Source: Pseudomonadota bacterium (lineage in GTDB: Bacteria > Desulfobacterota > Desulfobacteria > Desulfobacterales > JAHIVH01). From it: DNA of 64,000 bases. The stretch lies in the NCBI GenBank assembly GCA_018816735.1, contig JAHIVH010000061.1, forward strand, positions 124,001-188,000. The letters are read 5' to 3'. Positions 1 to 64,000 of this stretch are shown piece by piece. The notes below the pieces were generated by a model that saw only the letters and a program-made list of their open reading frames with translations, was not told the DNA's origin and searched no databases. Numbering within the stretch: the first letter of the stretch is position 1; each line of letters opens with the position of its first letter. The position numbers were made by a program, and so were the translations under genes.

Positions 1-2
1 AG

Positions 3-788
3 GAGAATATTGATCGGGACACAATGATAACCCGGGAAGAGCTGGAGTTGGTGATCAATATATCCGGAGAAGGGAGCGATGTTCAGACCAAGGAAAAAAA
101 ACTGATTCACCGGGTTTTTCATTTAACGAATGCGGATGTGTCAGAATCCATGGTTCCTCTGATTCATGTGAAGGCCGTTCCGGATACATTCTCAACCGGA
201 CAGGTTGTGAAACTTATCAATCAGACCGGGTTTTCAAGAATCCCCGTATACAAGGATAGAATTGACAATCTCATCGGTATTATTCATGCATTGGATATTA
301 TAGACGTTGATAACCTCAAAACCCCTGTAAAACAGTTTATCCGTGAAATTCCTTTTGTGCCTGAACTCAAAAAAACAGGTGAACTTCTTATATTTCTGCA
401 GAAATCCAGAAATTCCATAGCAATCGTTGTGGATGAATATGGTGGCGCGGCAGGTATTATCACCATAGAAGATATTCTCGAAGAAGTTGTGGGCGAGATT
501 CGGGACGAATATGACCGGGAATTCAAGGATATTGTAGAAATTTCACCCAACCGGTTCAAGATGAATGCCAGCATTGAAATCGATGATCTCAATGATCAAC
601 TCGATATCAGCCTGCCAAAAGACAATTATGAAACCGTTGGGGGGTTTCTTTTGCGCCACATGGGAAGAATTCCGAAGACCGGTGAAAAATATACATTTGA
701 AAATATCGTTTTCACTATAGACGCCTCATCCAAGAGGACCATCAATCAAGTTATCGTGGAGCTACAGGCAGAAGATATAATCGATTAG
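3..788 (+). CDS. CorC/HlyC-type CBS-domain protein, 5' end outside window
   Basis: The C-terminal part of a CNNM/CorC/HlyC family protein, thought to act in Mg/Co efflux or membrane ion homeostasis. The frame is open back to base 3, so the ATG at 24 is probably internal and the DUF21 membrane domain lies upstream of the window. Counting from that ATG, residues 35-150 form a CBS pair; the FSRIPVY and VVDEYGGAAGIIT motifs are typical. Residues 165-250 fit the CorC_HlyC domain (ETVGGFLL, GRIP.TGE). The family is clear. The exact substrate is not. Confidence 0.9.
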   Translation, partial: ENIDRDTMITREELELVINISGEGSDVQTKEKKLIHRVFHLTNADVSESMVPLIHVKAVPDTFSTGQVVKLINQTGFSRIPVYKDRIDNLIGIIHALDIIDVDNLKTPVKQFIREIPFVPELKKTGELLIFLQKSRNSIAIVVDEYGGAAGIITIEDILEEVVGEIRDEYDREFKDIVEISPNRFKMNASIEIDDLNDQLDISLPKDNYETVGGFLLRHMGRIPKTGEKYTFENIVFTIDASSKRTINQVIVELQAEDIID

Positions 789-808
789 CCGATAACAAAC
801 AGGATAGG

Positions 809-1282
809 TCATGGTTCCCAGTTGCTGTTTCGGCACTTTTTAACATAATTTTCTGTCAGCTCACGGATTATTTTCTGCAGGGCGTGTCTACATTCTTCAC
901 GGGTTGAAAGCGGGTCAAGAAGGACGCTGTCAAATTCCGCTTTTACCGGAATATCGTCTATCAATTCATGTTCAAGTGTCAGTTTATCCGGTACAGGCCA
1001 ATTTTTGGGAACGATTTCACATCCCACAAGATGTGCCTGTCTGGACACAGCAGACCTGGCAATATTAAGATAATTTTTTTCAACAAGCATTGTCAAAAGA
1101 GCCTCATAGCGGTCAAGAGGATTTCTCGTTGATTTTGATGTCTGTGGATCAGCCGACCAGCGCTCGATCTGTCTTTCCCCGCGTTGAAAGAGACTTGTCA
1201 AAGCAGATTTTCCAAGATAGTATATGCACGCTGAAAAGAATTCCCAGGTTTCTCTGGGCAGGGATGTCGGTTTCCGGTTCAT
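809..1282 (-). CDS. hypothetical protein, possible HTH
   Basis: A 157-residue soluble protein that I do not recognise. Residues 25-50 (KSALTSLFQRGERQIERW) look like a helix-turn-helix similar to small phage-type regulators, but this is only an impression. A fair ribosome site (GAGGT) lies about 5 bases before the ATG. It is convergent with the CorC gene and divergent from the YbjN-PspA cluster, so it could regulate that cluster; this is inference. No signal peptide or membrane segment is visible. Confidence 0.6.
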   Translation of the reverse strand: MNRKPTSLPRETWEFFSACIYYLGKSALTSLFQRGERQIERWSADPQTSKSTRNPLDRYEALLTMLVEKNYLNIARSAVSRQAHLVGCEIVPKNWPVPDKLTLEHELIDDIPVKAEFDSVLLDPLSTREECRHALQKIIRELTENYVKKCRNSNWEP

Positions 1283-1445
1283 TTCGACCTCGCTTTCCTG
1301 AAAGATTATGTTATGGTAACTTTAAAAAAACTGAAATCCTGATGGTAAAAAAAACCATTCTGAATATCCGCGATTTAACCGGATGATGAAGCCATCAAAA
1401 AAAAGAGCAACCCAAGCTTTATTACATAAGAAAAAGGAGGGATCA

Positions 1446-1841
1446 ATGGCAGATAAATTCGAATTAGTCAAACAATACCTGTTTGAAATGAACATGAATA
1501 TTATTGACGAAGACAAAAGTGAAGAACTGGTCGTTGTTGATGATGAAGAAAACGGAATTAAAAACCTGATTATCGATTGTGAATCACCTATTGTGATACT
1601 GGAACAGGTGATTATGAAGGTTCCGGCCCGAAATAAGGAGATATACTTCAAGCGTCTGCTCCAGATGAACAGAAGCCTTGTCCATGGTGCATTTGTAATG
1701 GATGAAAATGGCGAGTTGATTCTTTTCAGAGACACACTGCAACTTGAAAATCTGGACAGAAATGAGCTTGAAGGTTCAATTCATGCCTTAAGTATGGCAT
1801 TAACCGAATATGGAACGGAGCTGCTCGAATTTTCAGCCTGA
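1446..1841 (+). CDS. YbjN-like (type III chaperone fold) protein
   Basis: A 131-residue acidic protein resembling the YbjN/Tir-chaperone-like family of small alpha/beta proteins. The start at 1446 is chosen because AAAAGGAGGGATCA immediately precedes this ATG; the reading frame itself is open further upstream. The sequence alternates predicted strands (ELVVVDDEENG, NLIIDCE, IVILEQVIM) with a C-terminal helix, and has no membrane segment. It stands 57 bases before pspA in the same direction. YbjN/chaperone-fold proteins are recurrent pspA neighbours, so a role in envelope stress is likely but unproven. Confidence 0.7.
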   Translation: MADKFELVKQYLFEMNMNIIDEDKSEELVVVDDEENGIKNLIIDCESPIVILEQVIMKVPARNKEIYFKRLLQMNRSLVHGAFVMDENGELILFRDTLQLENLDRNELEGSIHALSMALTEYGTELLEFSA

Positions 1842-1898
1842 AACATGTACAAACAGTATAAATATTCATGAAAAACCTTAAATATAGGAGATTATCAT

Positions 1899-2606
1899 AT
1901 GTCGTTTTTCAATAGACTTTTTAAAGTTGGCCAATCGAACGCGCATGCGGTTTTAGATAAGATAGAAGACCCCATCAAAATGACGGAACAGGGCATAAGA
2001 GATCTTAAAAATGATCTGACCGGAGCCATGACAAGCCTTGCAGAAGTTAAAAGCATTGCAATCCGGACACGAAAAGAAGGTGAAAATGCTAAAAAACTGG
2101 CTGCAGATTATGAGAGAAAAGCCATGTTGCTTCTCCAGAAAATGAATAGTGGAGAGATTGGCCAGGAAGACGCTGAAAGGTTGGCCACGCAAGCTCTTGA
2201 AAAAAAAGAAGAGCAGACCACAGAGGCTGCAAGGCTCTGTCAGGAGGCTGATCGTCATGAACAAATGTCGAACACACTCCAGGCCAATGTCAATAAAATA
2301 AAATCATCAATCACTACCTATGAAAATGATCTGGCCACATTGAAAGCCCGGGCAAGAACGGCAGCATCCACCAAAAAAATCAATGCGCAGCTTGCTAAAA
2401 TTGATTCCTCAGGCACGATTGCCATGCTCGAAAAAATGAAATCAAAAGTGGAAGAAGACGAGTCTTTGGCCCAGGCCTATGGTGACATTGTAAATATTGA
2501 TAAAAGTGTAGATGACGAAATCAACGCGGCGATTGAAAAAACGCCCAAACTTGAATCGTCTTTACGTTTGCTTGAACTCAAGAAAAAAATGGGAATCGAC
2601 CTTTAA
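1899..2606 (+). CDS. pspA: PspA/IM30 family membrane-stress protein
   Basis: A 235-residue PspA/Vipp1 family protein. It opens with the amphipathic segment MSFFNRLFKVGQSN, which in this family binds membrane lipid. DKIEDPIKMTEQGIRDL follows and matches the family's conserved start of helix 1. The rest, about 25-215, is long coiled coil rich in Ala, Lys and Glu. PspA forms ESCRT-III-like assemblies on the inner face of the cytoplasmic membrane and supports it under stress. No PspF or PspBC is visible here; instead it lies between a YbjN-like gene and a DUF4178 gene. A ribosome site TAGGAG lies upstream. Confidence 0.93.
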   Translation: MSFFNRLFKVGQSNAHAVLDKIEDPIKMTEQGIRDLKNDLTGAMTSLAEVKSIAIRTRKEGENAKKLAADYERKAMLLLQKMNSGEIGQEDAERLATQALEKKEEQTTEAARLCQEADRHEQMSNTLQANVNKIKSSITTYENDLATLKARARTAASTKKINAQLAKIDSSGTIAMLEKMKSKVEEDESLAQAYGDIVNIDKSVDDEINAAIEKTPKLESSLRLLELKKKMGIDL

Positions 2607-2616
2607 TGGAGATCGT

Positions 2617-3159
2617 ATGGGCTTAATGGATCTGTTAAAAAAAAAGGGGCAAAAGAAACCGGATATTATAAAAGGACTTTCAATAAAAACAATGAAGGCC
2701 GGTTTCTTGCTGGATTTCGATCTTAAAACCTGGGAGGTCACTTCCGTCAATCATTATGACTGGGGCGGAGACTTAACCTATGAATGGCAGTTAAAAACCC
2801 ATGACGATACCCTGTATCTGGAATTTGAAGATGATGATGAAGACCTTTTCAGCGTTTCCAGAAAAATCCCCATAGGAAAAATAGACAAAAAAATTATAGA
2901 TCAAATTATAAAAGATGGTGACCCGCCAGAGGAAATACAGTTTGATGGAACTCCCTATTTTTTGGATGAAACCGCTGGTGGAAAATTTTATAAGGATAGG
3001 GGCGAAATGGGTAAAGAGATGGTGAAGTGGGACTTTATAGATGATTCAGGGAAAAAATATCTCACCATTGAGCAGTGGGGAGAAGCAGATTTTGAGGCAT
3101 CTGAAGGGTATCCGGCTTACGAGTATCAATTCACCAATTTACTGCCCGGAAAATTGTAA
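2617..3159 (+). CDS. DUF4178 domain protein
   Basis: 180 residues. The start at 2617 is only 10 bases after the pspA stop; the upstream extension of the frame would overlap pspA and is rejected. From about residue 20 it fits DUF4178: WEVTSVNHYDW then a short EWQLKT and YLEFEDDDEDL strand pair, repeated later as KWDFIDDSGKKYLTIEQWGE. Acidic and soluble. DUF4178 proteins are known companions of PspA in diverse bacteria, but their biochemical role is unknown. Cotranscription with pspA is inferred from spacing. Confidence 0.8.
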   Translation: MGLMDLLKKKGQKKPDIIKGLSIKTMKAGFLLDFDLKTWEVTSVNHYDWGGDLTYEWQLKTHDDTLYLEFEDDDEDLFSVSRKIPIGKIDKKIIDQIIKDGDPPEEIQFDGTPYFLDETAGGKFYKDRGEMGKEMVKWDFIDDSGKKYLTIEQWGEADFEASEGYPAYEYQFTNLLPGKL

Positions 3160-3198
3160 GTACCCCAAAAATTAGAAACACAAACAATAAAAAAATAT

Positions 3199-3227
3199 GA
3201 AGCCGGTTTCCCTATCAATCCGGCTTC
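3199..3227. terminator. bidirectional hairpin terminator
   Basis: A perfect 8-base stem, GAAGCCGG paired with CCGGCTTC, with a 13-base loop. On the minus strand it is directly followed by a T-rich run; on the plus strand a T run follows about 14 bases later. It lies between the convergent PspA cluster and hemerythrin-like gene and probably ends both transcripts. Confidence 0.8.
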
Positions 3228-3298
3228 GTGTTTCACGTATCTTTTTTTGAAGTCCCAAATGAAAAAAAAATTGGGCTTTTGCTCTCATTGAACAATAT

Positions 3299-3742
3299 TT
3301 AATACCTTGCCACCTTTTTGGGTGAACATTCATCAAGGTAAAGCTGAACCCGGATAAACGGACCGAATGTCATATCAAATTCCTGAATATGAAAGAGGAC
3401 CCACTCTCTTAAATATCTCACCACATCATCTGAAAGATTTGCCGGGTCCTCGGCAAACCATCTTCGGAATGCATTGATTTTTTTTACGAATTTTTTATGT
3501 TCTTTTTTATGCTGTTTCAGTTCGGGATATTTATATTTGATCAGATAATTTTCTTCATGAGGAAAATAGTTACGTACAAATTCAGTCAGGTCCGCAAATG
3601 TTTCCATCAGCTCGTTTTCATCGCAATTTTTTGATTGTTTCAGATCAATGATTTTATTGATCAGATCTATAATTTTTTTCAAATTTTCATCAACATCCAT
3701 GATATTGACACTGATTGACTTGTCCCACTTGATTTTTTCCAT
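3299..3742 (-). CDS. hemerythrin-like protein lacking two iron-ligand histidines
   Basis: 147 residues, the usual length of a single-domain bacteriohemerythrin, a four-helix di-iron O2 carrier or sensor. Retained ligands are E63, H78, H82 (QHKKEH), H118 and D123 (FHIQEFD). At the first His position (DxxH motif) the sequence reads DENL, giving L21. At the HFxxEE motif it reads YFPHEE, giving Y59. The two missing residues are those that in hemerythrins bind the second iron alone. The protein may therefore hold one metal or have lost O2 binding. The fold assignment is secure; the function is open. Confidence 0.85.
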   Translation of the reverse strand: MEKIKWDKSISVNIMDVDENLKKIIDLINKIIDLKQSKNCDENELMETFADLTEFVRNYFPHEENYLIKYKYPELKQHKKEHKKFVKKINAFRRWFAEDPANLSDDVVRYLREWVLFHIQEFDMTFGPFIRVQLYLDECSPKKVARY

Positions 3743-4106
3743 TATAAAGCCTTCTCACACGCTATATCCGGCGCTTTTTCATTACGCACCGAAGTGATGG
3801 TGCAATAACATTTACAACGCCCTGATATTTATTAATCAGATTTCTAAGTTGATTGTAAAAAAAATTACAAAAAAATAATTCGGTTGTCCACCCCTACGTC
3901 AAATAACAATTTCCGTCTACATAAAAAGGAACATCAGACCAATTAATTTAAAAAAAGTTTGGTAAGTCTACCAGTTTTTTTAAAACCCTTAAAGTATTTT
4001 TAACGAATTAAATATAAAAAAAAACGGCATTGGATATACGCTTATGCCGTTTTTTTAATAATTCTGTAATAATGGGGGAAAATAGACAAATCCGGAAATG
4101 TCCGGA
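3743..4106. other. 364-base intergenic region
   Basis: AT-rich with long A and T runs and no credible ORF. It contains a small hairpin at 3786-3803 (GCACC/GGTGC) upstream of the hemerythrin-like gene, which could lie in its leader, and the terminator at 4016-4056 for the DUF5610 gene. No recognisable promoter was seen with confidence. Confidence 0.6.
4016..4056 (-). terminator. rho-independent terminator of the DUF5610 gene
   Basis: ACGGCAT and ATGCCGT form a stem extended by flanking A and T runs. Read on the minus strand, the hairpin ends in a run of more than eight T, the classic intrinsic terminator form, about 50 bases after the DUF5610 stop. The A/T symmetry would also allow termination from the other side. 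Confidence 0.8.
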
Positions 4107-4646
4107 TCACGTGACCATATCGATTATCCTGCCATTCAAATCATGTATTTTTTCATCAATTGTTTCCAGAGTTTTTTTGATGGTGTCATAACTGATATCA
4201 GGTAGTGTGCCGCCCCAAGCCTTTTCTGCCTCTTTTAATCCTCTTTTAACCCCTTCCCTGCCCGCTTTTAATTTTTCAATATCATCACCGGTACCTTTGA
4301 AAACAAAATCGACAATTCGTTGCGCTGTTTTTTCAATGCCCCAATACCCATCCTTCTCAAAAAGATCAAGACTGTTTTTCTGATCGTTAGATGCATGCTG
4401 TTGATTTTTTGCGGCATATGAGGCAGAATTTCCTGACTGGTATTTTATAAAAGGTTTGGCCTGATCATTGATTTGCCTGTAAGTAGACAGCTGGATATCA
4501 AGGGTAAACTGAAACGCTTTTTCCCGGGTAATGGACGCGTCAAATACGGTTTTATCATCACCAGATTGAATGGAAATATTTTTTTGCTCATATGAGGCAT
4601 ACTGAAAATTCAGAGAAAATGATTGAATACTGCTTGTTTGAACCAT
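4107..4646 (-). CDS. DUF5610 domain protein
   Basis: 179 residues, soluble, with no signal peptide. The C-terminal half (about 100-175) matches DUF5610: GYWGIEKTAQRIVDF, then LKAGREGVKRGLKEAEKAWGG, LPDISYDTIKKTLE. The N-terminal half is low-complexity, Ser/Gln-rich and strand-like. Some relatives carry a 'hydrogenase-4 component G' label, which says little about function. A strong ribosome site (AAGGAGGTGGAGC) precedes the ATG. It appears to be a single-gene transcript with its own terminator. Function unknown. Confidence 0.75.
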   Translation of the reverse strand: MVQTSSIQSFSLNFQYASYEQKNISIQSGDDKTVFDASITREKAFQFTLDIQLSTYRQINDQAKPFIKYQSGNSASYAAKNQQHASNDQKNSLDLFEKDGYWGIEKTAQRIVDFVFKGTGDDIEKLKAGREGVKRGLKEAEKAWGGTLPDISYDTIKKTLETIDEKIHDLNGRIIDMVT

Positions 4647-4870
4647 GCTCCACCTCCTTGTGGATTGATGTTTCGTGATATAACTTGCTTTGAGAATGAA
4701 TCTGATGGCAGATTACAAAACCCGCTTATGATATGTATCGTCTGATAAACTTAAAATCTTTATTTTTAAATAGAACCGGGCTGAAAAGATGTGTTTTATC
4801 CGGAAGCTTCAAAAAGGATGGGGGAACCTTTAAAAGATACCCCCTATTGAGAGAGAAAAAATAAAGTGGG

Positions 4871-6121
4871 CTAAATAATTTCTATTGCACAGGCCATTGA
4901 AACACCGCCTCCGCCACAAAGGGTTGCAAGTCCCAATGTTTTATTTTGTTTTTTAAGTGCATAAATGAGAGATACAATAATGCGTGCGCCTGTTGCACCG
5001 ACAGGATGCCCCATACCGATACCCGATCCGTTTACGTTTGTGATCTCTCTGTTTAAGTTCAGTTCTCTTTCACACCCGATATACTGGCCGGCAAAAGCTT
5101 CATTAACCTCGATAAGATCAAAATCATTAATCTTGAGGCCACTTCTTGTTAACAGCTGTTTGACAGCAGGCACAGGGGAAAGACCCATAACAGACGGGTG
5201 ACAACCGCCTTTTCCAACGGCTTTTATCTTTGCCAAAGGTTTCAAATTCAATTCCCTGGCTTTTTCAGCACTCATAATAATCAAACCGGCGGACCCGTCG
5301 TTGATGCCGCTTGAATTGCCGGCAGTGACTTTTCCGGTTTTAGGTATAAATGCCGGTGGTAGTTTTTCAAGATCGGCCATTGTCAATCCTGGACGGAAAT
5401 GTTCATCTTTTTCAAACATGATAGATGGTTTTTTTCGTTGCTTAACTTCAACCGGAATGATTTCCTCTGTAAATGACCCGTCGTTCGTGGCTCTTTCGAC
5501 ATTATTGTGGCTTCTCAATGCCACCTCGTCCATTTCTTCACGGGTGATCCCCAAATGCTGTGCAATGAATTCAGTGGTATGGCCCATAATATAGGGTTTT
5601 CCCACAAAGTAAGACAGTGGTGCTTCTTCTGCATTCACCGGTCCGTCTTCAGGATGGGGAATAATGTGTGAACCGCAGTGAAGGCCATGAATCAAGGTAT
5701 CAATCATAACCTGGTCCTGAAGCCGTGCGCCCCATCTTGCACTGGGAAGACAATAGGCAATGCCCGACATATGTTCAACGCCACCCGCCAAAATGATATC
5801 GGACATTTCCGCCTGAATGGAAGCCATGCCGGAAATAACCGCCTCCATGCCAGAAATGCACACGCGGTTAATCGTTACAGCAACAGTTGTATCTGGAATG
5901 CCTGCCAAAAGCGCCCCCACACGGGCTGTATTCAAAGAATCATAAGGCTCCAGGCAACAGCCATATCTGACATCATCTATGATTGCAGGGTCGATCCCGG
6001 CACGGTTGATCGCTTCCTTCATGGTAATGCTGGCCAATGTGGTCGCATGGGAATCTTTCAATGTTCCGCCAAAGGCTCCGATGGCCGTTCTGCATGCAGA
6101 CACAATAACAACTTCTTTCAT
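4871..6121 (-). CDS. acetyl-CoA C-acyltransferase (thiolase)
   Basis: 416 residues, full length for a degradative thiolase, which cleaves 3-ketoacyl-CoA with CoA to give acetyl-CoA and a shortened acyl-CoA. The nucleophilic Cys is in NRVCISGMEAV. The His motif reads NVNGSGIGMGHPVGATGARI and the second catalytic Cys is in ATLCGGGGVSMA. The His loop has GSG where the classical enzymes have GGA, a pattern shared by the second thiolase in this window. It stands alone on the minus strand with no dehydrogenase beside it. Its chain-length preference cannot be read from the sequence. Confidence 0.93.
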   Translation of the reverse strand: MKEVVIVSACRTAIGAFGGTLKDSHATTLASITMKEAINRAGIDPAIIDDVRYGCCLEPYDSLNTARVGALLAGIPDTTVAVTINRVCISGMEAVISGMASIQAEMSDIILAGGVEHMSGIAYCLPSARWGARLQDQVMIDTLIHGLHCGSHIIPHPEDGPVNAEEAPLSYFVGKPYIMGHTTEFIAQHLGITREEMDEVALRSHNNVERATNDGSFTEEIIPVEVKQRKKPSIMFEKDEHFRPGLTMADLEKLPPAFIPKTGKVTAGNSSGINDGSAGLIIMSAEKARELNLKPLAKIKAVGKGGCHPSVMGLSPVPAVKQLLTRSGLKINDFDLIEVNEAFAGQYIGCERELNLNREITNVNGSGIGMGHPVGATGARIIVSLIYALKKQNKTLGLATLCGGGGVSMACAIEII

Positions 6122-6269
6122 GCTTATCTCCTTTTCTTTTTCATCTTTCAGTCCGGTCCAGCCTCATCCAGGTGATGAAAAGATACTCACGACTGATATT
6201 TATCATATATGGAACGTGTCATAAAAACCAAAAATTCTCTTATTGTATTCACTCAAAAAAAAGTCAATA

Positions 6270-6479
6270 TCATTTTTTCAGATTCTTTATCAGGTCCTTA
6301 ACGATTTCAACGACATTTTTACCCCTCTCTTTCGCAATCCTGTGGGCTTCATCCACAATTCCTGCGGCCTGTTTATCGAGATACCCACTATCCGGCAGGT
6401 TCAGCTTCTGTCTCTCGTAATGCCATTTGAGCAATTTTACAGTCATGCGTATTTCCTGTTTTCGTATAAAACCCGTCAT
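6270..6479 (-). CDS. small hypothetical protein
   Basis: 69 residues, basic, mainly helical, with no membrane segment. The AAAGGA ribosome site sits 8 bases before the ATG, which supports translation. It lies 38 bases after the holA stop in the same direction, so it may be the last gene of the rsmG-ileS-lspA-lgt-holA run. I do not recognise the family. A shorter start (MTVKLLKW) is possible. Confidence 0.55.
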   Translation of the reverse strand: MTGFIRKQEIRMTVKLLKWHYERQKLNLPDSGYLDKQAAGIVDEAHRIAKERGKNVVEIVKDLIKNLKK

Positions 6480-6517
6480 GATTCAAAATATCCTTTCATT
6501 TTACAACTGGCAAAACC

Positions 6518-7960
6518 TTACCTGCAAATACGGATGATCACATGCTCCAATATCATTTTGTCTTCAAGAAAGCTGGATTTCATTTTCATATCTGCTTCAT
6601 TTAAGCTGACAAATGCATCAAGGAGGTCTTCTTTTGAATAGTTGTCTGATTTTAAAATCGTCTGGTAAACCGGATAAGGGTTTTTCATATTTTTAACAAG
6701 CAACAGATCATTTGATGAGGAAGATGATTTTTGAGATTTGGGTGAAGAAACGGTTTCCCCGACCGGTACGTCTGTAAATTCAGAAGACGCCAAATGGTCA
6801 TCATACGCGGAAACTGAAGGCAATACATTGTCCCTGAATTGGGGATAGGGAAGTCCTTTTCGCCAGCCTTTTCCAAAATCACTCAGTATATAATCCTTGG
6901 CAATAAGAAGTTTCCTCAACTGGTTGGTCATCGCGGCAAGAATCTGTAAAGGGTAGTACTCTCCACCGGCAAGAAGAGAGTTTAAATAAAACAGGGATAA
7001 TTCAAGATTTCGATCCGCAATAGCACCGGTCAGTTCATAAATAGGATCTTGCCGGGTCCTTTTAAGAACAGCATCAATATCTTCAGAAGTGATTACCGGT
7101 CTTTTCCCGGAATAATCAATTAATTTTTCGATGTTGCCTGAAAACGTCCTTAAATCAAAACCGGTCAATTCGCATAATTTTTCAAATGCCTGAACATCTA
7201 TGCGTTTTTTAGCCTCGCTTAAGCGCCTGACAGAAATTTCCCTGAGCAAACTTGTTTTTAAGGCCTTGTCCTGACGTCCCTCCCCTTTTGGTACCGTGCA
7301 ATCAATAACCATACCCTTTTCTTTAAACGCTTTAAAAAGACTTTTTCGTTTATCGACATAGTCTGTGGTCATGATAAAATAATGCTTTTTGGGAAACCCT
7401 TTTTTTATATGCGTTTCAAGCTGTGCTGCATCATCTGATGCTTCCGGAATAAGGATATCTTGGGAATGGCAGTAATGGATTAAAGGTTGTAGCCAGTTGT
7501 CATCTGTTTCAGCCAATTCATCAGCAGTTAATATTTTTTCCCGGTTGTCCAAGGTCAAATCATCAAAAGAAATCGATGCCAACGTAAGAAATGACACAAG
7601 ATGTTTTGAAGCTTTTTTCAGATCATCTGCCTCATATGCGCTTCTCGCTTTTGAAAGGAATGCTTTCCTGTCCTGCCGGGCATAAAAAACTTTTGAATCC
7701 GTAACAGACACAACTTTAATGCCGGGAAACAAGGAAAATGTATTGAGACTTTCAATAACCTGGTTAATAACTGCATCTGATCCGTCAAAGGGTTCATGAA
7801 CCATTTTCTTTTTTTCAGGGATAAGCAGTTCAAGGATTTTTTCAAAGGTATTTCTGCAAAGATATTCCTCCCCACAGATCAGACATATGTTTGGAAACTC
7901 ACGTGACGTTTCAAGTGCCTTAAGGTAATTTTCTATTTCACTCAGTCCGACTTCAGGCAT
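6518..7960 (-). CDS. holA: DNA polymerase III subunit delta
   Basis: HolA opens the beta sliding clamp within the clamp-loader complex. The N-terminus shows the family form (CLICGEEYLCRNTFEKIL), the middle has LCELTGFDLRTFSGNIEKLIDY, then ITSEDIDAVLKRTRQDPIYELTGAIADRN, characteristic of delta domains II-III. At 480 residues it is much longer than the usual 330-350. The extra length falls around residues 100-170 and in a Ser-rich stretch near 395 (SPKSQKSSSSSNDLL). The start overlaps the lgt stop by 8 bases, which implies translational coupling. Confidence 0.9.
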   Translation of the reverse strand: MPEVGLSEIENYLKALETSREFPNICLICGEEYLCRNTFEKILELLIPEKKKMVHEPFDGSDAVINQVIESLNTFSLFPGIKVVSVTDSKVFYARQDRKAFLSKARSAYEADDLKKASKHLVSFLTLASISFDDLTLDNREKILTADELAETDDNWLQPLIHYCHSQDILIPEASDDAAQLETHIKKGFPKKHYFIMTTDYVDKRKSLFKAFKEKGMVIDCTVPKGEGRQDKALKTSLLREISVRRLSEAKKRIDVQAFEKLCELTGFDLRTFSGNIEKLIDYSGKRPVITSEDIDAVLKRTRQDPIYELTGAIADRNLELSLFYLNSLLAGGEYYPLQILAAMTNQLRKLLIAKDYILSDFGKGWRKGLPYPQFRDNVLPSVSAYDDHLASSEFTDVPVGETVSSPKSQKSSSSSNDLLLVKNMKNPYPVYQTILKSDNYSKEDLLDAFVSLNEADMKMKSSFLEDKMILEHVIIRICR

Positions 7961-8744
7961 GGTGGTTCATCCCCTTGGTCCCTTTTGCGGCGCGTTTCCA
8001 GAGAAAAAACCAAAGCAGGGAAAAAATAAGAGCCATGACAAGTGCGATACTCTGTGACGGAGAAAAGGAAAAAATACCCATGTTGCCTCTGAAATCACCT
8101 CGAAAATACTCGTTAACCATTCTTAAAAGGGCATAAAGAATCATGTAGATGCAAAACAACTGACCGTCGAACTTTTTTCTCTTTCGGATTGAAAATAAAA
8201 ATAGGAACAACATCAGATTGCTGATAGAGGCATAGAGCTGAGTGGGGTGAAGCGACACGCCCAAAGGCGCCAGAGATTCCGGATGTGTAAATGTAATGGC
8301 CCACGGAAGGTGGCACTCTCTGCCATAGCAACAACCGGCGAAAAAACATCCCAGCCTTCCGATGCTATGACCAATGGCAATTGAAGGTGATGCAATATCA
8401 AGGGTTTGCCAGAATTTCATCTTGTGAAACCTGATATAAATAATGGCCACGATGAACACGCTGATAAATCCCCCATAAAACACAAGCCCGCCATTCCAGA
8501 TTCTTATGATTTCAACAGGGTCATTCAAGAATGTGGATGGATCCGTTGCAATGTAAAACACTCTGGCCCCTATGATGGCAGCCAAAACAGAATAAAAGGC
8601 CAGATCAAGTATTTTCTCTGGATTTTCACCCAGCCGCCGGGATTCATATTTTATCAGATAAATGCCTGCAAGAAATCCCATGGCTACAAAAAAGCCATAT
8701 GTATAAATAGTGAGTCCGTAAATTCTGAAAAGGATTGGATACAT
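7953..8744 (-). CDS. lgt: prolipoprotein diacylglyceryl transferase (copy 1)
   Basis: 263 residues with about seven membrane helices. Lgt transfers diacylglycerol from phosphatidylglycerol to the lipobox Cys of prelipoproteins in the inner membrane. Family marks include YTYGFFVAMGFLAGIY, the GGLVFYGGFI loop, the signature region GRLGCFFAGCCYGRE and HPTQLYAS. The Cys-rich signature is a variant of the usual RxGNFxNxExxG. It is followed by holA and preceded by lspA, the next enzyme in lipoprotein processing. A second, more canonical copy lies at 29057-29941. Confidence 0.92.
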   Translation of the reverse strand: MYPILFRIYGLTIYTYGFFVAMGFLAGIYLIKYESRRLGENPEKILDLAFYSVLAAIIGARVFYIATDPSTFLNDPVEIIRIWNGGLVFYGGFISVFIVAIIYIRFHKMKFWQTLDIASPSIAIGHSIGRLGCFFAGCCYGRECHLPWAITFTHPESLAPLGVSLHPTQLYASISNLMLFLFLFSIRKRKKFDGQLFCIYMILYALLRMVNEYFRGDFRGNMGIFSFSPSQSIALVMALIFSLLWFFLWKRAAKGTKGMNHHA

Positions 8745-8816
8745 GAAATCGCTTTCTATGATTGAAGAGATAAATCCTGATCACGAGACACAAAATAATA
8801 CAAAACGAGTTAACCC

Positions 8817-9320
8817 TCAATCAGGCATTTTTTTAAAAAGAACATGAAAACTGAAAATAACAACCCCCACGCATATAGCGCTGTCTGCCACATTAAATGC
8901 AGGCCAGTGATGCTGTCCCACATAGAAATCAAGGAAATCGATAACCTTGCCAAACCTGATCCGATCAACAAGATTTCCCATTGCACCTCCGAAAATAAGG
9001 GCAAAGCCACCTGATAACAGTGTATGCGTGCGGGGAGTCGTATGGTAAAAATACAAAATGACAACAAGTGCAATTGATGAAAAAAAGAGAAAGACAATTG
9101 CACGAATCATGTCACTTTTGCCTGCCAGAAATCCAAAGGCGCCTCCGGGATTCTGAATATGTGTAATATTGAAGATACCTTGTATAACAGGTATCGAACT
9201 GTGAAGAGACAGTTCATTCATGATAACCCACTTTGTTATCTGGTCGAGGAACAGAACGCCGCCTCCGATCCACAGCAATTTCATGTATTTTTTCGGATCA
9301 ATCCCGGTTTTTTCAATCAT
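8817..9320 (-). CDS. lspA: lipoprotein signal peptidase II
   Basis: LspA cleaves the signal peptide from diacylglyceryl-prolipoproteins. It has four membrane helices and the two catalytic Asp motifs, GGAMGNLVDRIR and FNVADSAI. The start at 9320 (167 residues) is preferred because GAGGG lies 5 bases upstream; an alternative ATG at 9353 lacks a good site. It sits between ileS and lgt, the common ileS-lspA order, and its product feeds from Lgt. Confidence 0.95.
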   Translation of the reverse strand: MIEKTGIDPKKYMKLLWIGGGVLFLDQITKWVIMNELSLHSSIPVIQGIFNITHIQNPGGAFGFLAGKSDMIRAIVFLFFSSIALVVILYFYHTTPRTHTLLSGGFALIFGGAMGNLVDRIRFGKVIDFLDFYVGQHHWPAFNVADSAICVGVVIFSFHVLFKKMPD

Positions 9321-9368
9321 GTTCCCTCGTTCCAACTGAATGATTTCACTCATTTTATGTGATTATCG

Positions 9369-12185
9369 TTATTCATTTTTTTCAGACAGAATGACTTCCA
9401 GTGCAGTTGCACATCTGCTACAGATAATGGGGTGCGCATTATTTTCCCCTACACTTTCTTCATACATCCAGCATCTTTCGCATTTTTTTCCGGTAGCGGT
9501 CTTTACAAGAACAGAAAGACCTTTCAATTCATTGCTTTCATAAGCATCAGATAGTGGGGTTTCTTTCAAGATGTTGCAATCTGATACAATAAATATACTT
9601 CGAAGATCATTCTTGTATTCATCAAGAATGTCAAAAAGCGAAGATGGCAGAGAAATGGTTATGGATGCGTCCAGGGGATGGCCAATCAATTTATTCACTC
9701 TGGCTTTTTCAAGTGCTTTGGTCACTTCTCCCCGCACGTTTAATATTTCTTCCCATTTTGATGCAAGCGCATGATTCTTGAAGGCCTCATGATTTTCCGC
9801 AAAAGCGGCAAGATGAATGCTTTCTTCTTTATTGCCGTATGCGGGCATACATGCCCAGACTTCATCAGCGGTGAAGGGTAAAATCGGTGCCATCATCCGT
9901 GTCAGGGCATCGATGAGATAGTGCATCACGGTTTGGGCACTGCGTCTTGCAACGGATGCAGGTGGCGAAGTGTATAGCCGGTCCTTGATGATATCCAGGT
10001 AAAATGAAGACAAATCCAGCGTACAGAAATTGAATAATGTGTGATAAATCACATGAAATTCATAAGAATCATATGCCTTTCTCACTTTTGTGACAAGCCC
10101 CTCCAGTCTATGAAGAATAAACTTGTCTATGTCATGCATGTCTTCATAGGATACAAAGTCATTTTCAGGTTGAAAGTCATTCAGGTTCCCAAGCATATAA
10201 CGGCATGTGTTCCTGATTCTCCGGTACGCATCGCTTAACTGCCTTAAGATATTATCCGAAATTCTGACATCATCCCTGTAATCCGATGCTGAAACCCACA
10301 ATCGCAATATTTCAGCACCATACTGATCAATCACCTTTTGCGGTGCAATGACATTTCCGACGGATTTCGACATTTTTTTGCCTGCAGCGTCAACCACAAA
10401 TCCATGGGTAAGGACAGCTTTAAAAGGCGCCCTGGCGGTTCTGCCAACCGATGTGAGAAGGGCTGCCTGAAACCAGCCTCTATGTTGATCACTTCCTTCA
10501 AGATAGAGATCCGCAGGTTTCCCGCCAAGATAGTTCCTTTCATCCAGGACAGCCGCATGGCTCACACCTGAATCAAACCAGACATCCAGGATGTTACAGT
10601 CTTTCCTGAATTCCTGGGCTCCACATTTTTGGCATACACTGCCTTCCGGCATCAACTCTTTTGCCTCTTTTTCAAACCAGATATCTGCACCGTGTTCTTG
10701 AAAGAGGTCATAAATCCGGTCAACCGTTTTCCGGGTGACGTGTTTGGCATCACATGACTGACAAAAAAAGACAGGTATGGGAATTCCCCAGGATCGCTGC
10801 CTGGAAATACACCAGTCCGGTCTGTTTTTAACCATGCCTTGAATTCTTTCCTTGCCCCAGCCCGGTATCCAGCTTACTTTTTCAATTTCGTCAAGGGCTT
10901 TCTCCCTCAGGTTATTGTTATCCATTGAAATAAACCATTGCGGTGTCGCACGGAAAATAACCGGCTTTTTGCATCGCCAGCAATGGGGGTAGGAATGTTT
11001 GATTTCACCCTGTTTCACCAGCGCCTTTTTTTCATCAATGATCTGGATGATCCCCGGATTGGCTTTAAAGATAAATTCACCGCCGAATCCTTCAACTTCA
11101 TCGGTAAAGCACCCCCTGTCATCCACCGGAGAATAAGGCTCAAGTCCGTATTTCAAGCCGGTCAGGTAATCGTCAGAACCATGACCGGGTGCGGTGTGCA
11201 CACATCCGGTACCGGTTTCAAGTGTCACATGATCCCCAAGAATGATAACGGATTCTCTGTTATAGAAAGGATGTCGGCATTTTTTGTTTTCAAGTGCACG
11301 TCCGTCGATTTTAAACAGCACGTTATAATCCGTGTTGCCAAACGTTTTCATGACGCTGTCCACCAGATCCGATGCTATGATCATGACATCGTTGTTTCCG
11401 ACATCTACGCATGCATACTCAAAATCCGGATGAAGACAGACAGCGAGATTGGCAGGAATCGTCCAGGGAGTGGTTGTCCAGATAACGAGGCAGACCGTCT
11501 TTCCGGAAAGAAGCTCATAATCGCTGCTTAAATCATCTGTCAGTTTGAATTTGACATAAATGGAGGCAGACGTATGATCATGATACTCAATCTCAGCTTC
11601 AGCAAGCGCCGTATTGCAATTGCAGCACCAGTGAACCGGCTTTTTACCAACATACATATCCTCATTCAGGGCAAATTCACCACACTCTCTGGCAATGGTG
11701 GCCTGATAGTTATAATTCATCGTAAGGTATGGATTTTCCCACTCTCCCATCACCCCAAAACGTTTGAATTCCTCCCGCTGGATATTGATGTACTCGCCCG
11801 CATACTCACGGCATTTTTTCCGGATATCGACGGTGGTCATGTCAATTTTATTTTTGCCGAGTTTCTTGTCCACATTATGCTCAATGGGCAAACCATGGCA
11901 GTCCCAGCCGGGAACATAGGGGGCATCAAAACCGGTCATCTGTTTTGACCGGATAATAATATCCTTTAAAATTTTATTCAGTGCATGTCCAATATGAAGA
12001 TTACCATTGGCATAGGGCGGGCCATCGTGAAGAATGAATTTTATCCGCCCTTTTGAGGCTTCTCTTATTTTTCTGTAGAGTTCGATAGAATCCCATTTTT
12101 TAAGCTGATCAGGTTCCTTGCTGGGAAGATTTGCCTTCATGGCAAAGTTTGTTACCGGTAAATTGAGCGTTTTTTTATAATCCAT
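9369..12185 (-). CDS. ileS: isoleucyl-tRNA synthetase
   Basis: A 938-residue class I synthetase that charges tRNA-Ile. The HIGH motif is in [16 protein letters not shown] and the KMSKS motif in [12 protein letters not shown]. The editing domain carries the usual [12 protein letters not shown]-terminal zinc finger has CERCW and CSRC pairs. The start at 12185 is chosen because TTGGAGGATAC directly precedes it; the 12-residue upstream extension has no support. It heads the lspA-lgt-holA run. Confidence 0.97.
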
Positions 12186-12312
12186 GTATCCTCCAAAACG
12201 GATAGTGTAGTAAATATCCAAATAAACCGCTATTTATGTCACATTACAAATGATTGTCAAGGATTTGCTTTGCAGGAACATGGCCTCATGCAATTCATCC
12301 GTCAGTCCTACA

Positions 12313-13005
12313 TCATGATTTTCGGATAATCACCACCGATCTGCCATCTCCGGAATAGGGGAGGTTATATTGAACCGTTTGAATATCAAGATCCTTCACA
12401 TGTATTTTTTCACCGTAAATATCGATGTAAGGGGATTCATTCAATGTTTTACATTCGTTTGAAATATCCGGTCCTTTCATGGCAACGATCATCCCCTCAG
12501 GTTTTAAGAGCGGAAAAGAGAGCCTGAGAAAATCATCAAGACTTGAAAACGCTCTGCTGATGACCACATCAAAAGACATTTCCTTTAATGGCGTTTGTCG
12601 GATGTCTTCAATTCGTAAATGATACGCATTTGTGTTTTCAAGTTTAAGCTGCCGGACCACGTCTTTAAGAAAATTAATTTTTTTCCGGGAGGCATCGATC
12701 AGGCTAACGGCAATATCCGGTCGGATGATTTTCAAGGGAATACCCGGAAAACCAGCCCCGGTGCCGATATCAATCAAACTGCAAGACGCTGGCAGCCATT
12801 TGAGAACAGCAATTGAATCAATATAATGCTTCACGGCCATTTCTGTTGTATCTGTTATGGTTGTGAGGTTTATTTTCCGGTTCCATTTCAGGAGATGGTT
12901 TGCATGATCTCTAAATAGCCTCAACTGATCCGTATCAATGCGGATACCGAATTGATCAGCCCCTTGTGAAATAATATTTCCCCACGCTTTTGACATGATA
13001 TCCAT
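12313..13005 (-). CDS. rsmG: 16S rRNA (guanine-527-N7)-methyltransferase
   Basis: 230 residues, the GidB/RsmG family. It has the SAM-binding motif LIDIGTGAGFPGIPLKI, then SLIDASRKKINFLKDV (acidic loop) and DVVISRAFSSL, all diagnostic. It modifies G527 in the decoding region of 16S rRNA. It lies 127 bases upstream of ileS and not with parA/parB or mnmG as in many bacteria. The second Met (MSKAWG) is an equally likely start. Confidence 0.95.
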   Translation of the reverse strand: MDIMSKAWGNIISQGADQFGIRIDTDQLRLFRDHANHLLKWNRKINLTTITDTTEMAVKHYIDSIAVLKWLPASCSLIDIGTGAGFPGIPLKIIRPDIAVSLIDASRKKINFLKDVVRQLKLENTNAYHLRIEDIRQTPLKEMSFDVVISRAFSSLDDFLRLSFPLLKPEGMIVAMKGPDISNECKTLNESPYIDIYGEKIHVKDLDIQTVQYNLPYSGDGRSVVIIRKS

Positions 13006-13357
13006 AAGATTACACGAACCTTCATTGTTAGTATTGACTCGTTTGATTCCGGGTGCTAATCTATCACAAATTATGAGGCATAATAAACAGATATTGTCAT
13101 TCTGGTCCTAAAATATACCGCTTATCATACGCCAACCGTCGTATTTATAAGAAATGGCTTGACAAACAACCCTACTGACAATAAAGTGCAAAAATTTTTC
13201 GGTAATCTGGATAAATCAGCGGACCTCTTCCATCAGTACAAGATTCCATGAATTAACCACCGTAAAAAAGGGATATCGCCAAATTCAATACGAAAAAGGC
13301 AGGTTTTAATAAACGCTTAAACTGCGTGAAAAAATTGTATGGCAGGAAACATATAAA
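13006..13357. other. 352-base intergenic region upstream of fusA
   Basis: No credible ORF. It separates the divergent rsmG and fusA genes and holds the likely fusA promoter at 13159-13187. The long untranslated stretch of about 160 bases after that promoter has no clear hairpin that I could identify by eye. Confidence 0.6.
13159..13187 (+). promoter_or_regulatory. putative sigma70-type promoter for fusA
   Basis: TTGACA, a 17-base spacer, then TAAAGT (4 of 6 to TATAAT). The perfect -35 and ideal spacing favour a real promoter. Its position about 170 bases before the fusA ATG would give a long leader. Confidence 0.5.
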
Positions 13358-15445
13358 ATGGAAAAAGCAAAATTAACTAAAGTTCGGAATATTGGGATCA
13401 GTGCACATATCGATTCAGGGAAAACCACGCTGACGGAAAGAATACTTTTTTATACAGATCGAATTCATACCGTACATGATGTCAAAGGAAAAGATGGTGT
13501 CGGTGCGCTCATGGATTCCATGGAACTCGAAAAAGAAAGAGGAATTACGATTACGTCAGCAGCCACATCCTGCCAGTGGAACAACCATGATATCAACATT
13601 ATCGATACACCAGGCCATGTGGATTTCACCATCGAAGTGGAGAGGGCTTTAAGGGTTTTGGATGGTGCCATTCTTGTACTTTGCGGTGTGGCTGGCGTAC
13701 AGTCCCAATCGATTACGGTTGATATGCAGATGAAGCGATACAAGGTGCCCTGCATTGCATTTGTCAACAAATGCGACCGAAGTGGCGCCAATCCACTAAG
13801 AGTTGCCCGGCAGCTCACCGAAAAACTTCATCATGATGCCGTTCTGATGCAGCTACCCATTGGCCTTGAAGATAAATTTGAAGGGGTCATCGACCTCATA
13901 TCCATGAAAGCCATTTATTTTGATGGTCCGCTGGGTCAAACATTAAGGACGGAAGACATACCTGAACATCTCAAAGAAGACGCCCGTAAAAAACGGGAAG
14001 AGATGATCGACAAAGTATCGTTGTTTTCAGATGAGCTCACCGAAGCCATCCTGGGAGAAACGGAAATAACAACGGCCATGATTGTCGAGGCAGCAAGAAA
14101 AGGAACGATATCCAGGCAGATCACACCTGTTTTTATGGGTTCTGCATACAAGAATAAAGGTGTCCAACCTTTGCTTGATGCGGTTTGCAAGTTATTGCCC
14201 TCTCCTTCAGACGTGGAAAATGAAGCCATTGATATGGATAATAACAGGCTACCTGTTATTCTTGAAAGCAATCCCGAAAAACCAACTGTCGCCCTGGCCT
14301 TTAAACTGGAAGATGGTGCTTATGGGCAGTTAACCTATATCCGCGTTTATCAGGGAAATCTGAAAAGAGGCGATTCTGTCACGATAACCCGGACCGGGAA
14401 AAAAATAAAAGTGGGCAGACTGGTAAAAATGCATGCATCGGAGATGGAAGACATCACAGAGATTCCCGCCGGATTCATCGGAGCCATTTTTGGCGTGGAA
14501 TGCGCCTCGGGTGATTCGTTTGTTGATCCGTCGCTAAACCTTACCATGTTATCCATGTATGTACCTGATCCGGTTATCTCTCTTTCAATTATTCCGGAAG
14601 ACAACAAATCACAGATAAACATGTCAAAGGCACTTAACCGGTTTACCAAGGAAGATCCGACCTTCAGAACCTATGTGGATGGTGAAACCAACGAAACCAT
14701 CATTGAAGGTATGGGAGAACTTCACCTTGAAGTATATGTGGAAAGAATGTTTCGCGAATACAAGGCAAAAGTCAAAACAGGCAATCCACGCGTAGCCTAT
14801 CGTGAAACCATAACGAGAATGGCTGAATTCGATTATACGCATAAAAAACAAACCGGCGGTTCTGGTCAATATGCAAAGATATCCGGTTTTATTGAGCCGG
14901 TTGCAGAAATAGAGTTTGAATTTGAAAATAAGATTGTTGGCGGTAAAATCCCTACCCAGTATATACCGGCGTGCGAAAAAGGCTTTAAAAATGCACTGGG
15001 CAAAGGCCCGCTCATGGAATTTCCGGTAACCGGCATCAGGGTCACAATCAATGATGGTGCATATCACGCGGTTGACTCTTCCGACATGGCCTTCCAGATC
15101 GCTGCCAGAGATGCATTTATCAGTGCCTATCATAAGGCGAAACCCGTGATTCATGAGCCTATTATGAAAATTGAAATTGAAACCCCAAACGAATACCAGG
15201 GGGCGTGCATGGGGCTTATCAATCAACGCAGAGGGCTTATTCTTGGCGCACAGGATGAAGGGATCTCTTCCATTATTGAAGCTCAGGCACCCCTATCGGA
15301 AATGTTCGGGTTTTCAACTGCTCTCAGATCCTCTACCCAGGGTAAAGCCCAGTTTACGATGGAATTTGATTCCTACAAACAGGTGCCCGCATCCATCGGT
15401 GAAGAACTGATGAAAAATCTGAAGAAGCATAAAGAGAAAAAATAA
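13358..15445 (+). CDS. fusA: elongation factor G, mitochondrial-like spdEFG1 type
   Basis: 695 residues, a complete EF-G that drives ribosomal translocation using GTP. G1 is AHIDSGKT (residues 16-23), G2/G3 include [10 protein letters not shown] and DTPGHVDF, and G4 is NKCD. Instead of the canonical bacterial HIDAGKTT and NKMDR it has [34 protein letters not shown] and [16 protein letters not shown], the words seen in mitochondrial EFG1 and the spdEFG1 lineage of spirochaetes, planctomycetes and deltaproteobacteria. It stands alone, away from rpsL-rpsG-tuf. In that lineage EFG1 handles elongation and a second EF-G handles recycling; the second is not in this window. Confidence 0.93.
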
Positions 15446-15530
15446 GGTCCGGGATACAGCCTGTGAGTCTGTATGAAGCATGTCTCCAATGCTGTTTCCC
15501 AAAGGATGTGCGGTTGTTTATGCTGATGCA

Positions 15531-17687
15531 CTATGCCTCGGTAATCGAGGCAACAAAATCCCCAATGGCCCGGTGAACGCGATCTGCGCCTTTTCCCAGA
15601 AGGATACCATGCCGGGCATGACTGAAAATGAAATACTCCTTTTGCTCTGAACCGATCTGGTCAAAAACCCGGCGGGTGCCTTTGGGATTGACGACCGGAT
15701 CAAGCCTTGCCTGAACAACCAATGCAGGTATATTTATTTGAGACAGCTTTGGTTCAAGATCATTCATCAGTCTGTCCAGTTCACGCAATGAGGATATGGG
15801 ATTCCTGAAATAATTGATATGCGGATTTTCAGGATTGTTTTCAACAAACTCCTTTTTAGCTGAATTGATCTTTATTTTTGCCATCAACTGGTTCCACGTA
15901 TCCACTGCAGGCACGAACCGGGTTGAAAAATCCTGAAGCTTCATGGGCGGCGCCACCGCAAAAACACCGGCCGCATCTTTTACACGGCTGACCATGTCAA
16001 GCGCCAACCCTGCACCGGTTGAAAATCCGCCGACAACGACCTTGTCGCACATGCTGTTCAAAATGACATATCCTTGTTCCACCGATTCCACCCAGTCTGT
16101 ATATTTCCGTATGGCAAGATCTTCAGGAGACGTGCCATGCCCTCTTAACCGGGGGCCATAGACCCAGAATCCTCTTTTCTGAAGATGAAGGGCCAATTCC
16201 TTGATTTCCAAAGGTGACGCCATATATCCATGGATCAGAAGGACCCCCACGTTCCGTGACTGGCCGTCAAGCATAATCGGCTTGCCAACGGAGACATCTT
16301 TTGATTCGCCCTCTATATAAAACGTTTTATAATCTTTATCATATTCCTTTGATGCGCTTTCCATGAGAAGGCTGGTGATTCTTCTTTTGATCTGATAGGG
16401 AGGCTCCATGGCGATTCTCAATATGCCGGACTGAAGTTTCCGTAATGATTCTGCCTCATTTGCAATCACTGCGATTGGATTCTCGACCCTGATTTTATGG
16501 AAATCATGTTCTATTTCAAATTTATCATAATCCCTTATAATGGCATTGCCTTCCCGTTTGACCACACCTGTGAGTTCAGCTACTTCAATAAAATTTTCAT
16601 ATTTCTTATACCGATCGTCGGTCAAAAGCTGGATCTGGTTTTCCTTCAGGCTTTCATGCAGAAAATTTTCATTTGATCTGGCAATATCTATGGCCAGAAA
16701 CACCCGCGAGAGAAAATCATCCTCATCAATGATCTTGAAGGGCAAGAGTCTCAGGACCGACGCAAACAGATGATCATGATTAACGGTTGTCATGCCGTAA
16801 ATTTTTGCCATGTACGTTTCCATAATTTCAATGGCAGAAGTTCTCATGATCGATTTGGATGAAATGGGATCATCAAAATTGATCTTTTCAAGTGAGGATA
16901 TGTCTTTATTGATGATTGAATTGTTCAGATAGGGTTTGATACTGACAGGGTCACTGAAATTGATGTCAATATCCACACCTGAAAATATCATGGTGCCCTC
17001 TGTCATCAATTCTTCAATCGTCCTTTCGGTCAGATCATTCATAAAACTTTCGGCAAGGCTGGTTAGAATATTTTCCTTTGGAAACATGGGATAATAGGTA
17101 ATGTTAACCGGCACGATAACCGTTTCATTTTCAAGAACAGGCGCAACATCCTCAATATTGAACAGTTGGAGAAGCCGATTGGCTTCATCAGGAGATGTTT
17201 TTAAAAGCCTTTTAATTCTTTCACGATAAAATTCGGTTCGGAGAGCCAGTGTGGCAGCCCCTGTGTGAGGCCGGTGTTTTCCGATGTCTGAAGATATAAC
17301 AAACTGATCGTCGTCGATGATTTTTTTGGACTTGACCATTCTGCCTTCGGGAAAAATAATCCAGGATGATTCTCCGGTTAAAAGGCTTTTCACCATTAAC
17401 TGATCCCTGTCCGGATTATTGGTGGAAAGCGCACCTGCCTTGGCCAGAAAATCAGCAAGCGCCCCCTTAAAGAGTCCTGCATCTGCAAGAGACCAGATAG
17501 GCATTTTGGTCAAATTTTTAAGATAATAGGGAAGGATAATCGTCTCAAGACGTGTGAAATGGTTAATCACGTAAATAACAGCTCCTTTGGGTAGCTTTTC
17601 TTCTCCGTGAAACCGGACACGTGTTTTTGAAAAATTAATCAGTCGCTTCAAGGCAAAGGTGGTAGAGTAAAAGGCAAAAGGATTCAT
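15531..17687 (-). CDS. acyltransferase-alpha/beta hydrolase fusion
   Basis: 718 residues with two enzyme domains. Residues 1-240 resemble PlsC-type glycerolipid acyltransferases: an HX4E motif (NHFTRLET, H43 and E48) in place of HX4D, and FPEGRM as block III. Residues about 475-718 form a serine hydrolase like monoacylglycerol lipases or lysophospholipases: oxyanion segment LLIHGYMASP, nucleophile GFSTG, acid RLDPVV, and HARHGI for the His. The middle is helical and unassigned. No signal peptide, so likely cytoplasmic and membrane-associated. It could remodel acyl chains on a lipid, but the substrate is unknown. Confidence 0.85.
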   Translation of the reverse strand: MNPFAFYSTTFALKRLINFSKTRVRFHGEEKLPKGAVIYVINHFTRLETIILPYYLKNLTKMPIWSLADAGLFKGALADFLAKAGALSTNNPDRDQLMVKSLLTGESSWIIFPEGRMVKSKKIIDDDQFVISSDIGKHRPHTGAATLALRTEFYRERIKRLLKTSPDEANRLLQLFNIEDVAPVLENETVIVPVNITYYPMFPKENILTSLAESFMNDLTERTIEELMTEGTMIFSGVDIDINFSDPVSIKPYLNNSIINKDISSLEKINFDDPISSKSIMRTSAIEIMETYMAKIYGMTTVNHDHLFASVLRLLPFKIIDEDDFLSRVFLAIDIARSNENFLHESLKENQIQLLTDDRYKKYENFIEVAELTGVVKREGNAIIRDYDKFEIEHDFHKIRVENPIAVIANEAESLRKLQSGILRIAMEPPYQIKRRITSLLMESASKEYDKDYKTFYIEGESKDVSVGKPIMLDGQSRNVGVLLIHGYMASPLEIKELALHLQKRGFWVYGPRLRGHGTSPEDLAIRKYTDWVESVEQGYVILNSMCDKVVVGGFSTGAGLALDMVSRVKDAAGVFAVAPPMKLQDFSTRFVPAVDTWNQLMAKIKINSAKKEFVENNPENPHINYFRNPISSLRELDRLMNDLEPKLSQINIPALVVQARLDPVVNPKGTRRVFDQIGSEQKEYFIFSHARHGILLGKGADRVHRAIGDFVASITEA

Positions 17688-17998
17688 GATTTAATATTCC
17701 TGTCGTCAAAAAAAGGAAAGTTAGCTAATCTTTAATACGCAAAAATGACAAAATAATCAAGACAGATAAATACCTGAAAAGGTAATTATTTTTCAACACC
17801 TTCCCCTCAGGGAAATGGTCTTGAAACTGTATTTCACAGCATTTCAGTACGCTTCTTTGACCGCTTTTATTAATTATTGACAAAAAACCGTATTTATCTG
17901 TAATCTGGCCGGAATGATGTCATACCTGTCAACGCATAAATCAACAATGATTCCGTGACATTAAAGTTACGATTAAAATAAGATACCGGAGAACAGCC
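17688..17998. other. 311-base intergenic region
   Basis: Separates the divergent acyltransferase-hydrolase gene and the CoA-transferase/GNAT gene. It is AT-rich and has no credible ORF. It contains the putative promoter at 17877-17904 for the plus-strand gene. Nothing else was recognised. Confidence 0.6.
17877..17904 (+). promoter_or_regulatory. putative sigma70-type promoter
   Basis: TTGACA, 16-base spacer, TGTAAT (5 of 6 to TATAAT), about 95 bases before the start of the CoA-transferase/GNAT gene and probably serving it and the mnmA-mtaB genes behind it. Confidence 0.5.
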
Positions 17999-19846
17999 AT
18001 GTTCAAAAAAAAGAAACCTCCAACGATTTCCTTTGACACGCTTTGTGACATCATACAGCCGGGTAACAGAATTTTCATTTCAAGTGGTCCGGCAACGCCG
18101 GTTCAAACCATTATCCAGCTTCAGGAAAAGGAACATGCCAATTTAACGGACCTTGAAATCATCCAGCTGACGACACCGGAAAACTTGTTTTCTTTTGACG
18201 AATTGGCCCATTACAAATACAGGTTAAAAACGTTCACCGTCGGGGAAAGCATAGGAAAAAAACTGCGTAAGGGATTAATTGACTTTATTCCGACCCACAT
18301 CGCTGAATTGAGGCATCTTTTTGTTTCCGGTGTGATTGGTGTGGATATCGCGATTATCCAGACATCACCACCAGATAGAAAAGGGAATCTGAATCTGGGT
18401 ACAGTGATGGATGTATCGGATATTGTCCTCAAAAAATCACCCATTGTAATCGCTGAAATAAACCCCAATGTTCCCCGCACGCACGGGGAAACCACGATTC
18501 ATATGGATCATGTGAATTATCTGATTGAGAGCGAACTCCCCTTGATTGAAAAAACCGTTAAACCCTATGATGACGTTCTTGATAAAATAGCCTGGCATGT
18601 TGCCAATCTGATTGAAAATGGATCAACCCTATCCCTCCAGATCGGAAAACTGTTTGATGCCATCGCCAATCACCTTCATTCAAAAAAAGATTTAAAAATA
18701 TATACCCATATTATTTCAGACTGGATCATCAATTTAATTGAATCCGGCGCCATTGCGGAAAGAAGTGGACTCAGACGCCAAAAACCGGTAACAACCAGTT
18801 CATGTTTTGGCAGCCGTAAATTGTATGAGTATGTTGCTGACAATCCTGTCTTTGAGTTCGCACCGATTTTAAATGTTACTTACCAGACATTAATTCCACA
18901 AATTCAAAAATTCATCGGGATATTAAATGTCAATAAAATTGATATGTCAGGTGACCTTGTATCGATCAGTGCAAAAGATATTTCCATTTCAGGGTTTGAC
19001 AGCAAGCTTTATTTTTCATTGAGTGCCGCTCACTCCAGAGGCGGTAAAGCCATTGTCGCCTTACGGTCTACCGACCAGGCCGGACACAGCAACATCGTTA
19101 TCAAGCACACGGACAATCAGGAACTGATACGGTCCACACACGGGTCCACGCGATATGTGGTCACAGAATACGGGATCGCAAATGTTTTTGGCAAATCGAT
19201 CAGGGAACGGACCATAGAAATGATTGATATCGCCCACCCGGATCATCGTGAAATGCTGGTCGATGAGGCAAAGCGTCTGGGCTATCTCTATCCTGACCAG
19301 ATCTACATCAAGGAAAGAGCCATGAATTATCCTTTTTTTCTTGAAACGATAAAAAATTTCGGGAACGGTCTTGAGATAAAATTCCGCCCCATTAAACCCA
19401 GTGATGAAGAAAAAATGAGACGCCTTTTCTACAAGTTCTCTGATGAATCAAGATATTTCCGTTTTTTTACGCCGATTCGTTCCATGCCCCACAAGAAAAT
19501 GCAGTCCTATCTGAATGTGGATTATGACCAGTCTCTTTCCATCGTGGGACTCATCAAGGAAGATCATCATACGGAGCGTATTGTTGCTGAAGGGCGGTAT
19601 GCCTTTAACGCCAATGAAGATTATTACGAACTCGCCTTTATTGTGGATGAAGATTTTCAAAACATGGGGATTGCATCATTTATGCTGAATTATCTGTTCA
19701 AGACTGCTCAAAAAAAAGGTATAAAAAAACTATGTGCCAATGTATTGCGTGACAATGAAAAAATGGTCTATCTGTTACAAAGTCTGGATATTCAGCCGGA
19801 AATTATCGAAGATTACGATGAGATTCAGTTCATATACCATATCTGA
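17999..19846 (+). CDS. acetyl-CoA hydrolase/transferase-like protein fused to GNAT
   Basis: 615 residues. Residues 1-440 align with the acetyl-CoA hydrolase/4-hydroxybutyrate CoA-transferase family (SPPDRKGNLNLG, THGSTRYVVTEYGIANVFGKS). Residues 455-615 are a GNAT acetyltransferase domain (IKPSDEEKMRRLFYKFSDESRYFRFF, acetyl-CoA loop around DEDFQNMGIASFML). This fusion is known in deltaproteobacteria. The family's catalytic Glu normally lies in an H-S/T-E-M-x-S-D motif; here the segment reads YTHIISDW, so the Glu is not seen, and the Gly-rich LQxGIGxIP loop has become LQIGKLFDAI. CoA-transfer activity is therefore doubtful; the GNAT half looks intact. Confidence 0.85.
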   Translation: MFKKKKPPTISFDTLCDIIQPGNRIFISSGPATPVQTIIQLQEKEHANLTDLEIIQLTTPENLFSFDELAHYKYRLKTFTVGESIGKKLRKGLIDFIPTHIAELRHLFVSGVIGVDIAIIQTSPPDRKGNLNLGTVMDVSDIVLKKSPIVIAEINPNVPRTHGETTIHMDHVNYLIESELPLIEKTVKPYDDVLDKIAWHVANLIENGSTLSLQIGKLFDAIANHLHSKKDLKIYTHIISDWIINLIESGAIAERSGLRRQKPVTTSSCFGSRKLYEYVADNPVFEFAPILNVTYQTLIPQIQKFIGILNVNKIDMSGDLVSISAKDISISGFDSKLYFSLSAAHSRGGKAIVALRSTDQAGHSNIVIKHTDNQELIRSTHGSTRYVVTEYGIANVFGKSIRERTIEMIDIAHPDHREMLVDEAKRLGYLYPDQIYIKERAMNYPFFLETIKNFGNGLEIKFRPIKPSDEEKMRRLFYKFSDESRYFRFFTPIRSMPHKKMQSYLNVDYDQSLSIVGLIKEDHHTERIVAEGRYAFNANEDYYELAFIVDEDFQNMGIASFMLNYLFKTAQKKGIKKLCANVLRDNEKMVYLLQSLDIQPEIIEDYDEIQFIYHI

Positions 19847-19870
19847 AAATGACAATCATTCAGGACATTG

Positions 19871-20968
19871 ATGAAACAAAAAATCGCCATAGCAGTATCC
19901 GGCGGCATCGACTCGATGATGGCCGCATACCTTCTGAAAAGTGAAGGCCATGATGTATTTGGTATCCATTTTATTACCGGTTATGAAAAAGATACGATTG
20001 ATATGAACACCATTCCGGACACCATTTACCCGAATAAGGCAATCGCTGCCATTCTTCCGGTTTCCCTCATTTCAGACCAACTCGGTATCCATCTGAAAAT
20101 AATTGATCTCAGGCATGTCTTTAGAGAAAAAGTAGTCGATTATTTTGTTGAAACCTATCTCAAAGGCCGCACGCCCAATCCGTGTCTTTTCTGTAACCCG
20201 TTCATCAAGTTTGGCATTCTTTTCGATCATGCAAAAAAATGGGGGGCCACAAAGCTGGCGACCGGCCACTATGCCCGCATCCTCACGGATAAAAATGGAA
20301 CCTGCCATCTGAAAAAAGGGATCGATCCCCAAAAAGACCAGTCCTATTTTCTGTCTCTGCTGACTCAGGAAAAGCTTACGGATGCCGTTTTACCTTTAGG
20401 GTCATACACTAAAAAGGATATCATCAACCTTTCGGCTGACCTGAATCTGATTCCGGCAATAAAAAATGAAAGTCAGGACATCTGCTTTATTCCGGATGGT
20501 GCCTACCATCACTTTATCGAAAAACAACCGGAATTCAAAAGCGCACCGGGCCCGATCAAAAATAGCCATGGTGAAATTCTTGGAGAGCATCAGGGACTTC
20601 ATCTTTTTACAGTCGGCCAAAGGCGGGGAATCAATTGCCCGGCAGCGCAGGCCTACTATGTTTCCCAAATTGATGTGACCACAAACACACTTGTGGTTGG
20701 ATTCAAAGATGATCTTTCAGCCGCCATGTGTCATGTGGAACGTATCAACTGGATACAGACGTCACCGGATGCTGAGACCGAAATTCAAATAAAAGTCAGA
20801 TACAGTCAAAAGGAAATACCTGCTCGAATTAAACCTGTTGACCGGAAGACCGCTATCATCTATTTTAATGAACCTGTATTTCCCGTTACACCGGGACAAG
20901 GTGCCGTATTCATAAAAGATGATGAAATCCTCGGTGGGGGTATTATTGCCAGAGGATGTAAGGAATAA
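19871..20968 (+). CDS. mnmA: tRNA-specific 2-thiouridylase
   Basis: 365 residues. MnmA installs sulfur at U34 of Lys, Glu and Gln tRNAs using ATP. The PP-loop is SGGIDS (residues 10-15). GRTPNPCLFCNPFIKF holds the first catalytic Cys, ATGHYAR follows, and ESQDICFIPDG holds the second. The C-terminal beta domain (HQGLHLFTVGQRRGI) is present. An upstream TTG would add one residue; the ATG at 19871 is preferred. The insertion around residues 38-55 (KDTIDMNTIPDT) is longer than usual. It is 8 bases from mtaB. Confidence 0.93.
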   Translation: MKQKIAIAVSGGIDSMMAAYLLKSEGHDVFGIHFITGYEKDTIDMNTIPDTIYPNKAIAAILPVSLISDQLGIHLKIIDLRHVFREKVVDYFVETYLKGRTPNPCLFCNPFIKFGILFDHAKKWGATKLATGHYARILTDKNGTCHLKKGIDPQKDQSYFLSLLTQEKLTDAVLPLGSYTKKDIINLSADLNLIPAIKNESQDICFIPDGAYHHFIEKQPEFKSAPGPIKNSHGEILGEHQGLHLFTVGQRRGINCPAAQAYYVSQIDVTTNTLVVGFKDDLSAAMCHVERINWIQTSPDAETEIQIKVRYSQKEIPARIKPVDRKTAIIYFNEPVFPVTPGQGAVFIKDDEILGGGIIARGCKE

Positions 20969-20976
20969 ATTGAGCA

Positions 20977-22290
20977 ATGCCGACTTTCAAGATTACCACA
21001 CTGGGATGCAAGGTCAACCAGTGCGAATCCGATGCCATATCTTCATCCCTGAAAAAAAACGGGTGGGCAGACCCGGAAACCGAAGAAAAATCAGATCTGT
21101 GCATCATTAACACCTGTGCGGTCACGGGCAAGGCATCCATGCAATCCCGGCAGGCGATTCGAAAACTCATTCGGGAAAACCCAAACGCAAAAATTATTGT
21201 TACAGGGTGCGCCGCCCAAATTGAAGAAAAAGAAATTGCAAAAATAAAGGGTGTGCATCATATCATCCCTCACCCGGACAAGCAGAATATTCCGGATTTG
21301 ATATTTTTAACTGATGGCAAACCGGAAACAAGTCCGTCCGGGTACGGCGGCGAATCCTTTCCGAAAAAAACATCCGATTTATTGACACATACACCTGCGG
21401 GAAAACGCACACGTCCTTTTTTAAAAGTCCAGGACGGATGTAATTCTTTCTGCAGTTATTGTGTTGTGCCCTATTCCAGGGGCAGAAGCCGAAGCATGCC
21501 GGCAGACCAGGTCATTTCCCATCTTAATCATCTCGCTCAGGCCGGGTATCATGAAGTTGTTCTTACAGGCATTCATCTGGGCGTGTACGGTCTTGACCTC
21601 AATCCTGCGACAACCCTCTTTGAGTTGTTGCGTAACATTCTCAAATCATCACCGATAGAAAGATTGCGGCTGAGTTCCATTGAACCCGGCGAGCTTTCGG
21701 ATGACCTGATCCATCTGGTTTCAGATTCATCTGTCCTTTGCGACCATTTTCACATTCCCTTGCAGAGTGGGGATGATACTATTTTGACATCCATGGGAAG
21801 ACCTTATTCTGCGTCCCTTTTTGAAGATCGGGTATACAAAATAAAAAAAATGCTGCCTGATGCAGGAATCGGTACGGATATTCTGGCCGGTTTTTCCGGT
21901 GAGACAGAAAAACAATTTTTGAATACAGTAGAGCTGATAGAGAAACTGCCCATCTCCTACCTTCATGTCTTTCCCTTTTCACCCCGTAAAGGAACAGCCG
22001 CCTATTCCTTTAAAAACCGGGTTCCGGACAGTGAAGTAAGGAAACGCAGCATGACGTTAAGAGCGCTTGGAAAAAAGAAAAGGCTTTCTTTTTTTGAAAA
22101 AGCGGTCGGTCAAACAAGGGAGATATTGATTGAAACCCAAAGGGATGCTAACACCGGTCTGTTAAAAGGTCTTTCAACCAATTATATCCAAGTGCTTGTT
22201 GATGGACCGGATGATCTTAAAAACAGCATTAGGCAAATCAGACTTGCCCGTGTGGTTAACGACTATTCCATCTATGGCGCTGAGCTTTAA
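20977..22290 (+). CDS. mtaB: tRNA t6A37 methylthiotransferase MtaB
   Basis: 437 residues, a radical-SAM methylthiotransferase. The N-terminal MTTase domain has LGCKVNQCE, NTCAVTGKA and VTGCAAQIE, providing the three Cys of the auxiliary cluster. The radical-SAM cluster is CNSFCSYCVVPYSRGRSRS. A C-terminal TRAM-like segment follows. Of the MiaB/RimO/MtaB family, the LGCKVNQCES wording is typical of MtaB (YqeV), which makes ms2t6A37. It is likely cotranscribed with mnmA, another tRNA thiolation gene. Confidence 0.93.
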   Translation: MPTFKITTLGCKVNQCESDAISSSLKKNGWADPETEEKSDLCIINTCAVTGKASMQSRQAIRKLIRENPNAKIIVTGCAAQIEEKEIAKIKGVHHIIPHPDKQNIPDLIFLTDGKPETSPSGYGGESFPKKTSDLLTHTPAGKRTRPFLKVQDGCNSFCSYCVVPYSRGRSRSMPADQVISHLNHLAQAGYHEVVLTGIHLGVYGLDLNPATTLFELLRNILKSSPIERLRLSSIEPGELSDDLIHLVSDSSVLCDHFHIPLQSGDDTILTSMGRPYSASLFEDRVYKIKKMLPDAGIGTDILAGFSGETEKQFLNTVELIEKLPISYLHVFPFSPRKGTAAYSFKNRVPDSEVRKRSMTLRALGKKKRLSFFEKAVGQTREILIETQRDANTGLLKGLSTNYIQVLVDGPDDLKNSIRQIRLARVVNDYSIYGAEL

Positions 22291-22306
22291 AAACAGGAAT
22301 TAAATC

Positions 22307-23119
22307 ATGAAACTCATCAAACATCACGCCTGGGGAGATGTTGAGGCATTTGAGCTGGGATATATGCCTTTTGGGAAACCCCTTATGACATCACATTTTT
22401 ATATTGTGGATCATCTGGTTATTGATACGGGTATTGCCCATTTGCGAAATGACGTTATTTCAATTCTTGAAGATAGGCATCCCCGGATGACCATTCTTAC
22501 CCATTGTCATGAAGATCACAGTGGTAACGCCGCAGCAATCCAGCGAAGGTTCAATATAGATATTTTCGGGCATCCGTATACTGTAGAGAAAATGAAACGG
22601 AAGATTATCATTCTCCCCTATCAGCGTCTGGTCTGGGGACGGGCTGAAAATACAGATGTCCTCTTGTATCCTTCCCGGATAGAAACGGACAAATTCAGAT
22701 TAAAACCGATTCCTACGCCAGGACACAGCAAAGACCATACAGCCTATCTTGAAGAAAACCAGGGATGGCTGTTTTCCGGTGATCTTTATCTTGGTGATAA
22801 AATCAAGATATTCCGGAAAGACGAGAATGTTCATGATGAAATTCTATCACTAAAAACGATTCTCAAATATGAATTCGACCAACTCTTTTGCGCCCATAAT
22901 CCCCAGGAACATCATGGGAAAGAAAGGATACTCGCAAAGCTTGACTTTCTTGAGACTATCGTGGGCAAATCAAGAGCGCTCAAGGAAAAAGGCCTGCCCC
23001 TGAACGAAATCATCCAAACCCTCCAAACCTCAAAAGATACGTTCGTGAGATGGTTTACCATGGGCAACGTGAGCTATGGCCATATGATACGGTCTGCCCT
23101 GTTTGATCGACCGTCTTAA
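22307..23119 (+). CDS. MBL-fold metallo-hydrolase
   Basis: 270 residues with the metallo-beta-lactamase signature THCHEDHSGN (HxHxDH), a second His in TPGHSKDH and an Asp in LFSGDLYLGD; a late His is in CAHNPQEHH. It follows mtaB by 16 bases in the same direction. The C-terminal helical extension (LDFLETIVGKSRALKEKGLPLNEIIQ) resembles the LACTB2-like glyoxalase-II group, some of which act as nucleases. The substrate cannot be assigned. Confidence 0.85.
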   Translation: MKLIKHHAWGDVEAFELGYMPFGKPLMTSHFYIVDHLVIDTGIAHLRNDVISILEDRHPRMTILTHCHEDHSGNAAAIQRRFNIDIFGHPYTVEKMKRKIIILPYQRLVWGRAENTDVLLYPSRIETDKFRLKPIPTPGHSKDHTAYLEENQGWLFSGDLYLGDKIKIFRKDENVHDEILSLKTILKYEFDQLFCAHNPQEHHGKERILAKLDFLETIVGKSRALKEKGLPLNEIIQTLQTSKDTFVRWFTMGNVSYGHMIRSALFDRPS

Positions 23120-23130
23120 GCGATTTGGAA

Positions 23131-23886
23131 CTACTGGATGCCTTTTTCTTTTTTCACCATTTCGTAGGCTTCCTGAATTTCTATAAACTTGTCATGGGCG
23201 AATTTGAGAAATTCATCCGGGAGTCCCTTGGATGCAATGACATCCGGGTGGTAGTCTGATACCAGTTTCCTGTATTTCTTTTTGATGTCTTCTTTGGAAT
23301 CATTTTTGTTTATGCCCAGAATGTCATAATATTTATCCACATCGCGGACATAACGGGATTTCATGATCCTGTAAGCTTCAGGACTGAAGTGGAACAGATT
23401 CACAGCCGAAAGGATCAATTGTTCTTCACGGTGACCCAGATTGCCATCAGCCGTTGACACACGAAGCATAATATCAATCATCAATTCCAGAATCCGTTGC
23501 TGGGATTTGAATTGGCCATGGAATTGTTCGGCATACTGGATAAACGGTATTTCTGACTTCAGGGCATTTCTGAAAATGGTGACCGCAATTTTTCTGCTCT
23601 CACTGTTCATTTCCAGATCCGTTATCATGAATGTGTCGATTTCTTTAATTTCCGCATCAGAAATGTGTCCATCTGCCTTGGCAAGTTTTGCAAGCATGGA
23701 AAATGCGGCAACAAAAAAAGTCATCTGCGCTTTTTCCGATTGCGTAAGCATTTGGTTTTCGGGTGCTGCCTGCCCGTCTTCGCTGATATCAAACCCATGC
23801 CCGAATGTGGCACCGGCAACCGCACCAATGGGGCCTGCAAGCGCAAATCCGATTGCACCGCCAACCACTTTTCCAAGCCATCCCAT
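23131..23886 (-). CDS. DjlA-like TerB/J-domain co-chaperone
   Basis: 251 residues. An N-terminal Gly/Ala-rich segment ([25 protein letters not shown]) forms a membrane-associating helix as in DjlA. The middle, about 55-175, is a TerB-like domain. The C-terminal J domain, from [10 protein letters not shown], has the HPD motif in [10 protein letters not shown], which stimulates DnaK ATPase. Domain order and length fit DjlA. It is convergent with the MBL gene, with 11 bases between the stops. Confidence 0.88.
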
Positions 23887-24010
23887 TTTTCAAATCTCCC
23901 TGATCCTGTTTTATTTAAACAAATAATTATTTTTTCAAGTTAATTCATTTCGTCCTTTTGTCACGCAATAAATAGCCTGAATCCCAGTTGTTTAGGACAA
24001 CAAATAGAAT

Positions 24011-25321
24011 TTATTCAGATTTCTGGGTATATCTTTTTTTTGCGATATGCTCCAGCTGACGTTTCAGAGGGGGGTGTTTTTTCATGATTTTTTCAAGATC
24101 TTCGTTATTCAGTCTGTAAACCTGGCAATAGGTGAGTGCTTTTATCGTGGCAATCCTTTTAATCTTCCTCAACAACGCAAGTTCGCCGAAAAAGCTTCCG
24201 GTCCGTAACTTGTTTATCACTTTCCCTTCAGGTGAAATCACTTCAACAAGACCGTAAACCAGAAAATACATCTCGTTTCCTTCTTCTCCCGACTTCACAA
24301 TCGTTTCAGAGGGTGAAAAAATTTCTGACCGGAAACATTTTACAATGTCTTTTAATGATTCCTGTGATGCATTTCTAAAAAGCGGCACCTGGGTGATCAG
24401 ATGGATATTTACATATTCTCTCATTTCATTCGACAGTTCCTGGGGCAGCTCGGACAGAATTTTTGAAAAATTATCTGAAACATTCTGCTGAAGGCCAAAA
24501 TTGTAGTAGTTGAATATACTTTCCTGGAGTTCATGGGGAATGCTATACTGCTTCATATAGGAGGCAAGGTGCGCCAGTTTTTCCCGGTTGGCGGCTTTGG
24601 GTACGCTGGTGCTCACCAGAATCGTTGAAATATTGCCAATGATGAACCCGTACATCCCCACACCAATCATCATCACGATCATGGTATAAATCCGGCCGAT
24701 ATTTGTTGTGGGGTAAATATCACCATAGCCAACCGTTGTAAGGGTTGTGACCACCCAATATACCGCCTTGTTATAGAATGTCACAGCATCTGTTGATCCG
24801 TCATTTGGATTGATGATGATCCATCCGCAGGCACAAAGATTGACACTGACAATGACCCAGAAAGAAAACAGCATGGCCCTCACATGACTGCTGTAGCTCA
24901 AAATCACGCTGATTTTACTGAAAAGCCTGTATACTCTCAAGACCCTGAGCAATCTGAGAAGGCTTAAAGAAATAGCAAAATCCGGATAACCCGATGCCAG
25001 TGCAGCCATATCAAGGGGGAGTGTTGCCAGAAAATCAATCAGAAACCATGACTTGAGATATCGCAGACGAATACTTTCCGGCTGGACAATCAGTTCTCCC
25101 TCTTTATAAAAAGCCGTTCGGAACATCATTAAAATGTCAGCAAGAAATATGAGTGTGACGTACGCATCTACAAAAAGAAGCCCGTTACCGGTTACCTGCC
25201 GGAAAGCGAATAAAACAGGACTTTTAATGGCAAAATATAAAATACAGAACAACATCAGGTAGTTCCAGTATATTCTGAACTTGCTGTCCGGCAGCATATA
25301 ATGATTTCTTTCTGGTTTCAT
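24011..25321 (-). CDS. cyclic-nucleotide-binding voltage-gated-type K+ channel
   Basis: 436 residues with the six-helix layout of HCN/CNG/KAT channels. S4 carries spaced arginines (LRLLRVLRVYRLF), the pore filter is TTVGYGDIYP, and a C-linker follows. The C-terminal cNMP-binding domain (about 310-425) has FFGELALLRKIKRIATIKA, which holds the phosphate-binding cassette E and a downstream R. It would sit in the cytoplasmic membrane and couple cNMP binding or voltage to K+ flux. No cyclase is nearby. Confidence 0.9.
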   Translation of the reverse strand: MKPERNHYMLPDSKFRIYWNYLMLFCILYFAIKSPVLFAFRQVTGNGLLFVDAYVTLIFLADILMMFRTAFYKEGELIVQPESIRLRYLKSWFLIDFLATLPLDMAALASGYPDFAISLSLLRLLRVLRVYRLFSKISVILSYSSHVRAMLFSFWVIVSVNLCACGWIIINPNDGSTDAVTFYNKAVYWVVTTLTTVGYGDIYPTTNIGRIYTMIVMMIGVGMYGFIIGNISTILVSTSVPKAANREKLAHLASYMKQYSIPHELQESIFNYYNFGLQQNVSDNFSKILSELPQELSNEMREYVNIHLITQVPLFRNASQESLKDIVKCFRSEIFSPSETIVKSGEEGNEMYFLVYGLVEVISPEGKVINKLRTGSFFGELALLRKIKRIATIKALTYCQVYRLNNEDLEKIMKKHPPLKRQLEHIAKKRYTQKSE

Positions 25322-25370
25322 TCTGACAGGTCATCTCCGAGGATGAACGTTTTTGTAACTGACTATTTGC

Positions 25371-25886
25371 TTAAGATTCCTCATCAAGATCGATTTCATA
25401 GTTTTCCAGAAACCGGCATGCCAGCATATAAAATGAAATTGCCATGACCAGCTCCATGACCTCCTGATACGAAAGAAGGCTGTGTATTTTTTCAAATCGG
25501 GCATCACTCATTTTAACATGATGAATAATCTCATCTGTAATTTCAAGAACCAGCCTTTCCATGTCCGTGAACAAAGGACTTTTGATGTCATCCTGTATCG
25601 CTTTGATTTTTTCTTCGCTCATGCCCAGTTTTCGGATCATTTCCTCATGGTAAAACACTTCATAAGCTGATTTCGAAACATACCCAACTCTTAGAATGGC
25701 GATTTCTCTGAAGATCGGATCAAGCTTGGTATCTGCGAGGATATGAAAGGCAAATGTGCCAAAACAGTCAGAGAGATTACCGGAACGGCTCATCATCCTC
25801 AAAATGTTCAGCCTGGGAGTCTGGTCAATATATTTTTTTACATTTTCGGGGACTTCGTTTGATTCAGGATAAGGTATTCGTGCCAT
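25371..25886 (-). CDS. carboxymuconolactone decarboxylase-like (AhpD-fold) protein
   Basis: 171 residues. The core FREIAILRVGYVSKSAYEVFYHEEMIRKLGMSEEKI matches the CMD family segment ELAIL...YE...H......G. Peroxidase members have a CxxC just before that His; here no Cys pair is present, so AhpD-type disulfide chemistry is excluded. It is a monocistron on the minus strand after the channel gene. Relatives are often annotated as 4-carboxymuconolactone decarboxylase, which is unlikely in this context. Confidence 0.8.
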   Translation of the reverse strand: MARIPYPESNEVPENVKKYIDQTPRLNILRMMSRSGNLSDCFGTFAFHILADTKLDPIFREIAILRVGYVSKSAYEVFYHEEMIRKLGMSEEKIKAIQDDIKSPLFTDMERLVLEITDEIIHHVKMSDARFEKIHSLLSYQEVMELVMAISFYMLACRFLENYEIDLDEES

Positions 25887-26040
25887 TTTCTTTTACCTGC
25901 CAGTCTTAAGTTAATTGGGTTTAGGATGATTATAAACGATCGTTCACTATGTCAAAACGGCAGAGGCCTGTCAATATGCTTGATTTCAATCCCAGAAGTC
26001 CGTTTTTCGGTTTTGCAATTTTCAAGATGAATCCGATTTG

Positions 26041-26784
26041 CTAGAAAAAGAAAGGGACCTTCTTTCGATATGCATCATACTTCCCCCTGTAAATCGAGGC
26101 CACTTCTCTCTCCTCAATAAAACAGACCCTCACATAGATAAAAATGAGAATTGGGGTTAAAATAGCAGTCAGGATCGTGTGCCAGCCAAAAAACCAGCCA
26201 ATGATGATCAGGTTAAAACCGAGATATTGGGGATGCCTGGAAAAAGAATATATACCTTGAGTCACAAGGTCGTCTGATTTTTTTAGATGCCTGTAAAGTG
26301 TAACCCAAGCGACAGTAATGATGAGTGTACCGATTGTGATTAATATAAACCCATATACCATAGGAATGTGCATACTCATACCGGTTCCCATAAAAGAAAA
26401 GTGAACAACAGCTTGTGGTAAGGGGGCATGCGCCTGAAAAAAATTGGAGGCAAACATCAATGTCAACGGTACACCATACATTTCAACAAAAAGAGAAATA
26501 AAAAAAGCAGCGACGATCCCATATTCTGACCATTTAACCTTTCTTCTGTAGGACAGAGGAATGAGTATGGAGATAAAAAAAATAATATTGATAATTACGA
26601 TGTGCCATTGATGCCTGATCGTAAACATGATGTTGCTGCCTGTGAAATAGGCGATCAAGGCCTGAATGAATTGTTTATGAAAAATAATGGGTGCCATCAA
26701 AAGAATGATGAAGAACAGTCTCCATATCACTGTCCAGTGTTTTTTAATTTGAATATCCGGCTCTGAAATTTTTTTATTCATCAT
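26041..26784 (-). CDS. isoprenylcysteine methyltransferase-like membrane protein
   Basis: 247 residues with about six membrane helices. The C-terminal part (GIYSFSRHPQYLGFNLIIIGW...FIEEREVASIYRGKYDAYRKKVPFFF) is the ICMT/PEMT-like SAM-binding module: the RHPxYLG motif and the EE...Y...Y..V motif. Such proteins methylate lipids or small membrane substrates. The N-terminal half is not conserved enough to name a substrate. Confidence 0.82.
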   Translation of the reverse strand: MMNKKISEPDIQIKKHWTVIWRLFFIILLMAPIIFHKQFIQALIAYFTGSNIMFTIRHQWHIVIINIIFFISILIPLSYRRKVKWSEYGIVAAFFISLFVEMYGVPLTLMFASNFFQAHAPLPQAVVHFSFMGTGMSMHIPMVYGFILITIGTLIITVAWVTLYRHLKKSDDLVTQGIYSFSRHPQYLGFNLIIIGWFFGWHTILTAILTPILIFIYVRVCFIEEREVASIYRGKYDAYRKKVPFFF

Positions 26785-26899
26785 TTCCCTTACGCATCAA
26801 TTCATCGATAAATATAATTAAAACGAGTCAATTCGTATCACTATTTAAGATTGGATGTTTTGAAATGAAAAATACATAAAATGACAAATTAATCAATAC

Positions 26900-27979
26900 T
26901 TAATCATTCAAAGGAATTCGTCGCAGGAACCATTCTGCGCCAAACCTGAAATCATATTTACTCCAGACAACTGAAAGGCCCGTAAATAAGGCCATAACGA
27001 ATAATACGGCAAAAGGAGTGGCTGTTGAAGAGAACAATTTAAAATAGTCAAATCGGATAGCCAGTTCTTTAAAAACAACGATATGTAAAATAAAGATGGT
27101 AAGTGATGACCGGCCAAGACAAATAAGAGGATTCGCAGATTTAAAGGGCCACCTGTTATTGATAAGTTTAAAAAGAAGAAGAGACGCGATGACTGTTGGA
27201 AACAGCAAAAAGAAAAAAAAAGGTGTTGCCGGATAAAACCCGAGATAGATTCTGAAAAAACGGACCAAGTGGCCATGAATGGCAAAATCTGCCTTCAGAA
27301 AGGTGCTAACAAAAAGCAAACCTGAAATAACGTAGCTCGATATCGCAAGAATACGCAGTCTTTTTGTATCACCGATAGAAAGAAGTTTGCCAACAACCAT
27401 CCCCCCTAAAAAAAAACTGAGCCAGGGAAGTACCGGAAACTGTCCTTCAATAAAAATCAACCGCCAGATCCCGCCCGGCAAATCGGTTCTGCCCATCCTT
27501 GTGCTCCACAAGGTATTGGGTGTATCGAGCATATTCTGGAATACAACAGTTAACAGGATAATTATTAAACATGTTATTAAAATAAAAGAATTGGATGATT
27601 TTCTGAAAAATGGCGCGATAAGAATTCCAAAGCCTATCATATGAAGCGTAAACCATGACCCGTATGAGAACCAGCAAGGCACGAGGACATTGAGTAAATA
27701 ACCATAGAATATAATCACAATGCCCCGGAATATCATTGTCAAACTGCTCTCCTGATATCTCTCAAGAAACAAGAATGCACTTATCCCTGCAAGTGTCAGA
27801 AACAATGGACCTGCAAATCCGCCAATCGTATTGAAGCAAAAAAGCAATGGATGGTCGATGAGTGTTTTTCCAGACTCCGGCAGAAAAAACCAGACCCCAA
27901 GGTGCTGGTCCAGGGACAGCAATATGGCGAGCCCTCTTAACGCGTCAATATAGTGTATTCGTTCTTTTTTCGTATCCAT
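26900..27979 (-). CDS. DUF1624/HGSNAT-like membrane acyltransferase
   Basis: 359 residues, ten or so membrane helices. It begins RIHYIDALRGLAILLSLDQH, the conserved start of the acyltransferase-3/DUF1624 (heparan-alpha-glucosaminide N-acetyltransferase-like) group, whose His is thought to carry or accept the acetyl group. LTLAGISAFLFLERY fits the second conserved block. These proteins acetylate cell-envelope sugars. The acceptor is unknown; no glycan locus is adjacent. Confidence 0.75.
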   Translation of the reverse strand: MDTKKERIHYIDALRGLAILLSLDQHLGVWFFLPESGKTLIDHPLLFCFNTIGGFAGPLFLTLAGISAFLFLERYQESSLTMIFRGIVIIFYGYLLNVLVPCWFSYGSWFTLHMIGFGILIAPFFRKSSNSFILITCLIIILLTVVFQNMLDTPNTLWSTRMGRTDLPGGIWRLIFIEGQFPVLPWLSFFLGGMVVGKLLSIGDTKRLRILAISSYVISGLLFVSTFLKADFAIHGHLVRFFRIYLGFYPATPFFFFLLFPTVIASLLLFKLINNRWPFKSANPLICLGRSSLTIFILHIVVFKELAIRFDYFKLFSSTATPFAVLFVMALFTGLSVVWSKYDFRFGAEWFLRRIPLND

Positions 27980-28127
27980 CGCTTATGTAAGGCATATGTC
28001 AGCGCTTGTTAAGGTTCGCTTTAAAAATAATTTTATAATTCCCGTGACAAACGCACGGCCAGGATAGTATAGACTCGTTGCAATATCATATTATTAACGT
28101 CTGTCTTTTATAAAAGTATCTCATCAA

Positions 28128-28565
28128 ATGGCCCGACTCTCACATATATCTGCCTCAATTGCAATACTTGCTTTAATGATGGGCTATGCATCCATCAAAT
28201 CCCAGGTGATCCGTATGAAGCCCTATGAGAATACAGACCCCTATATGTCATTCAACAGCAAAAAAATCCTTGAAACCGGGCCGGATTATTTCATCATTGA
28301 ATGGAAAGACAAATCTCGTAAAACCATTCAACTCAATATCCGGCCGCCTTTTCAAAAAAATGATGTGGTGGGGTTCAAGGTTTTAAACATAAAGGGCTGC
28401 TACGAATTGACGGAATACCATATTTGGGAATCCCGCGAAGCCTGGTATGTAAAAGCCTTTTTATCCGGCATCCCATTGTTTGTTGTCCTTTTTTTGTTTT
28501 TCAGGGATTTCCGGTTCAATTTCAGACGATTCATTTTTGAAAAAAAAAGACCACCCCATGCCTGA
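28128..28565 (+). CDS. hypothetical membrane-anchored protein
   Basis: 145 residues that I do not recognise. A hydrophobic N-terminal helix (9-25) and a second helix at 109-127 flank a soluble domain of about 80 residues with beta character (YFIIEWKDKSRKTIQLNI). The domain is probably extracytoplasmic. The stop overlaps the start of the following YdjM-like gene, so the two are likely translated together. Confidence 0.65.
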   Translation: MARLSHISASIAILALMMGYASIKSQVIRMKPYENTDPYMSFNSKKILETGPDYFIIEWKDKSRKTIQLNIRPPFQKNDVVGFKVLNIKGCYELTEYHIWESREAWYVKAFLSGIPLFVVLFLFFRDFRFNFRRFIFEKKRPPHA

Positions 28566-29034
28566 TCTGTTTTCACATGCGTTGGGCGGATATATCCTGC
28601 TAAGGCCACGGTGGCAGGCATTCCTGATTCCCTCCATATTTATGCTGGGATGCATATTTCCGGATATGGTTCGCGGGCCGCTTCTGATGATTACCAATCT
28701 GATAAAGACGGCTCCCGAATATTCCTATCCGTTTTTAATTCTTCACAGTCCTCTGCCACTTCTGGTTCAGGCGTGGCTTGTTTCATGGCTGTTTGAAAAA
28801 ACGATTCGAAGGCGTGTTTTTCTGAATCTTTTGGCGGGCATTATCCTTCATCTTGTTCTGGACGCCGGCCAGAAAGCCTACCATATCTCCTATTTGTGGT
28901 ACTTCCCCTTCTCTTTTGAAAATCCGATAAATGGCCTCTGGTGGGCAGATGACGGATTTTTTGTCACAGCAGTATTTATAATGGTTGCCGGAAGTTTGTT
29001 TTTGATCAGGCGCAGGCATACACCCAAAAGATAA
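28558..29034 (+). CDS. YdjM/DUF457-like membrane metal-dependent hydrolase
   Basis: 158 residues starting MPDLFSHALGGYILL. The ATG at 28558 overlaps the preceding gene by 8 bases; the earlier in-frame Met is rejected because it lies inside that gene. His and Asp spaced in helices (FSHALGG, IFPDMVRG, HSPLPLL, ILHLVLDAG) fit the YdjM/DUF457 group of predicted membrane-bound metal-dependent hydrolases. Four or five helices are visible. The substrate is unknown. Confidence 0.75.
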   Translation: MPDLFSHALGGYILLRPRWQAFLIPSIFMLGCIFPDMVRGPLLMITNLIKTAPEYSYPFLILHSPLPLLVQAWLVSWLFEKTIRRRVFLNLLAGIILHLVLDAGQKAYHISYLWYFPFSFENPINGLWWADDGFFVTAVFIMVAGSLFLIRRRHTPKR

Positions 29035-29056
29035 AAAATCCCTTTCTACTGAGAAT

Positions 29057-29941
29057 TTATGAAGTCTTCCGTTGTGATGCCTTTTTCCTGGACGGATTAC
29101 TGGCGCCTTTCATTGCAGGCTCCGGCACCAAACTTGCCGGATGTTTTGTTATTAAAGACCATATCATCACTACAAGTCCAAGCACCACAAACGGAATACT
29201 TAAAAACTGCCCCATTGTCAGAGGATATCCGGATGGCAAGGCCTGATACTCCTTGAAAAATTCAACCACAAACCGCAGGGAAAAATACTGAATGGCAAAA
29301 AGCCCGGAAAGAAATCCCAAAGGCCGGTTCTCCCCTTTCCATAATCTGTCGGCAACGATTAGTGAGAAAAGCACCAGCAGGCCGATGGTAACCTCATAGA
29401 TCTGTGAAGGATGCCTGGGAACAAGCAGGCCTGTATCATATCTGGGGAAACAAAATGCCCAGGAAACATCTGTTTGTCTGCCTACGATTTCAGAATTCAT
29501 CAGATTCCCCGCACGAACGGAGGCTGCAACAACAGCGATACCAAAAGAAATGCGGTCAAAGATTTCGAGAAACCTGATTTTATATTTTCTACTAAATAAG
29601 AATACGCCAATGATAATACCTACGGCGGCGCCATGGCTCGACAGTCCGCTGATGCCACCCTTCAGGGACAGGCCTGATATGGGATCCCTTATAAATTTAT
29701 CGAAATCATAAAAAAGCCTGTGCCCTAAAAACGCGCCAATGATTGTTCCAAAATAAATATAAAAAAAGAGTTTGATGGGGATATCTTCATTAAGCTTTGT
29801 TCGTTTTGACTGCCAGACAAACAGGTAATAACCGGTGATCAGCCCAAGGCCAAAAAACAGGCCATACCATCTTGGTGCAAAAAACCACAGTTTGAACATG
29901 ACCGGATCAATATCCCACACAATACATTGAGCGCCTTGCAT
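29057..29941 (-). CDS. lgt: prolipoprotein diacylglyceryl transferase (copy 2)
   Basis: 294 residues, seven membrane helices. The Lgt signature is canonical here: RAGNLMNSEIVGRQTD, preceded by GGISGLSSHGAAVG, followed by RHPSQIYE and RFVVEFFKEYQ. It has a charged C-terminal tail ending in Lys and Ser. An AAAGGA site precedes the ATG. It differs strongly from the Cys-rich copy at 7953-8744, so the two are not a recent duplication. Which of them does most lipoprotein processing cannot be told. Confidence 0.93.
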   Translation of the reverse strand: MQGAQCIVWDIDPVMFKLWFFAPRWYGLFFGLGLITGYYLFVWQSKRTKLNEDIPIKLFFYIYFGTIIGAFLGHRLFYDFDKFIRDPISGLSLKGGISGLSSHGAAVGIIIGVFLFSRKYKIRFLEIFDRISFGIAVVAASVRAGNLMNSEIVGRQTDVSWAFCFPRYDTGLLVPRHPSQIYEVTIGLLVLFSLIVADRLWKGENRPLGFLSGLFAIQYFSLRFVVEFFKEYQALPSGYPLTMGQFLSIPFVVLGLVVMIWSLITKHPASLVPEPAMKGASNPSRKKASQRKTS

Positions 29942-30103
29942 TTATTTTCCTTTCAAGATACCTAATTCATGATATTTCAGGTTAACTGTCAACTTGCTTA
30001 TAAATCATAATTGACATGTAAATCAAATTGATAATAACAATCATAAACGATTGGACCCATAAATTGGGTTTTCCATAACAGTTGAATCAAACCAGGTAAA
30101 ATA

Positions 30104-30532
30104 ATGAAACGAGACATCATCAAAGCAGACCCGCTTTTCAGGAAAAATATGCTTTTCTTTTTGGCACTTCTTTTATTGGCAGGACTTATTTTCTTCTACT
30201 TCAGTTCCAATTATTTTCAGAAAATCATGGCCATTTCTGAAACCGACACTTTTCTTGCAGTGGATTTGATGAAGCAGTTTATCTGGTATGCGTCTTTGAC
30301 AAACGGCCTTGTGACCCTCATTTTTTTTGGGATCATCAATTCCATCACGATTCGAATCCTGTCATCCGGTCAGTTTCCCCCTCCTGGCATGAAAGTGATT
30401 CGGGATACGGTAGTTGTTACCGGAAAATCTGCGGTTGTCAGGGCTATTCTTCTTTTCATTGTATCTATTATGATTGTCGGAACCAATTTTGCATTCTATT
30501 TGATTTTTAAATCTATCGAAAAAATGGTCTGA
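30104..30532 (+). CDS. hypothetical membrane protein
   Basis: 142 residues with three hydrophobic segments (about 17-35, 63-82, 112-135). The form, with a short basic N-terminus, a helix, an extracytoplasmic loop and a helix pair, suggests a sensor or scaffold-type membrane protein, but I do not recognise a family. It is divergent from lgt copy 2 and convergent with the MBL gene behind it. Confidence 0.65.
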   Translation: MKRDIIKADPLFRKNMLFFLALLLLAGLIFFYFSSNYFQKIMAISETDTFLAVDLMKQFIWYASLTNGLVTLIFFGIINSITIRILSSGQFPPPGMKVIRDTVVVTGKSAVVRAILLFIVSIMIVGTNFAFYLIFKSIEKMV

Positions 30533-30545
30533 CATACCGATATTT

Positions 30546-31466
30546 TTACAAAGCGATTTCCATCCCTTCCCTTGCAAAAAAGACCGCCATATCTCCAGAG
30601 ATCTCTTTATTAAACAGTTTTTCCGCACATCGATCCAGCATGTCATCCGTATAGCCAGGATCAAAATGAAATAAAGCCAGTCGTTTGACATGAGCCCGTC
30701 TGGCAAAGGAAATGGCATCTTCCATTGAGGAATGCCCCCATCCCTTTTTGGATGAGCCATAATCATCACCCGTATACTGGGCATCGGTTACCAGGAGGTC
30801 TGCACCTTCAACAAATGCTTCCATACTTTTATTGGCCTCGTTTGCAGCTTTTTCACCTTCAACGGCCATGGTCTCGTCATATGACGGATCTTCCGGATCA
30901 GTGGTAAAAACATTTTGAAACGGTTCTGTGTCATAGGTGGTACAAAACACCTTTCCGTTATATTCAACCCGGTAGCCAAAACAGAGAACAGGGTGGTTCA
31001 GGTATTTGGCCGTAACGTTCAAGCGGTCATATCCTAAAGGCACCGGGCCTTCTTTTAAACTTGTGTAATCAATTTGTGACTGAAGTTCTACATGCCGGAC
31101 AGGAAAGTATCTATAGGCAAGCTGACCTCCCACGATTTCCGATAACGTTTCTCTTTCATGGGTAACCGGTCCGTAAACCCTCAGTGTTGTGTCTTTTAAA
31201 TATATGGGCGTAAAAAAAGGAAACCCCAGAATATGGTCCCAGTGCGTATGCGTGATGAGGATATCTGCCCGGATAGGTCCTTTGTTCAGTTCGCTTTCCA
31301 TGATATGGTTCCCCAATTCCCGAATCCCTGACCCTGAATCGATAATGATGATGTGATTATTATCCGAAAAACGCATTTCAATGCATGGGGTATTTCCACC
31401 GTATCGAACGGTATCTGGCCCCGGACAAGGTATTGAGCCTCTGACGCCCCAGAATTTGATTTTCAT
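30546..31466 (-). CDS. MBL-fold hydrolase, phosphodiesterase-like
   Basis: 306 residues. It begins KFWGVRGSIPCPGPDTVRYGGNTPCIEM, the diagnostic opening of the PhnP/RNase Z-related phosphodiesterase branch of the MBL family. The metal motif is THTHWDH, later residues are DTEP and VTDAQYTGDDY, and GWGHSS supplies a further His. It lies 15 bases after the HDOD gene on the same strand, so a link to signalling is plausible, though only inferred. Confidence 0.85.
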   Translation of the reverse strand: MKIKFWGVRGSIPCPGPDTVRYGGNTPCIEMRFSDNNHIIIIDSGSGIRELGNHIMESELNKGPIRADILITHTHWDHILGFPFFTPIYLKDTTLRVYGPVTHERETLSEIVGGQLAYRYFPVRHVELQSQIDYTSLKEGPVPLGYDRLNVTAKYLNHPVLCFGYRVEYNGKVFCTTYDTEPFQNVFTTDPEDPSYDETMAVEGEKAANEANKSMEAFVEGADLLVTDAQYTGDDYGSSKKGWGHSSMEDAISFARRAHVKRLALFHFDPGYTDDMLDRCAEKLFNKEISGDMAVFFAREGMEIAL

Positions 31467-31481
31467 GCTGTCTGCTCTTTT

Positions 31482-32360
31482 TTATGTTATCTGTAAAAAA
31501 ACTTTTGCCTTGTCAATTTCTTCGAGAATAGCATCCTTTTCCTCGGCAAGCGTTCGCCATTCAATGGCCACTTTGGTTAACAAGTCGTTTAAAAAAACAT
31601 TTCTGGGTATGGCTGCACCAAGATAATCCTTGTAAATCATGCTTGAAAACAGATTGGCAAGCGCAATAATTCTCACAATTTTCAGATGAGCCGGGTCAGA
31701 TGCGTCCGGATCATGATGATAGCAGATCACCTCATAAACCGGTCCTCTTAAACTCCATTTCTTTGCAATCATTTTTCCGGTCATCGAATGATTGATCCCA
31801 AAAATGATTTTTTCAGACCGGTTCATGGAAATTTGTTTTCTAAGAGATGATTCAATCACGGTGGCATATCCTTTAGGAAAACATTGGATTAATGGTATTT
31901 TCCCAAGATCATGAAGAAGGCCGGATACAAAATACACTTCTCTCTCAATCAAAGGAACGCCGGTGATGGCGGCGATATGCTTGGCTGTTATGCCTGTGAT
32001 AATGGAGTGTGACCAGAAATCATCCATCGTGGGTGATTTTTTATTTTTGTTTAATGTTCCTAATACAGCCGTGCTCAGGGCCAGATTTTTAATCGTATTG
32101 AGCCCCAGCATGACAATTGCCTTGGTAAGAGATGTCACGTGATCCCGCATGGAATAATAGGCCGAATTGATGAGCTTTAAGACGTTTCCGGTCAATACCG
32201 GATCAAGGGAAATGATGCGGTTAATATCATTTGCAGATGAAGACGGACTATTGCAAACGGCAATGACCTTTTTGGCTGTGGTTGAAAGGCTCGGCATGTT
32301 CATCAAATAGGTTTCAATGATTTTAAGTTGTCTATCACTGCCAGGCCTTGGCGTTTCCAT
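31482..32360 (-). CDS. HDOD domain protein
   Basis: 292 residues. The region 15-210 is an HDOD domain: LPSLSTTAKKVIAVCNSPSS, INRIISLDPVLTGNVLKLINSAYYS, TKAIVMLGLNTIKNLALS, GLLHDLGKIPL. In this family the HD metal site is often degenerate; here HDLGK remains. HDOD proteins act in signal transduction, chemotaxis or motility control and are abundant in deltaproteobacteria. No fused output domain is present. Confidence 0.9.
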   Translation of the reverse strand: METPRPGSDRQLKIIETYLMNMPSLSTTAKKVIAVCNSPSSSANDINRIISLDPVLTGNVLKLINSAYYSMRDHVTSLTKAIVMLGLNTIKNLALSTAVLGTLNKNKKSPTMDDFWSHSIITGITAKHIAAITGVPLIEREVYFVSGLLHDLGKIPLIQCFPKGYATVIESSLRKQISMNRSEKIIFGINHSMTGKMIAKKWSLRGPVYEVICYHHDPDASDPAHLKIVRIIALANLFSSMIYKDYLGAAIPRNVFLNDLLTKVAIEWRTLAEEKDAILEEIDKAKVFLQIT

Positions 32361-32590
32361 AAATGTTATTATCCACCGTCATTTTGAGTTGCCGCCACAC
32401 ATACATTGATGACTATACAATAATTCAGGATAAATATTCAAGATTCAAAGTGAAAATTCACGGATTTTAGATATGGCAATGCTATTTTATCTTTTTTACC
32501 GCCTCAGGAAATCACTTGACACAGGATCACCTTTAAGGCAAGTTCTTGCGGTATTTAAGGGGGATTTTTCATATAAGGCATGACCATACC

Positions 32591-33478
32591 ATGACAGCGT
32601 TACTTCAGATTATCGAACTTGAAAAGCAGTACAAAAATGTCAATGCAGTGAACGGGATCAATTTCTCAGTAGAGAAAGGCGCCTGTTTTGGTATTCTTGG
32701 CCCGAATGGTGCCGGAAAAACAACGACCATAGAGGTTATTGAAGATGTCATCCCGCCCACTTCCGGAAAAATATTATACAAGGGGGAACCCCGGACACTC
32801 TCTTTTCGCGAAGAAGTGGGCATTCAGTTTCAGAATACGGCTCTTTTTTCTTTTCTCACGGTCAGAGAAACGCTTAATACGTTTAAAAGCCTTTATCATA
32901 ACACATATGACCTGGACGAACTGATTCATATGTGCTCGCTAAACGGTTTTATAGACCAGATGAACGACCGGATCTCGGGCGGTCAGAAACAGCGCTTCAT
33001 GCTGGCACTGGCGCTGATCAATAAACCGGAACTGATTTTCCTGGATGAACCCTCAACAGGCCTTGATCCCCAGTCCAGAAGAAATTTATGGGATGTCATC
33101 CGGGGCATAAAAAAAATTGGAAAAACCATTATCCTTACGACTCACTATATGGAAGAAGCCCAGATCCTGTGTGATGACATCGCGATTATGGATCATGGCA
33201 AAATCATCGCCCAGGGTTCCCCGGATGCGCTTATCAAAAACTATAGCAGGGAAGTTACGGTGATACTCCCCAAAAAGAGTATTGAAGGCCATCAGATTAA
33301 AAACCTGCCGCTTGCCATAAGCGAATCCCAGGATCAGATTAAAATAAAAACGGACGATATCAATGGATGCCTGGAAACGCTGATTGCATCTCACATCAAT
33401 TTAAAGGATATGAGTGTACGATCGCCCAATCTCGAGAATGTGTTCCTCACCCTCACCGGTCGTCAATTAAGAGAATAA
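32591..33478 (+). CDS. ABC transporter ATP-binding protein (ABC-2 type)
   Basis: 295 residues. Walker A GPNGAGKTTT, signature ISGGQKQRF, Walker B LIFLDEPSTGLD, and the switch His in LTTHYMEEA. A C-terminal extension of about 80 residues resembles the DrrA/NatA regulatory tail. The start at 32591 is set by alignment to the family; the frame opens 15 residues earlier. It pairs with the permease two bases downstream, forming an exporter of unknown substrate. Confidence 0.92.
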   Translation: MTALLQIIELEKQYKNVNAVNGINFSVEKGACFGILGPNGAGKTTTIEVIEDVIPPTSGKILYKGEPRTLSFREEVGIQFQNTALFSFLTVRETLNTFKSLYHNTYDLDELIHMCSLNGFIDQMNDRISGGQKQRFMLALALINKPELIFLDEPSTGLDPQSRRNLWDVIRGIKKIGKTIILTTHYMEEAQILCDDIAIMDHGKIIAQGSPDALIKNYSREVTVILPKKSIEGHQIKNLPLAISESQDQIKIKTDDINGCLETLIASHINLKDMSVRSPNLENVFLTLTGRQLRE

Positions 33479-33480
33479 TT

Positions 33481-34530
33481 ATGAATTTCAAACGTATATG
33501 GATAATGTTTAAAGCAAGAAATTATGAATTTTTTCGCGATCGGGCCGCTTTTGGCTGGAATTTTCTGTTTCCGTTTCTCATTATTGCCGGATTTGCCATT
33601 ATTTTCGGAGGCAAGGAATATTCAGACTATAAAGTCGGTGTCTTTCCGTTAGCTCAAAAAAAAACAGACAAAACAACGCTTCAGCTTCCGGATTCATTTA
33701 AAAATAACAAATTTATCGAGTTCATTGGTTTTCAAACTGAAGAAGACGGTATAAACCGCTTAAAACACCATAAAATTGATTTTCTCTTAAAAAACAATTC
33801 TTCTGACAATGCCTACTGGGTTAATGAAACATCACCAAAAGGGTATTTCCTGGAGCAGCTTTTTAACGGAAGCATTGCACTGAAAGACCATCCCGTAAAC
33901 GGTCTCAAAGGTGAAGTGCACGGCAGAGAGATACGATATATCGACTGGTTTTTTCCAGGCCTGTTGGGTATGAACATGATGTTTTCCGCACTCTGGGGGG
34001 TGGGGTATGTGGTGGTTCGATACCGGAAAAACGGCGTATTAAAGCGCCTCAAGGCAACCCCGTTAACAGCGGTTGAATATCTGACCTCTCAAATGCTGTC
34101 CCGTATATTTCTTCTCATGTTTACATTGGCGGTGGTTTGGCTGGGGTGTGATCTGTTTTTCTCTTTTGAGGTGGTGGGTTCACTTGTGGATATTTTTATC
34201 GTATTTTTCATCGGCAGCCTGAGCCTGACGGCATTAGGACTCATCCTGGCATCCAGAGGCACAAGTGAAGAGTTCACATCCGGCATTCTTAACTTTATTA
34301 CCTGGCCGATGATGTTTCTCTCCGAAGTCTGGTTCTCGATCGAAGGCGCCCCCCAATGGGTGCAGACGATATCAAAAGCGCTCCCTTTAACCCATATGCT
34401 ATCTGCGGCAAGAAAGATCATGAACGATGGGGCAAGTCTTCTGGATGTTCATACAGAACTTGAAGTCATGGCCGTGATGGCATTGGTCTTTTTAATCATC
34501 GGCGCGTCACTTTTTTCCTGGAATTCTTAG
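33481..34530 (+). CDS. ABC-2 type transporter permease
   Basis: 349 residues. An N-terminal helix (about 20-40), a large extracytoplasmic domain (45-165), then five helices with the ABC-2 features FFPGLLGMNMMFSALWGVGYVVVRYRKNGVLKRLKATPL and LTHMLSAARKIM. The ATG follows the ATPase stop by 2 bases, and the two proteins form one exporter of the drug/lipid type. Its stop overlaps the convergent SRPBCC gene by 4 bases. Confidence 0.9.
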   Translation: MNFKRIWIMFKARNYEFFRDRAAFGWNFLFPFLIIAGFAIIFGGKEYSDYKVGVFPLAQKKTDKTTLQLPDSFKNNKFIEFIGFQTEEDGINRLKHHKIDFLLKNNSSDNAYWVNETSPKGYFLEQLFNGSIALKDHPVNGLKGEVHGREIRYIDWFFPGLLGMNMMFSALWGVGYVVVRYRKNGVLKRLKATPLTAVEYLTSQMLSRIFLLMFTLAVVWLGCDLFFSFEVVGSLVDIFIVFFIGSLSLTALGLILASRGTSEEFTSGILNFITWPMMFLSEVWFSIEGAPQWVQTISKALPLTHMLSAARKIMNDGASLLDVHTELEVMAVMALVFLIIGASLFSWNS

Positions 34531-34985
34531 TGCGGTCTGGATTGGCTTTCTGTTTTTTCGGCCAGCACTTTAAGCGCTTCATTCATCCGGATAAACCCTT
34601 CACGCGTTCTGAGGCTTAACAAACCGAAGCCCATCAGCGGAGATATCAGTCCTGTGAAAATCTGCCGATGAACATGTCGGATCCTGTCTTTTGAAACAGG
34701 CTCGATTTCAAAAATATGCTCCCCTTCTGCAAACCAGGGGGCAACCACGTGGCCTGTCCAGGCAAATGTTTTTTCAGGAACAACGGTTGTCACCACAGGA
34801 TAAAACGTCTGAATCCGGCCCTTGATGACTTCCGGCCTGCATGTGAGAATAGCCCCTAAAACCGCCTGGCCTCTGGATTCCCTGATAAACGGGTTCCATT
34901 CCTTGTATTTCTCAAGATCAACAAGAATGTCCCAAACGGTTTTGGGGGATGCATTGATTTCAATTTCTGTAAAGATTTCGCTCAT
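34527..34985 (-). CDS. SRPBCC (START-like) domain protein
   Basis: 152 residues forming a single SRPBCC helix-grip fold: EIFTEIEINASPKTVWDILVDLEKYKEWNPFI is the diagnostic first strand-helix block, ending with a long helix (LRTREGFIRMNEALKVLAE). Such proteins bind hydrophobic ligands in a central cavity. It follows the SDR gene by 24 bases on the same strand and may share its regulation by the MerR-type regulator. The ligand is unknown. Confidence 0.85.
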   Translation of the reverse strand: MSEIFTEIEINASPKTVWDILVDLEKYKEWNPFIRESRGQAVLGAILTCRPEVIKGRIQTFYPVVTTVVPEKTFAWTGHVVAPWFAEGEHIFEIEPVSKDRIRHVHRQIFTGLISPLMGFGLLSLRTREGFIRMNEALKVLAEKTESQSRPH

Positions 34986-35009
34986 GGCCTCCCCCTTATT
35001 TTTAATCCA

Positions 35010-35837
35010 TTACATGCCCAGATATTTATCCATGATTTTATATTTATATCCCCATTTAATACACTTGTAATAAAACTCCGGGGTCATCCGTTTTGAAAAC
35101 CATGAAAACTTGCCGTCCATCTGTGTGATAACGTAGAGTTTATTCTTCCTGATGGACTTGATGGTATGTTTGGCAATGTCCTCGGATGTGGTTTTAGACT
35201 TGGCAAAAAAGGAATTGGCCATTTTTTCCTGCCTGGCATCGGTTGTTTTCAGGCTGGTATGCAGGTTTGTTTTGAAAAATGTGGGCGCAACTACCGTAAC
35301 GCCGATATTTTTAGGATAAAGCTCGCCTACCAATGTTTCAGAAAGCGATATGACGGCTGCTTTGGTTGCGTTATAACAGCTCATCTCCGGAAGGCTCGTG
35401 ATGCCGGCGTTTGAGGCCACATTCACAATATACCCTCCCCCCTGTTTTTCCAAAATGGGGATGAATGTTCTGCAACCATATATCACGCCTTTAAAATTGA
35501 TATTGATAATCCATTCCCATGTTTCCAGAGGAATTTTTTCCATAAAGCCGGCTGCAGCCACCCCCGCATTATTCACGACAATATCAACGCCCTGCCATTC
35601 CTGTTCAAGTATTTTCGCTGCATTTTCAAAATCTTCGGGCTTGGTAACATCACAGGGAATGGCAATGGCAGACCCGCCATTTTTATTCACAAGTTCTATG
35701 GTTTCGTCAACCCCTTTTATATTGATATCCGCCGCGCCAATTTTCCAGCCCATCTTCGCAAACTCGATGGATAGTTGTCTGCCAAAACCGGAACCCGCGC
35801 CGGTAATAAATATTCTTTTCTTTGGAAATCGTTTCAT
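35010..35837 (-). CDS. short-chain dehydrogenase/reductase
   Basis: 275 residues, classical SDR. Cofactor motif TGAGSGFGRQL, structural NNAGVAAAG, catalytic YNATK with an upstream Ser (VASNAGITSL region). D at the end of strand 2 (AADINIKG) suggests NAD preference. The start at 35837 has AACAGGAGGCGTA upstream; the longer frame is rejected. It is divergent from the MerR gene across a palindromic site, so it probably belongs to the same acyl-CoA or lipid regulon. Confidence 0.88.
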   Translation of the reverse strand: MKRFPKKRIFITGAGSGFGRQLSIEFAKMGWKIGAADINIKGVDETIELVNKNGGSAIAIPCDVTKPEDFENAAKILEQEWQGVDIVVNNAGVAAAGFMEKIPLETWEWIININFKGVIYGCRTFIPILEKQGGGYIVNVASNAGITSLPEMSCYNATKAAVISLSETLVGELYPKNIGVTVVAPTFFKTNLHTSLKTTDARQEKMANSFFAKSKTTSEDIAKHTIKSIRKNKLYVITQMDGKFSWFSKRMTPEFYYKCIKWGYKYKIMDKYLGM

Positions 35838-35987
35838 TACGCCTCCTGTTCTGGTCCATATCAATTGTGAGAGAGATGATTCTGTCTTTACAAATTCCAT
35901 TTAACCATTTCTGGATATTGGTCTAACCATAATACCATTAAATGATCAACTCTTTTTTGGTTGACAATCGTTTATATCCCACGATAG

Positions 35988-36003
35988 TTAACGTTAACGT
36001 AAA
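35988..36003. promoter_or_regulatory. palindromic operator between SDR and MerR genes
   Basis: The 16-base element TTAACGTTAACGTAAA is symmetric around GTTAAC, with only an A/T difference between arms. It lies 25 bases before the MerR start, and a TTGACA lies upstream at 35961-35966. LiuR-type MerR regulators of branched-chain and fatty-acid catabolism are known to use ACGT-repeat palindromes of this kind. Autoregulation and control of the divergent SDR are inferred. Confidence 0.55.
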
Positions 36004-36027
36004 GGTAAACGAGAAGTAGGATATAAC

Positions 36028-36453
36028 ATGCCCATTGAAAATAAAACTTACACCATAACCGACCTGTCTGGTGAGTTTGATATCAGCCTAAGGACGATAC
36101 GGTTTTACGAAGAAAAAGAACTCATCCGTCCGGAAAGGACAGAATCCAGCCAGCGCATTTACTCTTCAAGAGACAGAGCAAGGCTTAAATTGATCTTAAG
36201 GGGAAAACGACTGGGATTTTCTCTTACCCAGATTGCTGAAATGATCGGCATGGCATCTGTAAACATGAATGAACGGGATCAGATTCAGAAAAGCATTGCC
36301 TATGGTCAAAAGAAACTCGAAGAAGTCAAACAGATGAAAGAAGAACTCTTCTTGCTTGAAGAAGACCTTTTAGCACTATATAAAAAGCTCGCAGACCGTC
36401 TTTTCGAACTCGATCAGATGTCGAACGGACAAAAGGAACCAGATATTAACTAA
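36028..36453 (+). CDS. MerR-family regulator, LiuR-like
   Basis: 141 residues. The HTH block (YTITDLSGEFDISLRTIRFYEEKELIRPER) and RIYSSRDRARLKLILRGKRLGFSLTQIAEMI match the LiuR branch of MerR proteins, which regulate leucine/isovalerate and fatty-acid degradation in proteobacteria. A dimerisation helix follows (105-130). No Cys are present, so it is not a metal sensor. It stands 23 bases before an acyl-CoA dehydrogenase gene. The inducer is probably an acyl-CoA; this is inferred. Confidence 0.85.
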   Translation: MPIENKTYTITDLSGEFDISLRTIRFYEEKELIRPERTESSQRIYSSRDRARLKLILRGKRLGFSLTQIAEMIGMASVNMNERDQIQKSIAYGQKKLEEVKQMKEELFLLEEDLLALYKKLADRLFELDQMSNGQKEPDIN

Positions 36454-36476
36454 TCACAACAACCCGGAGGAAAATC

Positions 36477-37721
36477 ATGTTTGATTATATGCTTTCAGAA
36501 AAAACGCTTAAATTTCGAGATGAAGTCAGAGATTTTGTCAAATCCGTACCCCGCCAGATGATTCTGGATATGGATGCGGAAAAGATTATTTTCCCCAGGG
36601 ATTTTTTAAAAGAAGCAGCCAGAAGAAACCTTCTGGGATGCCGGTATCCTGAAAAATGGGGTGGCAGAGACATGGACTGGGTAACCGCAGGCGTTGGTAT
36701 CGAGGAGGTAGGCACACTTGGGTATATTTTTGCCTGCACATTTGGTGTGGGTGCCGAACTGGTCTGCGACGCCATCATCATCCACGGTACTGACGAACAA
36801 AAAGAAAAATACGTAAAACCGCTTTTAAATGGCGACATATTCGCCGCAGAGTGCCTGACTGAACCCAGAGGCGGATCGGATTTTTTTGGAACCAGCACTA
36901 TGGCAGAAGACAAGGGGGATCATTTTCTTTTAAATGGCCAGAAACGATTCATCGTAGGCGGTGAAGGCGCAGATTATTTTCTGGTGTATGCGGTGACAGA
37001 CCCAAACGTGGACCCGCACAAAGGCATTACTGCCTTTATCGTGGACCGGGGGCCGGGTGTTGAAAGCAAATATTTATATGGTCTCATGGGATGCAGAGGT
37101 GGCGGGGCCAGCCGGCTTGTTTTTAAAGATGCAAAAGTACCCAGGGAAAATATTCTGGGTAAATTGAATTGCGGATATGCGGTGTTTAAAACCATGATGA
37201 TTCCCGAGCGCCTGGGAACAGCCGCCATGACCATTGGCGCGGCACGCCCGGCGCTTGAAATTGCAACCGGCTACAGCACCAGACGAAAAGCCTTTGGCCA
37301 GCCCATTGCCCAGTTCCAGGGAGTCAATTTTCAGGTGGCAGAAGCTGCCATGCTGCTTGATGCTTCACGCGCCATGGTTCATGTCACCGCAGAAGCGGTA
37401 GATAGAAAGGCAGACGAGAGAAGAATCAGACGAATGATATCTGAAACCAAAAAATTTGTCACCGAATCCTGTCAAAAAGTTGTTCACAATTCCATGCAGG
37501 TCATGGGCGGCATTGGATACACCAACGTGTTCCCGGTTGAAAGAATTGCAAGAGACATCCGGCTGTCATCCATTTGGACCGGCACCAATGAAATCATGTC
37601 TTTGATTATCGCCAATGAATGGTACAAGGAATATTTCCTGATGAAAGGAAAAAACCTGACCCGCGATCTGGAATGCGATGCCATGGAAGCGAATCAGGAA
37701 GAAGAAAAAATTTATGAATAA
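36477..37721 (+). CDS. acyl-CoA dehydrogenase (414 aa)
   Basis: A full-length FAD-dependent acyl-CoA dehydrogenase that introduces the alpha-beta double bond into an acyl-CoA. N-terminal helical domain, then ECLTEPRGGSDF (FAD loop), a beta domain, and the C-terminal signature HNSMQVMGGIGYTNVFPVERIARDIRLSSIWTGTNEI. CGGAGG sits 8 bases before the ATG. It is the first structural gene behind the MerR gene and overlaps the next gene by 8 bases. Chain specificity is unknown. Confidence 0.93.
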   Translation: MFDYMLSEKTLKFRDEVRDFVKSVPRQMILDMDAEKIIFPRDFLKEAARRNLLGCRYPEKWGGRDMDWVTAGVGIEEVGTLGYIFACTFGVGAELVCDAIIIHGTDEQKEKYVKPLLNGDIFAAECLTEPRGGSDFFGTSTMAEDKGDHFLLNGQKRFIVGGEGADYFLVYAVTDPNVDPHKGITAFIVDRGPGVESKYLYGLMGCRGGGASRLVFKDAKVPRENILGKLNCGYAVFKTMMIPERLGTAAMTIGAARPALEIATGYSTRRKAFGQPIAQFQGVNFQVAEAAMLLDASRAMVHVTAEAVDRKADERRIRRMISETKKFVTESCQKVVHNSMQVMGGIGYTNVFPVERIARDIRLSSIWTGTNEIMSLIIANEWYKEYFLMKGKNLTRDLECDAMEANQEEEKIYE

Positions 37722-38853
37722 AATGGCATCAGACAATACATCCTACCATAAATTAAGCGAAGCCCTTGAGAACCGAATTCTTCAAGGGATTTCAAGCGAA
37801 TGGGAACACGCTTCATGGATACTGGAACCCATCCATCGACGCAGCCTGAAAAAACCAAGATTCAGCATCAGGGATACCTCAAAAAAATTAGGCCAGTGGT
37901 CCAGAGAAAAAAGAGAGATCATGTTAAGCCGCAATCTTGTTTTAAATCATCCCTGGGATGCGGTGGTCGACGTTCTGAAGCACGAAATGGCCCATCAATT
38001 TGCAGATGAAATTCTGAATGGCAAAAATGAAACCGGTCATGGGCCGTCATTCATAAAGGCCTGTGGCCTTCTGAGGGCAAACCCCCTGGCATCCGAACAT
38101 TATGTGCCACTTGATGAAAGAATCAAATCAGGGACAGTGAATGAACAGGACAAAACCATGTCCCGCGTCAGAAAGCTTTTTGCACTTGCAAAAAGCCAAA
38201 ACAGACATGAAGCGGAAACCGCCATGGCCAAGGCACAGGAGCTGATTGAAAAGTACAACATTGATCTTGTTAAATCCAACCCGGAAAGGTCGTTTGAAAG
38301 TATATTCATCGGAAAACCTTCGCTTCGGCATTTTCGGGAAGACTACCATTTGGCAAGCCTGTTATGCGATTATTATTTTGTGGAAGGATTATGGGCAAAC
38401 GCGTATGTTCTTGAAAAAGGTAAAATGGGACGTGTGCTTGAAATCAGTGGCACGGAAACCAATCTTGCCATTGCCATCTATGTTTATGAATTCATCACAC
38501 GATACATTCATTCCGAATGGGAAAAGTACAATTCGGCCAGTTCCCTGGGCCGTTATCGGAAAACAGACTTTGCCGTGGGCCTGATCGAGGGATTCAGAAA
38601 AAAACTTGATCTGGGTCAACGCAAAGAGGCACCCAAAGCCTCCTCAACCGATCTTGTTAAAATAGAAGATCCCCGCCTCCGGAATTACATGATCTATCGC
38701 TATCCACGCGTCAGAAGTTTTCGGAGGACCCTCTCCAATGTCGATCCGGATGTTTTAAAAGACGGCGAAGCTGCCGGAAAAAAAATGGTCATTTCCAAAG
38801 GCATTTCAGAAAAAAAAGAGAATAAGGGGTTGATGATTTCAACAAGCAAATGA
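37714..38853 (+). CDS. SprT-like / DUF2786 protein
   Basis: 379 residues. Residues about 20-130 are a SprT-like zinc metalloprotease domain with HEMAHQFADE and a later GHGPSFIKAC. From 145 a DUF2786 domain begins (RVRKLFALAKSQNRHEAETAMAKAQELIEKYNI). This SprT-DUF2786 combination occurs in other bacteria with unknown function. The ATG overlaps the preceding dehydrogenase stop; its stop overlaps the following radical-SAM ATG (ATGA). That coupling to acyl-CoA metabolism is odd. Confidence 0.85.
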   Translation: MNKMASDNTSYHKLSEALENRILQGISSEWEHASWILEPIHRRSLKKPRFSIRDTSKKLGQWSREKREIMLSRNLVLNHPWDAVVDVLKHEMAHQFADEILNGKNETGHGPSFIKACGLLRANPLASEHYVPLDERIKSGTVNEQDKTMSRVRKLFALAKSQNRHEAETAMAKAQELIEKYNIDLVKSNPERSFESIFIGKPSLRHFREDYHLASLLCDYYFVEGLWANAYVLEKGKMGRVLEISGTETNLAIAIYVYEFITRYIHSEWEKYNSASSLGRYRKTDFAVGLIEGFRKKLDLGQRKEAPKASSTDLVKIEDPRLRNYMIYRYPRVRSFRRTLSNVDPDVLKDGEAAGKKMVISKGISEKKENKGLMISTSK

Positions 38854-39685
38854 AAAACGTTTTCAATATCTGCATCGATTCATATGGAAGGAATCAGAAG
38901 AGACTTCATGAAATCATTGGGGGCCGGATGTCCGTTCTTCCCCCGGACTCGAAGCATGCAGACTACGAAGTGATTCCCGTCACAATCGCAGACGGTTGTC
39001 TGTACCGGTGTGCGTTTTGCAGTGTCAAATCCGGTAGGAAGTTTCAGGCCCGAAGCCTTGAGAATATTTCCGTTCAACTTTCCGAACTGAAGAAATTCTA
39101 TGGCACCAACCTTCAGAATTTGAATGCCATTTTTATCGGCAATCATGACGGGCTGGCTGCAGGTAAGGATGCGATATCATTTGCCGCGATACGTGCCTAT
39201 GCAATATTCGGTTTTAATAAAAACGCCGGGGGTCCATGCACTCTATTCCTTTTCGGAAGCGTTTTATCTTTTTTCAAAGCTGAGGATTCCCTGTTTGACA
39301 TGCTGAACAGGCTGCCCTACAAAACGTATATCAACCTGGGTCTTGAAGCGTTCCACGGCCCCACGTTGACGCAGCTGGGCAAAGCAAACCTGTCACGCCC
39401 GAGGAGGTTCAGCACACGCTTCACAAAATGATTCAGGTGAACGCTACGTGGGAGCATGTGGAAGTCACCGCAAATTTTCTTTTAGGGACATCCTTTTCTG
39501 ACGAACATCACGATTCCCTCATTTCCCTGTTAAGCAACCTGCCCCGGGAAGCAGGCGAAAAAGGATGTGTGTATTTGTCTCCTTTAATCGAAAATCTTCA
39601 TCGAGAAAAAATTTTGCCCATGTTTCATGAAATCCGCAAACAGAGCGTCTTGCCTGCGTTTATTTATCTGATTCAACGGTTGTAA
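38850..39685 (+). pseudogene. radical-SAM protein gene, frameshifted
   Basis: The first frame (38850-39431) encodes a radical-SAM opening with the cluster motif CLYRCAFCSV and runs into nonsense after LTQLGKA. The continuing protein is in the next frame, which reads KPVTPEEVQHTLHKMIQV from about 39386 and ends at 39685. Loss of one base near 39385 explains it. No classic slippery heptamer is present. Rejoined, the product is about 278 residues. It could also be a sequencing error. The family beyond radical SAM is not recognised. Confidence 0.75.
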
Positions 39686-39696
39686 GCGCGTTTGTG

Positions 39697-40473
39697 CTAT
39701 TTCAAATTTATGACATAAAGATCCGCTTCCGCCTCGTCCGGGTAGGCACCAAATAGAATGGCCTCCGGAAATCCGTCCACCTTTACATAGTAGGACAAGT
39801 CGGCAGCAATCTCGTTTTGAACCGCCCAGGACACATATTCCTTTTCACCCAATTGTATTTTCATGCCCTTGACCGGATAATTCAGTTGAGATGTTTTTGG
39901 CAGTTCGCCCTTTTTTCCGACTGCATGAAAAATGATTTCTGCCCCGCACACACCGAATATCGCCCCTTTCCAGAAAGAACCCTGTGGACCGGTTTCAAAC
40001 CATTGTCCGATATGCTCGTTACCGCAGATATCCAGTCGATACTCGGATAATACCGGTTTAACAGGTGCATGGACCTTTGCTGTCAGTTTGGCGCCCAGAC
40101 CCGGGTTAGACATCAACAAAACATCCGCCCCTTTTAAAACAGTCGGCAGGTTATCGGAAGACAGGGGCACACCCCCTGTCTGTATAATGACAACCGGAAA
40201 CCCAGAACCTTTCCGGGCTTGCAATGTCATCCCCAGAAGTGAGATGCCATATCGATTTGTTGGCGATTGAAGTTCTTTATCGGAAGTCATTATCGCCCAT
40301 ACAGCATTATTGGGGTCAATCACATCCTCTCTTGAACTGAACCAGGCCGTTTTCCAAAGATCATCCGTCCAGAGATGACCATCAATTTGCAGGCCATAGG
40401 GTTTCATTTGCGTCATAAACTTTTGCGCATTTTCTTTTGAGGAATCAAGTGCGGTCAGCCAGATTTTTTTCAT
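39697..40473 (-). CDS. hypothetical protein
   Basis: 258 residues, soluble and alpha/beta. I do not recognise it. Segments such as GFPVVIIQTGGVPLSSDNLP and GADVLLMSNPGLGAKL suggest a Rossmann-like nucleotide- or flavin-binding fold, which is only a guess. The start at 40473 is set by GGAGGAGAGC directly upstream; the longer frame is rejected. It lies downstream of the acyl-CoA dehydrogenase at 40587 on the same strand, separated by 113 bases. Confidence 0.6.
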   Translation of the reverse strand: MKKIWLTALDSSKENAQKFMTQMKPYGLQIDGHLWTDDLWKTAWFSSREDVIDPNNAVWAIMTSDKELQSPTNRYGISLLGMTLQARKGSGFPVVIIQTGGVPLSSDNLPTVLKGADVLLMSNPGLGAKLTAKVHAPVKPVLSEYRLDICGNEHIGQWFETGPQGSFWKGAIFGVCGAEIIFHAVGKKGELPKTSQLNYPVKGMKIQLGEKEYVSWAVQNEIAADLSYYVKVDGFPEAILFGAYPDEAEADLYVINLK

Positions 40474-40586
40474 AATGCTCTCCTCCTTTATCAGTTTGCA
40501 GTCATCATCCAGGTCCTGGGTCAATTGACCCAAAAGATATGTTGCTTTTTAAATAGAAAACCGTTTTTTTCAGGTGAAATCCGTTC

Positions 40587-41750
40587 TTACCGGTTCGCCT
40601 TTCTGTATCCCAACTGATCCATGGCGATGATCTGCTTGCAGACATTTGCAGACCCTTCCACGATGACATAGGTCGGCACATCCCTGTAGTACCGCGCCAG
40701 GGGATATTCGCTGGAGTAGCCATAGGCGCCCATGATTCTCATGGCATAGTTCGCGCACTTCATGACGGTTTCTCCGGCAAAATACTTGGCCTGGGCCACT
40801 TCAAGACCGTTATTTTTAAGCCCGTTATCTTTCTGCCAGGCAGCTTTGTAGACCAGAAGCCTCGCAGCTTCCACTTCCGTTGACATCTGGGCGATCAAAT
40901 CCTGGTTCATCTGATATTTGCCGATGGGTTGACCGAATTGTTCCCTGTCATTGCAATATTTAATGGCTATCTCCAGGCAGGCCTGCGCGCATCCAACCGC
41001 ACCTGCCGCAGCAGAAATCCGCGTCTGGTTCAAGGATGAAAATACGATTTTTGCCCCATCTCCCGGTTCGCCAAGAATATTTTCTTTGGGAACTTTTGTG
41101 TTATTGAAAAAAATTTCTCCGGTCGGTGAAGAATGAGACCCCAATTTTTTTAATTCTGTGGTCTTGATACCGTTCATGGTTTTTGGCTCCACGATAAATG
41201 CAGAAAGACCTTTCCCCCGTTTGGACTTGTCTGTATAGGCATAGCAGACGATCACGTCTGCCACATGGGCATTGGAGATCCAGGTTTTGGAACCGTTCAG
41301 GAGAAAGTGATCTCCTTTATCTTCCGCAACGGTTTCAATGGACATCACATCTGATCCGGCATTCGGTTCAGTAATGGCAAACCCGCCCAGCAAATCAGCC
41401 CTGACAAGACCGGGTACATATTTTTGTCTGATTTTCTCTGAACCGTAGAGGTAAATCGGGTAGGCGCAACCAAGTCCCAGGAGATTGTATTGAACGCGTA
41501 ATGAACTGGACACACGGGCAATTTCTTCGGTAATAATGACGGCGGCCAGAAACCCCATATCTTCTCCACCATATTCTTCAGGAATGACAGCACCGAAATA
41601 TCCCAGTTTTCCCATGGGCCTGATGACCTCCTTGATGGGCAGATAATGCGTTTCATCCCATTCATCAGCAAACGGCGCAATTTTTTGTTCTGCAAATTTT
41701 CTCACTTCTTTTCGAAGCATTTCAAGTTCTTTTGACAGGCCGAAATTCAT
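40587..41750 (-). CDS. acyl-CoA dehydrogenase (387 aa)
   Basis: Medium/short-chain type acyl-CoA dehydrogenase. FAITEPNAGSDV and TWISNAHVADV form the FAD-binding loop; RISAAAGAVGCAQACLEIAIKY and the C-terminal MGAYGYSSEYPLARYYRD motif complete the fold. Glutamates in the final region (VIVEGSANVCKQII) match the catalytic EG of the short/branched group. The start at 41750 has AAGGAG 9 bases upstream. It follows the thiolase gene by 38 bases, so the two form a beta-oxidation operon. Confidence 0.92.
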   Translation of the reverse strand: MNFGLSKELEMLRKEVRKFAEQKIAPFADEWDETHYLPIKEVIRPMGKLGYFGAVIPEEYGGEDMGFLAAVIITEEIARVSSSLRVQYNLLGLGCAYPIYLYGSEKIRQKYVPGLVRADLLGGFAITEPNAGSDVMSIETVAEDKGDHFLLNGSKTWISNAHVADVIVCYAYTDKSKRGKGLSAFIVEPKTMNGIKTTELKKLGSHSSPTGEIFFNNTKVPKENILGEPGDGAKIVFSSLNQTRISAAAGAVGCAQACLEIAIKYCNDREQFGQPIGKYQMNQDLIAQMSTEVEAARLLVYKAAWQKDNGLKNNGLEVAQAKYFAGETVMKCANYAMRIMGAYGYSSEYPLARYYRDVPTYVIVEGSANVCKQIIAMDQLGYRKANR

Positions 41751-41788
41751 CGTATGGTTCTCCTTATTCATATCGGTTTCCATTTATA

Positions 41789-43030
41789 TTAAAATCTTTC
41801 AAACACGGCAGCTATGCCTTGGCCTCCCCCACCGCAGATACACTCCAGTCCAAACCTGGCATTTCGCCGTTTCATTTCATGAAGAAGCGTCACAAGCACA
41901 CGAACGCCCGTGCAGGAGATAGGATGTCCCAGGGAGATGCCGGAACCATTCACGTTTATTTTGTGGTAGTCGGCTTCGGTCAAACCCATTTCTTTTAAAT
42001 CTGCCAGTACCTGGGCGGCAAAGGCTTCCTGAATTTCAATCAGCGCCATCTGATCCATGAAAACATTGGCCATGGACAGCGCCTTGTTTACCGCTGCCGG
42101 GACGGTTCTGTGCGTGCGTCTGGGGTCATCACCGGCAATGGCACAGGACCGGACATAGGCATAAGGATCAACGCCAAGTTCTCTTGCTTTTTCAGGAGTG
42201 GTGATGACCACGGCTGCGGCACCGTCATTTTCCGTGGATGAATTTCCCGCTGTACAGACCCCGCCCAGAACGGGTTTTAGTTTGGCAAGTTTTTCAATCG
42301 ATGTATCTTCCCTGGGGTTCTCATCCTGATCTAAAATGACCGGATCGCCTTTTGCCTGTGGTATATGAACAGGAATGATTTCATCCTTGAATTTACCGGC
42401 TTTTATGGCGGCACAGGCTTTCCGGTGACTTTGAACGGCCCAGGCATCACACGCTGACCGGGTTACATTTTCTTCACGTGCTGCTGTCTCGGCCCAGGAC
42501 ATCATGGATGGCAATATCCCGTATCGCTCTTCAGGTTGAGACATCACTCTTGCCCGCTGCAATCGGTCATAAAACGGCAAGCCCCAGATTTTCAAATCAC
42601 CGTGTCCCCTTGGCATACCGTGCGACCCGCCGATTCCCCATTTGATATTTCCGGGAAGATAGAATTCTCCATTGCTCATGCTTTCGACCCCGCCTGCCAC
42701 AACAATTTCAGCATCGCCTGATTTGATGAGTGACGATGCAAACCGGATCACATCAAGGCCGCTGCAGCATCTTCGGTCGATAGTGATACCGGTGACCGAT
42801 TCCGGCCATCCTGCCTTTAAAAGCGACATGCGTGCCACGTTGACGGATTCGCCGTTTTGATAGGACTGGGCCATGACAACTTCATCAACATTTTCCGGAG
42901 AAAGCCCTATTCTCTTCAGGGCCTGGTCAAGAACGATTGCACCCAGATCATATGCTTCGAGGGTTTTCAGAGCACCCATATACTTTCCGACAGGTGTCCT
43001 GACCGCACTGATAATGACAACATCTTTCAT
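41789..43030 (-). CDS. thiolase family acyltransferase
   Basis: 413 residues. Nucleophilic Cys in DRRCCSGLDVI, His motif NVNGSGISLGHPISCTGVRV, second Cys in ECICGGGGQGIA. The enzyme would cleave 3-ketoacyl-CoA. The start at 43030 follows a GGGAG site. It lies between two acyl-CoA dehydrogenase genes (43060-44847 upstream, 40587-41750 downstream) on one strand. The GSG in the His loop matches the other thiolase at 4871. No hydratase or 3-hydroxyacyl-CoA dehydrogenase is in the cluster. Confidence 0.92.
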   Translation of the reverse strand: MKDVVIISAVRTPVGKYMGALKTLEAYDLGAIVLDQALKRIGLSPENVDEVVMAQSYQNGESVNVARMSLLKAGWPESVTGITIDRRCCSGLDVIRFASSLIKSGDAEIVVAGGVESMSNGEFYLPGNIKWGIGGSHGMPRGHGDLKIWGLPFYDRLQRARVMSQPEERYGILPSMMSWAETAAREENVTRSACDAWAVQSHRKACAAIKAGKFKDEIIPVHIPQAKGDPVILDQDENPREDTSIEKLAKLKPVLGGVCTAGNSSTENDGAAAVVITTPEKARELGVDPYAYVRSCAIAGDDPRRTHRTVPAAVNKALSMANVFMDQMALIEIQEAFAAQVLADLKEMGLTEADYHKINVNGSGISLGHPISCTGVRVLVTLLHEMKRRNARFGLECICGGGGQGIAAVFERF

Positions 43031-43059
43031 ATTTTTTCTCCCTTTCATTGAGCAATCGT

Positions 43060-44847
43060 TTAAAATGCGGCATCAGGCATGTCGACGATTTCACGATTAT
43101 GCCGGAGACATGTTTCGATGGTCACAAGAATATGAGGCAGGGTGATGTCAGACAGATACGTTGCCTGCATCACTTTTCCTCTGTAAAAATCATATTTTTT
43201 TTCCGGTTTTTGAGCGTTTTCATAAGCGATCACAGCCATGTCCAAAAGCCGCCAGACAAGGATGGTATCGCTGAAGGCATTCAACATGGGGAATGTATAG
43301 GACGCCCACTGAAGCGGATCTGTTTTCATTTTTTCCCTGAAAAAAACCGCTGCGTCACATAATCTCCCGGCCACACCCTCAAATGCCCGGATGGTATCGC
43401 CAAGACCGGCATGATCTTTCTTTTCATCACAAAACCTTTGAATCTCTTTTTTCAATGCCTCGAACGGTGCGCCACCTTCAATGGTCATTTTTCTTCCCAT
43501 CAGATCCATGGACTGGATACCGTTCGTTCCTTCATAGAGAGAAAGAATTTTTACATCCCTGAGATATTGTTCCTGGGGATATTCCCGGATAAAGCCGTAT
43601 CCCCCATAGCATTGAACGGCTGTTTCACACACCCTGAAGGCCATGTCCGAACAGCAGCTTTTAATAATGGGCGTCATGAACTCAGTGAGGTCCTGGTAAT
43701 GCTTTTTATCATCGCCTTCCGGAAGCGCCTTTGCCATATCCGCCCAGAACATACCTGAATATACCATCGAGCGCATCCCATCAACCATACCCTTCATCCA
43801 CAACAACATTCTTCTGACATCCGGATGATCGATGATAGGAACATTCCCGTCTTTTCGTCTTGCGACATCCCTGCCCTGGACCCGCTCGCGACAGTAGGAA
43901 AGGGCATTCTGATAGGCGGTTGAAGCCACGCCCAGTCCAGCCACGCCCGTATTTATTCTGGCTGAATTCATCATTTGAAACATATGGGCAAGACCTTTAT
44001 TTTCCTCCCCGCAGAGATATCCGACACAGGCATCCCTGGCACCGAACACAAGCGAACAGGTCGGCGATGCATGAATTCCCATTTTTTCTTCAATACCGCT
44101 GCAGAACACATCATTGGGCCCTTCAATCATTCCGTTCTGATCCACGTTGTTTTTGGGAACGATAAACAGTGATATTCCCTTAACACCTGAAGGTGCGCCT
44201 GCAATTCTTGCAAGGACCAGATGAATGATATTTTCGGTCATATCGTGATCTCCCCAGGAGATAAATATTTTTTCGCCCTTGATCCTGAAATGATCACCAT
44301 CACGTACCGCTGTTGCCGTAATATCAGCCAGATTTGATCCAGCCTGGGGTTCTGTGAGACACATGGTGCCTGCCCATATCCCCTCAAGCATTTTGGGTAC
44401 AAATCGTTTTTTAAGCGGGGTTTTGGCAAAACTTTCGATCAGATGTGCGGATCCCCGCGTCAATCCTGGAGCCATATTGAATGCCTGACATGCGCCATAC
44501 ATAAAATCATTTTTGACGATCGTTAATAGCTGAGGAAATGCCTGCCCCCCATATTCTTCATCCAGGTCAACGGCAATCCATCCTTTCTCCCCATATTGCC
44601 TGAAGGCCTTTCTATATTCTTCAGGAACGGAAACTTTATTATTCTCAAATGTTATACCGCTTCTTTCACCTGTTTCCTGAAGGGGGTCAACCACCCCTTT
44701 GGCAAAGCTTGCGGCTTCATTAACCAGCATATCAAACGCTTTTTCATTTAAACCCAGATATCGTTCAAGTGTTGCAAGCGACCCATAATCCAGTTGTTCT
44801 TTTAAAATAAAAAACACGTCTTTGAGATTGATTTTGTAATGCCCCAT
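43060..44847 (-). CDS. long-form acyl-CoA dehydrogenase (595 aa)
   Basis: The extended acyl-CoA dehydrogenase type, about 600 residues, related to the AidB/DmdC-like group. It has an N-terminal extension (INLKDVFFILKEQLDYGSL), MCLTEPQAGSNLADI as the FAD loop, and YGGYGFIREYPQEQYLRDVKILSLYEGTNGIQSMDLMGRKM, followed by a C-terminal helical domain special to this group. First gene of the ACAD-thiolase-ACAD operon. Family members include methylthiopropionyl-CoA and aromatic or long-chain acyl-CoA dehydrogenases; this one's substrate is unknown. Confidence 0.92.
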   Translation of the reverse strand: MGHYKINLKDVFFILKEQLDYGSLATLERYLGLNEKAFDMLVNEAASFAKGVVDPLQETGERSGITFENNKVSVPEEYRKAFRQYGEKGWIAVDLDEEYGGQAFPQLLTIVKNDFMYGACQAFNMAPGLTRGSAHLIESFAKTPLKKRFVPKMLEGIWAGTMCLTEPQAGSNLADITATAVRDGDHFRIKGEKIFISWGDHDMTENIIHLVLARIAGAPSGVKGISLFIVPKNNVDQNGMIEGPNDVFCSGIEEKMGIHASPTCSLVFGARDACVGYLCGEENKGLAHMFQMMNSARINTGVAGLGVASTAYQNALSYCRERVQGRDVARRKDGNVPIIDHPDVRRMLLWMKGMVDGMRSMVYSGMFWADMAKALPEGDDKKHYQDLTEFMTPIIKSCCSDMAFRVCETAVQCYGGYGFIREYPQEQYLRDVKILSLYEGTNGIQSMDLMGRKMTIEGGAPFEALKKEIQRFCDEKKDHAGLGDTIRAFEGVAGRLCDAAVFFREKMKTDPLQWASYTFPMLNAFSDTILVWRLLDMAVIAYENAQKPEKKYDFYRGKVMQATYLSDITLPHILVTIETCLRHNREIVDMPDAAF

Positions 44848-45217
44848 AGCGCATCCCCTCCTTTATGTCCGGTGGTTAACATGTGACCATCTGATTGAAA
44901 TGATAATACGTTCATGCATAGAGCAAAATCATTGCCAAAAGAATCCTTATGGGTCAATTTAATATTTAATCTTTTGATATTTAACAATAAATATAAGAAT
45001 GTAATGGGTATATAACCCCCTGACCTATCGGATACACATACCGAAGGTTGTATAGCATCCTCTACGTTTTTGCAACTCATGGTCAGGGAGAGTATATAAT
45101 AGGCAGGAATAGAATCACGTATACTCTTTTTAACATGTATAAACATCTATACATCATCAACGCCCTGATAATTATCGTAACTCATTTACCAGGGGGGTGA
45201 TGATTGATCAAACGCAG
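44848..45217. other. 370-base intergenic region
   Basis: No convincing ORF; a 114-codon frame here has no family features or start signal. It lies between the broken carbonic anhydrase gene and the start of the ACAD operon, so it should hold the promoter of the latter. It contains an imperfect inverted repeat described separately (45010-45097). Confidence 0.6.
45010..45097. repeat. imperfect inverted repeat
   Basis: CCCTGACC at 45018-45025 and GGTCAGGG at 45081-45088 are exact complements, and the match extends imperfectly outward into TATATA on both sides (arms of about 17 bases, 55-base interior). It could be a long stem structure in RNA, a protein site, or a remnant of a small mobile element. 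No coding content. Confidence 0.45.
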
Positions 45218-45862
45218 TTAATCAAAGTTATTGGGTGCTTTATTCCGGGTTGACGGGCTGTTCATGAACAGATCCTCAATCCCCTGCCAGACATTTTCAA
45301 TAATGGCATAAGGGATGATCTCATCGCTGGTGATGCCTGGGTTAAGAGATTCCGCACGTTTTACTGCAGGGATGATATTATCCACAAGGGCTGGAATGTT
45401 TCTTTCAAGTGCATGGCCCGTTCCATGGATCGCATGCGCGACCGCAGTCACCGCACCGCACTGGGTATGCCCCAAAACCACCAGAACCGGTGTATTGACG
45501 TGAGCAAGACCATATTCGATCGATCCGATTTCATCGGTATCGCACACATTACCGGCCACGCGTATCACGAATATATCCATCACGCCGGAATCAAAAATAC
45601 GTTCTACCGGCACTCGTGAATCCGAACAGGTAATCACCGTTGCGATGGCATGATCCCCCTGATTTTCCCTGCCTGCCTGGATCAGTCGTTTGGCATCGGT
45701 ATGCGGATGAATTGATTGGCCATTTACAAATCAAATGTTACCGTCCATCAACAGCTTGATCGCTTCATCAGGCGATGGTTTTGCCCATACAGATGGCAAT
45801 TGAATTCCTATCATACAAATAAGACAAACCACAAATAATGATACACGATAAACGGACCTCAT
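45218..45862 (-). pseudogene. periplasmic beta-carbonic anhydrase gene, broken
   Basis: Starting at the ATG at 45862, the frame encodes a signal peptide (LFVVCLICMIGIQLPSVWA), then the beta-CA opening DEAIKLLMDGNI, an in-frame TGA at 45731-45733, then FVNGQSIHPHTDAKRL and TCSDSRVPVERIFD. Zinc ligands are visible in CSDSR and in GHTQCGAV. The family normally has Arg at the TGA position (GNxRF), so a CGA to TGA change explains it. The 3' end also lacks the conserved final strand after SPSTRNK. Two lesions point to a true pseudogene. Confidence 0.85.
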
Positions 45863-45980
45863 TTTACGGCCTCCTTGTTTGAAAAAATACATTAGTGCCA
45901 TACAAACAGAAAATAACGGATTGAATTACAATATACAGGTGAATCGGTGAATTATTATAGCATCCAGAAAGTGGTAGGGC

Positions 45981-47357
45981 TTAATCCAATCCATATTTCT
46001 TCATTTTCTGATAAAGTCCTGTACGATGAATCCCCAGGTATCGGGCGGCTTTTACCCGATTGTTCTGAGATATCTTCAGTGCTTCTGCCAGCGTGTCCCG
46101 TTCGGTGGTTTCCAATACCTGTTTCAGATTGATCGTGCCTTTTGAAAAAAGGTGTTGCCCGTTACCAAAACTTTTCTGCTTGCTGAACTGAAGATCTTCA
46201 AACGCAATACTATCGCCTTTGGCCACAATCATGGCCCGTTCAATCACATTTTTCAGCTCACGAACATTCCCGGGCCAATTGTATTGCATCATGGCAGATA
46301 GGGCTTGATCTGAAATCGTATATGTTTTTCTATCCCGTGTAAGCTCTTTTAAAAAGTGATTGATCAATACAGGAATGTCCTCTTTCACTTCTCGTAAAGG
46401 GGGAAGCTGAATGGTTAAAAGATTGATGCGGTAAAACAGATCCAGACGGAACTTGCCTTTTGAAATCACCGATTCCAGATCCTTGTTGGTCGCGCTGATC
46501 AACCGGAAATTGACTTTTTTGGGTGTCCGGGATCCTACGGGCTCTACTTCTTTTTCCTGCAGTACCCTTAGAAGTTTTGCCTGCATGTTTAAGGGAAGGT
46601 CTCCGATTTCATCCAGAAAAATCGTGCCATTATCCGCCAGTTCAAATTTTCCGGGTTTTCCTTTTGGGTGGGCACCGGTGAACGCCCCTTTTTCATAACC
46701 GAACAGTTCGGATTCAAAAAGTTCATTGGGAATAGCAGCACAGTTGACCCGGATAAATGCATTTTTATGCCTGAGACCTGCCTCATAGATCGCATGTGCG
46801 TATAGTTCCTTGCCTGTACCGGACTCTCCCATAACCATGACCGGAGAATCAGAAGCGGCTGCCTTTATTGCAAGGGCTTTGACGGCTCTGGTCTTGTCAG
46901 ATTGACCGATAATGTTGTCAAAGCTGTATTTGCTGCCGTAAAGCTGGTTGAGTTCATGTCGATAGTAGTCGATATGGTGTTCAAGAACATCAATTCTTTC
47001 AAACAGCTCCTTTAACTTTTCAGGATGAAGAAACATGAGTTTCCCGGCAGCACCAATGATTCTGCCATCCTTTGAAATGGGGAGTCGCGCGACAATCCGT
47101 TTCTTGTCTTTCAAAACCATGCTCTCCCCGATTTCCGCCTTATCCGTTTCAAGAACGAGATGCAGCCGGGTGTCGGGGCTGACTTCTGTAATATGCCGCC
47201 CAATGGCGTCTTTTACCGATACGTTGTAGATGCCCTCATTGGAACTGCTCATGAAACGGATAATACCGTCTTTGTCAATCAGAATCAGGCTTTCATATGG
47301 ATTATCGAGAAGAGCTGAAAGAAGTTCCTCAGGAATATCTGTGATACGATACCGCAT
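45981..47357 (-). CDS. PAS-sigma54 activator (NtrC-type, Fis HTH)
   Basis: 458 residues from this start. An N-terminal PAS domain (LLDNPYESLILIDKDGIIRF...GRHITEV) is followed by a coiled coil. The AAA+ domain has Walker A GESGTGKE, GAFTGA for sigma54 contact and Walker B GTIFLDEIGDL. A C-terminal Fis-type HTH follows (NNRVKAARYLGIHRTGLYQKMKKYG). No receiver domain, so it senses through PAS. The ATG at 47357 follows the hgcB stop by one base; ATGs at 47372, 47393 and 47405 inside hgcB are alternatives. It is likely cotranscribed with hgcAB. Its target promoters are unknown. Confidence 0.88.
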   Translation of the reverse strand: MRYRITDIPEELLSALLDNPYESLILIDKDGIIRFMSSSNEGIYNVSVKDAIGRHITEVSPDTRLHLVLETDKAEIGESMVLKDKKRIVARLPISKDGRIIGAAGKLMFLHPEKLKELFERIDVLEHHIDYYRHELNQLYGSKYSFDNIIGQSDKTRAVKALAIKAAASDSPVMVMGESGTGKELYAHAIYEAGLRHKNAFIRVNCAAIPNELFESELFGYEKGAFTGAHPKGKPGKFELADNGTIFLDEIGDLPLNMQAKLLRVLQEKEVEPVGSRTPKKVNFRLISATNKDLESVISKGKFRLDLFYRINLLTIQLPPLREVKEDIPVLINHFLKELTRDRKTYTISDQALSAMMQYNWPGNVRELKNVIERAMIVAKGDSIAFEDLQFSKQKSFGNGQHLFSKGTINLKQVLETTERDTLAEALKISQNNRVKAARYLGIHRTGLYQKMKKYGLD

Positions 47358-47358
47358 G

Positions 47359-47652
47359 TCAACAGCATCCATTAGGGCCGCCGCAGGAGGCATTCTCCCT
47401 GCCATAAATCCATCCGGAAATGATGTATGCCGCACAACCGACGCCCGGTTCGACGGTAATTGCCAATGTGGGACAATTATTTTGGCACGCACCGCATTCC
47501 ATGCACCCATCCGGATCAGTGATGACAGCTTTTTTGTTTTCTATCTGAAAAACAGCATGGGGACAGACCGTCTCGCAGTTTCCGCACCCCACACAACTGT
47601 CCTGGTCTAGCTTTAATGTCGTGACACCTGTCATGTATCGTAATTTTTTCAT
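47359..47652 (-). CDS. hgcB: HgcB, ferredoxin of mercury methylation
   Basis: 97 residues. Two [4Fe-4S] motifs: C20-x2-C23-x2-C26-x3-C30-P and C50-MEC53-GAC56-x3-C60-P. The second has the HgcB hallmark CMECGAC. Further conserved cysteines are C73 (GVGCAAYII) and a C-terminal pair C96-C97 after C90, a feature of HgcB that ordinary ferredoxins lack. HgcB is thought to reduce the HgcA corrinoid and to hand over Hg(II). It lies 35 bases downstream of hgcA. A longer upstream frame runs into hgcA and is rejected. Confidence 0.95.
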   Translation of the reverse strand: MKKLRYMTGVTTLKLDQDSCVGCGNCETVCPHAVFQIENKKAVITDPDGCMECGACQNNCPTLAITVEPGVGCAAYIISGWIYGRENASCGGPNGCC

Positions 47653-47687
47653 AAAAATATACCTTTTAAATACGTTTGAATCATAAG

Positions 47688-48869
47688 TTAAAATGCCGCA
47701 ATAATCCATAAAATTATGGCGAGTATCACCGCTGAAACCTGCAAAGGGATACCGATTCTCATTTCCTTTTCCACCCCGGATGGAGACGTAAATGGTGTTG
47801 TGCCCGTAAAATTCATGGCCAGATAGGAGCTTATTGATACGGTAATCAGCATAAGGGCAATCATGCCTTGAGCCCCTTCCCGGCTGCCCCAGAATAGCGC
47901 CACGGGTAATCCGGCGGCAAAACCGGTTATCAACCCTTTCATGGCAAATGCATTTCCATAGACAAATGGAAGCAAAACCGGTGTCAAAACAGTGCCGGCA
48001 AAGATTCCCATGAGAACGGCTGCGAATGAAAGCGGCCACCTGTCGATTGCGATCTTGAATGAAAAGATATCCGGGCTGATGCCGGACAGGATAAAAAGAG
48101 CTGCCAGGATATAAAAAGCAGGCTTCAATGCCAGGCTTGCTTCCACAGGAATGACCACAAGCCTGTCGATCAGTCCGAATGTGACCTGGCGCATTTTCTT
48201 ATCTGCGTTCATGTCATTATCGAGGAACAGCCCCAGGTCTTCTGTCCGGACAGGTCCCCAGATCACTTCAAACCCGGTCTGCTTTTTTAGGCTGACCGCC
48301 GAAACGCCGGTTGCGGCGAGCTGGGGTAGAATCAGCTTTCGGTGGCCCACGACTTTCTCTATCCCGGTTAGTCCAATCTGTCTTTTCAGCTCGTTTGTGC
48401 CAAAGGTACCTTTTCCTGCGGCACACCAGACATTTACGCCCAATGTATCCAGGATAAGTATCCAAGCGGTTCTGCCGTAAAGCGCTTTTCTCAGATGATC
48501 AAAAGAAAGCTTATAGTTTGCCGTGACCACTACTGGAGAATCCTTGGAAGGACGCCCCACGGCATAAAGCCCGGATGCAATTTTGTAGTCATCTCTTTTG
48601 ATATTCAGTCGAACGTTGATGTTTGACAGTATATCACCATAGGTGAGTTCCGTTCTAATCATAGGAACGTCACCGGCATCTGTCGGAATAAATTCCTCAA
48701 CAAACGGCATAATCCGGTAACCGGCTTTTTCATGATTCTGCATGGACGAGGCTTTTTCCATCGAAGCCCCACAGCAGGATTCTGATACACATGAGGATGG
48801 CATCGACGGCATTAACGCCACTTGACTGGATTTTGACGTGCATGCGCATGCACTTTCATTTTCTGACAT
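47688..48869 (-). CDS. hgcA: HgcA, corrinoid protein of mercury methylation
   Basis: 393 residues. The cobalamin-binding domain (about 55-225) holds the diagnostic cap-helix motif NVWCAAGKGTFGT, with C149 as the predicted lower axial cobalt ligand. About five membrane helices follow (232-249 or 250-266, 279-300, 311-327, 335-352, 372-392), the known HgcA layout. The related CO-dehydrogenase corrinoid subunit lacks both marks. HgcA transfers a methyl group from methylcobalamin to Hg(II). The start at 48869 follows AAGGAG. An N-terminal extension of about 50 residues carries five Cys (8, 10, 27, 32, 33). Confidence 0.96.
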   Translation of the reverse strand: MSENESACACTSKSSQVALMPSMPSSCVSESCCGASMEKASSMQNHEKAGYRIMPFVEEFIPTDAGDVPMIRTELTYGDILSNINVRLNIKRDDYKIASGLYAVGRPSKDSPVVVTANYKLSFDHLRKALYGRTAWILILDTLGVNVWCAAGKGTFGTNELKRQIGLTGIEKVVGHRKLILPQLAATGVSAVSLKKQTGFEVIWGPVRTEDLGLFLDNDMNADKKMRQVTFGLIDRLVVIPVEASLALKPAFYILAALFILSGISPDIFSFKIAIDRWPLSFAAVLMGIFAGTVLTPVLLPFVYGNAFAMKGLITGFAAGLPVALFWGSREGAQGMIALMLITVSISSYLAMNFTGTTPFTSPSGVEKEMRIGIPLQVSAVILAIILWIIAAF

Positions 48870-48929
48870 GAAAATCTCCTTATAATGAAGTTCATTCATT
48901 TTTGCATGGAAAAATCCGACCCGGATCGA

Positions 48930-49397
48930 TTAGCAGCAGTTACGATCCCTCCTGCAGCAATTTTCAAGAGAATGGATAAACATATTCACAGAGGAGATGA
49001 CGTCTTTTCTATCCGTGTCAGGAATGCTTTGACGGCAATCTTCGATAAACCTTTTCATGCAAGCCCAGACCGCGTTGTGAACTTTTTCCCCTTCTCTTGT
49101 CATTTTCAGTTCAACAGCTCTTGAGTCTTTGGATGACGCCACACGCATCAGCAGATTCTGTTTGATCAATGGGGCGGCAAGCCGCGTTGTCGTGCTTTTT
49201 TCAACACCCAAAAGTGAATGAAGGGAAGACATGCCAAGCTGCCCCTCTGCAGATGAAATATAGTCAAGAATGCAAAATTGAACAAAAGTAATGTTTTCAC
49301 AAAAAACCGATTCGTTTTGAAACAGCCTGAGACTTTTGATAAGGCCTTTGATTAAATCAAATACTGTTCTGTCTTCCTGGTGGTACCCCTCTTCCAT
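48930..49397 (-). CDS. MarR-family regulator with terminal Cys pairs
   Basis: 155 residues, winged helix of the MarR type: FVQFCILDYISSAEGQLGMSSLHSLLGVEKSTTTRLAAPLIKQNLLMRV is the HTH, then DSRAVELKMTREGEKV forms the wing. The C-terminus ends ENCCRRDRNCC. Other Cys are at 33, 42, 113 and 121. The cysteine set suggests sensing of a soft metal, metalloid or thiol stress. AAAGGAGGCAGG directly precedes the ATG. It lies 60 bases upstream of hgcA on the same strand and is the first gene of that operon; its own promoter overlaps a palindrome. Confidence 0.88.
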   Translation of the reverse strand: MEEGYHQEDRTVFDLIKGLIKSLRLFQNESVFCENITFVQFCILDYISSAEGQLGMSSLHSLLGVEKSTTTRLAAPLIKQNLLMRVASSKDSRAVELKMTREGEKVHNAVWACMKRFIEDCRQSIPDTDRKDVISSVNMFIHSLENCCRRDRNCC

Positions 49398-49414
49398 CCT
49401 GCCTCCTTTTTTTA

Positions 49415-49429
49415 GTTGTAAAATACAAC
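49415..49429. promoter_or_regulatory. putative MarR operator
   Basis: The perfect inverted repeat GTTGTA-AAA-TACAAC, 18 bases before the MarR-type start. TTGTA...TACAA is the form many MarR regulators bind. It overlaps the predicted -10 element, so binding would repress the marR-hgcA-hgcB operon. Confidence 0.65.
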
Positions 49430-49448
49430 CAATGCATCCACTTGTCAA
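49420..49448 (-). promoter_or_regulatory. putative promoter of the marR-hgcAB operon
   Basis: On the minus strand TTGACA (49448-49443), a 17-base spacer, then TATTTT (49425-49420, 4 of 6). The perfect -35 and optimal spacing, and the overlap with the inverted repeat at 49415-49429, support a regulated sigma70-type promoter. Confidence 0.6.
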
Positions 49449-49564
49449 TGAAGGCAAATAAAAATATATGTAAATAACCGATTTCACACTTGAAAAAATT
49501 AATTTTTAAGGATATCAGTAAATACAAAAAATACTGGATAAACACATGCGTAAAGGTGACAGAT

Positions 49565-50056
49565 ATGCCGATCTATGAATTTTATTGTGAAGACTGCAAC
49601 ACCATTTTCAACTTTTTTTCAAAAACCATTAATACGACAAAAACCCCCGGATGCCCTAAATGTGACAGAAAAAAGCTCAACAGGCAAATGTCATGTTTTG
49701 CTGTTACCGGAAAAGCCTCTGAAGATAAGGACATGGATGACCTTCCCATTGATGAGGGCAAAATGGAAAAAGCCATGCAAATGCTGGCAAGGGAAGCAGA
49801 TAAGATCAATGAAGACGATCCCAGACAAGCGGCGAACCTGATGCGAAAATTATCAGATATGACCGGCCTTGAACTGGGTGCAGGGATGAATGAAGCCCTG
49901 AAAAGGCTTGAAAGTGGCGAAAATCCCGATCAAATCGAAGCGGAAATGGGTAATCTTCTGGAAGGGGAAGAACCGTTTCTGTTACCGGACAAAAAGAAAG
50001 GGTTTAACCAGAAATCGCGACAGCCATTTAAGGATGATACCCTTTATGATCTGTGA
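49565..50056 (+). CDS. FmdB-type zinc-ribbon protein
   Basis: 163 residues starting MPIYEFYCEDCNTIFNFF, the standard FmdB/CxxC zinc-ribbon opening, with the second Cys pair in GCPKCDRKKL. The long C-terminal acidic helical region (residues 60-163) goes beyond the 60-90 residues of typical family members; such extended forms occur in Desulfobacterales. The start at 49565 is set by the family; the upstream frame is not supported. It is convergent with tcdA, with overlapping 3' ends. Function unknown. Confidence 0.82.
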   Translation: MPIYEFYCEDCNTIFNFFSKTINTTKTPGCPKCDRKKLNRQMSCFAVTGKASEDKDMDDLPIDEGKMEKAMQMLAREADKINEDDPRQAANLMRKLSDMTGLELGAGMNEALKRLESGENPDQIEAEMGNLLEGEEPFLLPDKKKGFNQKSRQPFKDDTLYDL

Positions 50057-50775
50057 CCCAGAATATGATTGATTGTCTCAAAGGCTGCCTTTAATCCAAA
50101 GATGGACGGCATATAGGAAATACTGCCAATGACCGGTGCTTTTTTCCCCATGGTATCTGATGGCTCTGAATCATCAGGTAAAATCTTTTTCATCATCGGT
50201 GGCTCTGTCGAAAAAACACATCGGATACCCGTGTATATATTTCGCCGATGAAGACGAATTCTTACAAATCGTGCCAAAGGACAGGTATGGGTTTCAGAAA
50301 GGTCGCCAGTGATGATGGCATTGGCATCCATCCTGCCTGCCGCCCCCATGCTGGACACGACATGAATAGCCTTTTCATGTGCATTTGCGATGAGATGTAC
50401 TTTGGCTGAAAGCGAATCGATCGCATCGACGAGCACATCTGTTTTTCTTGAAAGAATTTGAGGGTTTGAGTGTTCGTCAACACATGTATACATCACAGTC
50501 AGCTGACATGCCGGATGAATATCAAGAACACGCTTTCTGGCAATTTCAGTCTTGGGAATACCCACGGTTGATTCGAGCGCAAATAACTGGCGGTTGATAT
50601 TGCTCGCGGTTACGGTATCACAATCAATAAGTGTCAAATGACCAATACCGGCTCTTGCAAGTGCTTCCACCGCATATGAGCCAACGCCGCCAAGACCGCA
50701 TACGGTCACATGGGCATTTTCAAGCTTTTGGGCCATTTCCGGTCCGAGCAGCAACCGGGTTCGTTCAAAACTCAT
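50044..50775 (-). CDS. tcdA: tRNA threonylcarbamoyladenosine dehydratase
   Basis: 243 residues from the ATG at 50775. TcdA (CsdL) is a ThiF/E1-like enzyme that uses ATP to cyclise t6A37 to ct6A37. MSFERTRLLLGPEMAQKL and the Rossmann motif GLGGVGSYAVEALARAGIGHLTLIDCDTVTASNINRQLFAL are diagnostic. An upstream ATG at 50808 is possible. It overlaps the tatD stop by 11 bases and ends overlapping the convergent FmdB gene. With mtaB in the same window, two modifications of position 37 are encoded here. Confidence 0.9.
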   Translation of the reverse strand: MSFERTRLLLGPEMAQKLENAHVTVCGLGGVGSYAVEALARAGIGHLTLIDCDTVTASNINRQLFALESTVGIPKTEIARKRVLDIHPACQLTVMYTCVDEHSNPQILSRKTDVLVDAIDSLSAKVHLIANAHEKAIHVVSSMGAAGRMDANAIITGDLSETHTCPLARFVRIRLHRRNIYTGIRCVFSTEPPMMKKILPDDSEPSDTMGKKAPVIGSISYMPSIFGLKAAFETINHILGHRS

Positions 50776-51562
50776 GGCTGTTTTCTTTTCTGCAACAGAA
50801 TTTTCCATAGATCCGCATGCTGTTTTCAAACGTCATTTCAGCAATTTTTTCGATACGCTCACCTCTTCTTTCTGCTACTGCCGATAACACAAAATGAATA
50901 AAGGCAGGTTCATTCAACGTTCGAGGCGCGCCATGAGGAAGAATATCGGGCGAGTCTGTTTCGATCAGAAGGCGATCTCCGGATACCTGTTTCACGGCTT
51001 CAGAGACCCGTTTATTGTCAGGTTTTGTAATAGACCCTGAAAATGAAATATACGCACCGAGTTTTTCAAAAACTTTTACCATTTCCCCTGAACCCGAATA
51101 GGCATGAATGACACCACCAAAGGGAAATCCGCCCTCCCTTTCTAAAATTTCTGCCATCAATGCCCAGGACTTGCGGCAATGGACAGATACCGGCACCTGA
51201 TATTTTCTGGCCAGCCGCAGCTGGGCAATAAAAACCGCCTTCTGGTCTTCATCGCTCCTGTCCTGAATCATTCGATCCAGGCCGATTTCTCCTATGCTTG
51301 CCCCTGTTGTGGCAATGATTGCTTCAAGTCTTTTTATCCAGGATTCGCTCCGGGTATCGATAAACCAGGGGTGGAGTCCATAAGCAGGACAGACAGCATC
51401 AAACCGGCTGGAAATTTGAGAAAGCGCGTCCCAGTCGCCTTCATGCACGCCGCAGCTGAGCATTTTGACAACACCGCTGTTTTTTGCCCGCAAGATAACG
51501 GCTTCGCGCGTCAAATCAAGACGACTATCCTGCAGATGGGAATGAACATCAAAGAGACGCAT
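50765..51562 (-). CDS. TatD family metal-dependent hydrolase
   Basis: 265 residues. The metal motif FDVHSHLQD opens the TIM-barrel; GEIGLDRM, VSVHCRKSW, VIHAYSGSGEM and LIETDSPDILP are the other conserved blocks. TatD proteins are 3'-5' DNases acting in DNA repair or apoptosis-like decay. An upstream ATG at 51589 would add nine residues. Followed by tcdA in the same direction, with an overlap that suggests coupling. Confidence 0.93.
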   Translation of the reverse strand: MRLFDVHSHLQDSRLDLTREAVILRAKNSGVVKMLSCGVHEGDWDALSQISSRFDAVCPAYGLHPWFIDTRSESWIKRLEAIIATTGASIGEIGLDRMIQDRSDEDQKAVFIAQLRLARKYQVPVSVHCRKSWALMAEILEREGGFPFGGVIHAYSGSGEMVKVFEKLGAYISFSGSITKPDNKRVSEAVKQVSGDRLLIETDSPDILPHGAPRTLNEPAFIHFVLSAVAERRGERIEKIAEMTFENSMRIYGKFCCRKENSHEF

Positions 51563-51624
51563 GAATGGATGCCCTGTTTGTGCATACATCCGTGTCAGAG
51601 AAGGGTTTGATTTCAGGCATGGTG

Positions 51625-51996
51625 CTAATCTTCCGTGAGCCAGTCTTTTGCAGCATCAATATCCGGAAAAATTTTAATTTGTCTTCCGGTCAGGGCCATC
51701 ATGATATTATGAATCGACTTTTTAAATCCGCTGACACCAATCACGGCGCTTTTCTTGACGTAAGGTTTGTTATGTTCCACCATTTCCGTAAATTGGTCGC
51801 TCAAATCCTTTTCAAGAAAAATGTTTGTAACATCTGTCAGCATGAGTGCTGAATTTTGAGGCTGTTGTTTCATTATAGCCATTGTTTCATTCAATGTTTC
51901 TAAAATATTCTCTTTATCTTCCCTGTTTTTATAACTGGAATAATCTGCAAAAAAAATATTTTTCCCTTTATGAGTGATCCGTTGTATTTTCTTCAT
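51625..51996 (-). CDS. small STAS/SpoIIAA-like protein
   Basis: 123 residues with an alpha/beta pattern (KGKNIFFADYSSY, SALMLTDVTNIFLEKD, KSAVIGVSGFKKSIHNIMMALTGRQIKIFPDIDAAKDWL) that resembles the STAS/SEC14-like family of small proteins. No membrane segment or signal. The closing block (TGRQI..F.d...A..WL) is typical of that family. Role unknown; possibly an anti-anti-sigma or lipid-binding fold. Confidence 0.6.
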   Translation of the reverse strand: MKKIQRITHKGKNIFFADYSSYKNREDKENILETLNETMAIMKQQPQNSALMLTDVTNIFLEKDLSDQFTEMVEHNKPYVKKSAVIGVSGFKKSIHNIMMALTGRQIKIFPDIDAAKDWLTED

Positions 51997-52133
51997 GTCA
52001 GCATTCCTTATCCGCCGTGGTCAACGTTTTATCTGTCTGCCATGTAAATTGATTAAATTTCATATGATGTTAAAAAGAATTTTTTTCAATGAATCGCGTA
52101 TAATTAAACGGATCTGTATCTTTTTGTCAATAA

Positions 52134-52622
52134 TCATTTATCTGTTTCATATTTACTATCAGGTAACACTTTAAGGTATGGCTGTTTTTCTTTATCAAAC
52201 CGGATGTTACCTCTAACCTCAACATCACGGCCAATATCAGCTGAATTTCTTTCTCTGCGAAGATTCAAGGGTACCGGCCCTGAAACGTACAAACATTGAC
52301 CGTTATGCATCAACATCCAGTCACTTCTTGTCTCCGGTGGCATTGCGCGGCAGTTGCCTTGCCACCCCATGAATTTTCCTTTTACGGTCACAACATGATC
52401 GCTGAATGAATCTGGATTATTCAGCAGCTCATCCACATAAATAGCTGGTTCGGATTGATATGTTTCCTTTGCAGACTGGGCCTGTCCCATACTTAAAAAA
52501 GTTTTCTGCCCTGTTTGGCCTGCACCGCAACCTGCGCCTGGTCCCATGATAATGATCATTGTAAGGCTCATGTTGATCAGTTTCAATCCACTTTTTATTT
52601 TGCTCACGCCTAAAGCCTCCAT
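52134..52622 (-). CDS. exported OB-fold-like protein
   Basis: 162 residues. An N-terminal hydrophobic segment (LINMSLTMIIIMGPGAGC) is a signal peptide or a weak lipobox (GAGC). The mature part has a beta-rich stretch (HVVTVKGKFMGWQGNC, DWMLMHNGQCLYVSGP, DVEVRGNIRFDKEKQPYLKV) typical of small OB folds. It starts 23 bases after the clostripain-like lipoprotein stop on the same strand and may be cotranscribed. Function not recognised. Confidence 0.65.
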   Translation of the reverse strand: MEALGVSKIKSGLKLINMSLTMIIIMGPGAGCGAGQTGQKTFLSMGQAQSAKETYQSEPAIYVDELLNNPDSFSDHVVTVKGKFMGWQGNCRAMPPETRSDWMLMHNGQCLYVSGPVPLNLRRERNSADIGRDVEVRGNIRFDKEKQPYLKVLPDSKYETDK

Positions 52623-52645
52623 TTCCTAATCAAAATTGAATATGA

Positions 52646-54568
52646 TTATTTTTTCAATATTTTCAGTGTATCTTTGATTTGGGTTGTGTTATCTCCAATC
52701 GGAAAGACCTTTTTCTGTTTTTTAGCCTTTGATGGTTTAATACGAATCTGGATGGATTTGACACCGATAACCTCCGGATTTATTCCGTCTTCCCCAGACA
52801 ACGCATCCAGTGATGACGACCGCGTCAAAGTGTAGGGGATCCACCAGTCCGAATAATACCCATAGATGACATTTGTAATTTCCTCTTCGGAGTCGAACCA
52901 GTTCACAGGCGCCGGGTAACCTAAATCCATCATGCGGTAATCGATCAGCTGGAAATCATCATCGCCTTGTTCCGGGTCATATAGGTAAAGGTAAGCGGTT
53001 GTTGAACCTGAAGTGAAAAATCCATCATCGTAATATTCGACCAGGATGTCATAGTCACCGGCTTCAACCAGTTCTTCGGCAGCGTAATATTCCACGGATT
53101 CCCCTGAATACGCGGAATCCTCGGATAAGAATCCGTTTGGCGAAGATGCGCCGATATAAGGTGCGGCAAATGTACCATCCGGCTCCCAAACGATCAGGTC
53201 AAGATCTGCATCTGTATCCCACTCCAGCCATATGACAAAATTACCCGGTTTTGCCTGAAGAGAACCGATGCCATCACTGGCATCCCCTGTGACAAGGGTA
53301 TTCACAAAACCGCCCCATGAGTTGCCTGATGTGGCTTTGGTCTGATTAATTGCGAGCAGGGAATAATTTGACAATTCCGCGTCCGTAACCTGATCCCGCT
53401 TGGGAATATAGATCGCCAGCCCGGAGGAGTCTTTTATGGCATCATTTGAATCCGTGCTGTAGACAAGATTACTGATAATCATGTTTCCAAGAATCGTTTT
53501 CACTTCATTGATTTTATTTTTCAAATCTTCATCATTGGTGGTTGATTTAAGATGATCCAGGAAACTCCCGATATCGTGGTTTTCCGGATAATCGTACTGA
53601 ACGGAATTATCCCTGGCGCTTTGTATGTTGGGTCTCTCAGTACCAATGGCACTGTTCATCACAGAGGCCAGTTCGGCAATACTGTCATGAAGGTCACCCA
53701 CAGAGGCCATGTCGATAGCGGATTTGGTAATATTGCTTCTGTCCTGGATTTCATAAAATGTTTTATATTTTTGGGTGATCGTTTTCGATAGTGTTTCCGG
53801 AGTCATATCAGGATTGTCCGTCAATGCTTTCAGTATCGTGTCGTAGGGGTCCCCCTCGCCCGGCTCCACTTCCTCTGAAAACACCATATAGTCGGTTAAA
53901 CCATTGAATTCATAGGCAACTTCATACATGGCCATGAGGCAGGCATCAAAATTTATCAGATCCGGTTTCACATCACTTGCCTGAACGGCATCGGCAATGT
54001 CCGGAAGAGACATGAAGCTTCCGGAAGTGTCGTCTTCCAGAGCGCCTTTAATACAGGCAGGTTTATCATCTTTTGTTTTCCATCCGGCACCATGATCCCA
54101 TAAAACAAGGGCATAATGGTCGGCAGGGTATGTGGTTGCCGCCCATTTTATAAATGCGGTCAGGGTATCCTTGCTACCCATATTCTTGTTGCCAATATCC
54201 GTCAGGTTGCTTGAAATAGCCGTTTTACTGTCATCCTTAGTGATTCTGCCACGCAATGTATTCTTGGGAAGCCCCTGTGAATACTGCTGGCTGAACTCTA
54301 CCTGAACCACAATATTGACATCGCTGTCAGACCCCACCTGTTCCATTTCATTGATATCGCCGACAGCAGCGGTAGACAGGTTGTTATCACCTGCAATATA
54401 AACCATATAGGTCCATTTTGCTTTTCCTGAAGGTATTTCATCCGTATTGTCACTGCCGCCCCCCCCACTGCTGCCACAACTTGCAAATAAGAAAAGCGTC
54501 AATGAATATAAGACATAACATCCCATATTTTTGAGCAGGCTATTTTTTTCAATAATTTTTTTTTGCAT
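52646..54568 (-). CDS. clostripain-like (peptidase C11) lipoprotein
   Basis: 640 residues. The lipobox is FASC (C31), followed by a Gly/Ser linker, so the protein is probably anchored in the envelope by the lipoprotein route. The C11 domain (50-430) has the catalytic His in LVLWDHGAGW (H159) and the Cys in INFDACLMAM (C210), both needed for Arg-specific cleavage. The C-terminal domain (450-580) resembles an acidic beta sandwich (WDTDADLDLIVWEPDG) such as those in secreted proteases. The role is probably protein degradation at the cell surface or in the periplasm. Confidence 0.9.
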   Translation of the reverse strand: MQKKIIEKNSLLKNMGCYVLYSLTLFLFASCGSSGGGGSDNTDEIPSGKAKWTYMVYIAGDNNLSTAAVGDINEMEQVGSDSDVNIVVQVEFSQQYSQGLPKNTLRGRITKDDSKTAISSNLTDIGNKNMGSKDTLTAFIKWAATTYPADHYALVLWDHGAGWKTKDDKPACIKGALEDDTSGSFMSLPDIADAVQASDVKPDLINFDACLMAMYEVAYEFNGLTDYMVFSEEVEPGEGDPYDTILKALTDNPDMTPETLSKTITQKYKTFYEIQDRSNITKSAIDMASVGDLHDSIAELASVMNSAIGTERPNIQSARDNSVQYDYPENHDIGSFLDHLKSTTNDEDLKNKINEVKTILGNMIISNLVYSTDSNDAIKDSSGLAIYIPKRDQVTDAELSNYSLLAINQTKATSGNSWGGFVNTLVTGDASDGIGSLQAKPGNFVIWLEWDTDADLDLIVWEPDGTFAAPYIGASSPNGFLSEDSAYSGESVEYYAAEELVEAGDYDILVEYYDDGFFTSGSTTAYLYLYDPEQGDDDFQLIDYRMMDLGYPAPVNWFDSEEEITNVIYGYYSDWWIPYTLTRSSSLDALSGEDGINPEVIGVKSIQIRIKPSKAKKQKKVFPIGDNTTQIKDTLKILKK

Positions 54569-54968
54569 ATCTACCTCAAAACATATTTTTCGGATTGTGG
54601 TTACAGGTTAATTTTATGAAATGACCAAGACCGACAGCATCAGTCAGACATACCCCTTTTTATAAACTTTTTCCTGAGAACACCCAATCACTCAGAAAGG
54701 ACAGTCTCACATGCTGTAACGGGCATCTGGATGAATGATGAATTCAGAAAATTAAAATCCATAATATCTATTTTTTGCTTTTGAGTCAAACAATCGAATG
54801 CAGCTTCTTAAAAAAAACACAATTGAATGTGTGCCATGCCCATTGAAAAATTGATTGCCGATCCAACTGACCATATGATAAACTTTCCAATCGAAAACGG
54901 TACGTGTATTGCCAATTTTTTTTCCCTGTGTTTTAACCGTAAGAAAAGTCATCACGCATTCAAAACAA
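54569..54968. other. 400-base intergenic region
   Basis: It lies between the divergent clostripain-like gene and a membrane protein gene. A minus-strand frame of about 100 codons exists but has no start signal or family feature. No tRNA, promoter or repeat was recognised with confidence. Confidence 0.5.
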
Positions 54969-55499
54969 ATGAAAAAAATACGTATATTAAAACATTTCAA
55001 TCTCACACCTGTCATCATCGGTATTGCTGCTCTCATACCGGGCATTCTGGTATATTTCATGGACAGACCGGCCGGACAGATTTATTTCATCAATCACCTT
55101 CCATTTGAGATACCGTTCAATTTTCATGTGACCAGGAGTCTGGGCAGGATCGGTTATGTACTGCCGGATTTCATTCATGCATTTTCATTCAGTCTCATCA
55201 CTGCAGGCGTCCTTGCTTCTGGTAAAAAAGGAAATTTTCTTGCATGCCTGACCTGGCTCATCATCGACAGCACATTTGAGATCGGACAGAAATTCGGAAA
55301 TACCATTTCGACATATATTCCAAAATGGTTCAAAGGGATTCCCTATCTTGAAAACACAGCGAATTATTTCAGGCGTGGCACCTTTGACTGGTTTGATCTT
55401 TTAGCCATACTTGCAGGTGTCTTATCTGCATATGCGATCCTTGTGCTGATTCATGCCTGCAATAAAGAATCATCCGGGTCAAACCCATTTCCCAGCTGA
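54969..55499 (+). CDS. hypothetical membrane protein
   Basis: 176 residues with four hydrophobic segments (about 13-31, 60-75, 80-100, 140-165). The central segment TRSLGRIGYVLPDFIHAFSFSLITAGVL and LTWLIIDSTFEIGQKFG carries conserved-looking Pro, Asp and Glu inside the membrane, which recalls VanZ-like or YdjM-type proteins, but no family is certain. The start at 54969 is chosen because the longer frame has no ribosome site. Convergent with rlmN, whose stop lies inside it. Confidence 0.6.
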   Translation: MKKIRILKHFNLTPVIIGIAALIPGILVYFMDRPAGQIYFINHLPFEIPFNFHVTRSLGRIGYVLPDFIHAFSFSLITAGVLASGKKGNFLACLTWLIIDSTFEIGQKFGNTISTYIPKWFKGIPYLENTANYFRRGTFDWFDLLAILAGVLSAYAILVLIHACNKESSGSNPFPS

Positions 55500-56509
55500 C
55501 CGCACCCGGCGTGCAGCCTTTCCCCCTTTCGCCACCTTTTCCGGACAAACACGTTTTTCTGTTCCAGATACGAGGAAAACCGATGGACATCCGCGTCAGA
55601 AGGTCTGTCAAACCGGTTTTCACGTATCTCATTGTAAGGAACAATATTTAACCGGACCGGAATATCATTCAGATAATCTGCAAGCATAAAGGCATGCGCC
55701 TTTGAATCATTCACACCTTTGATCAATACATAGGCAATGAGGAAAAAGCCGTTTCGTTTTAATGGATAGCCAAGAAGGGCCTCTTTAATCCGGCTCATCG
55801 AATGAATGGCATTCACCGGCATCAGATGTGACCGGATGTCATCATTTGGGGCATTTAGCGAAATGGCCAGATTCAGATTTTTCAATCCCTGTTCTCCCAG
55901 TTTCCTGATACCGTCATACAGGCCGACCGTAGAAACAGTTATGTGGCGATGGGCGATATCAAACCCTTTTTGATCCGATAGCACATTTATCGACTGTATA
56001 ACTGCTTTGAAATTATCCAGAGGCTCGCCCATGCCCATAAAAACAATATTTCGGATATTTTTCTGAAGGATGAACCTGGCCAGATAAACCTGGGAGATGA
56101 TTTCTCCAGCCGTCAGATTCCTCTTGAAACCCATTTTGCCGGTTTTGCAAAACAGGCATCCCTGTCTGCATCCCACTTGTGTTGACACGCAAAGCGTATG
56201 GTATTGTTTCATGGGAATAATAACCGATTCTGTTTCCAGTCCATCCCCATAGGATGTCAGAAACTTGATCACCCCGTCTTCGGTAACTACGTTTGTGATC
56301 GTTGCCTCAGGAAAATGTAATTTTTTGGCAATCCCGACAGCAAGGTGTGGTGATTGTTGAAATTCAGGCAGATCGGACAGGCATGCATTGCCTTTTTTGA
56401 AAACATTCCGGTAAACGGCAGAGCTATGGTAATGTCCCTTTCCATAACGTTCCCTAAAAACATGGGTCAGTTCGTCATATGTCATTTCAAAAATATTCAG
56501 GAGAGTCAT
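55451..56509 (-). CDS. rlmN: 23S rRNA (adenine-2503-C2)-methyltransferase
   Basis: 352 residues. RlmN methylates A2503 of 23S rRNA and A37 of some tRNAs by radical SAM chemistry. The cluster motif is CRQGCLFCKTG, with MGMGEPLDNF and a C-terminal methyl-carrying Cys in ERLHAGCGQL. The first Cys partner lies in TLCVSTQVGC. Family length is normal. The 3' end overlaps a convergent membrane-protein gene by 49 bases. Confidence 0.93.
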   Translation of the reverse strand: MTLLNIFEMTYDELTHVFRERYGKGHYHSSAVYRNVFKKGNACLSDLPEFQQSPHLAVGIAKKLHFPEATITNVVTEDGVIKFLTSYGDGLETESVIIPMKQYHTLCVSTQVGCRQGCLFCKTGKMGFKRNLTAGEIISQVYLARFILQKNIRNIVFMGMGEPLDNFKAVIQSINVLSDQKGFDIAHRHITVSTVGLYDGIRKLGEQGLKNLNLAISLNAPNDDIRSHLMPVNAIHSMSRIKEALLGYPLKRNGFFLIAYVLIKGVNDSKAHAFMLADYLNDIPVRLNIVPYNEIRENRFDRPSDADVHRFSSYLEQKNVFVRKRWRKGERLHAGCGQLGNGFDPDDSLLQA

Positions 56510-56611
56510 CTTGATTGCTCTAATATACCAATATCTATTGCATGTAACGATAAATTTTATGAGGAATGATTGATTTTAGAAAATAACGATTGGTAAGCTG
56601 GCAAGAAAAAA

Positions 56612-56652
56612 CACCTGTCAAGATTTAACGGCAAAGTAAATCTCAACAGGTG
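56612..56652 (-). terminator. flagellin terminator
   Basis: CACCTGT...AGATTT pairs with AAATCT...ACAGGTG around an 11-base loop, with only a two-base mismatch. Read on the minus strand the stem is followed by TTTTTT. A strong rho-independent terminator just after the flagellin stop. Confidence 0.88.
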
Positions 56653-56661
56653 CGGATACTT

Positions 56662-57504
56662 TTATTTACCGGTACCAGAAAAAATGGACATCACGTTTTT
56701 GTATGATGCGTTTGCCTGAGCAGCTGCAAAAGCACGCGCTTTGGTAAGCGTTTCCAGTCTGGACAGATTCATCGCCTCTTCGGCGTAGTCGATATCTCTG
56801 ATGGCTGATTCAGATGCAAAGATATTTATCTGGGAGTTGGCAAGCGTGTTGATTGTCGATGTCAACTGGTTCTGTGTGGCACCGATAGCTGACCGGATGG
56901 CATCGACCTGCCCCAGGGCTTCATCGGCAATCTGAATCGCTTTCTGGGCGCCATCAAAAGTCGTCACATCTATGCTGGAAAGACTTCCCGTCTTATTTGA
57001 TCCCAATCGGGATGAATCGGTTGCGGCAATGGAAATATCAACAGTTTCGTTCGGGTTTGTTCCCACCTGAAATTTTTTATCTGTAAATTCGCCGGAAAGA
57101 AGCTTTTGTCCATTAAAAGATGTGGTTTGGGAAATACGATCAAGGGATTCAAGGGCATTGTTGATATCTGACTGGATTGCCTGTCTGCTGTCAGGTGACT
57201 GGGCATCGTTTGCGGCCTGAATCGATTTGGTTTTAATGGTGTTGATCAAATTAACTGCTTCTTCCAATGCACCGTCTGCAATCTGTGTTACGGAGATCGC
57301 ATCATTGGCATTTTTCATGGCCTGCCCCATCCCAAGGGCCTGGCTGTTCAGACGGTCGGAAATGGTCAGCCCTGAGGCATCGTCCGATGCTTTATTGATT
57401 CGCCTGCCTGTGGATATTCTGTTGATTGAATCTGAATATGAGGTATACGCCTTACCTAACTGCTGTGCAGCTAACATGCCTGGCAGGTTTGAATTTATTT
57501 TCAT
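56662..57504 (-). CDS. fliC: flagellin
   Basis: 280 residues, a short flagellin that retains both conserved D0/D1 ends: the N-terminal block INSNLPGMLAAQQLGKAY through RLNSQALGMGQAMKNANDAISVTQIADGALEE, and the C-terminal NQLTSTINTLANSQINIFASESAIRDIDYAEEAMNLSRL. The variable D2/D3 part is nearly absent. An excellent ribosome site (AAGGAGGGCAATACC) and a strong terminator fit high expression. No other flagellar gene is in the window, so it is a lone flagellin locus. A sigma28 or sigma54 promoter was not found by eye. Confidence 0.95.
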   Translation of the reverse strand: MKINSNLPGMLAAQQLGKAYTSYSDSINRISTGRRINKASDDASGLTISDRLNSQALGMGQAMKNANDAISVTQIADGALEEAVNLINTIKTKSIQAANDAQSPDSRQAIQSDINNALESLDRISQTTSFNGQKLLSGEFTDKKFQVGTNPNETVDISIAATDSSRLGSNKTGSLSSIDVTTFDGAQKAIQIADEALGQVDAIRSAIGATQNQLTSTINTLANSQINIFASESAIRDIDYAEEAMNLSRLETLTKARAFAAAQANASYKNVMSIFSGTGK

Positions 57505-57729
57505 AGGTATTGCCCTCCTTAAATTTAAAGTGGTGCGTTTACATCAACTTTTAACGCAATCCTACTCTAATGCAATTTTTATGCAAATATAATAAAAAAC
57601 AAATTAATTAAATTCAAATAGTTAAACATTCTTTGCCATACGGGTATGTTTCAGGTGCCAATTTTGGGCTACAGAATTGACAAATTGAGGCACTTTTGCA
57701 GCAACACTTTATGTTACCAGACGCTATTT

Positions 57730-58251
57730 TCAATTATTTTGAGGCGGAATTCCCCATTCGGTCTGAATGAGTGAGGGCGAAAACCGAATTTTGCTTCGCG
57801 CCACTGACCAGTCTATCATTTTCTCGTCTTTTGCCGCATCCGTGCATAAAAATTTTGGATCAGGACGCACGCCGATCCTGCCCAGATCAAGCCTGTCCGC
57901 ATCCCAGCAGGTTTGGACGGAAATATCCGCATCAGTCATGCCATCGGTATGATAGACGCAGGCATAATGAAGCAGGTTAAACTGACGGTCAGAAATCTGT
58001 ATCAGGTCATCTCTCAAAGATTCAAGGAATTCAGCTCCCCTTGCTCCATGGCCGTGATCCATCTTTTCGTTTTCCCGCCGTGAATCGTGAAACAACGCAA
58101 ACAGCCTGACAATAGTCTGATCTGCACCTGTTTTTTCAGCCAGCTTCAGTCCGCCCGCCATCACTCTGGCCCAGTGAGACACACCATGCCGGCCATAAAT
58201 CGGGAGACTGTATTGCAGGAGTATGGTATTTGCGATTTTTTTGTAATCCAT
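57730..58251 (-). CDS. HD-domain phosphohydrolase-like protein
   Basis: 173 residues. HD metal residues appear in YGRHGVSHWARVM, LFALFHDSRREN, YACVYHTDGM and CWDADRLDLGRIG, an arrangement found in small HD proteins. No signalling domain is fused. Substrate unknown, possibly a nucleotide. It lies 225 bases upstream of flagellin on the same strand, with no sign of coupling. Confidence 0.8.
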   Translation of the reverse strand: MDYKKIANTILLQYSLPIYGRHGVSHWARVMAGGLKLAEKTGADQTIVRLFALFHDSRRENEKMDHGHGARGAEFLESLRDDLIQISDRQFNLLHYACVYHTDGMTDADISVQTCWDADRLDLGRIGVRPDPKFLCTDAAKDEKMIDWSVARSKIRFSPSLIQTEWGIPPQNN

Positions 58252-58377
58252 TTATACGTATAACCTTTTTATTTCTTATAGCCGGATGTGGGCTTTTTTT
58301 CCCCGGGATTATCTATGCACCATTCCGATATTGTGTCAAGCCCGGCTGCGGTGCAAGAAAGCCATCCCCTGCAATTG

Positions 58378-58662
58378 TTATGCGCCGATTTGTTCAATAA
58401 TTTTCTCTGAAGATATTACAGTAGCACAGACGGCGCCAAGCGCTGCCATGTATGACGCATGGACATTTGAGTGTGAAACATCAATTCCACCATGGGACAA
58501 ATTCGTAGACACATGCTGGACATGGACGATAAGACCCTTTCGCTTTCGGAATGCTTCCAGTAAGGATTTTGCATTTAGAGACGCTGCTTCTGAGTTGATC
58601 ACCGCCATGTTGCTTAGAATGCCGGGGTTCGGGCCGTATATTTCCCATTGAAAATTTTTCAA
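58378..58662 (-). pseudogene. cysteine hydrolase (isochorismatase-like) remnant
   Basis: A 94-residue frame from a TTG, with no ribosome site. Residues 1-50 (INSEAASLNAKSLLEAFRKRKGLIVHVQHVS) match the early part of isochorismatase-like cysteine hydrolases, and residues 65-94 (VHASYMAALGAVCATVISSEKII) match their C-terminus. The catalytic core of about 100 residues, with the Lys and Cys, is missing, as is the first strand with its Asp. It is a decayed gene with an internal deletion, next to the composition shift at 58.9 kb. Confidence 0.6.
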
Positions 58663-58944
58663 AATTCATTCGGACCTGGATTGGCCAATTTCTCAGGTTT
58701 CAGAAAATTGATTTTTCTGTGGCTGTGAAAGCCTGTTTGACAATGTGTAAAAATATTTGTTTTTTTCTCATATTGTCCACCCTCGTATCACTACCTTCCC
58801 TTTTTATTAAAAGTCCATTTATCAACGCTTTGAAATCAATCTTTCCCACGTTCGGGTTTTGGCACATTCATTGCCATACCACTATCAAAAGCGAATTATC
58901 ATAAAATATGGACTGATTATAAAAAGGGAAAAAAAGGAGGATAT

Positions 58945-60234
58945 ATGAAAAAGGCGATGGTGTTTTTATTGGCGTTTTTATGCTGCCCTTTGCTAGTGCA
59001 CAATGCCTATGCGGATGTGACTCCCGGTGAGGTGATCAATGCCGGAAACTATCAGAAGATAGAGGGTCTGGTACCGGATTATGTATTGGATTGGGTCAAG
59101 AAGGGCGACCTGACCATGGCAATCGGCAAACTCAATGTAGACCCCGGCGATTATTGGCCACAGGTCGTTAAGGATAACTGGAAGTCCAATATCGGCAAAT
59201 ACAAGATTTCGGCCAACAATAGCATCGTGGATGCTGCCACTGGTCAATCCGTGCGCGGAATCAAGGGGCTTCCGTTTCCGGAACCGGATATCGCCGATCC
59301 CAATGTGCCTGCCATGCTGATGTGGAATCAGAAATTCCTGGAATATTCGGTCAAGGGTCCCACGCTGTATACGTTGAACTGGTATGCCATCGGCCGCAAC
59401 GGGTTTGAGAAGAACTCACTCCTTGACAGTTATATGATGGAAGGTGATCCGGCATCCGAGTATGATTTCCTGGAATTGTCCGTTTTTAAGTCACCCATGA
59501 ATATAGCCGGCACCGGCACCCTGGCGTTTTATTGTCTGGATTTGTCCAAAGAAGGCTTGCGCTTTGTTTATACACCCGACTTGAGAAAGATCCGCCGCAT
59601 GGCGGTTCGTATGGCCGGTTCGGATACGGTCATGGGTTATGATTCAGCCCCGGATGATTTCTGGTCAGGTGGTGAACGTGATGCCATGAATATGTCCGAT
59701 TATCGGTTTATTGAAGAGAAAGAGGCTGTAGTGCCCTACGTGTGCGCAGATCCCGAAAAACTGGTTCGCACATCGAACGGCGCGCTGCAGGGAGGCTATG
59801 CCGTATCCGGCCGCAAATTGATCCTGGGCTATGAGGATAAGAACTGGACAGGTGCGCCCTGGCACTTTACCAATATTATTTGGGTCAAGACCAGGGTGTA
59901 TGTCATCGAATCCAAAGATAAGAGTCCCAACTACAACTACGGCAACGTCCAGGGATGGGTAGAAAAGGGGACATTTCTTCCCAGCTACAAGAGAAATACA
60001 GATGTAAACGGTAAATACTGGAAAGGCAACTACTACTGCGGACTCCCTATGAAGGCTGAGGACGGCACATTCAAGATTATCTATAAATTCGGAAACGTCA
60101 TGGTTGACTCAAGGCGGGATCACGGTTCTGCCTATCCTGATATTTTCAGGGAGGGCGGCGCCTGCCTGTTTGAATATAATGCGATTAATAAAAGCATGTT
60201 TACCCGGGCAGGCTTCGAGAAGTTCGCCAAGTAA
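58945..60234 (+). CDS. DUF1329 protein, exported
   Basis: 429 residues with a signal peptide (MVFLLAFLCCPLLVHNAYA) and a long mature part that fits DUF1329, a family with a LolA/LolB-like fold: KGLPFPEPDIADPNVPAMLMWN, FVYTPDLRKIRRMAVR and GYDSAPDDFWSG. AAAGGAGG lies just before the ATG. DUF1329 proteins commonly sit with RND transporters and YCF48-like proteins in steroid, hydrocarbon and ester degradation loci, which is the order here. It is the first gene of a four-gene operon. Probably shuttles a lipid or hydrophobic substrate in the envelope. Confidence 0.88.
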   Translation: MKKAMVFLLAFLCCPLLVHNAYADVTPGEVINAGNYQKIEGLVPDYVLDWVKKGDLTMAIGKLNVDPGDYWPQVVKDNWKSNIGKYKISANNSIVDAATGQSVRGIKGLPFPEPDIADPNVPAMLMWNQKFLEYSVKGPTLYTLNWYAIGRNGFEKNSLLDSYMMEGDPASEYDFLELSVFKSPMNIAGTGTLAFYCLDLSKEGLRFVYTPDLRKIRRMAVRMAGSDTVMGYDSAPDDFWSGGERDAMNMSDYRFIEEKEAVVPYVCADPEKLVRTSNGALQGGYAVSGRKLILGYEDKNWTGAPWHFTNIIWVKTRVYVIESKDKSPNYNYGNVQGWVEKGTFLPSYKRNTDVNGKYWKGNYYCGLPMKAEDGTFKIIYKFGNVMVDSRRDHGSAYPDIFREGGACLFEYNAINKSMFTRAGFEKFAK

Positions 60235-60273
60235 ACGGATACAGTGTGAGTGAATCCTGGGTGGAGGTGATTT

Positions 60274-61266
60274 ATGAAGCATACAGTTCTTGGGGCGATC
60301 ATAAGGCTTGTCGTCGGTCTCATCGCGATGCTGCCGCTGACGGTGAAGGCGGGGAATCCATTTGGTTGCGACTTATTTGCGGCCGCAGTGATTAATGACA
60401 CGTCTTTTATCATCAGTGGCGATCGCGGCAATATCTTCCTGTCCACAGATGCCGGCAAGAGTTTCCTTCCGATCGAGAGCCTTACCCAGGCATCACTTAC
60501 AAGTATTTGTTTCCCGGATGCTTTAAACGGCTGGATCGTGGGCCAGGGTGGCGTAATCCTTCATTCATCCGACGGCGGTCAAACCTGGGAACTTCAAAAT
60601 TCGGGTGTGACGGCCTATCTGATGTCTGTGGATTTTACAGACGCGCTTATCGGATGCGCCGTGGGGGCCAACTCCACCGTGATCGTCACAACCGACGGCG
60701 GCAGGACCTGGATGCCATCCACCTTCACCTTAACCAGGGGCGTGGGGGGTGAATACAATCTCTTCAGCGTGAAGATCATCGAACCCCAAATCGTGTGTAT
60801 AACGGGTGATATGGGCCGTTTATTCCGATCGGAAAATTTCGGTCTGACCTGGGCCGAGGCTGTTTGCCCCCTGTATGACGAGGTTATCGGTGAGGGCCGT
60901 ACGCTCTACGCGATCGCGGCGGCTGGGGGAACCCTCTTGGCCATAGGCATTGACGGGACGATTGTCGTGTCCAGGGATAGCGCAAAAACCTGGATGCTGG
61001 CCGACTCCGGCAGCAAGGAACCCGAATATTTCAGCCTGGTCTGTGTAGACGACTTCTGTATGGCCGCCGGATCCGGCGGCAACCTGTTGAAGACCGAAAA
61101 CAGCGGGGATAGCTGGCAGACGATCCCTGTCCCGGAAAAGATATACCGGGCCTGGTTAAGTGGGATCGCTTTGAAAAAAACAGCCGCAGGAGGGGTCATC
61201 GGGCTGGTCGTGGGACAGTACGGCACGCTGGGCATCATCAACGATGCCGGCATCATCTGGCATTAG
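60274..61266 (+). CDS. YCF48-like beta-propeller repeat protein
   Basis: 330 residues with a signal peptide (MKHTVLGAIIRLVVGLIAMLPLTVKA). Six repeats of the type G..G....S.DGG.TW are visible: DRGNIFLSTDAGKSF, GQGGVILHSSDGGQTW, STVIVTTDGGRTW, GRLFRSENFGLTW, GTIVVSRDSAKTW and GNLLKTENSGDSW. This is a YCF48/BNR-type propeller, here in the periplasm. It has nothing to do with photosystem assembly in this context and more likely serves as a partner of the RND transporter downstream. Confidence 0.88.
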   Translation: MKHTVLGAIIRLVVGLIAMLPLTVKAGNPFGCDLFAAAVINDTSFIISGDRGNIFLSTDAGKSFLPIESLTQASLTSICFPDALNGWIVGQGGVILHSSDGGQTWELQNSGVTAYLMSVDFTDALIGCAVGANSTVIVTTDGGRTWMPSTFTLTRGVGGEYNLFSVKIIEPQIVCITGDMGRLFRSENFGLTWAEAVCPLYDEVIGEGRTLYAIAAAGGTLLAIGIDGTIVVSRDSAKTWMLADSGSKEPEYFSLVCVDDFCMAAGSGGNLLKTENSGDSWQTIPVPEKIYRAWLSGIALKKTAAGGVIGLVVGQYGTLGIINDAGIIWH

Positions 61267-61287
61267 GCAAGGCCAAGGGAGGTTATA

Positions 61288-63585
61288 ATGGAAACGAATA
61301 CGATTGAGACAGCAGGCATGGATACCAAACTCATCTTGCGTTACCCTATCCCGGCCCTGGTGGTGATTCTGATAATGACCGCGTGTGTGGGATATGGGCT
61401 GAAAGGTCTCAAAGTCGCTTCCGATCCATTGGCGTCGATGGTCCCTATCGGGCATCCTTACATATCTACACTTAATGCCATCAAGGCCATGACGCCTGAA
61501 TCGCGTCTGTTGGTCTGTATCCTGAAAGTTAAAAAAGGGGATATTTACACTAGCGAAACCTTAAAAAAAATCGACAGCATCACCAGGGGACTTTTGGCTG
61601 TCGAAGGCATCATGCCGGGTGGCGTTACTGCGTTAACCAGGGGTATGATGCACTATTACAACTCGGTGCAGGGCCTGAACATTGAATCGGTTATGGGCAC
61701 CCAATGGCCTGAAACCCCTGAGGGCTTTGAGGCCTTGAAGCGTCGGGTGGCAACCAATCCCATGGGTTTGGGGCGCTATGTGGCTTACGACAATACCGCT
61801 GTCATGATTACGGCCAAACTTGCCGATATCAATCAAATCTCCCAGCAGGCCTATGATCAGCTCCCGCAAGCGTCCCGCCCGCCGTTTGACAAATTCAGAC
61901 AACAACAGAAAGCGCAGTTTAACGCCAAATTGGTCAAGGCTTTGGATGACCTCAAAATCAGTCAGGACGATGCCGGCCATACCCTGTATGTCATGGGTCA
62001 AGAGGTACTGACGCATCAGATGACCCAAATGGGCGCTGCTCATATCGGAACGGCGGCCGGGGTCATGTGCGGCATTCTGATTTTCCTCCTACGCTTCTAT
62101 TTCAGAAGTATAATCGGGGTAGTACTACCGTTTATCACCATGGGCGTATCTGTGGTATGGAGCCTGGGGCTTTACGGCTGGACCGGTATTGAACTCAATC
62201 CGCTCATGATCCTCTTTCCGCTCATCCTGGCGCTTTTGACCCTGGCACTGACGACGCTTTTTATGGGTGAATATGTAAAGGCTTTGCGTGTCAGTTTCGA
62301 CAAATCGCATGCCATCCGGACGGCTTTTTTCCGGCTGCCGATACGGAGAACCATCCTGATCGCAGGGTTAGTCATGGCCGGGATGGGTATCGCGCCGGTT
62401 CCGGTGATGCGGGCTTTGGCCGCCATGAGCCTCTTCTGGATGATCGGCGCTTATGTGACGGTCGTTCTGTTAAGTCCGATTGTGCTGTCTTTGCTGCCTT
62501 TGTCAGTGGGCACAGGTGCCACACATCATTTGATTCCAGGCTATTTTGGAAATGTGAACCGCGCCCGGCAATATGTCGGCCTTGTCATGGGACTGGTGCT
62601 GCTGATCGGCGGGTTTCTGTCTTATACACGTATTGAGGTGGGCGATAATGTACCGGGGACATCCTATATCCGGGACAGCCATCCCTGGAATCAATGTTTC
62701 AATCTCCTGTCGGAAAAGTTTATGGGGCCCCAGCAACTCCTAGTCTATGTGAAGGCTGATAAGCCGGGCGGTCTGGTCGAACCGCAGGCCATGAACGCCA
62801 TCAGTGATTTTTCACGCTACCTGGTAAACGAATGCGAGGCAAGGGACAGTATCGCTTTTGACATGATGATCAGGATGTGCCGCTGGACCCTGATGGACGG
62901 CAATCCCAAATGGCTGACCCTTCCCCTCACAAGAGAAGAATTGGAAGGTCTGGCCGGTACGGTGTTTGAACAGGGCGGCGTGGATGATTTTATCGATCGC
63001 AGCTTTACGGAAGGAACGATCTCGCCCTTCTTCCCCAGTCACGATACCAAAAGTATCGATGCCTATGCCGAAAAAATGCAGGCCTATATCGACGCCCATC
63101 CCACGAAAGGGATTTCTTTTAAACTCGGCGGCGGACTCCTGGGCATGACCAAACCCCAGAATGATGGAGCCCATTTGGCCTACCCGCGGATTATGCTCAT
63201 GGGGATGGCGATTGTATTGGTCCTGGGGATGGTTTTGTTTTCACCGAATAAGGGGATCGCAATTACGTTGTCTGTGGGTTGTGCCCAAGGTGCGGTCTGG
63301 CTCATTATGAGTGCCCTGGGCGTGCTGGTCAGTCTTTCTGTGGTCGGCGTGGCTGCGGCGGCGATCGCCATAGGGTTTATCCTCGGTGTCGCGCTATTTG
63401 ATACGGCCACTGCTGACAGCGCTGTTTCCACGGGGGTATTGGTATTTGCCGCAAGCGTGCCGTTTTTCATGATCGGCATGAAATTCCAGGCCGCCATGCT
63501 GATTATATTCAGTGCATTTGTGGCAGCTGAAATAATGATGGGGATGCTCGTCATTCCAGTTTTTAGAGGGGGAAGGAAAGTATAA
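61288..63585 (+). CDS. MMPL/RND family transporter
   Basis: 765 residues with the two-fold RND/MMPL layout. A first helix (20-38), a periplasmic loop to about 245, then five helices with an SSD-like core, a further helix near 430 (YVGLVMGLVLLIGGFL), a second loop and five final helices. It lacks the membrane-fusion and outer-membrane partners of drug-efflux RNDs, as is usual for lipid transporters of the HAE3 or HpnN type. The stop overlaps a possible start of the FAD oxidase gene. It probably moves a hydrophobic compound. Confidence 0.9.
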   Translation: METNTIETAGMDTKLILRYPIPALVVILIMTACVGYGLKGLKVASDPLASMVPIGHPYISTLNAIKAMTPESRLLVCILKVKKGDIYTSETLKKIDSITRGLLAVEGIMPGGVTALTRGMMHYYNSVQGLNIESVMGTQWPETPEGFEALKRRVATNPMGLGRYVAYDNTAVMITAKLADINQISQQAYDQLPQASRPPFDKFRQQQKAQFNAKLVKALDDLKISQDDAGHTLYVMGQEVLTHQMTQMGAAHIGTAAGVMCGILIFLLRFYFRSIIGVVLPFITMGVSVVWSLGLYGWTGIELNPLMILFPLILALLTLALTTLFMGEYVKALRVSFDKSHAIRTAFFRLPIRRTILIAGLVMAGMGIAPVPVMRALAAMSLFWMIGAYVTVVLLSPIVLSLLPLSVGTGATHHLIPGYFGNVNRARQYVGLVMGLVLLIGGFLSYTRIEVGDNVPGTSYIRDSHPWNQCFNLLSEKFMGPQQLLVYVKADKPGGLVEPQAMNAISDFSRYLVNECEARDSIAFDMMIRMCRWTLMDGNPKWLTLPLTREELEGLAGTVFEQGGVDDFIDRSFTEGTISPFFPSHDTKSIDAYAEKMQAYIDAHPTKGISFKLGGGLLGMTKPQNDGAHLAYPRIMLMGMAIVLVLGMVLFSPNKGIAITLSVGCAQGAVWLIMSALGVLVSLSVVGVAAAAIAIGFILGVALFDTATADSAVSTGVLVFAASVPFFMIGMKFQAAMLIIFSAFVAAEIMMGMLVIPVFRGGRKV

Positions 63586-63635
63586 TGAAAAGTGAACGTA
63601 TAAAATCAATAAATAAAAGCGAAACGGAGGTTCGT

Positions 63636-64000
63636 ATGGATACTGTCGCATCAGAGAGCCTGCTTAATGAACTCCAGGGCGTCGTTGGCGCCGCATTCGT
63701 GCGCGCAGATGACGTCACGCGTTTTACCTATGCCATCGAAGATTTTGGCGGCTCGTTTTTCTACCCGTTAAACGACCGCTATACAGCGCCGGATATGGTG
63801 GTCATTCCGCACACGACAGAAGAAGTGTCCGGCATCGTAAAGCTCGCGAATAAGTACAAGATCCCGATCATCGCCCGCGGTGGCGGCCATGATATGACCG
63901 GAGCCTGCACCCCGCTTAAGGGTAAAGGCGGCATTATTCTGGATATGACATCCATGAACAAGGTGCTCGATTATCAGCAGGGCATGAATGCCGTGCATTT
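63636..64000 (+). CDS. FAD-linked oxidoreductase (PCMH type), 3' end outside window
   Basis: The N-terminal 121 residues of an FAD-binding oxidase. PDMVVIPHTTEEVSGIVKLANKYKIPIIARGGGHDMTGACTP is the FAD_binding_4 (PCMH/GlcD) motif; GGHDMTG is the pyrophosphate-binding loop. ACGGAGG lies just before the ATG at 63636; an earlier ATG at 63585 overlaps the RND stop and is also possible. Family members oxidise hydroxy acids, cresols or alkyl phenols. It completes the DUF1329-YCF48-RND set, suggesting oxidation of the transported substrate. Confidence 0.85.
   Translation, partial: MDTVASESLLNELQGVVGAAFVRADDVTRFTYAIEDFGGSFFYPLNDRYTAPDMVVIPHTTEEVSGIVKLANKYKIPIIARGGGHDMTGACTPLKGKGGIILDMTSMNKVLDYQQGMNAVH

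Follow-up and report, generated by a model that had tools for sequence, protein, structure and literature searches.

Does the pair of corrinoid-protein and ferredoxin genes at this locus belong to the mercury-methylating HgcAB family, and what else in the genome would bear on the methylmercury it may produce? The window, meaning the whole 64,000-nucleotide stretch of DNA that was analysed, carries an intact HgcA–HgcB pair, for which Hg(II) methylation through methyl transfer from a corrinoid cobalt is predicted from sequence with a probability of roughly 0.9. hgcAB is the accepted marker of the production of methylmercury, a poison, and the locus is a further carrier, from a genus of which the searched set contains just one other genome. 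Taken alone, the new HgcAB is a correct but ordinary member of a known family. Of wider interest are the Cys/Sec tails, the MarR subfamily and, most of all, a MerB-like gene with in-frame UGA codons (UGA-MerB), a gene that raises the question of net methylmercury flux.

Identity of the HgcA–HgcB pair

The relevant features, in window positions, were as follows.
47688..48869, minus strand: hgcA, 393 aa from the ATG at 48869; 414 bits to NF040863 against a cut-off of 275; fold match 9a0b.
48411..48434, minus strand: cap-helix motif NVWCAAGK, HgcA residues 156–163, Cys at 159 of 403 or 149 of 393.
48771..48776, minus strand: codons TGC TGT of the tail Cys-Cys pair, HgcA residues 42–43 of 403, aligned with Cys-UGA in some relatives.
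47359..47652, minus strand: hgcB, 97 aa, with two 4Fe-4S motifs, Cys73 and a terminal Cys pair; NF040864.
48930..49397, minus strand: MarR-family regulator, 155 aa; 31.2 bits to PF01047 against a cut-off of 24.6.
45981..47357, minus strand: sigma-54-dependent activator, its start abutting the hgcB stop; 228 bits to PF00158.

Two candidate ATG starts were found for hgcA, at 48899 (403 aa) and 48869 (393 aa), with a common end at 47688 on the minus strand. The sequence AAGGAG lies just upstream of the ATG at 48869, so the 393-aa start is preferred, and hence the C149 numbering; residue numbers below refer to the 403-aa form unless stated, in which the same residue is C159. The coordinates confirmed the preliminary description of two full-length genes on one strand, 35 bases apart, and both genes were intact. 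The profile search that it had proposed also bore it out, as both NCBIfam cut-offs were exceeded: the match of HgcA to NF040863 began at residue 78 (E = 4.1e-124), and HgcB scored 125.5 bits against the NF040864 cut-off of 99 (E = 5.3e-37).

The cap-helix motif NVWCAAGK with C149, pointed out earlier, was present, and Cys159 was invariant across 49 aligned sequences, which were chosen from the best 120 of 7999 matches and are skewed to close, full-length forms. The AlphaFold2 model of HgcA (mean pLDDT 85) placed the cap helix at residues 157–163 and further helices at 243–272, 281–308, 318–367 and 373–402. We read the modelled C-terminal domain as five predicted membrane spans, provided that the 50-residue helix (318–367) crosses twice; the earlier count of about five helices agrees with this reading. 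A fold search with the model returned the HgcAB model 9a0b as the nearest entry (E = 1.8e-20), followed by CFeSP; its chain shares 47% identity with HgcA, a moderate value that counts against confidence in HgcAB activity. The two [4Fe-4S] motifs and terminal Cys pair described for HgcB were all located, with cluster cysteines at 20/23/26/30 and 50/53/56/60, Cys73 in GVGC and the terminal pair at Cys96-Cys97.

A misreading of a corrinoid iron-sulfur protein (CdhE/AcsC) or of an HgcAB-like fusion as HgcA is hardly credible. Such a misreading would account for the Pfam result, in which only the C-terminal part of the CdhD domain was matched (43.7 bits), and for the nearest solved chains by sequence, which are CFeSP large subunits. 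However, the model for CFeSP gamma CdhE/AcsC (NF003195) gave 72 bits against a cut-off of 306, and that for the HgcAB-like fusion (NF043039) gave 193.6 bits against 285. Moreover, the genome's own CFeSP gamma has SVLTAWAAGK at the cap-helix site, whereas HgcA has NVWCAAGK. HgcA and CFeSP also fell into separate clades of a corrinoid-domain tree of 79 rows, in which every second named locus was skipped: the HgcA of the window and that of the other genome in the genus paired (99/97), and all six CFeSP large-subunit rows fell in a single clade (100/100), with a long-branch warning near the root and a bootstrap that had not settled. The phylogeny suggested in the preliminary description thus placed HgcA outside the CFeSP clade, for the HgcA corrinoid domain rather than for the concatenated pair. 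Its wording of a predicted methylmercury producer was of the right strength, the more so as a MerB-like gene of the same genome could lower net production. HgcA-like proteins of three genomes (L132, L133 and L134 from G090, G066 and G037) scored under the HgcA cut-off, retained NVWC and sat on long tree branches.

The source genome is represented by a single assembly of 6.5 Mb in 135 contigs (94.5% complete, 1.3% contaminated). Genes for dsrA, CODH, CFeSP gamma and CFeSP delta were over cut-off, a context that fits an anaerobe; methyltransferase-like and AcsV-like genes beside CODH were under their NCBIfam cut-offs. The best 80 of 571 confirmed HgcA relatives in named genomes showed 41–54% identity and came, by title, mostly from Desulfobacterales or other deltaproteobacterial lineages, with hgcB adjoining hgcA in 78 of these 80 loci (tblastn). 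HgcA was over cut-off in 36 of 96 relatives and in 112 of the 291 genomes of the order. Two assemblies, G037 (contigs C416 and C444; 9% contaminated) and G250 (C32 and C426; 8% contaminated), had two HgcA matches over cut-off each, possibly through assembly mixing. The pair is split in G088: on contig C797 (loci L103 and L130) hgcA is followed by a sigma-54 activator with hgcB not adjacent, and a different contig (C1166:29500-29775) carries an HgcB over cut-off.

Proposed methylation, thiol tails and regulation

In the proposed mechanism, electrons supplied by HgcB would yield Co(I) on the HgcA corrinoid. This Co(I) would accept a methyl group, from S-adenosylmethionine if the enzyme follows that of Pseudodesulfovibrio mercurii, for which biochemistry from 2024 reports this donor (PMC11588087). 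The cap-helix Cys159 would bind the cobalt and help the methyl group move to thiol-bound Hg(II), and HgcB Cys73 with the terminal Cys pair would deliver mercury and carry methylmercury away. We ourselves suggest that the HgcA tail with its Cys-Cys pair may likewise shuttle both, and the upstream MarR protein would regulate the hgcAB genes upon encountering a thiol-reactive metal or organometal. We infer activity, methyl donor, tail function and regulation for this HgcAB from its sequence.

The residues reported as needed for mercury methylation in strain ND132 are HgcA C93 and HgcB C73, C94 and C95 (PMC11588087), and each has a counterpart in the window proteins. An alternative to be weighed, if an unlikely one, is that the pair is a true HgcAB by descent with its everyday job elsewhere, on another metal or metalloid or in a one-carbon reaction, so that mercury would be a side substrate at best. 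PMC10349881 treats the native function of HgcAB as an open question, hgcAB often lies close to arsenic genes in other genomes according to PMC7438021, and Cys or UGA tails would suit several soft metals. The full match to the residues named for ND132 methylation speaks against such a role and for the predicted mercury methylation.

The HgcA tail is disordered in the model (residues 1–49 mostly at pLDDT below 50) and carries the Cys-Cys pair, in which Cys43 never varied and Cys42 was conserved to at least 90% among the same 49 sequences, skewed as they are to close forms. The last tail motif was Cys-Cys in 60 of 104 distinct HgcA loci, Cys beside UGA in 18 and Cys only in 25, with one tail too short; the 104 remained from 114 loci after L104 and L114, unmatched by the motif pattern, and repeats were removed, and the Cys-only class includes three loci (L087, L089 and L095) whose UGA is close to the Cys without adjoining it. 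The tails of L104 and L114 have Cys-Arg-Gly in place of Cys-Cys-Gly or Cys-UGA-Gly, and the cap motif of L104 is NVWCAASK. A UGA stood at the HgcB Cys73 (GVGC) position in 26 of the 101 loci in which an HgcB core was recognised, out of 114 with repeats kept. The window genes hold no UGA at these places, the tail being encoded by TGC TGT and HgcB having GVGC. Selenoprotein forms of HgcA ('CU') and HgcB ('GVGU') are already listed in PMC13188914, citing Haft and Gwadz 2023, so the HgcA tail is a known selenium site. What is new here is that many members of this group, the window protein among them, have the Cys form of the tail. Its role in mercury handling is putative.

The MarR gene ends 30 bases before the ATG at 48899 and is likely co-transcribed with hgcAB. 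Its product has Cys33, Cys113 and a Cys-rich C-terminal tail. A protein collection search returned a small set of 23 proteins over threshold, including itself; with the addition of L086, Cys113 was found in 24/24, Cys33 in 21/24 and Cys-Cys within the last 30 residues in 19/24. These cysteines suggest a sensor that would detect a metal or organometal through its thiols. Relatives of this MarR protein stand beside hgcA at L086 (E = 7.9e-30) and, more weakly, at L067 (1.3e-9); a third, weak match, at L088, is downstream of hgcA on the other strand. In addition, the MarR protein P0127 and the HgcA protein P0007 each list one 4090-base contig of a common source, a hint of a further MarR–hgcA pair. 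MarR genes upstream of hgcA have been reported in Dethiobacter alkaliphilus and Geobacter daltonii (PMC10349881), and ArsR-like regulators upstream of hgcAB have also been described (PMC7438021, PMC10349881). Among ORFs upstream of hgcA in relatives, ArsR-type families were the commonest (HTH_20, 30; HTH_5, 29), followed by MarR_2 (11) and MarR (6); the scan covered 73 of 102 ORFs, 29 being left out by hand, and one ORF may match several families. In the only same-genus genome, hgcAB has fmdB, thiF-like and tatD-like genes as neighbours, as it does here, and the MarR gene is missing.

A conserved operon with the sigma-54 activator was rejected, as none of the 80 best named loci had this gene next to hgcA (tblastn; five distant matches). 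Sigma-54 activators occur in other loci, and only L103 in G088 has one adjoining hgcA, there without an adjacent hgcB. In the same-genus genome the contig breaks off 278 bases past hgcB, too soon to bear on sigma-54 linkage. Within the window, no RNA families or tRNAs were found, and promoter-like sites numbered 9 against 9.3 expected. A gene for a beta-carbonic anhydrase, its start resembling a signal peptide, lies at 45218–45862 on the minus strand; its open frame contains one in-frame UGA near residue 44, which may be a genuine stop, may encode selenocysteine or may stem from an assembly error.

A MerB-like gene with two in-frame UGA codons

A search of the source genome for MerB, an enzyme of mercury detoxification, gave one match, outside the window.
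Contig C20, about 174957–175709 (L139:1285–2037): MerB-family gene with two in-frame UGA codons.

The gene lies on a contig other than that of hgcAB, between unrelated genes. It scored 62.5 bits to PF03243 in the genome scan and 78.9 bits with UGA read through (cut-off 27), and stayed under the cut-offs of the MerB models NF009710 (43.8 against 193) and NF033555 (37.9 against 200) and of SaoL NF040728 (47.8 against 140). Alignment to the solved MerB 3f2g placed the first UGA at Cys96, Glu95 at Asp99 and the second UGA at Cys159; these three residues are the catalytic ones of MerB. For each of selB and tRNA-Sec, the genome gave two matches over cut-off.

Both UGA codons are likely read as selenocysteine. 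It is improbable that they are true stops in a fragment or pseudogene, since UGA was kept at both columns in 19/19 close relatives. The coding test used these 19 of the 30 fetched loci, all of the close type, and the alignment used 23 of the 30. Third codon positions varied most (0.579, 0.575 and 0.570 before, between and after the UGAs), with first/second positions at 0.26/0.176, 0.301/0.172 and 0.389/0.312; the frame is therefore constrained beyond both UGAs, more weakly in the last segment. Furthermore, some relatives have Cys at both sites, and selB and tRNA-Sec are at hand in the genome. TAA or TAG was found in none of 52 matches in 44 of the order's 291 genomes (two UGAs in 42, one in 3, none in 7) and, as a single TAA, in one of 60 matches in 50 of 395 genomes of a phylum sample (two UGAs in 36, one in 7, none in 16); the source genome (G000) and G104 count in both lists, and the figures give the number of UGAs, whose positions were inspected in the fetched matches. 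SECIS-like RNA folds downstream support the reading of the second UGA (mean z -1.73, negative in 19/19). The point in favour of true stops is that no SECIS-like fold was seen after the first UGA in the 19 loci (mean z +0.42, single folds no better than shuffles). With selenocysteine at both sites, the protein would be able to split organic mercury. A MerB-like selenoprotein is listed in PMC13188914 (as SaoL, motif CU) and in PMC9312934. In the literature searched, where subscription papers are thinly covered, no MerB was seen described as having Sec at its two catalytic sites, and searches of PMC5029168 and PMC12013277 by term gave no matches. For MerA, the best match in the source genome was under the cut-off (404 against 454.45 bits).

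HgcA was over cut-off in 24 of the 38 genomes of the order with UGA-MerB and in 88 of the 253 others (one-sided Fisher p = 0.0009, kinship ignored), compared with 1/6 genomes with Cys-only MerB. In a 96-genome subset, hgcA was found in 9/10 UGA-MerB genomes and 27/86 others (p = 0.0005; size-stratified p = 0.0033); in G075, the remaining one of the ten, hgcA is split into two pieces. As the subset lies within the 291-genome set, the two tests are not independent, and as phylogeny and selenium use were uncontrolled, the link of UGA-MerB to HgcAB is suggestive only.

We tentatively propose, at somewhat less than even odds, that methylators of this order often carry a double-Sec MerB-like lyase, hidden from gene callers, that may split the methylmercury made by HgcAB or a related organometal, the metal being relayed between paired thiols and selenols of HgcA, HgcB and this lyase. 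Evenly balanced between true and false, to our judgement, is the explanation that the gene encodes a selenoprotein for another organometal or another job, and that its co-occurrence with hgcA comes from ancestry, genome size or selenium use. The scores under the SaoL and both MerB cut-offs, the 14/38 UGA-MerB genomes without an over-cut-off hgcA and the separate contig with unrelated neighbours all point that way. The filling of the MerB catalytic positions by UGA, Glu and UGA argues against it, as does the 9/10 co-occurrence that held on size stratification, phylogeny and selenium use being uncontrolled.

If the proposed double-Sec lyase acts in this way, one cell would both make and break organomercury, and the MerB-like gene could lower the net methylmercury output of this genome. 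Gene callers stop at UGA, so that HgcA and HgcB are cut in many relatives and the MerB-like gene would be missed; surveys asking whether methylators also demethylate may thus overlook UGA-containing MerB. PMC8261052 reports that, in its set, no genome encoding only MerB codes for HgcAB. With UGA read through, 24 genomes of one order carry a MerB-family gene together with hgcA, MerA having been checked in the source genome only. Any action of UGA-MerB proteins on methylmercury would bear on net methylmercury output.

Comparison with known systems

The window pair shares with HgcA–HgcB of P. mercurii ND132 the corrinoid domain with its cap-helix Cys and the membrane helices (PMC7305189, PMC11588087, PDB 9a0b), as well as the dicluster ferredoxin with Cys73 and a terminal Cys pair. 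It differs in that the cap-helix Cys is at 149 or 159 here and at 93 in ND132, an offset that indicates an N-terminal extension of about 55–65 residues bearing the Cys-Cys pair. Upstream of hgcA lies a MarR gene, whereas an ArsR-like gene is reported in Desulfovibrio strains; in D. alkaliphilus and G. daltonii the regulator is of the same family in the same upstream place, a likeness by description rather than by sequence (PMC10349881). The selenoprotein HgcA and HgcB of PMC13188914 use the same tail and Cys73 sites, with Cys in the window genes where relatives have UGA. The MerB-like protein differs from MerB and SaoL in its UGA at both catalytic sites and in its scores under their cut-offs; it aligns with MerB across the catalytic core, the Cys, acid and Cys positions being filled as UGA, Glu and UGA.
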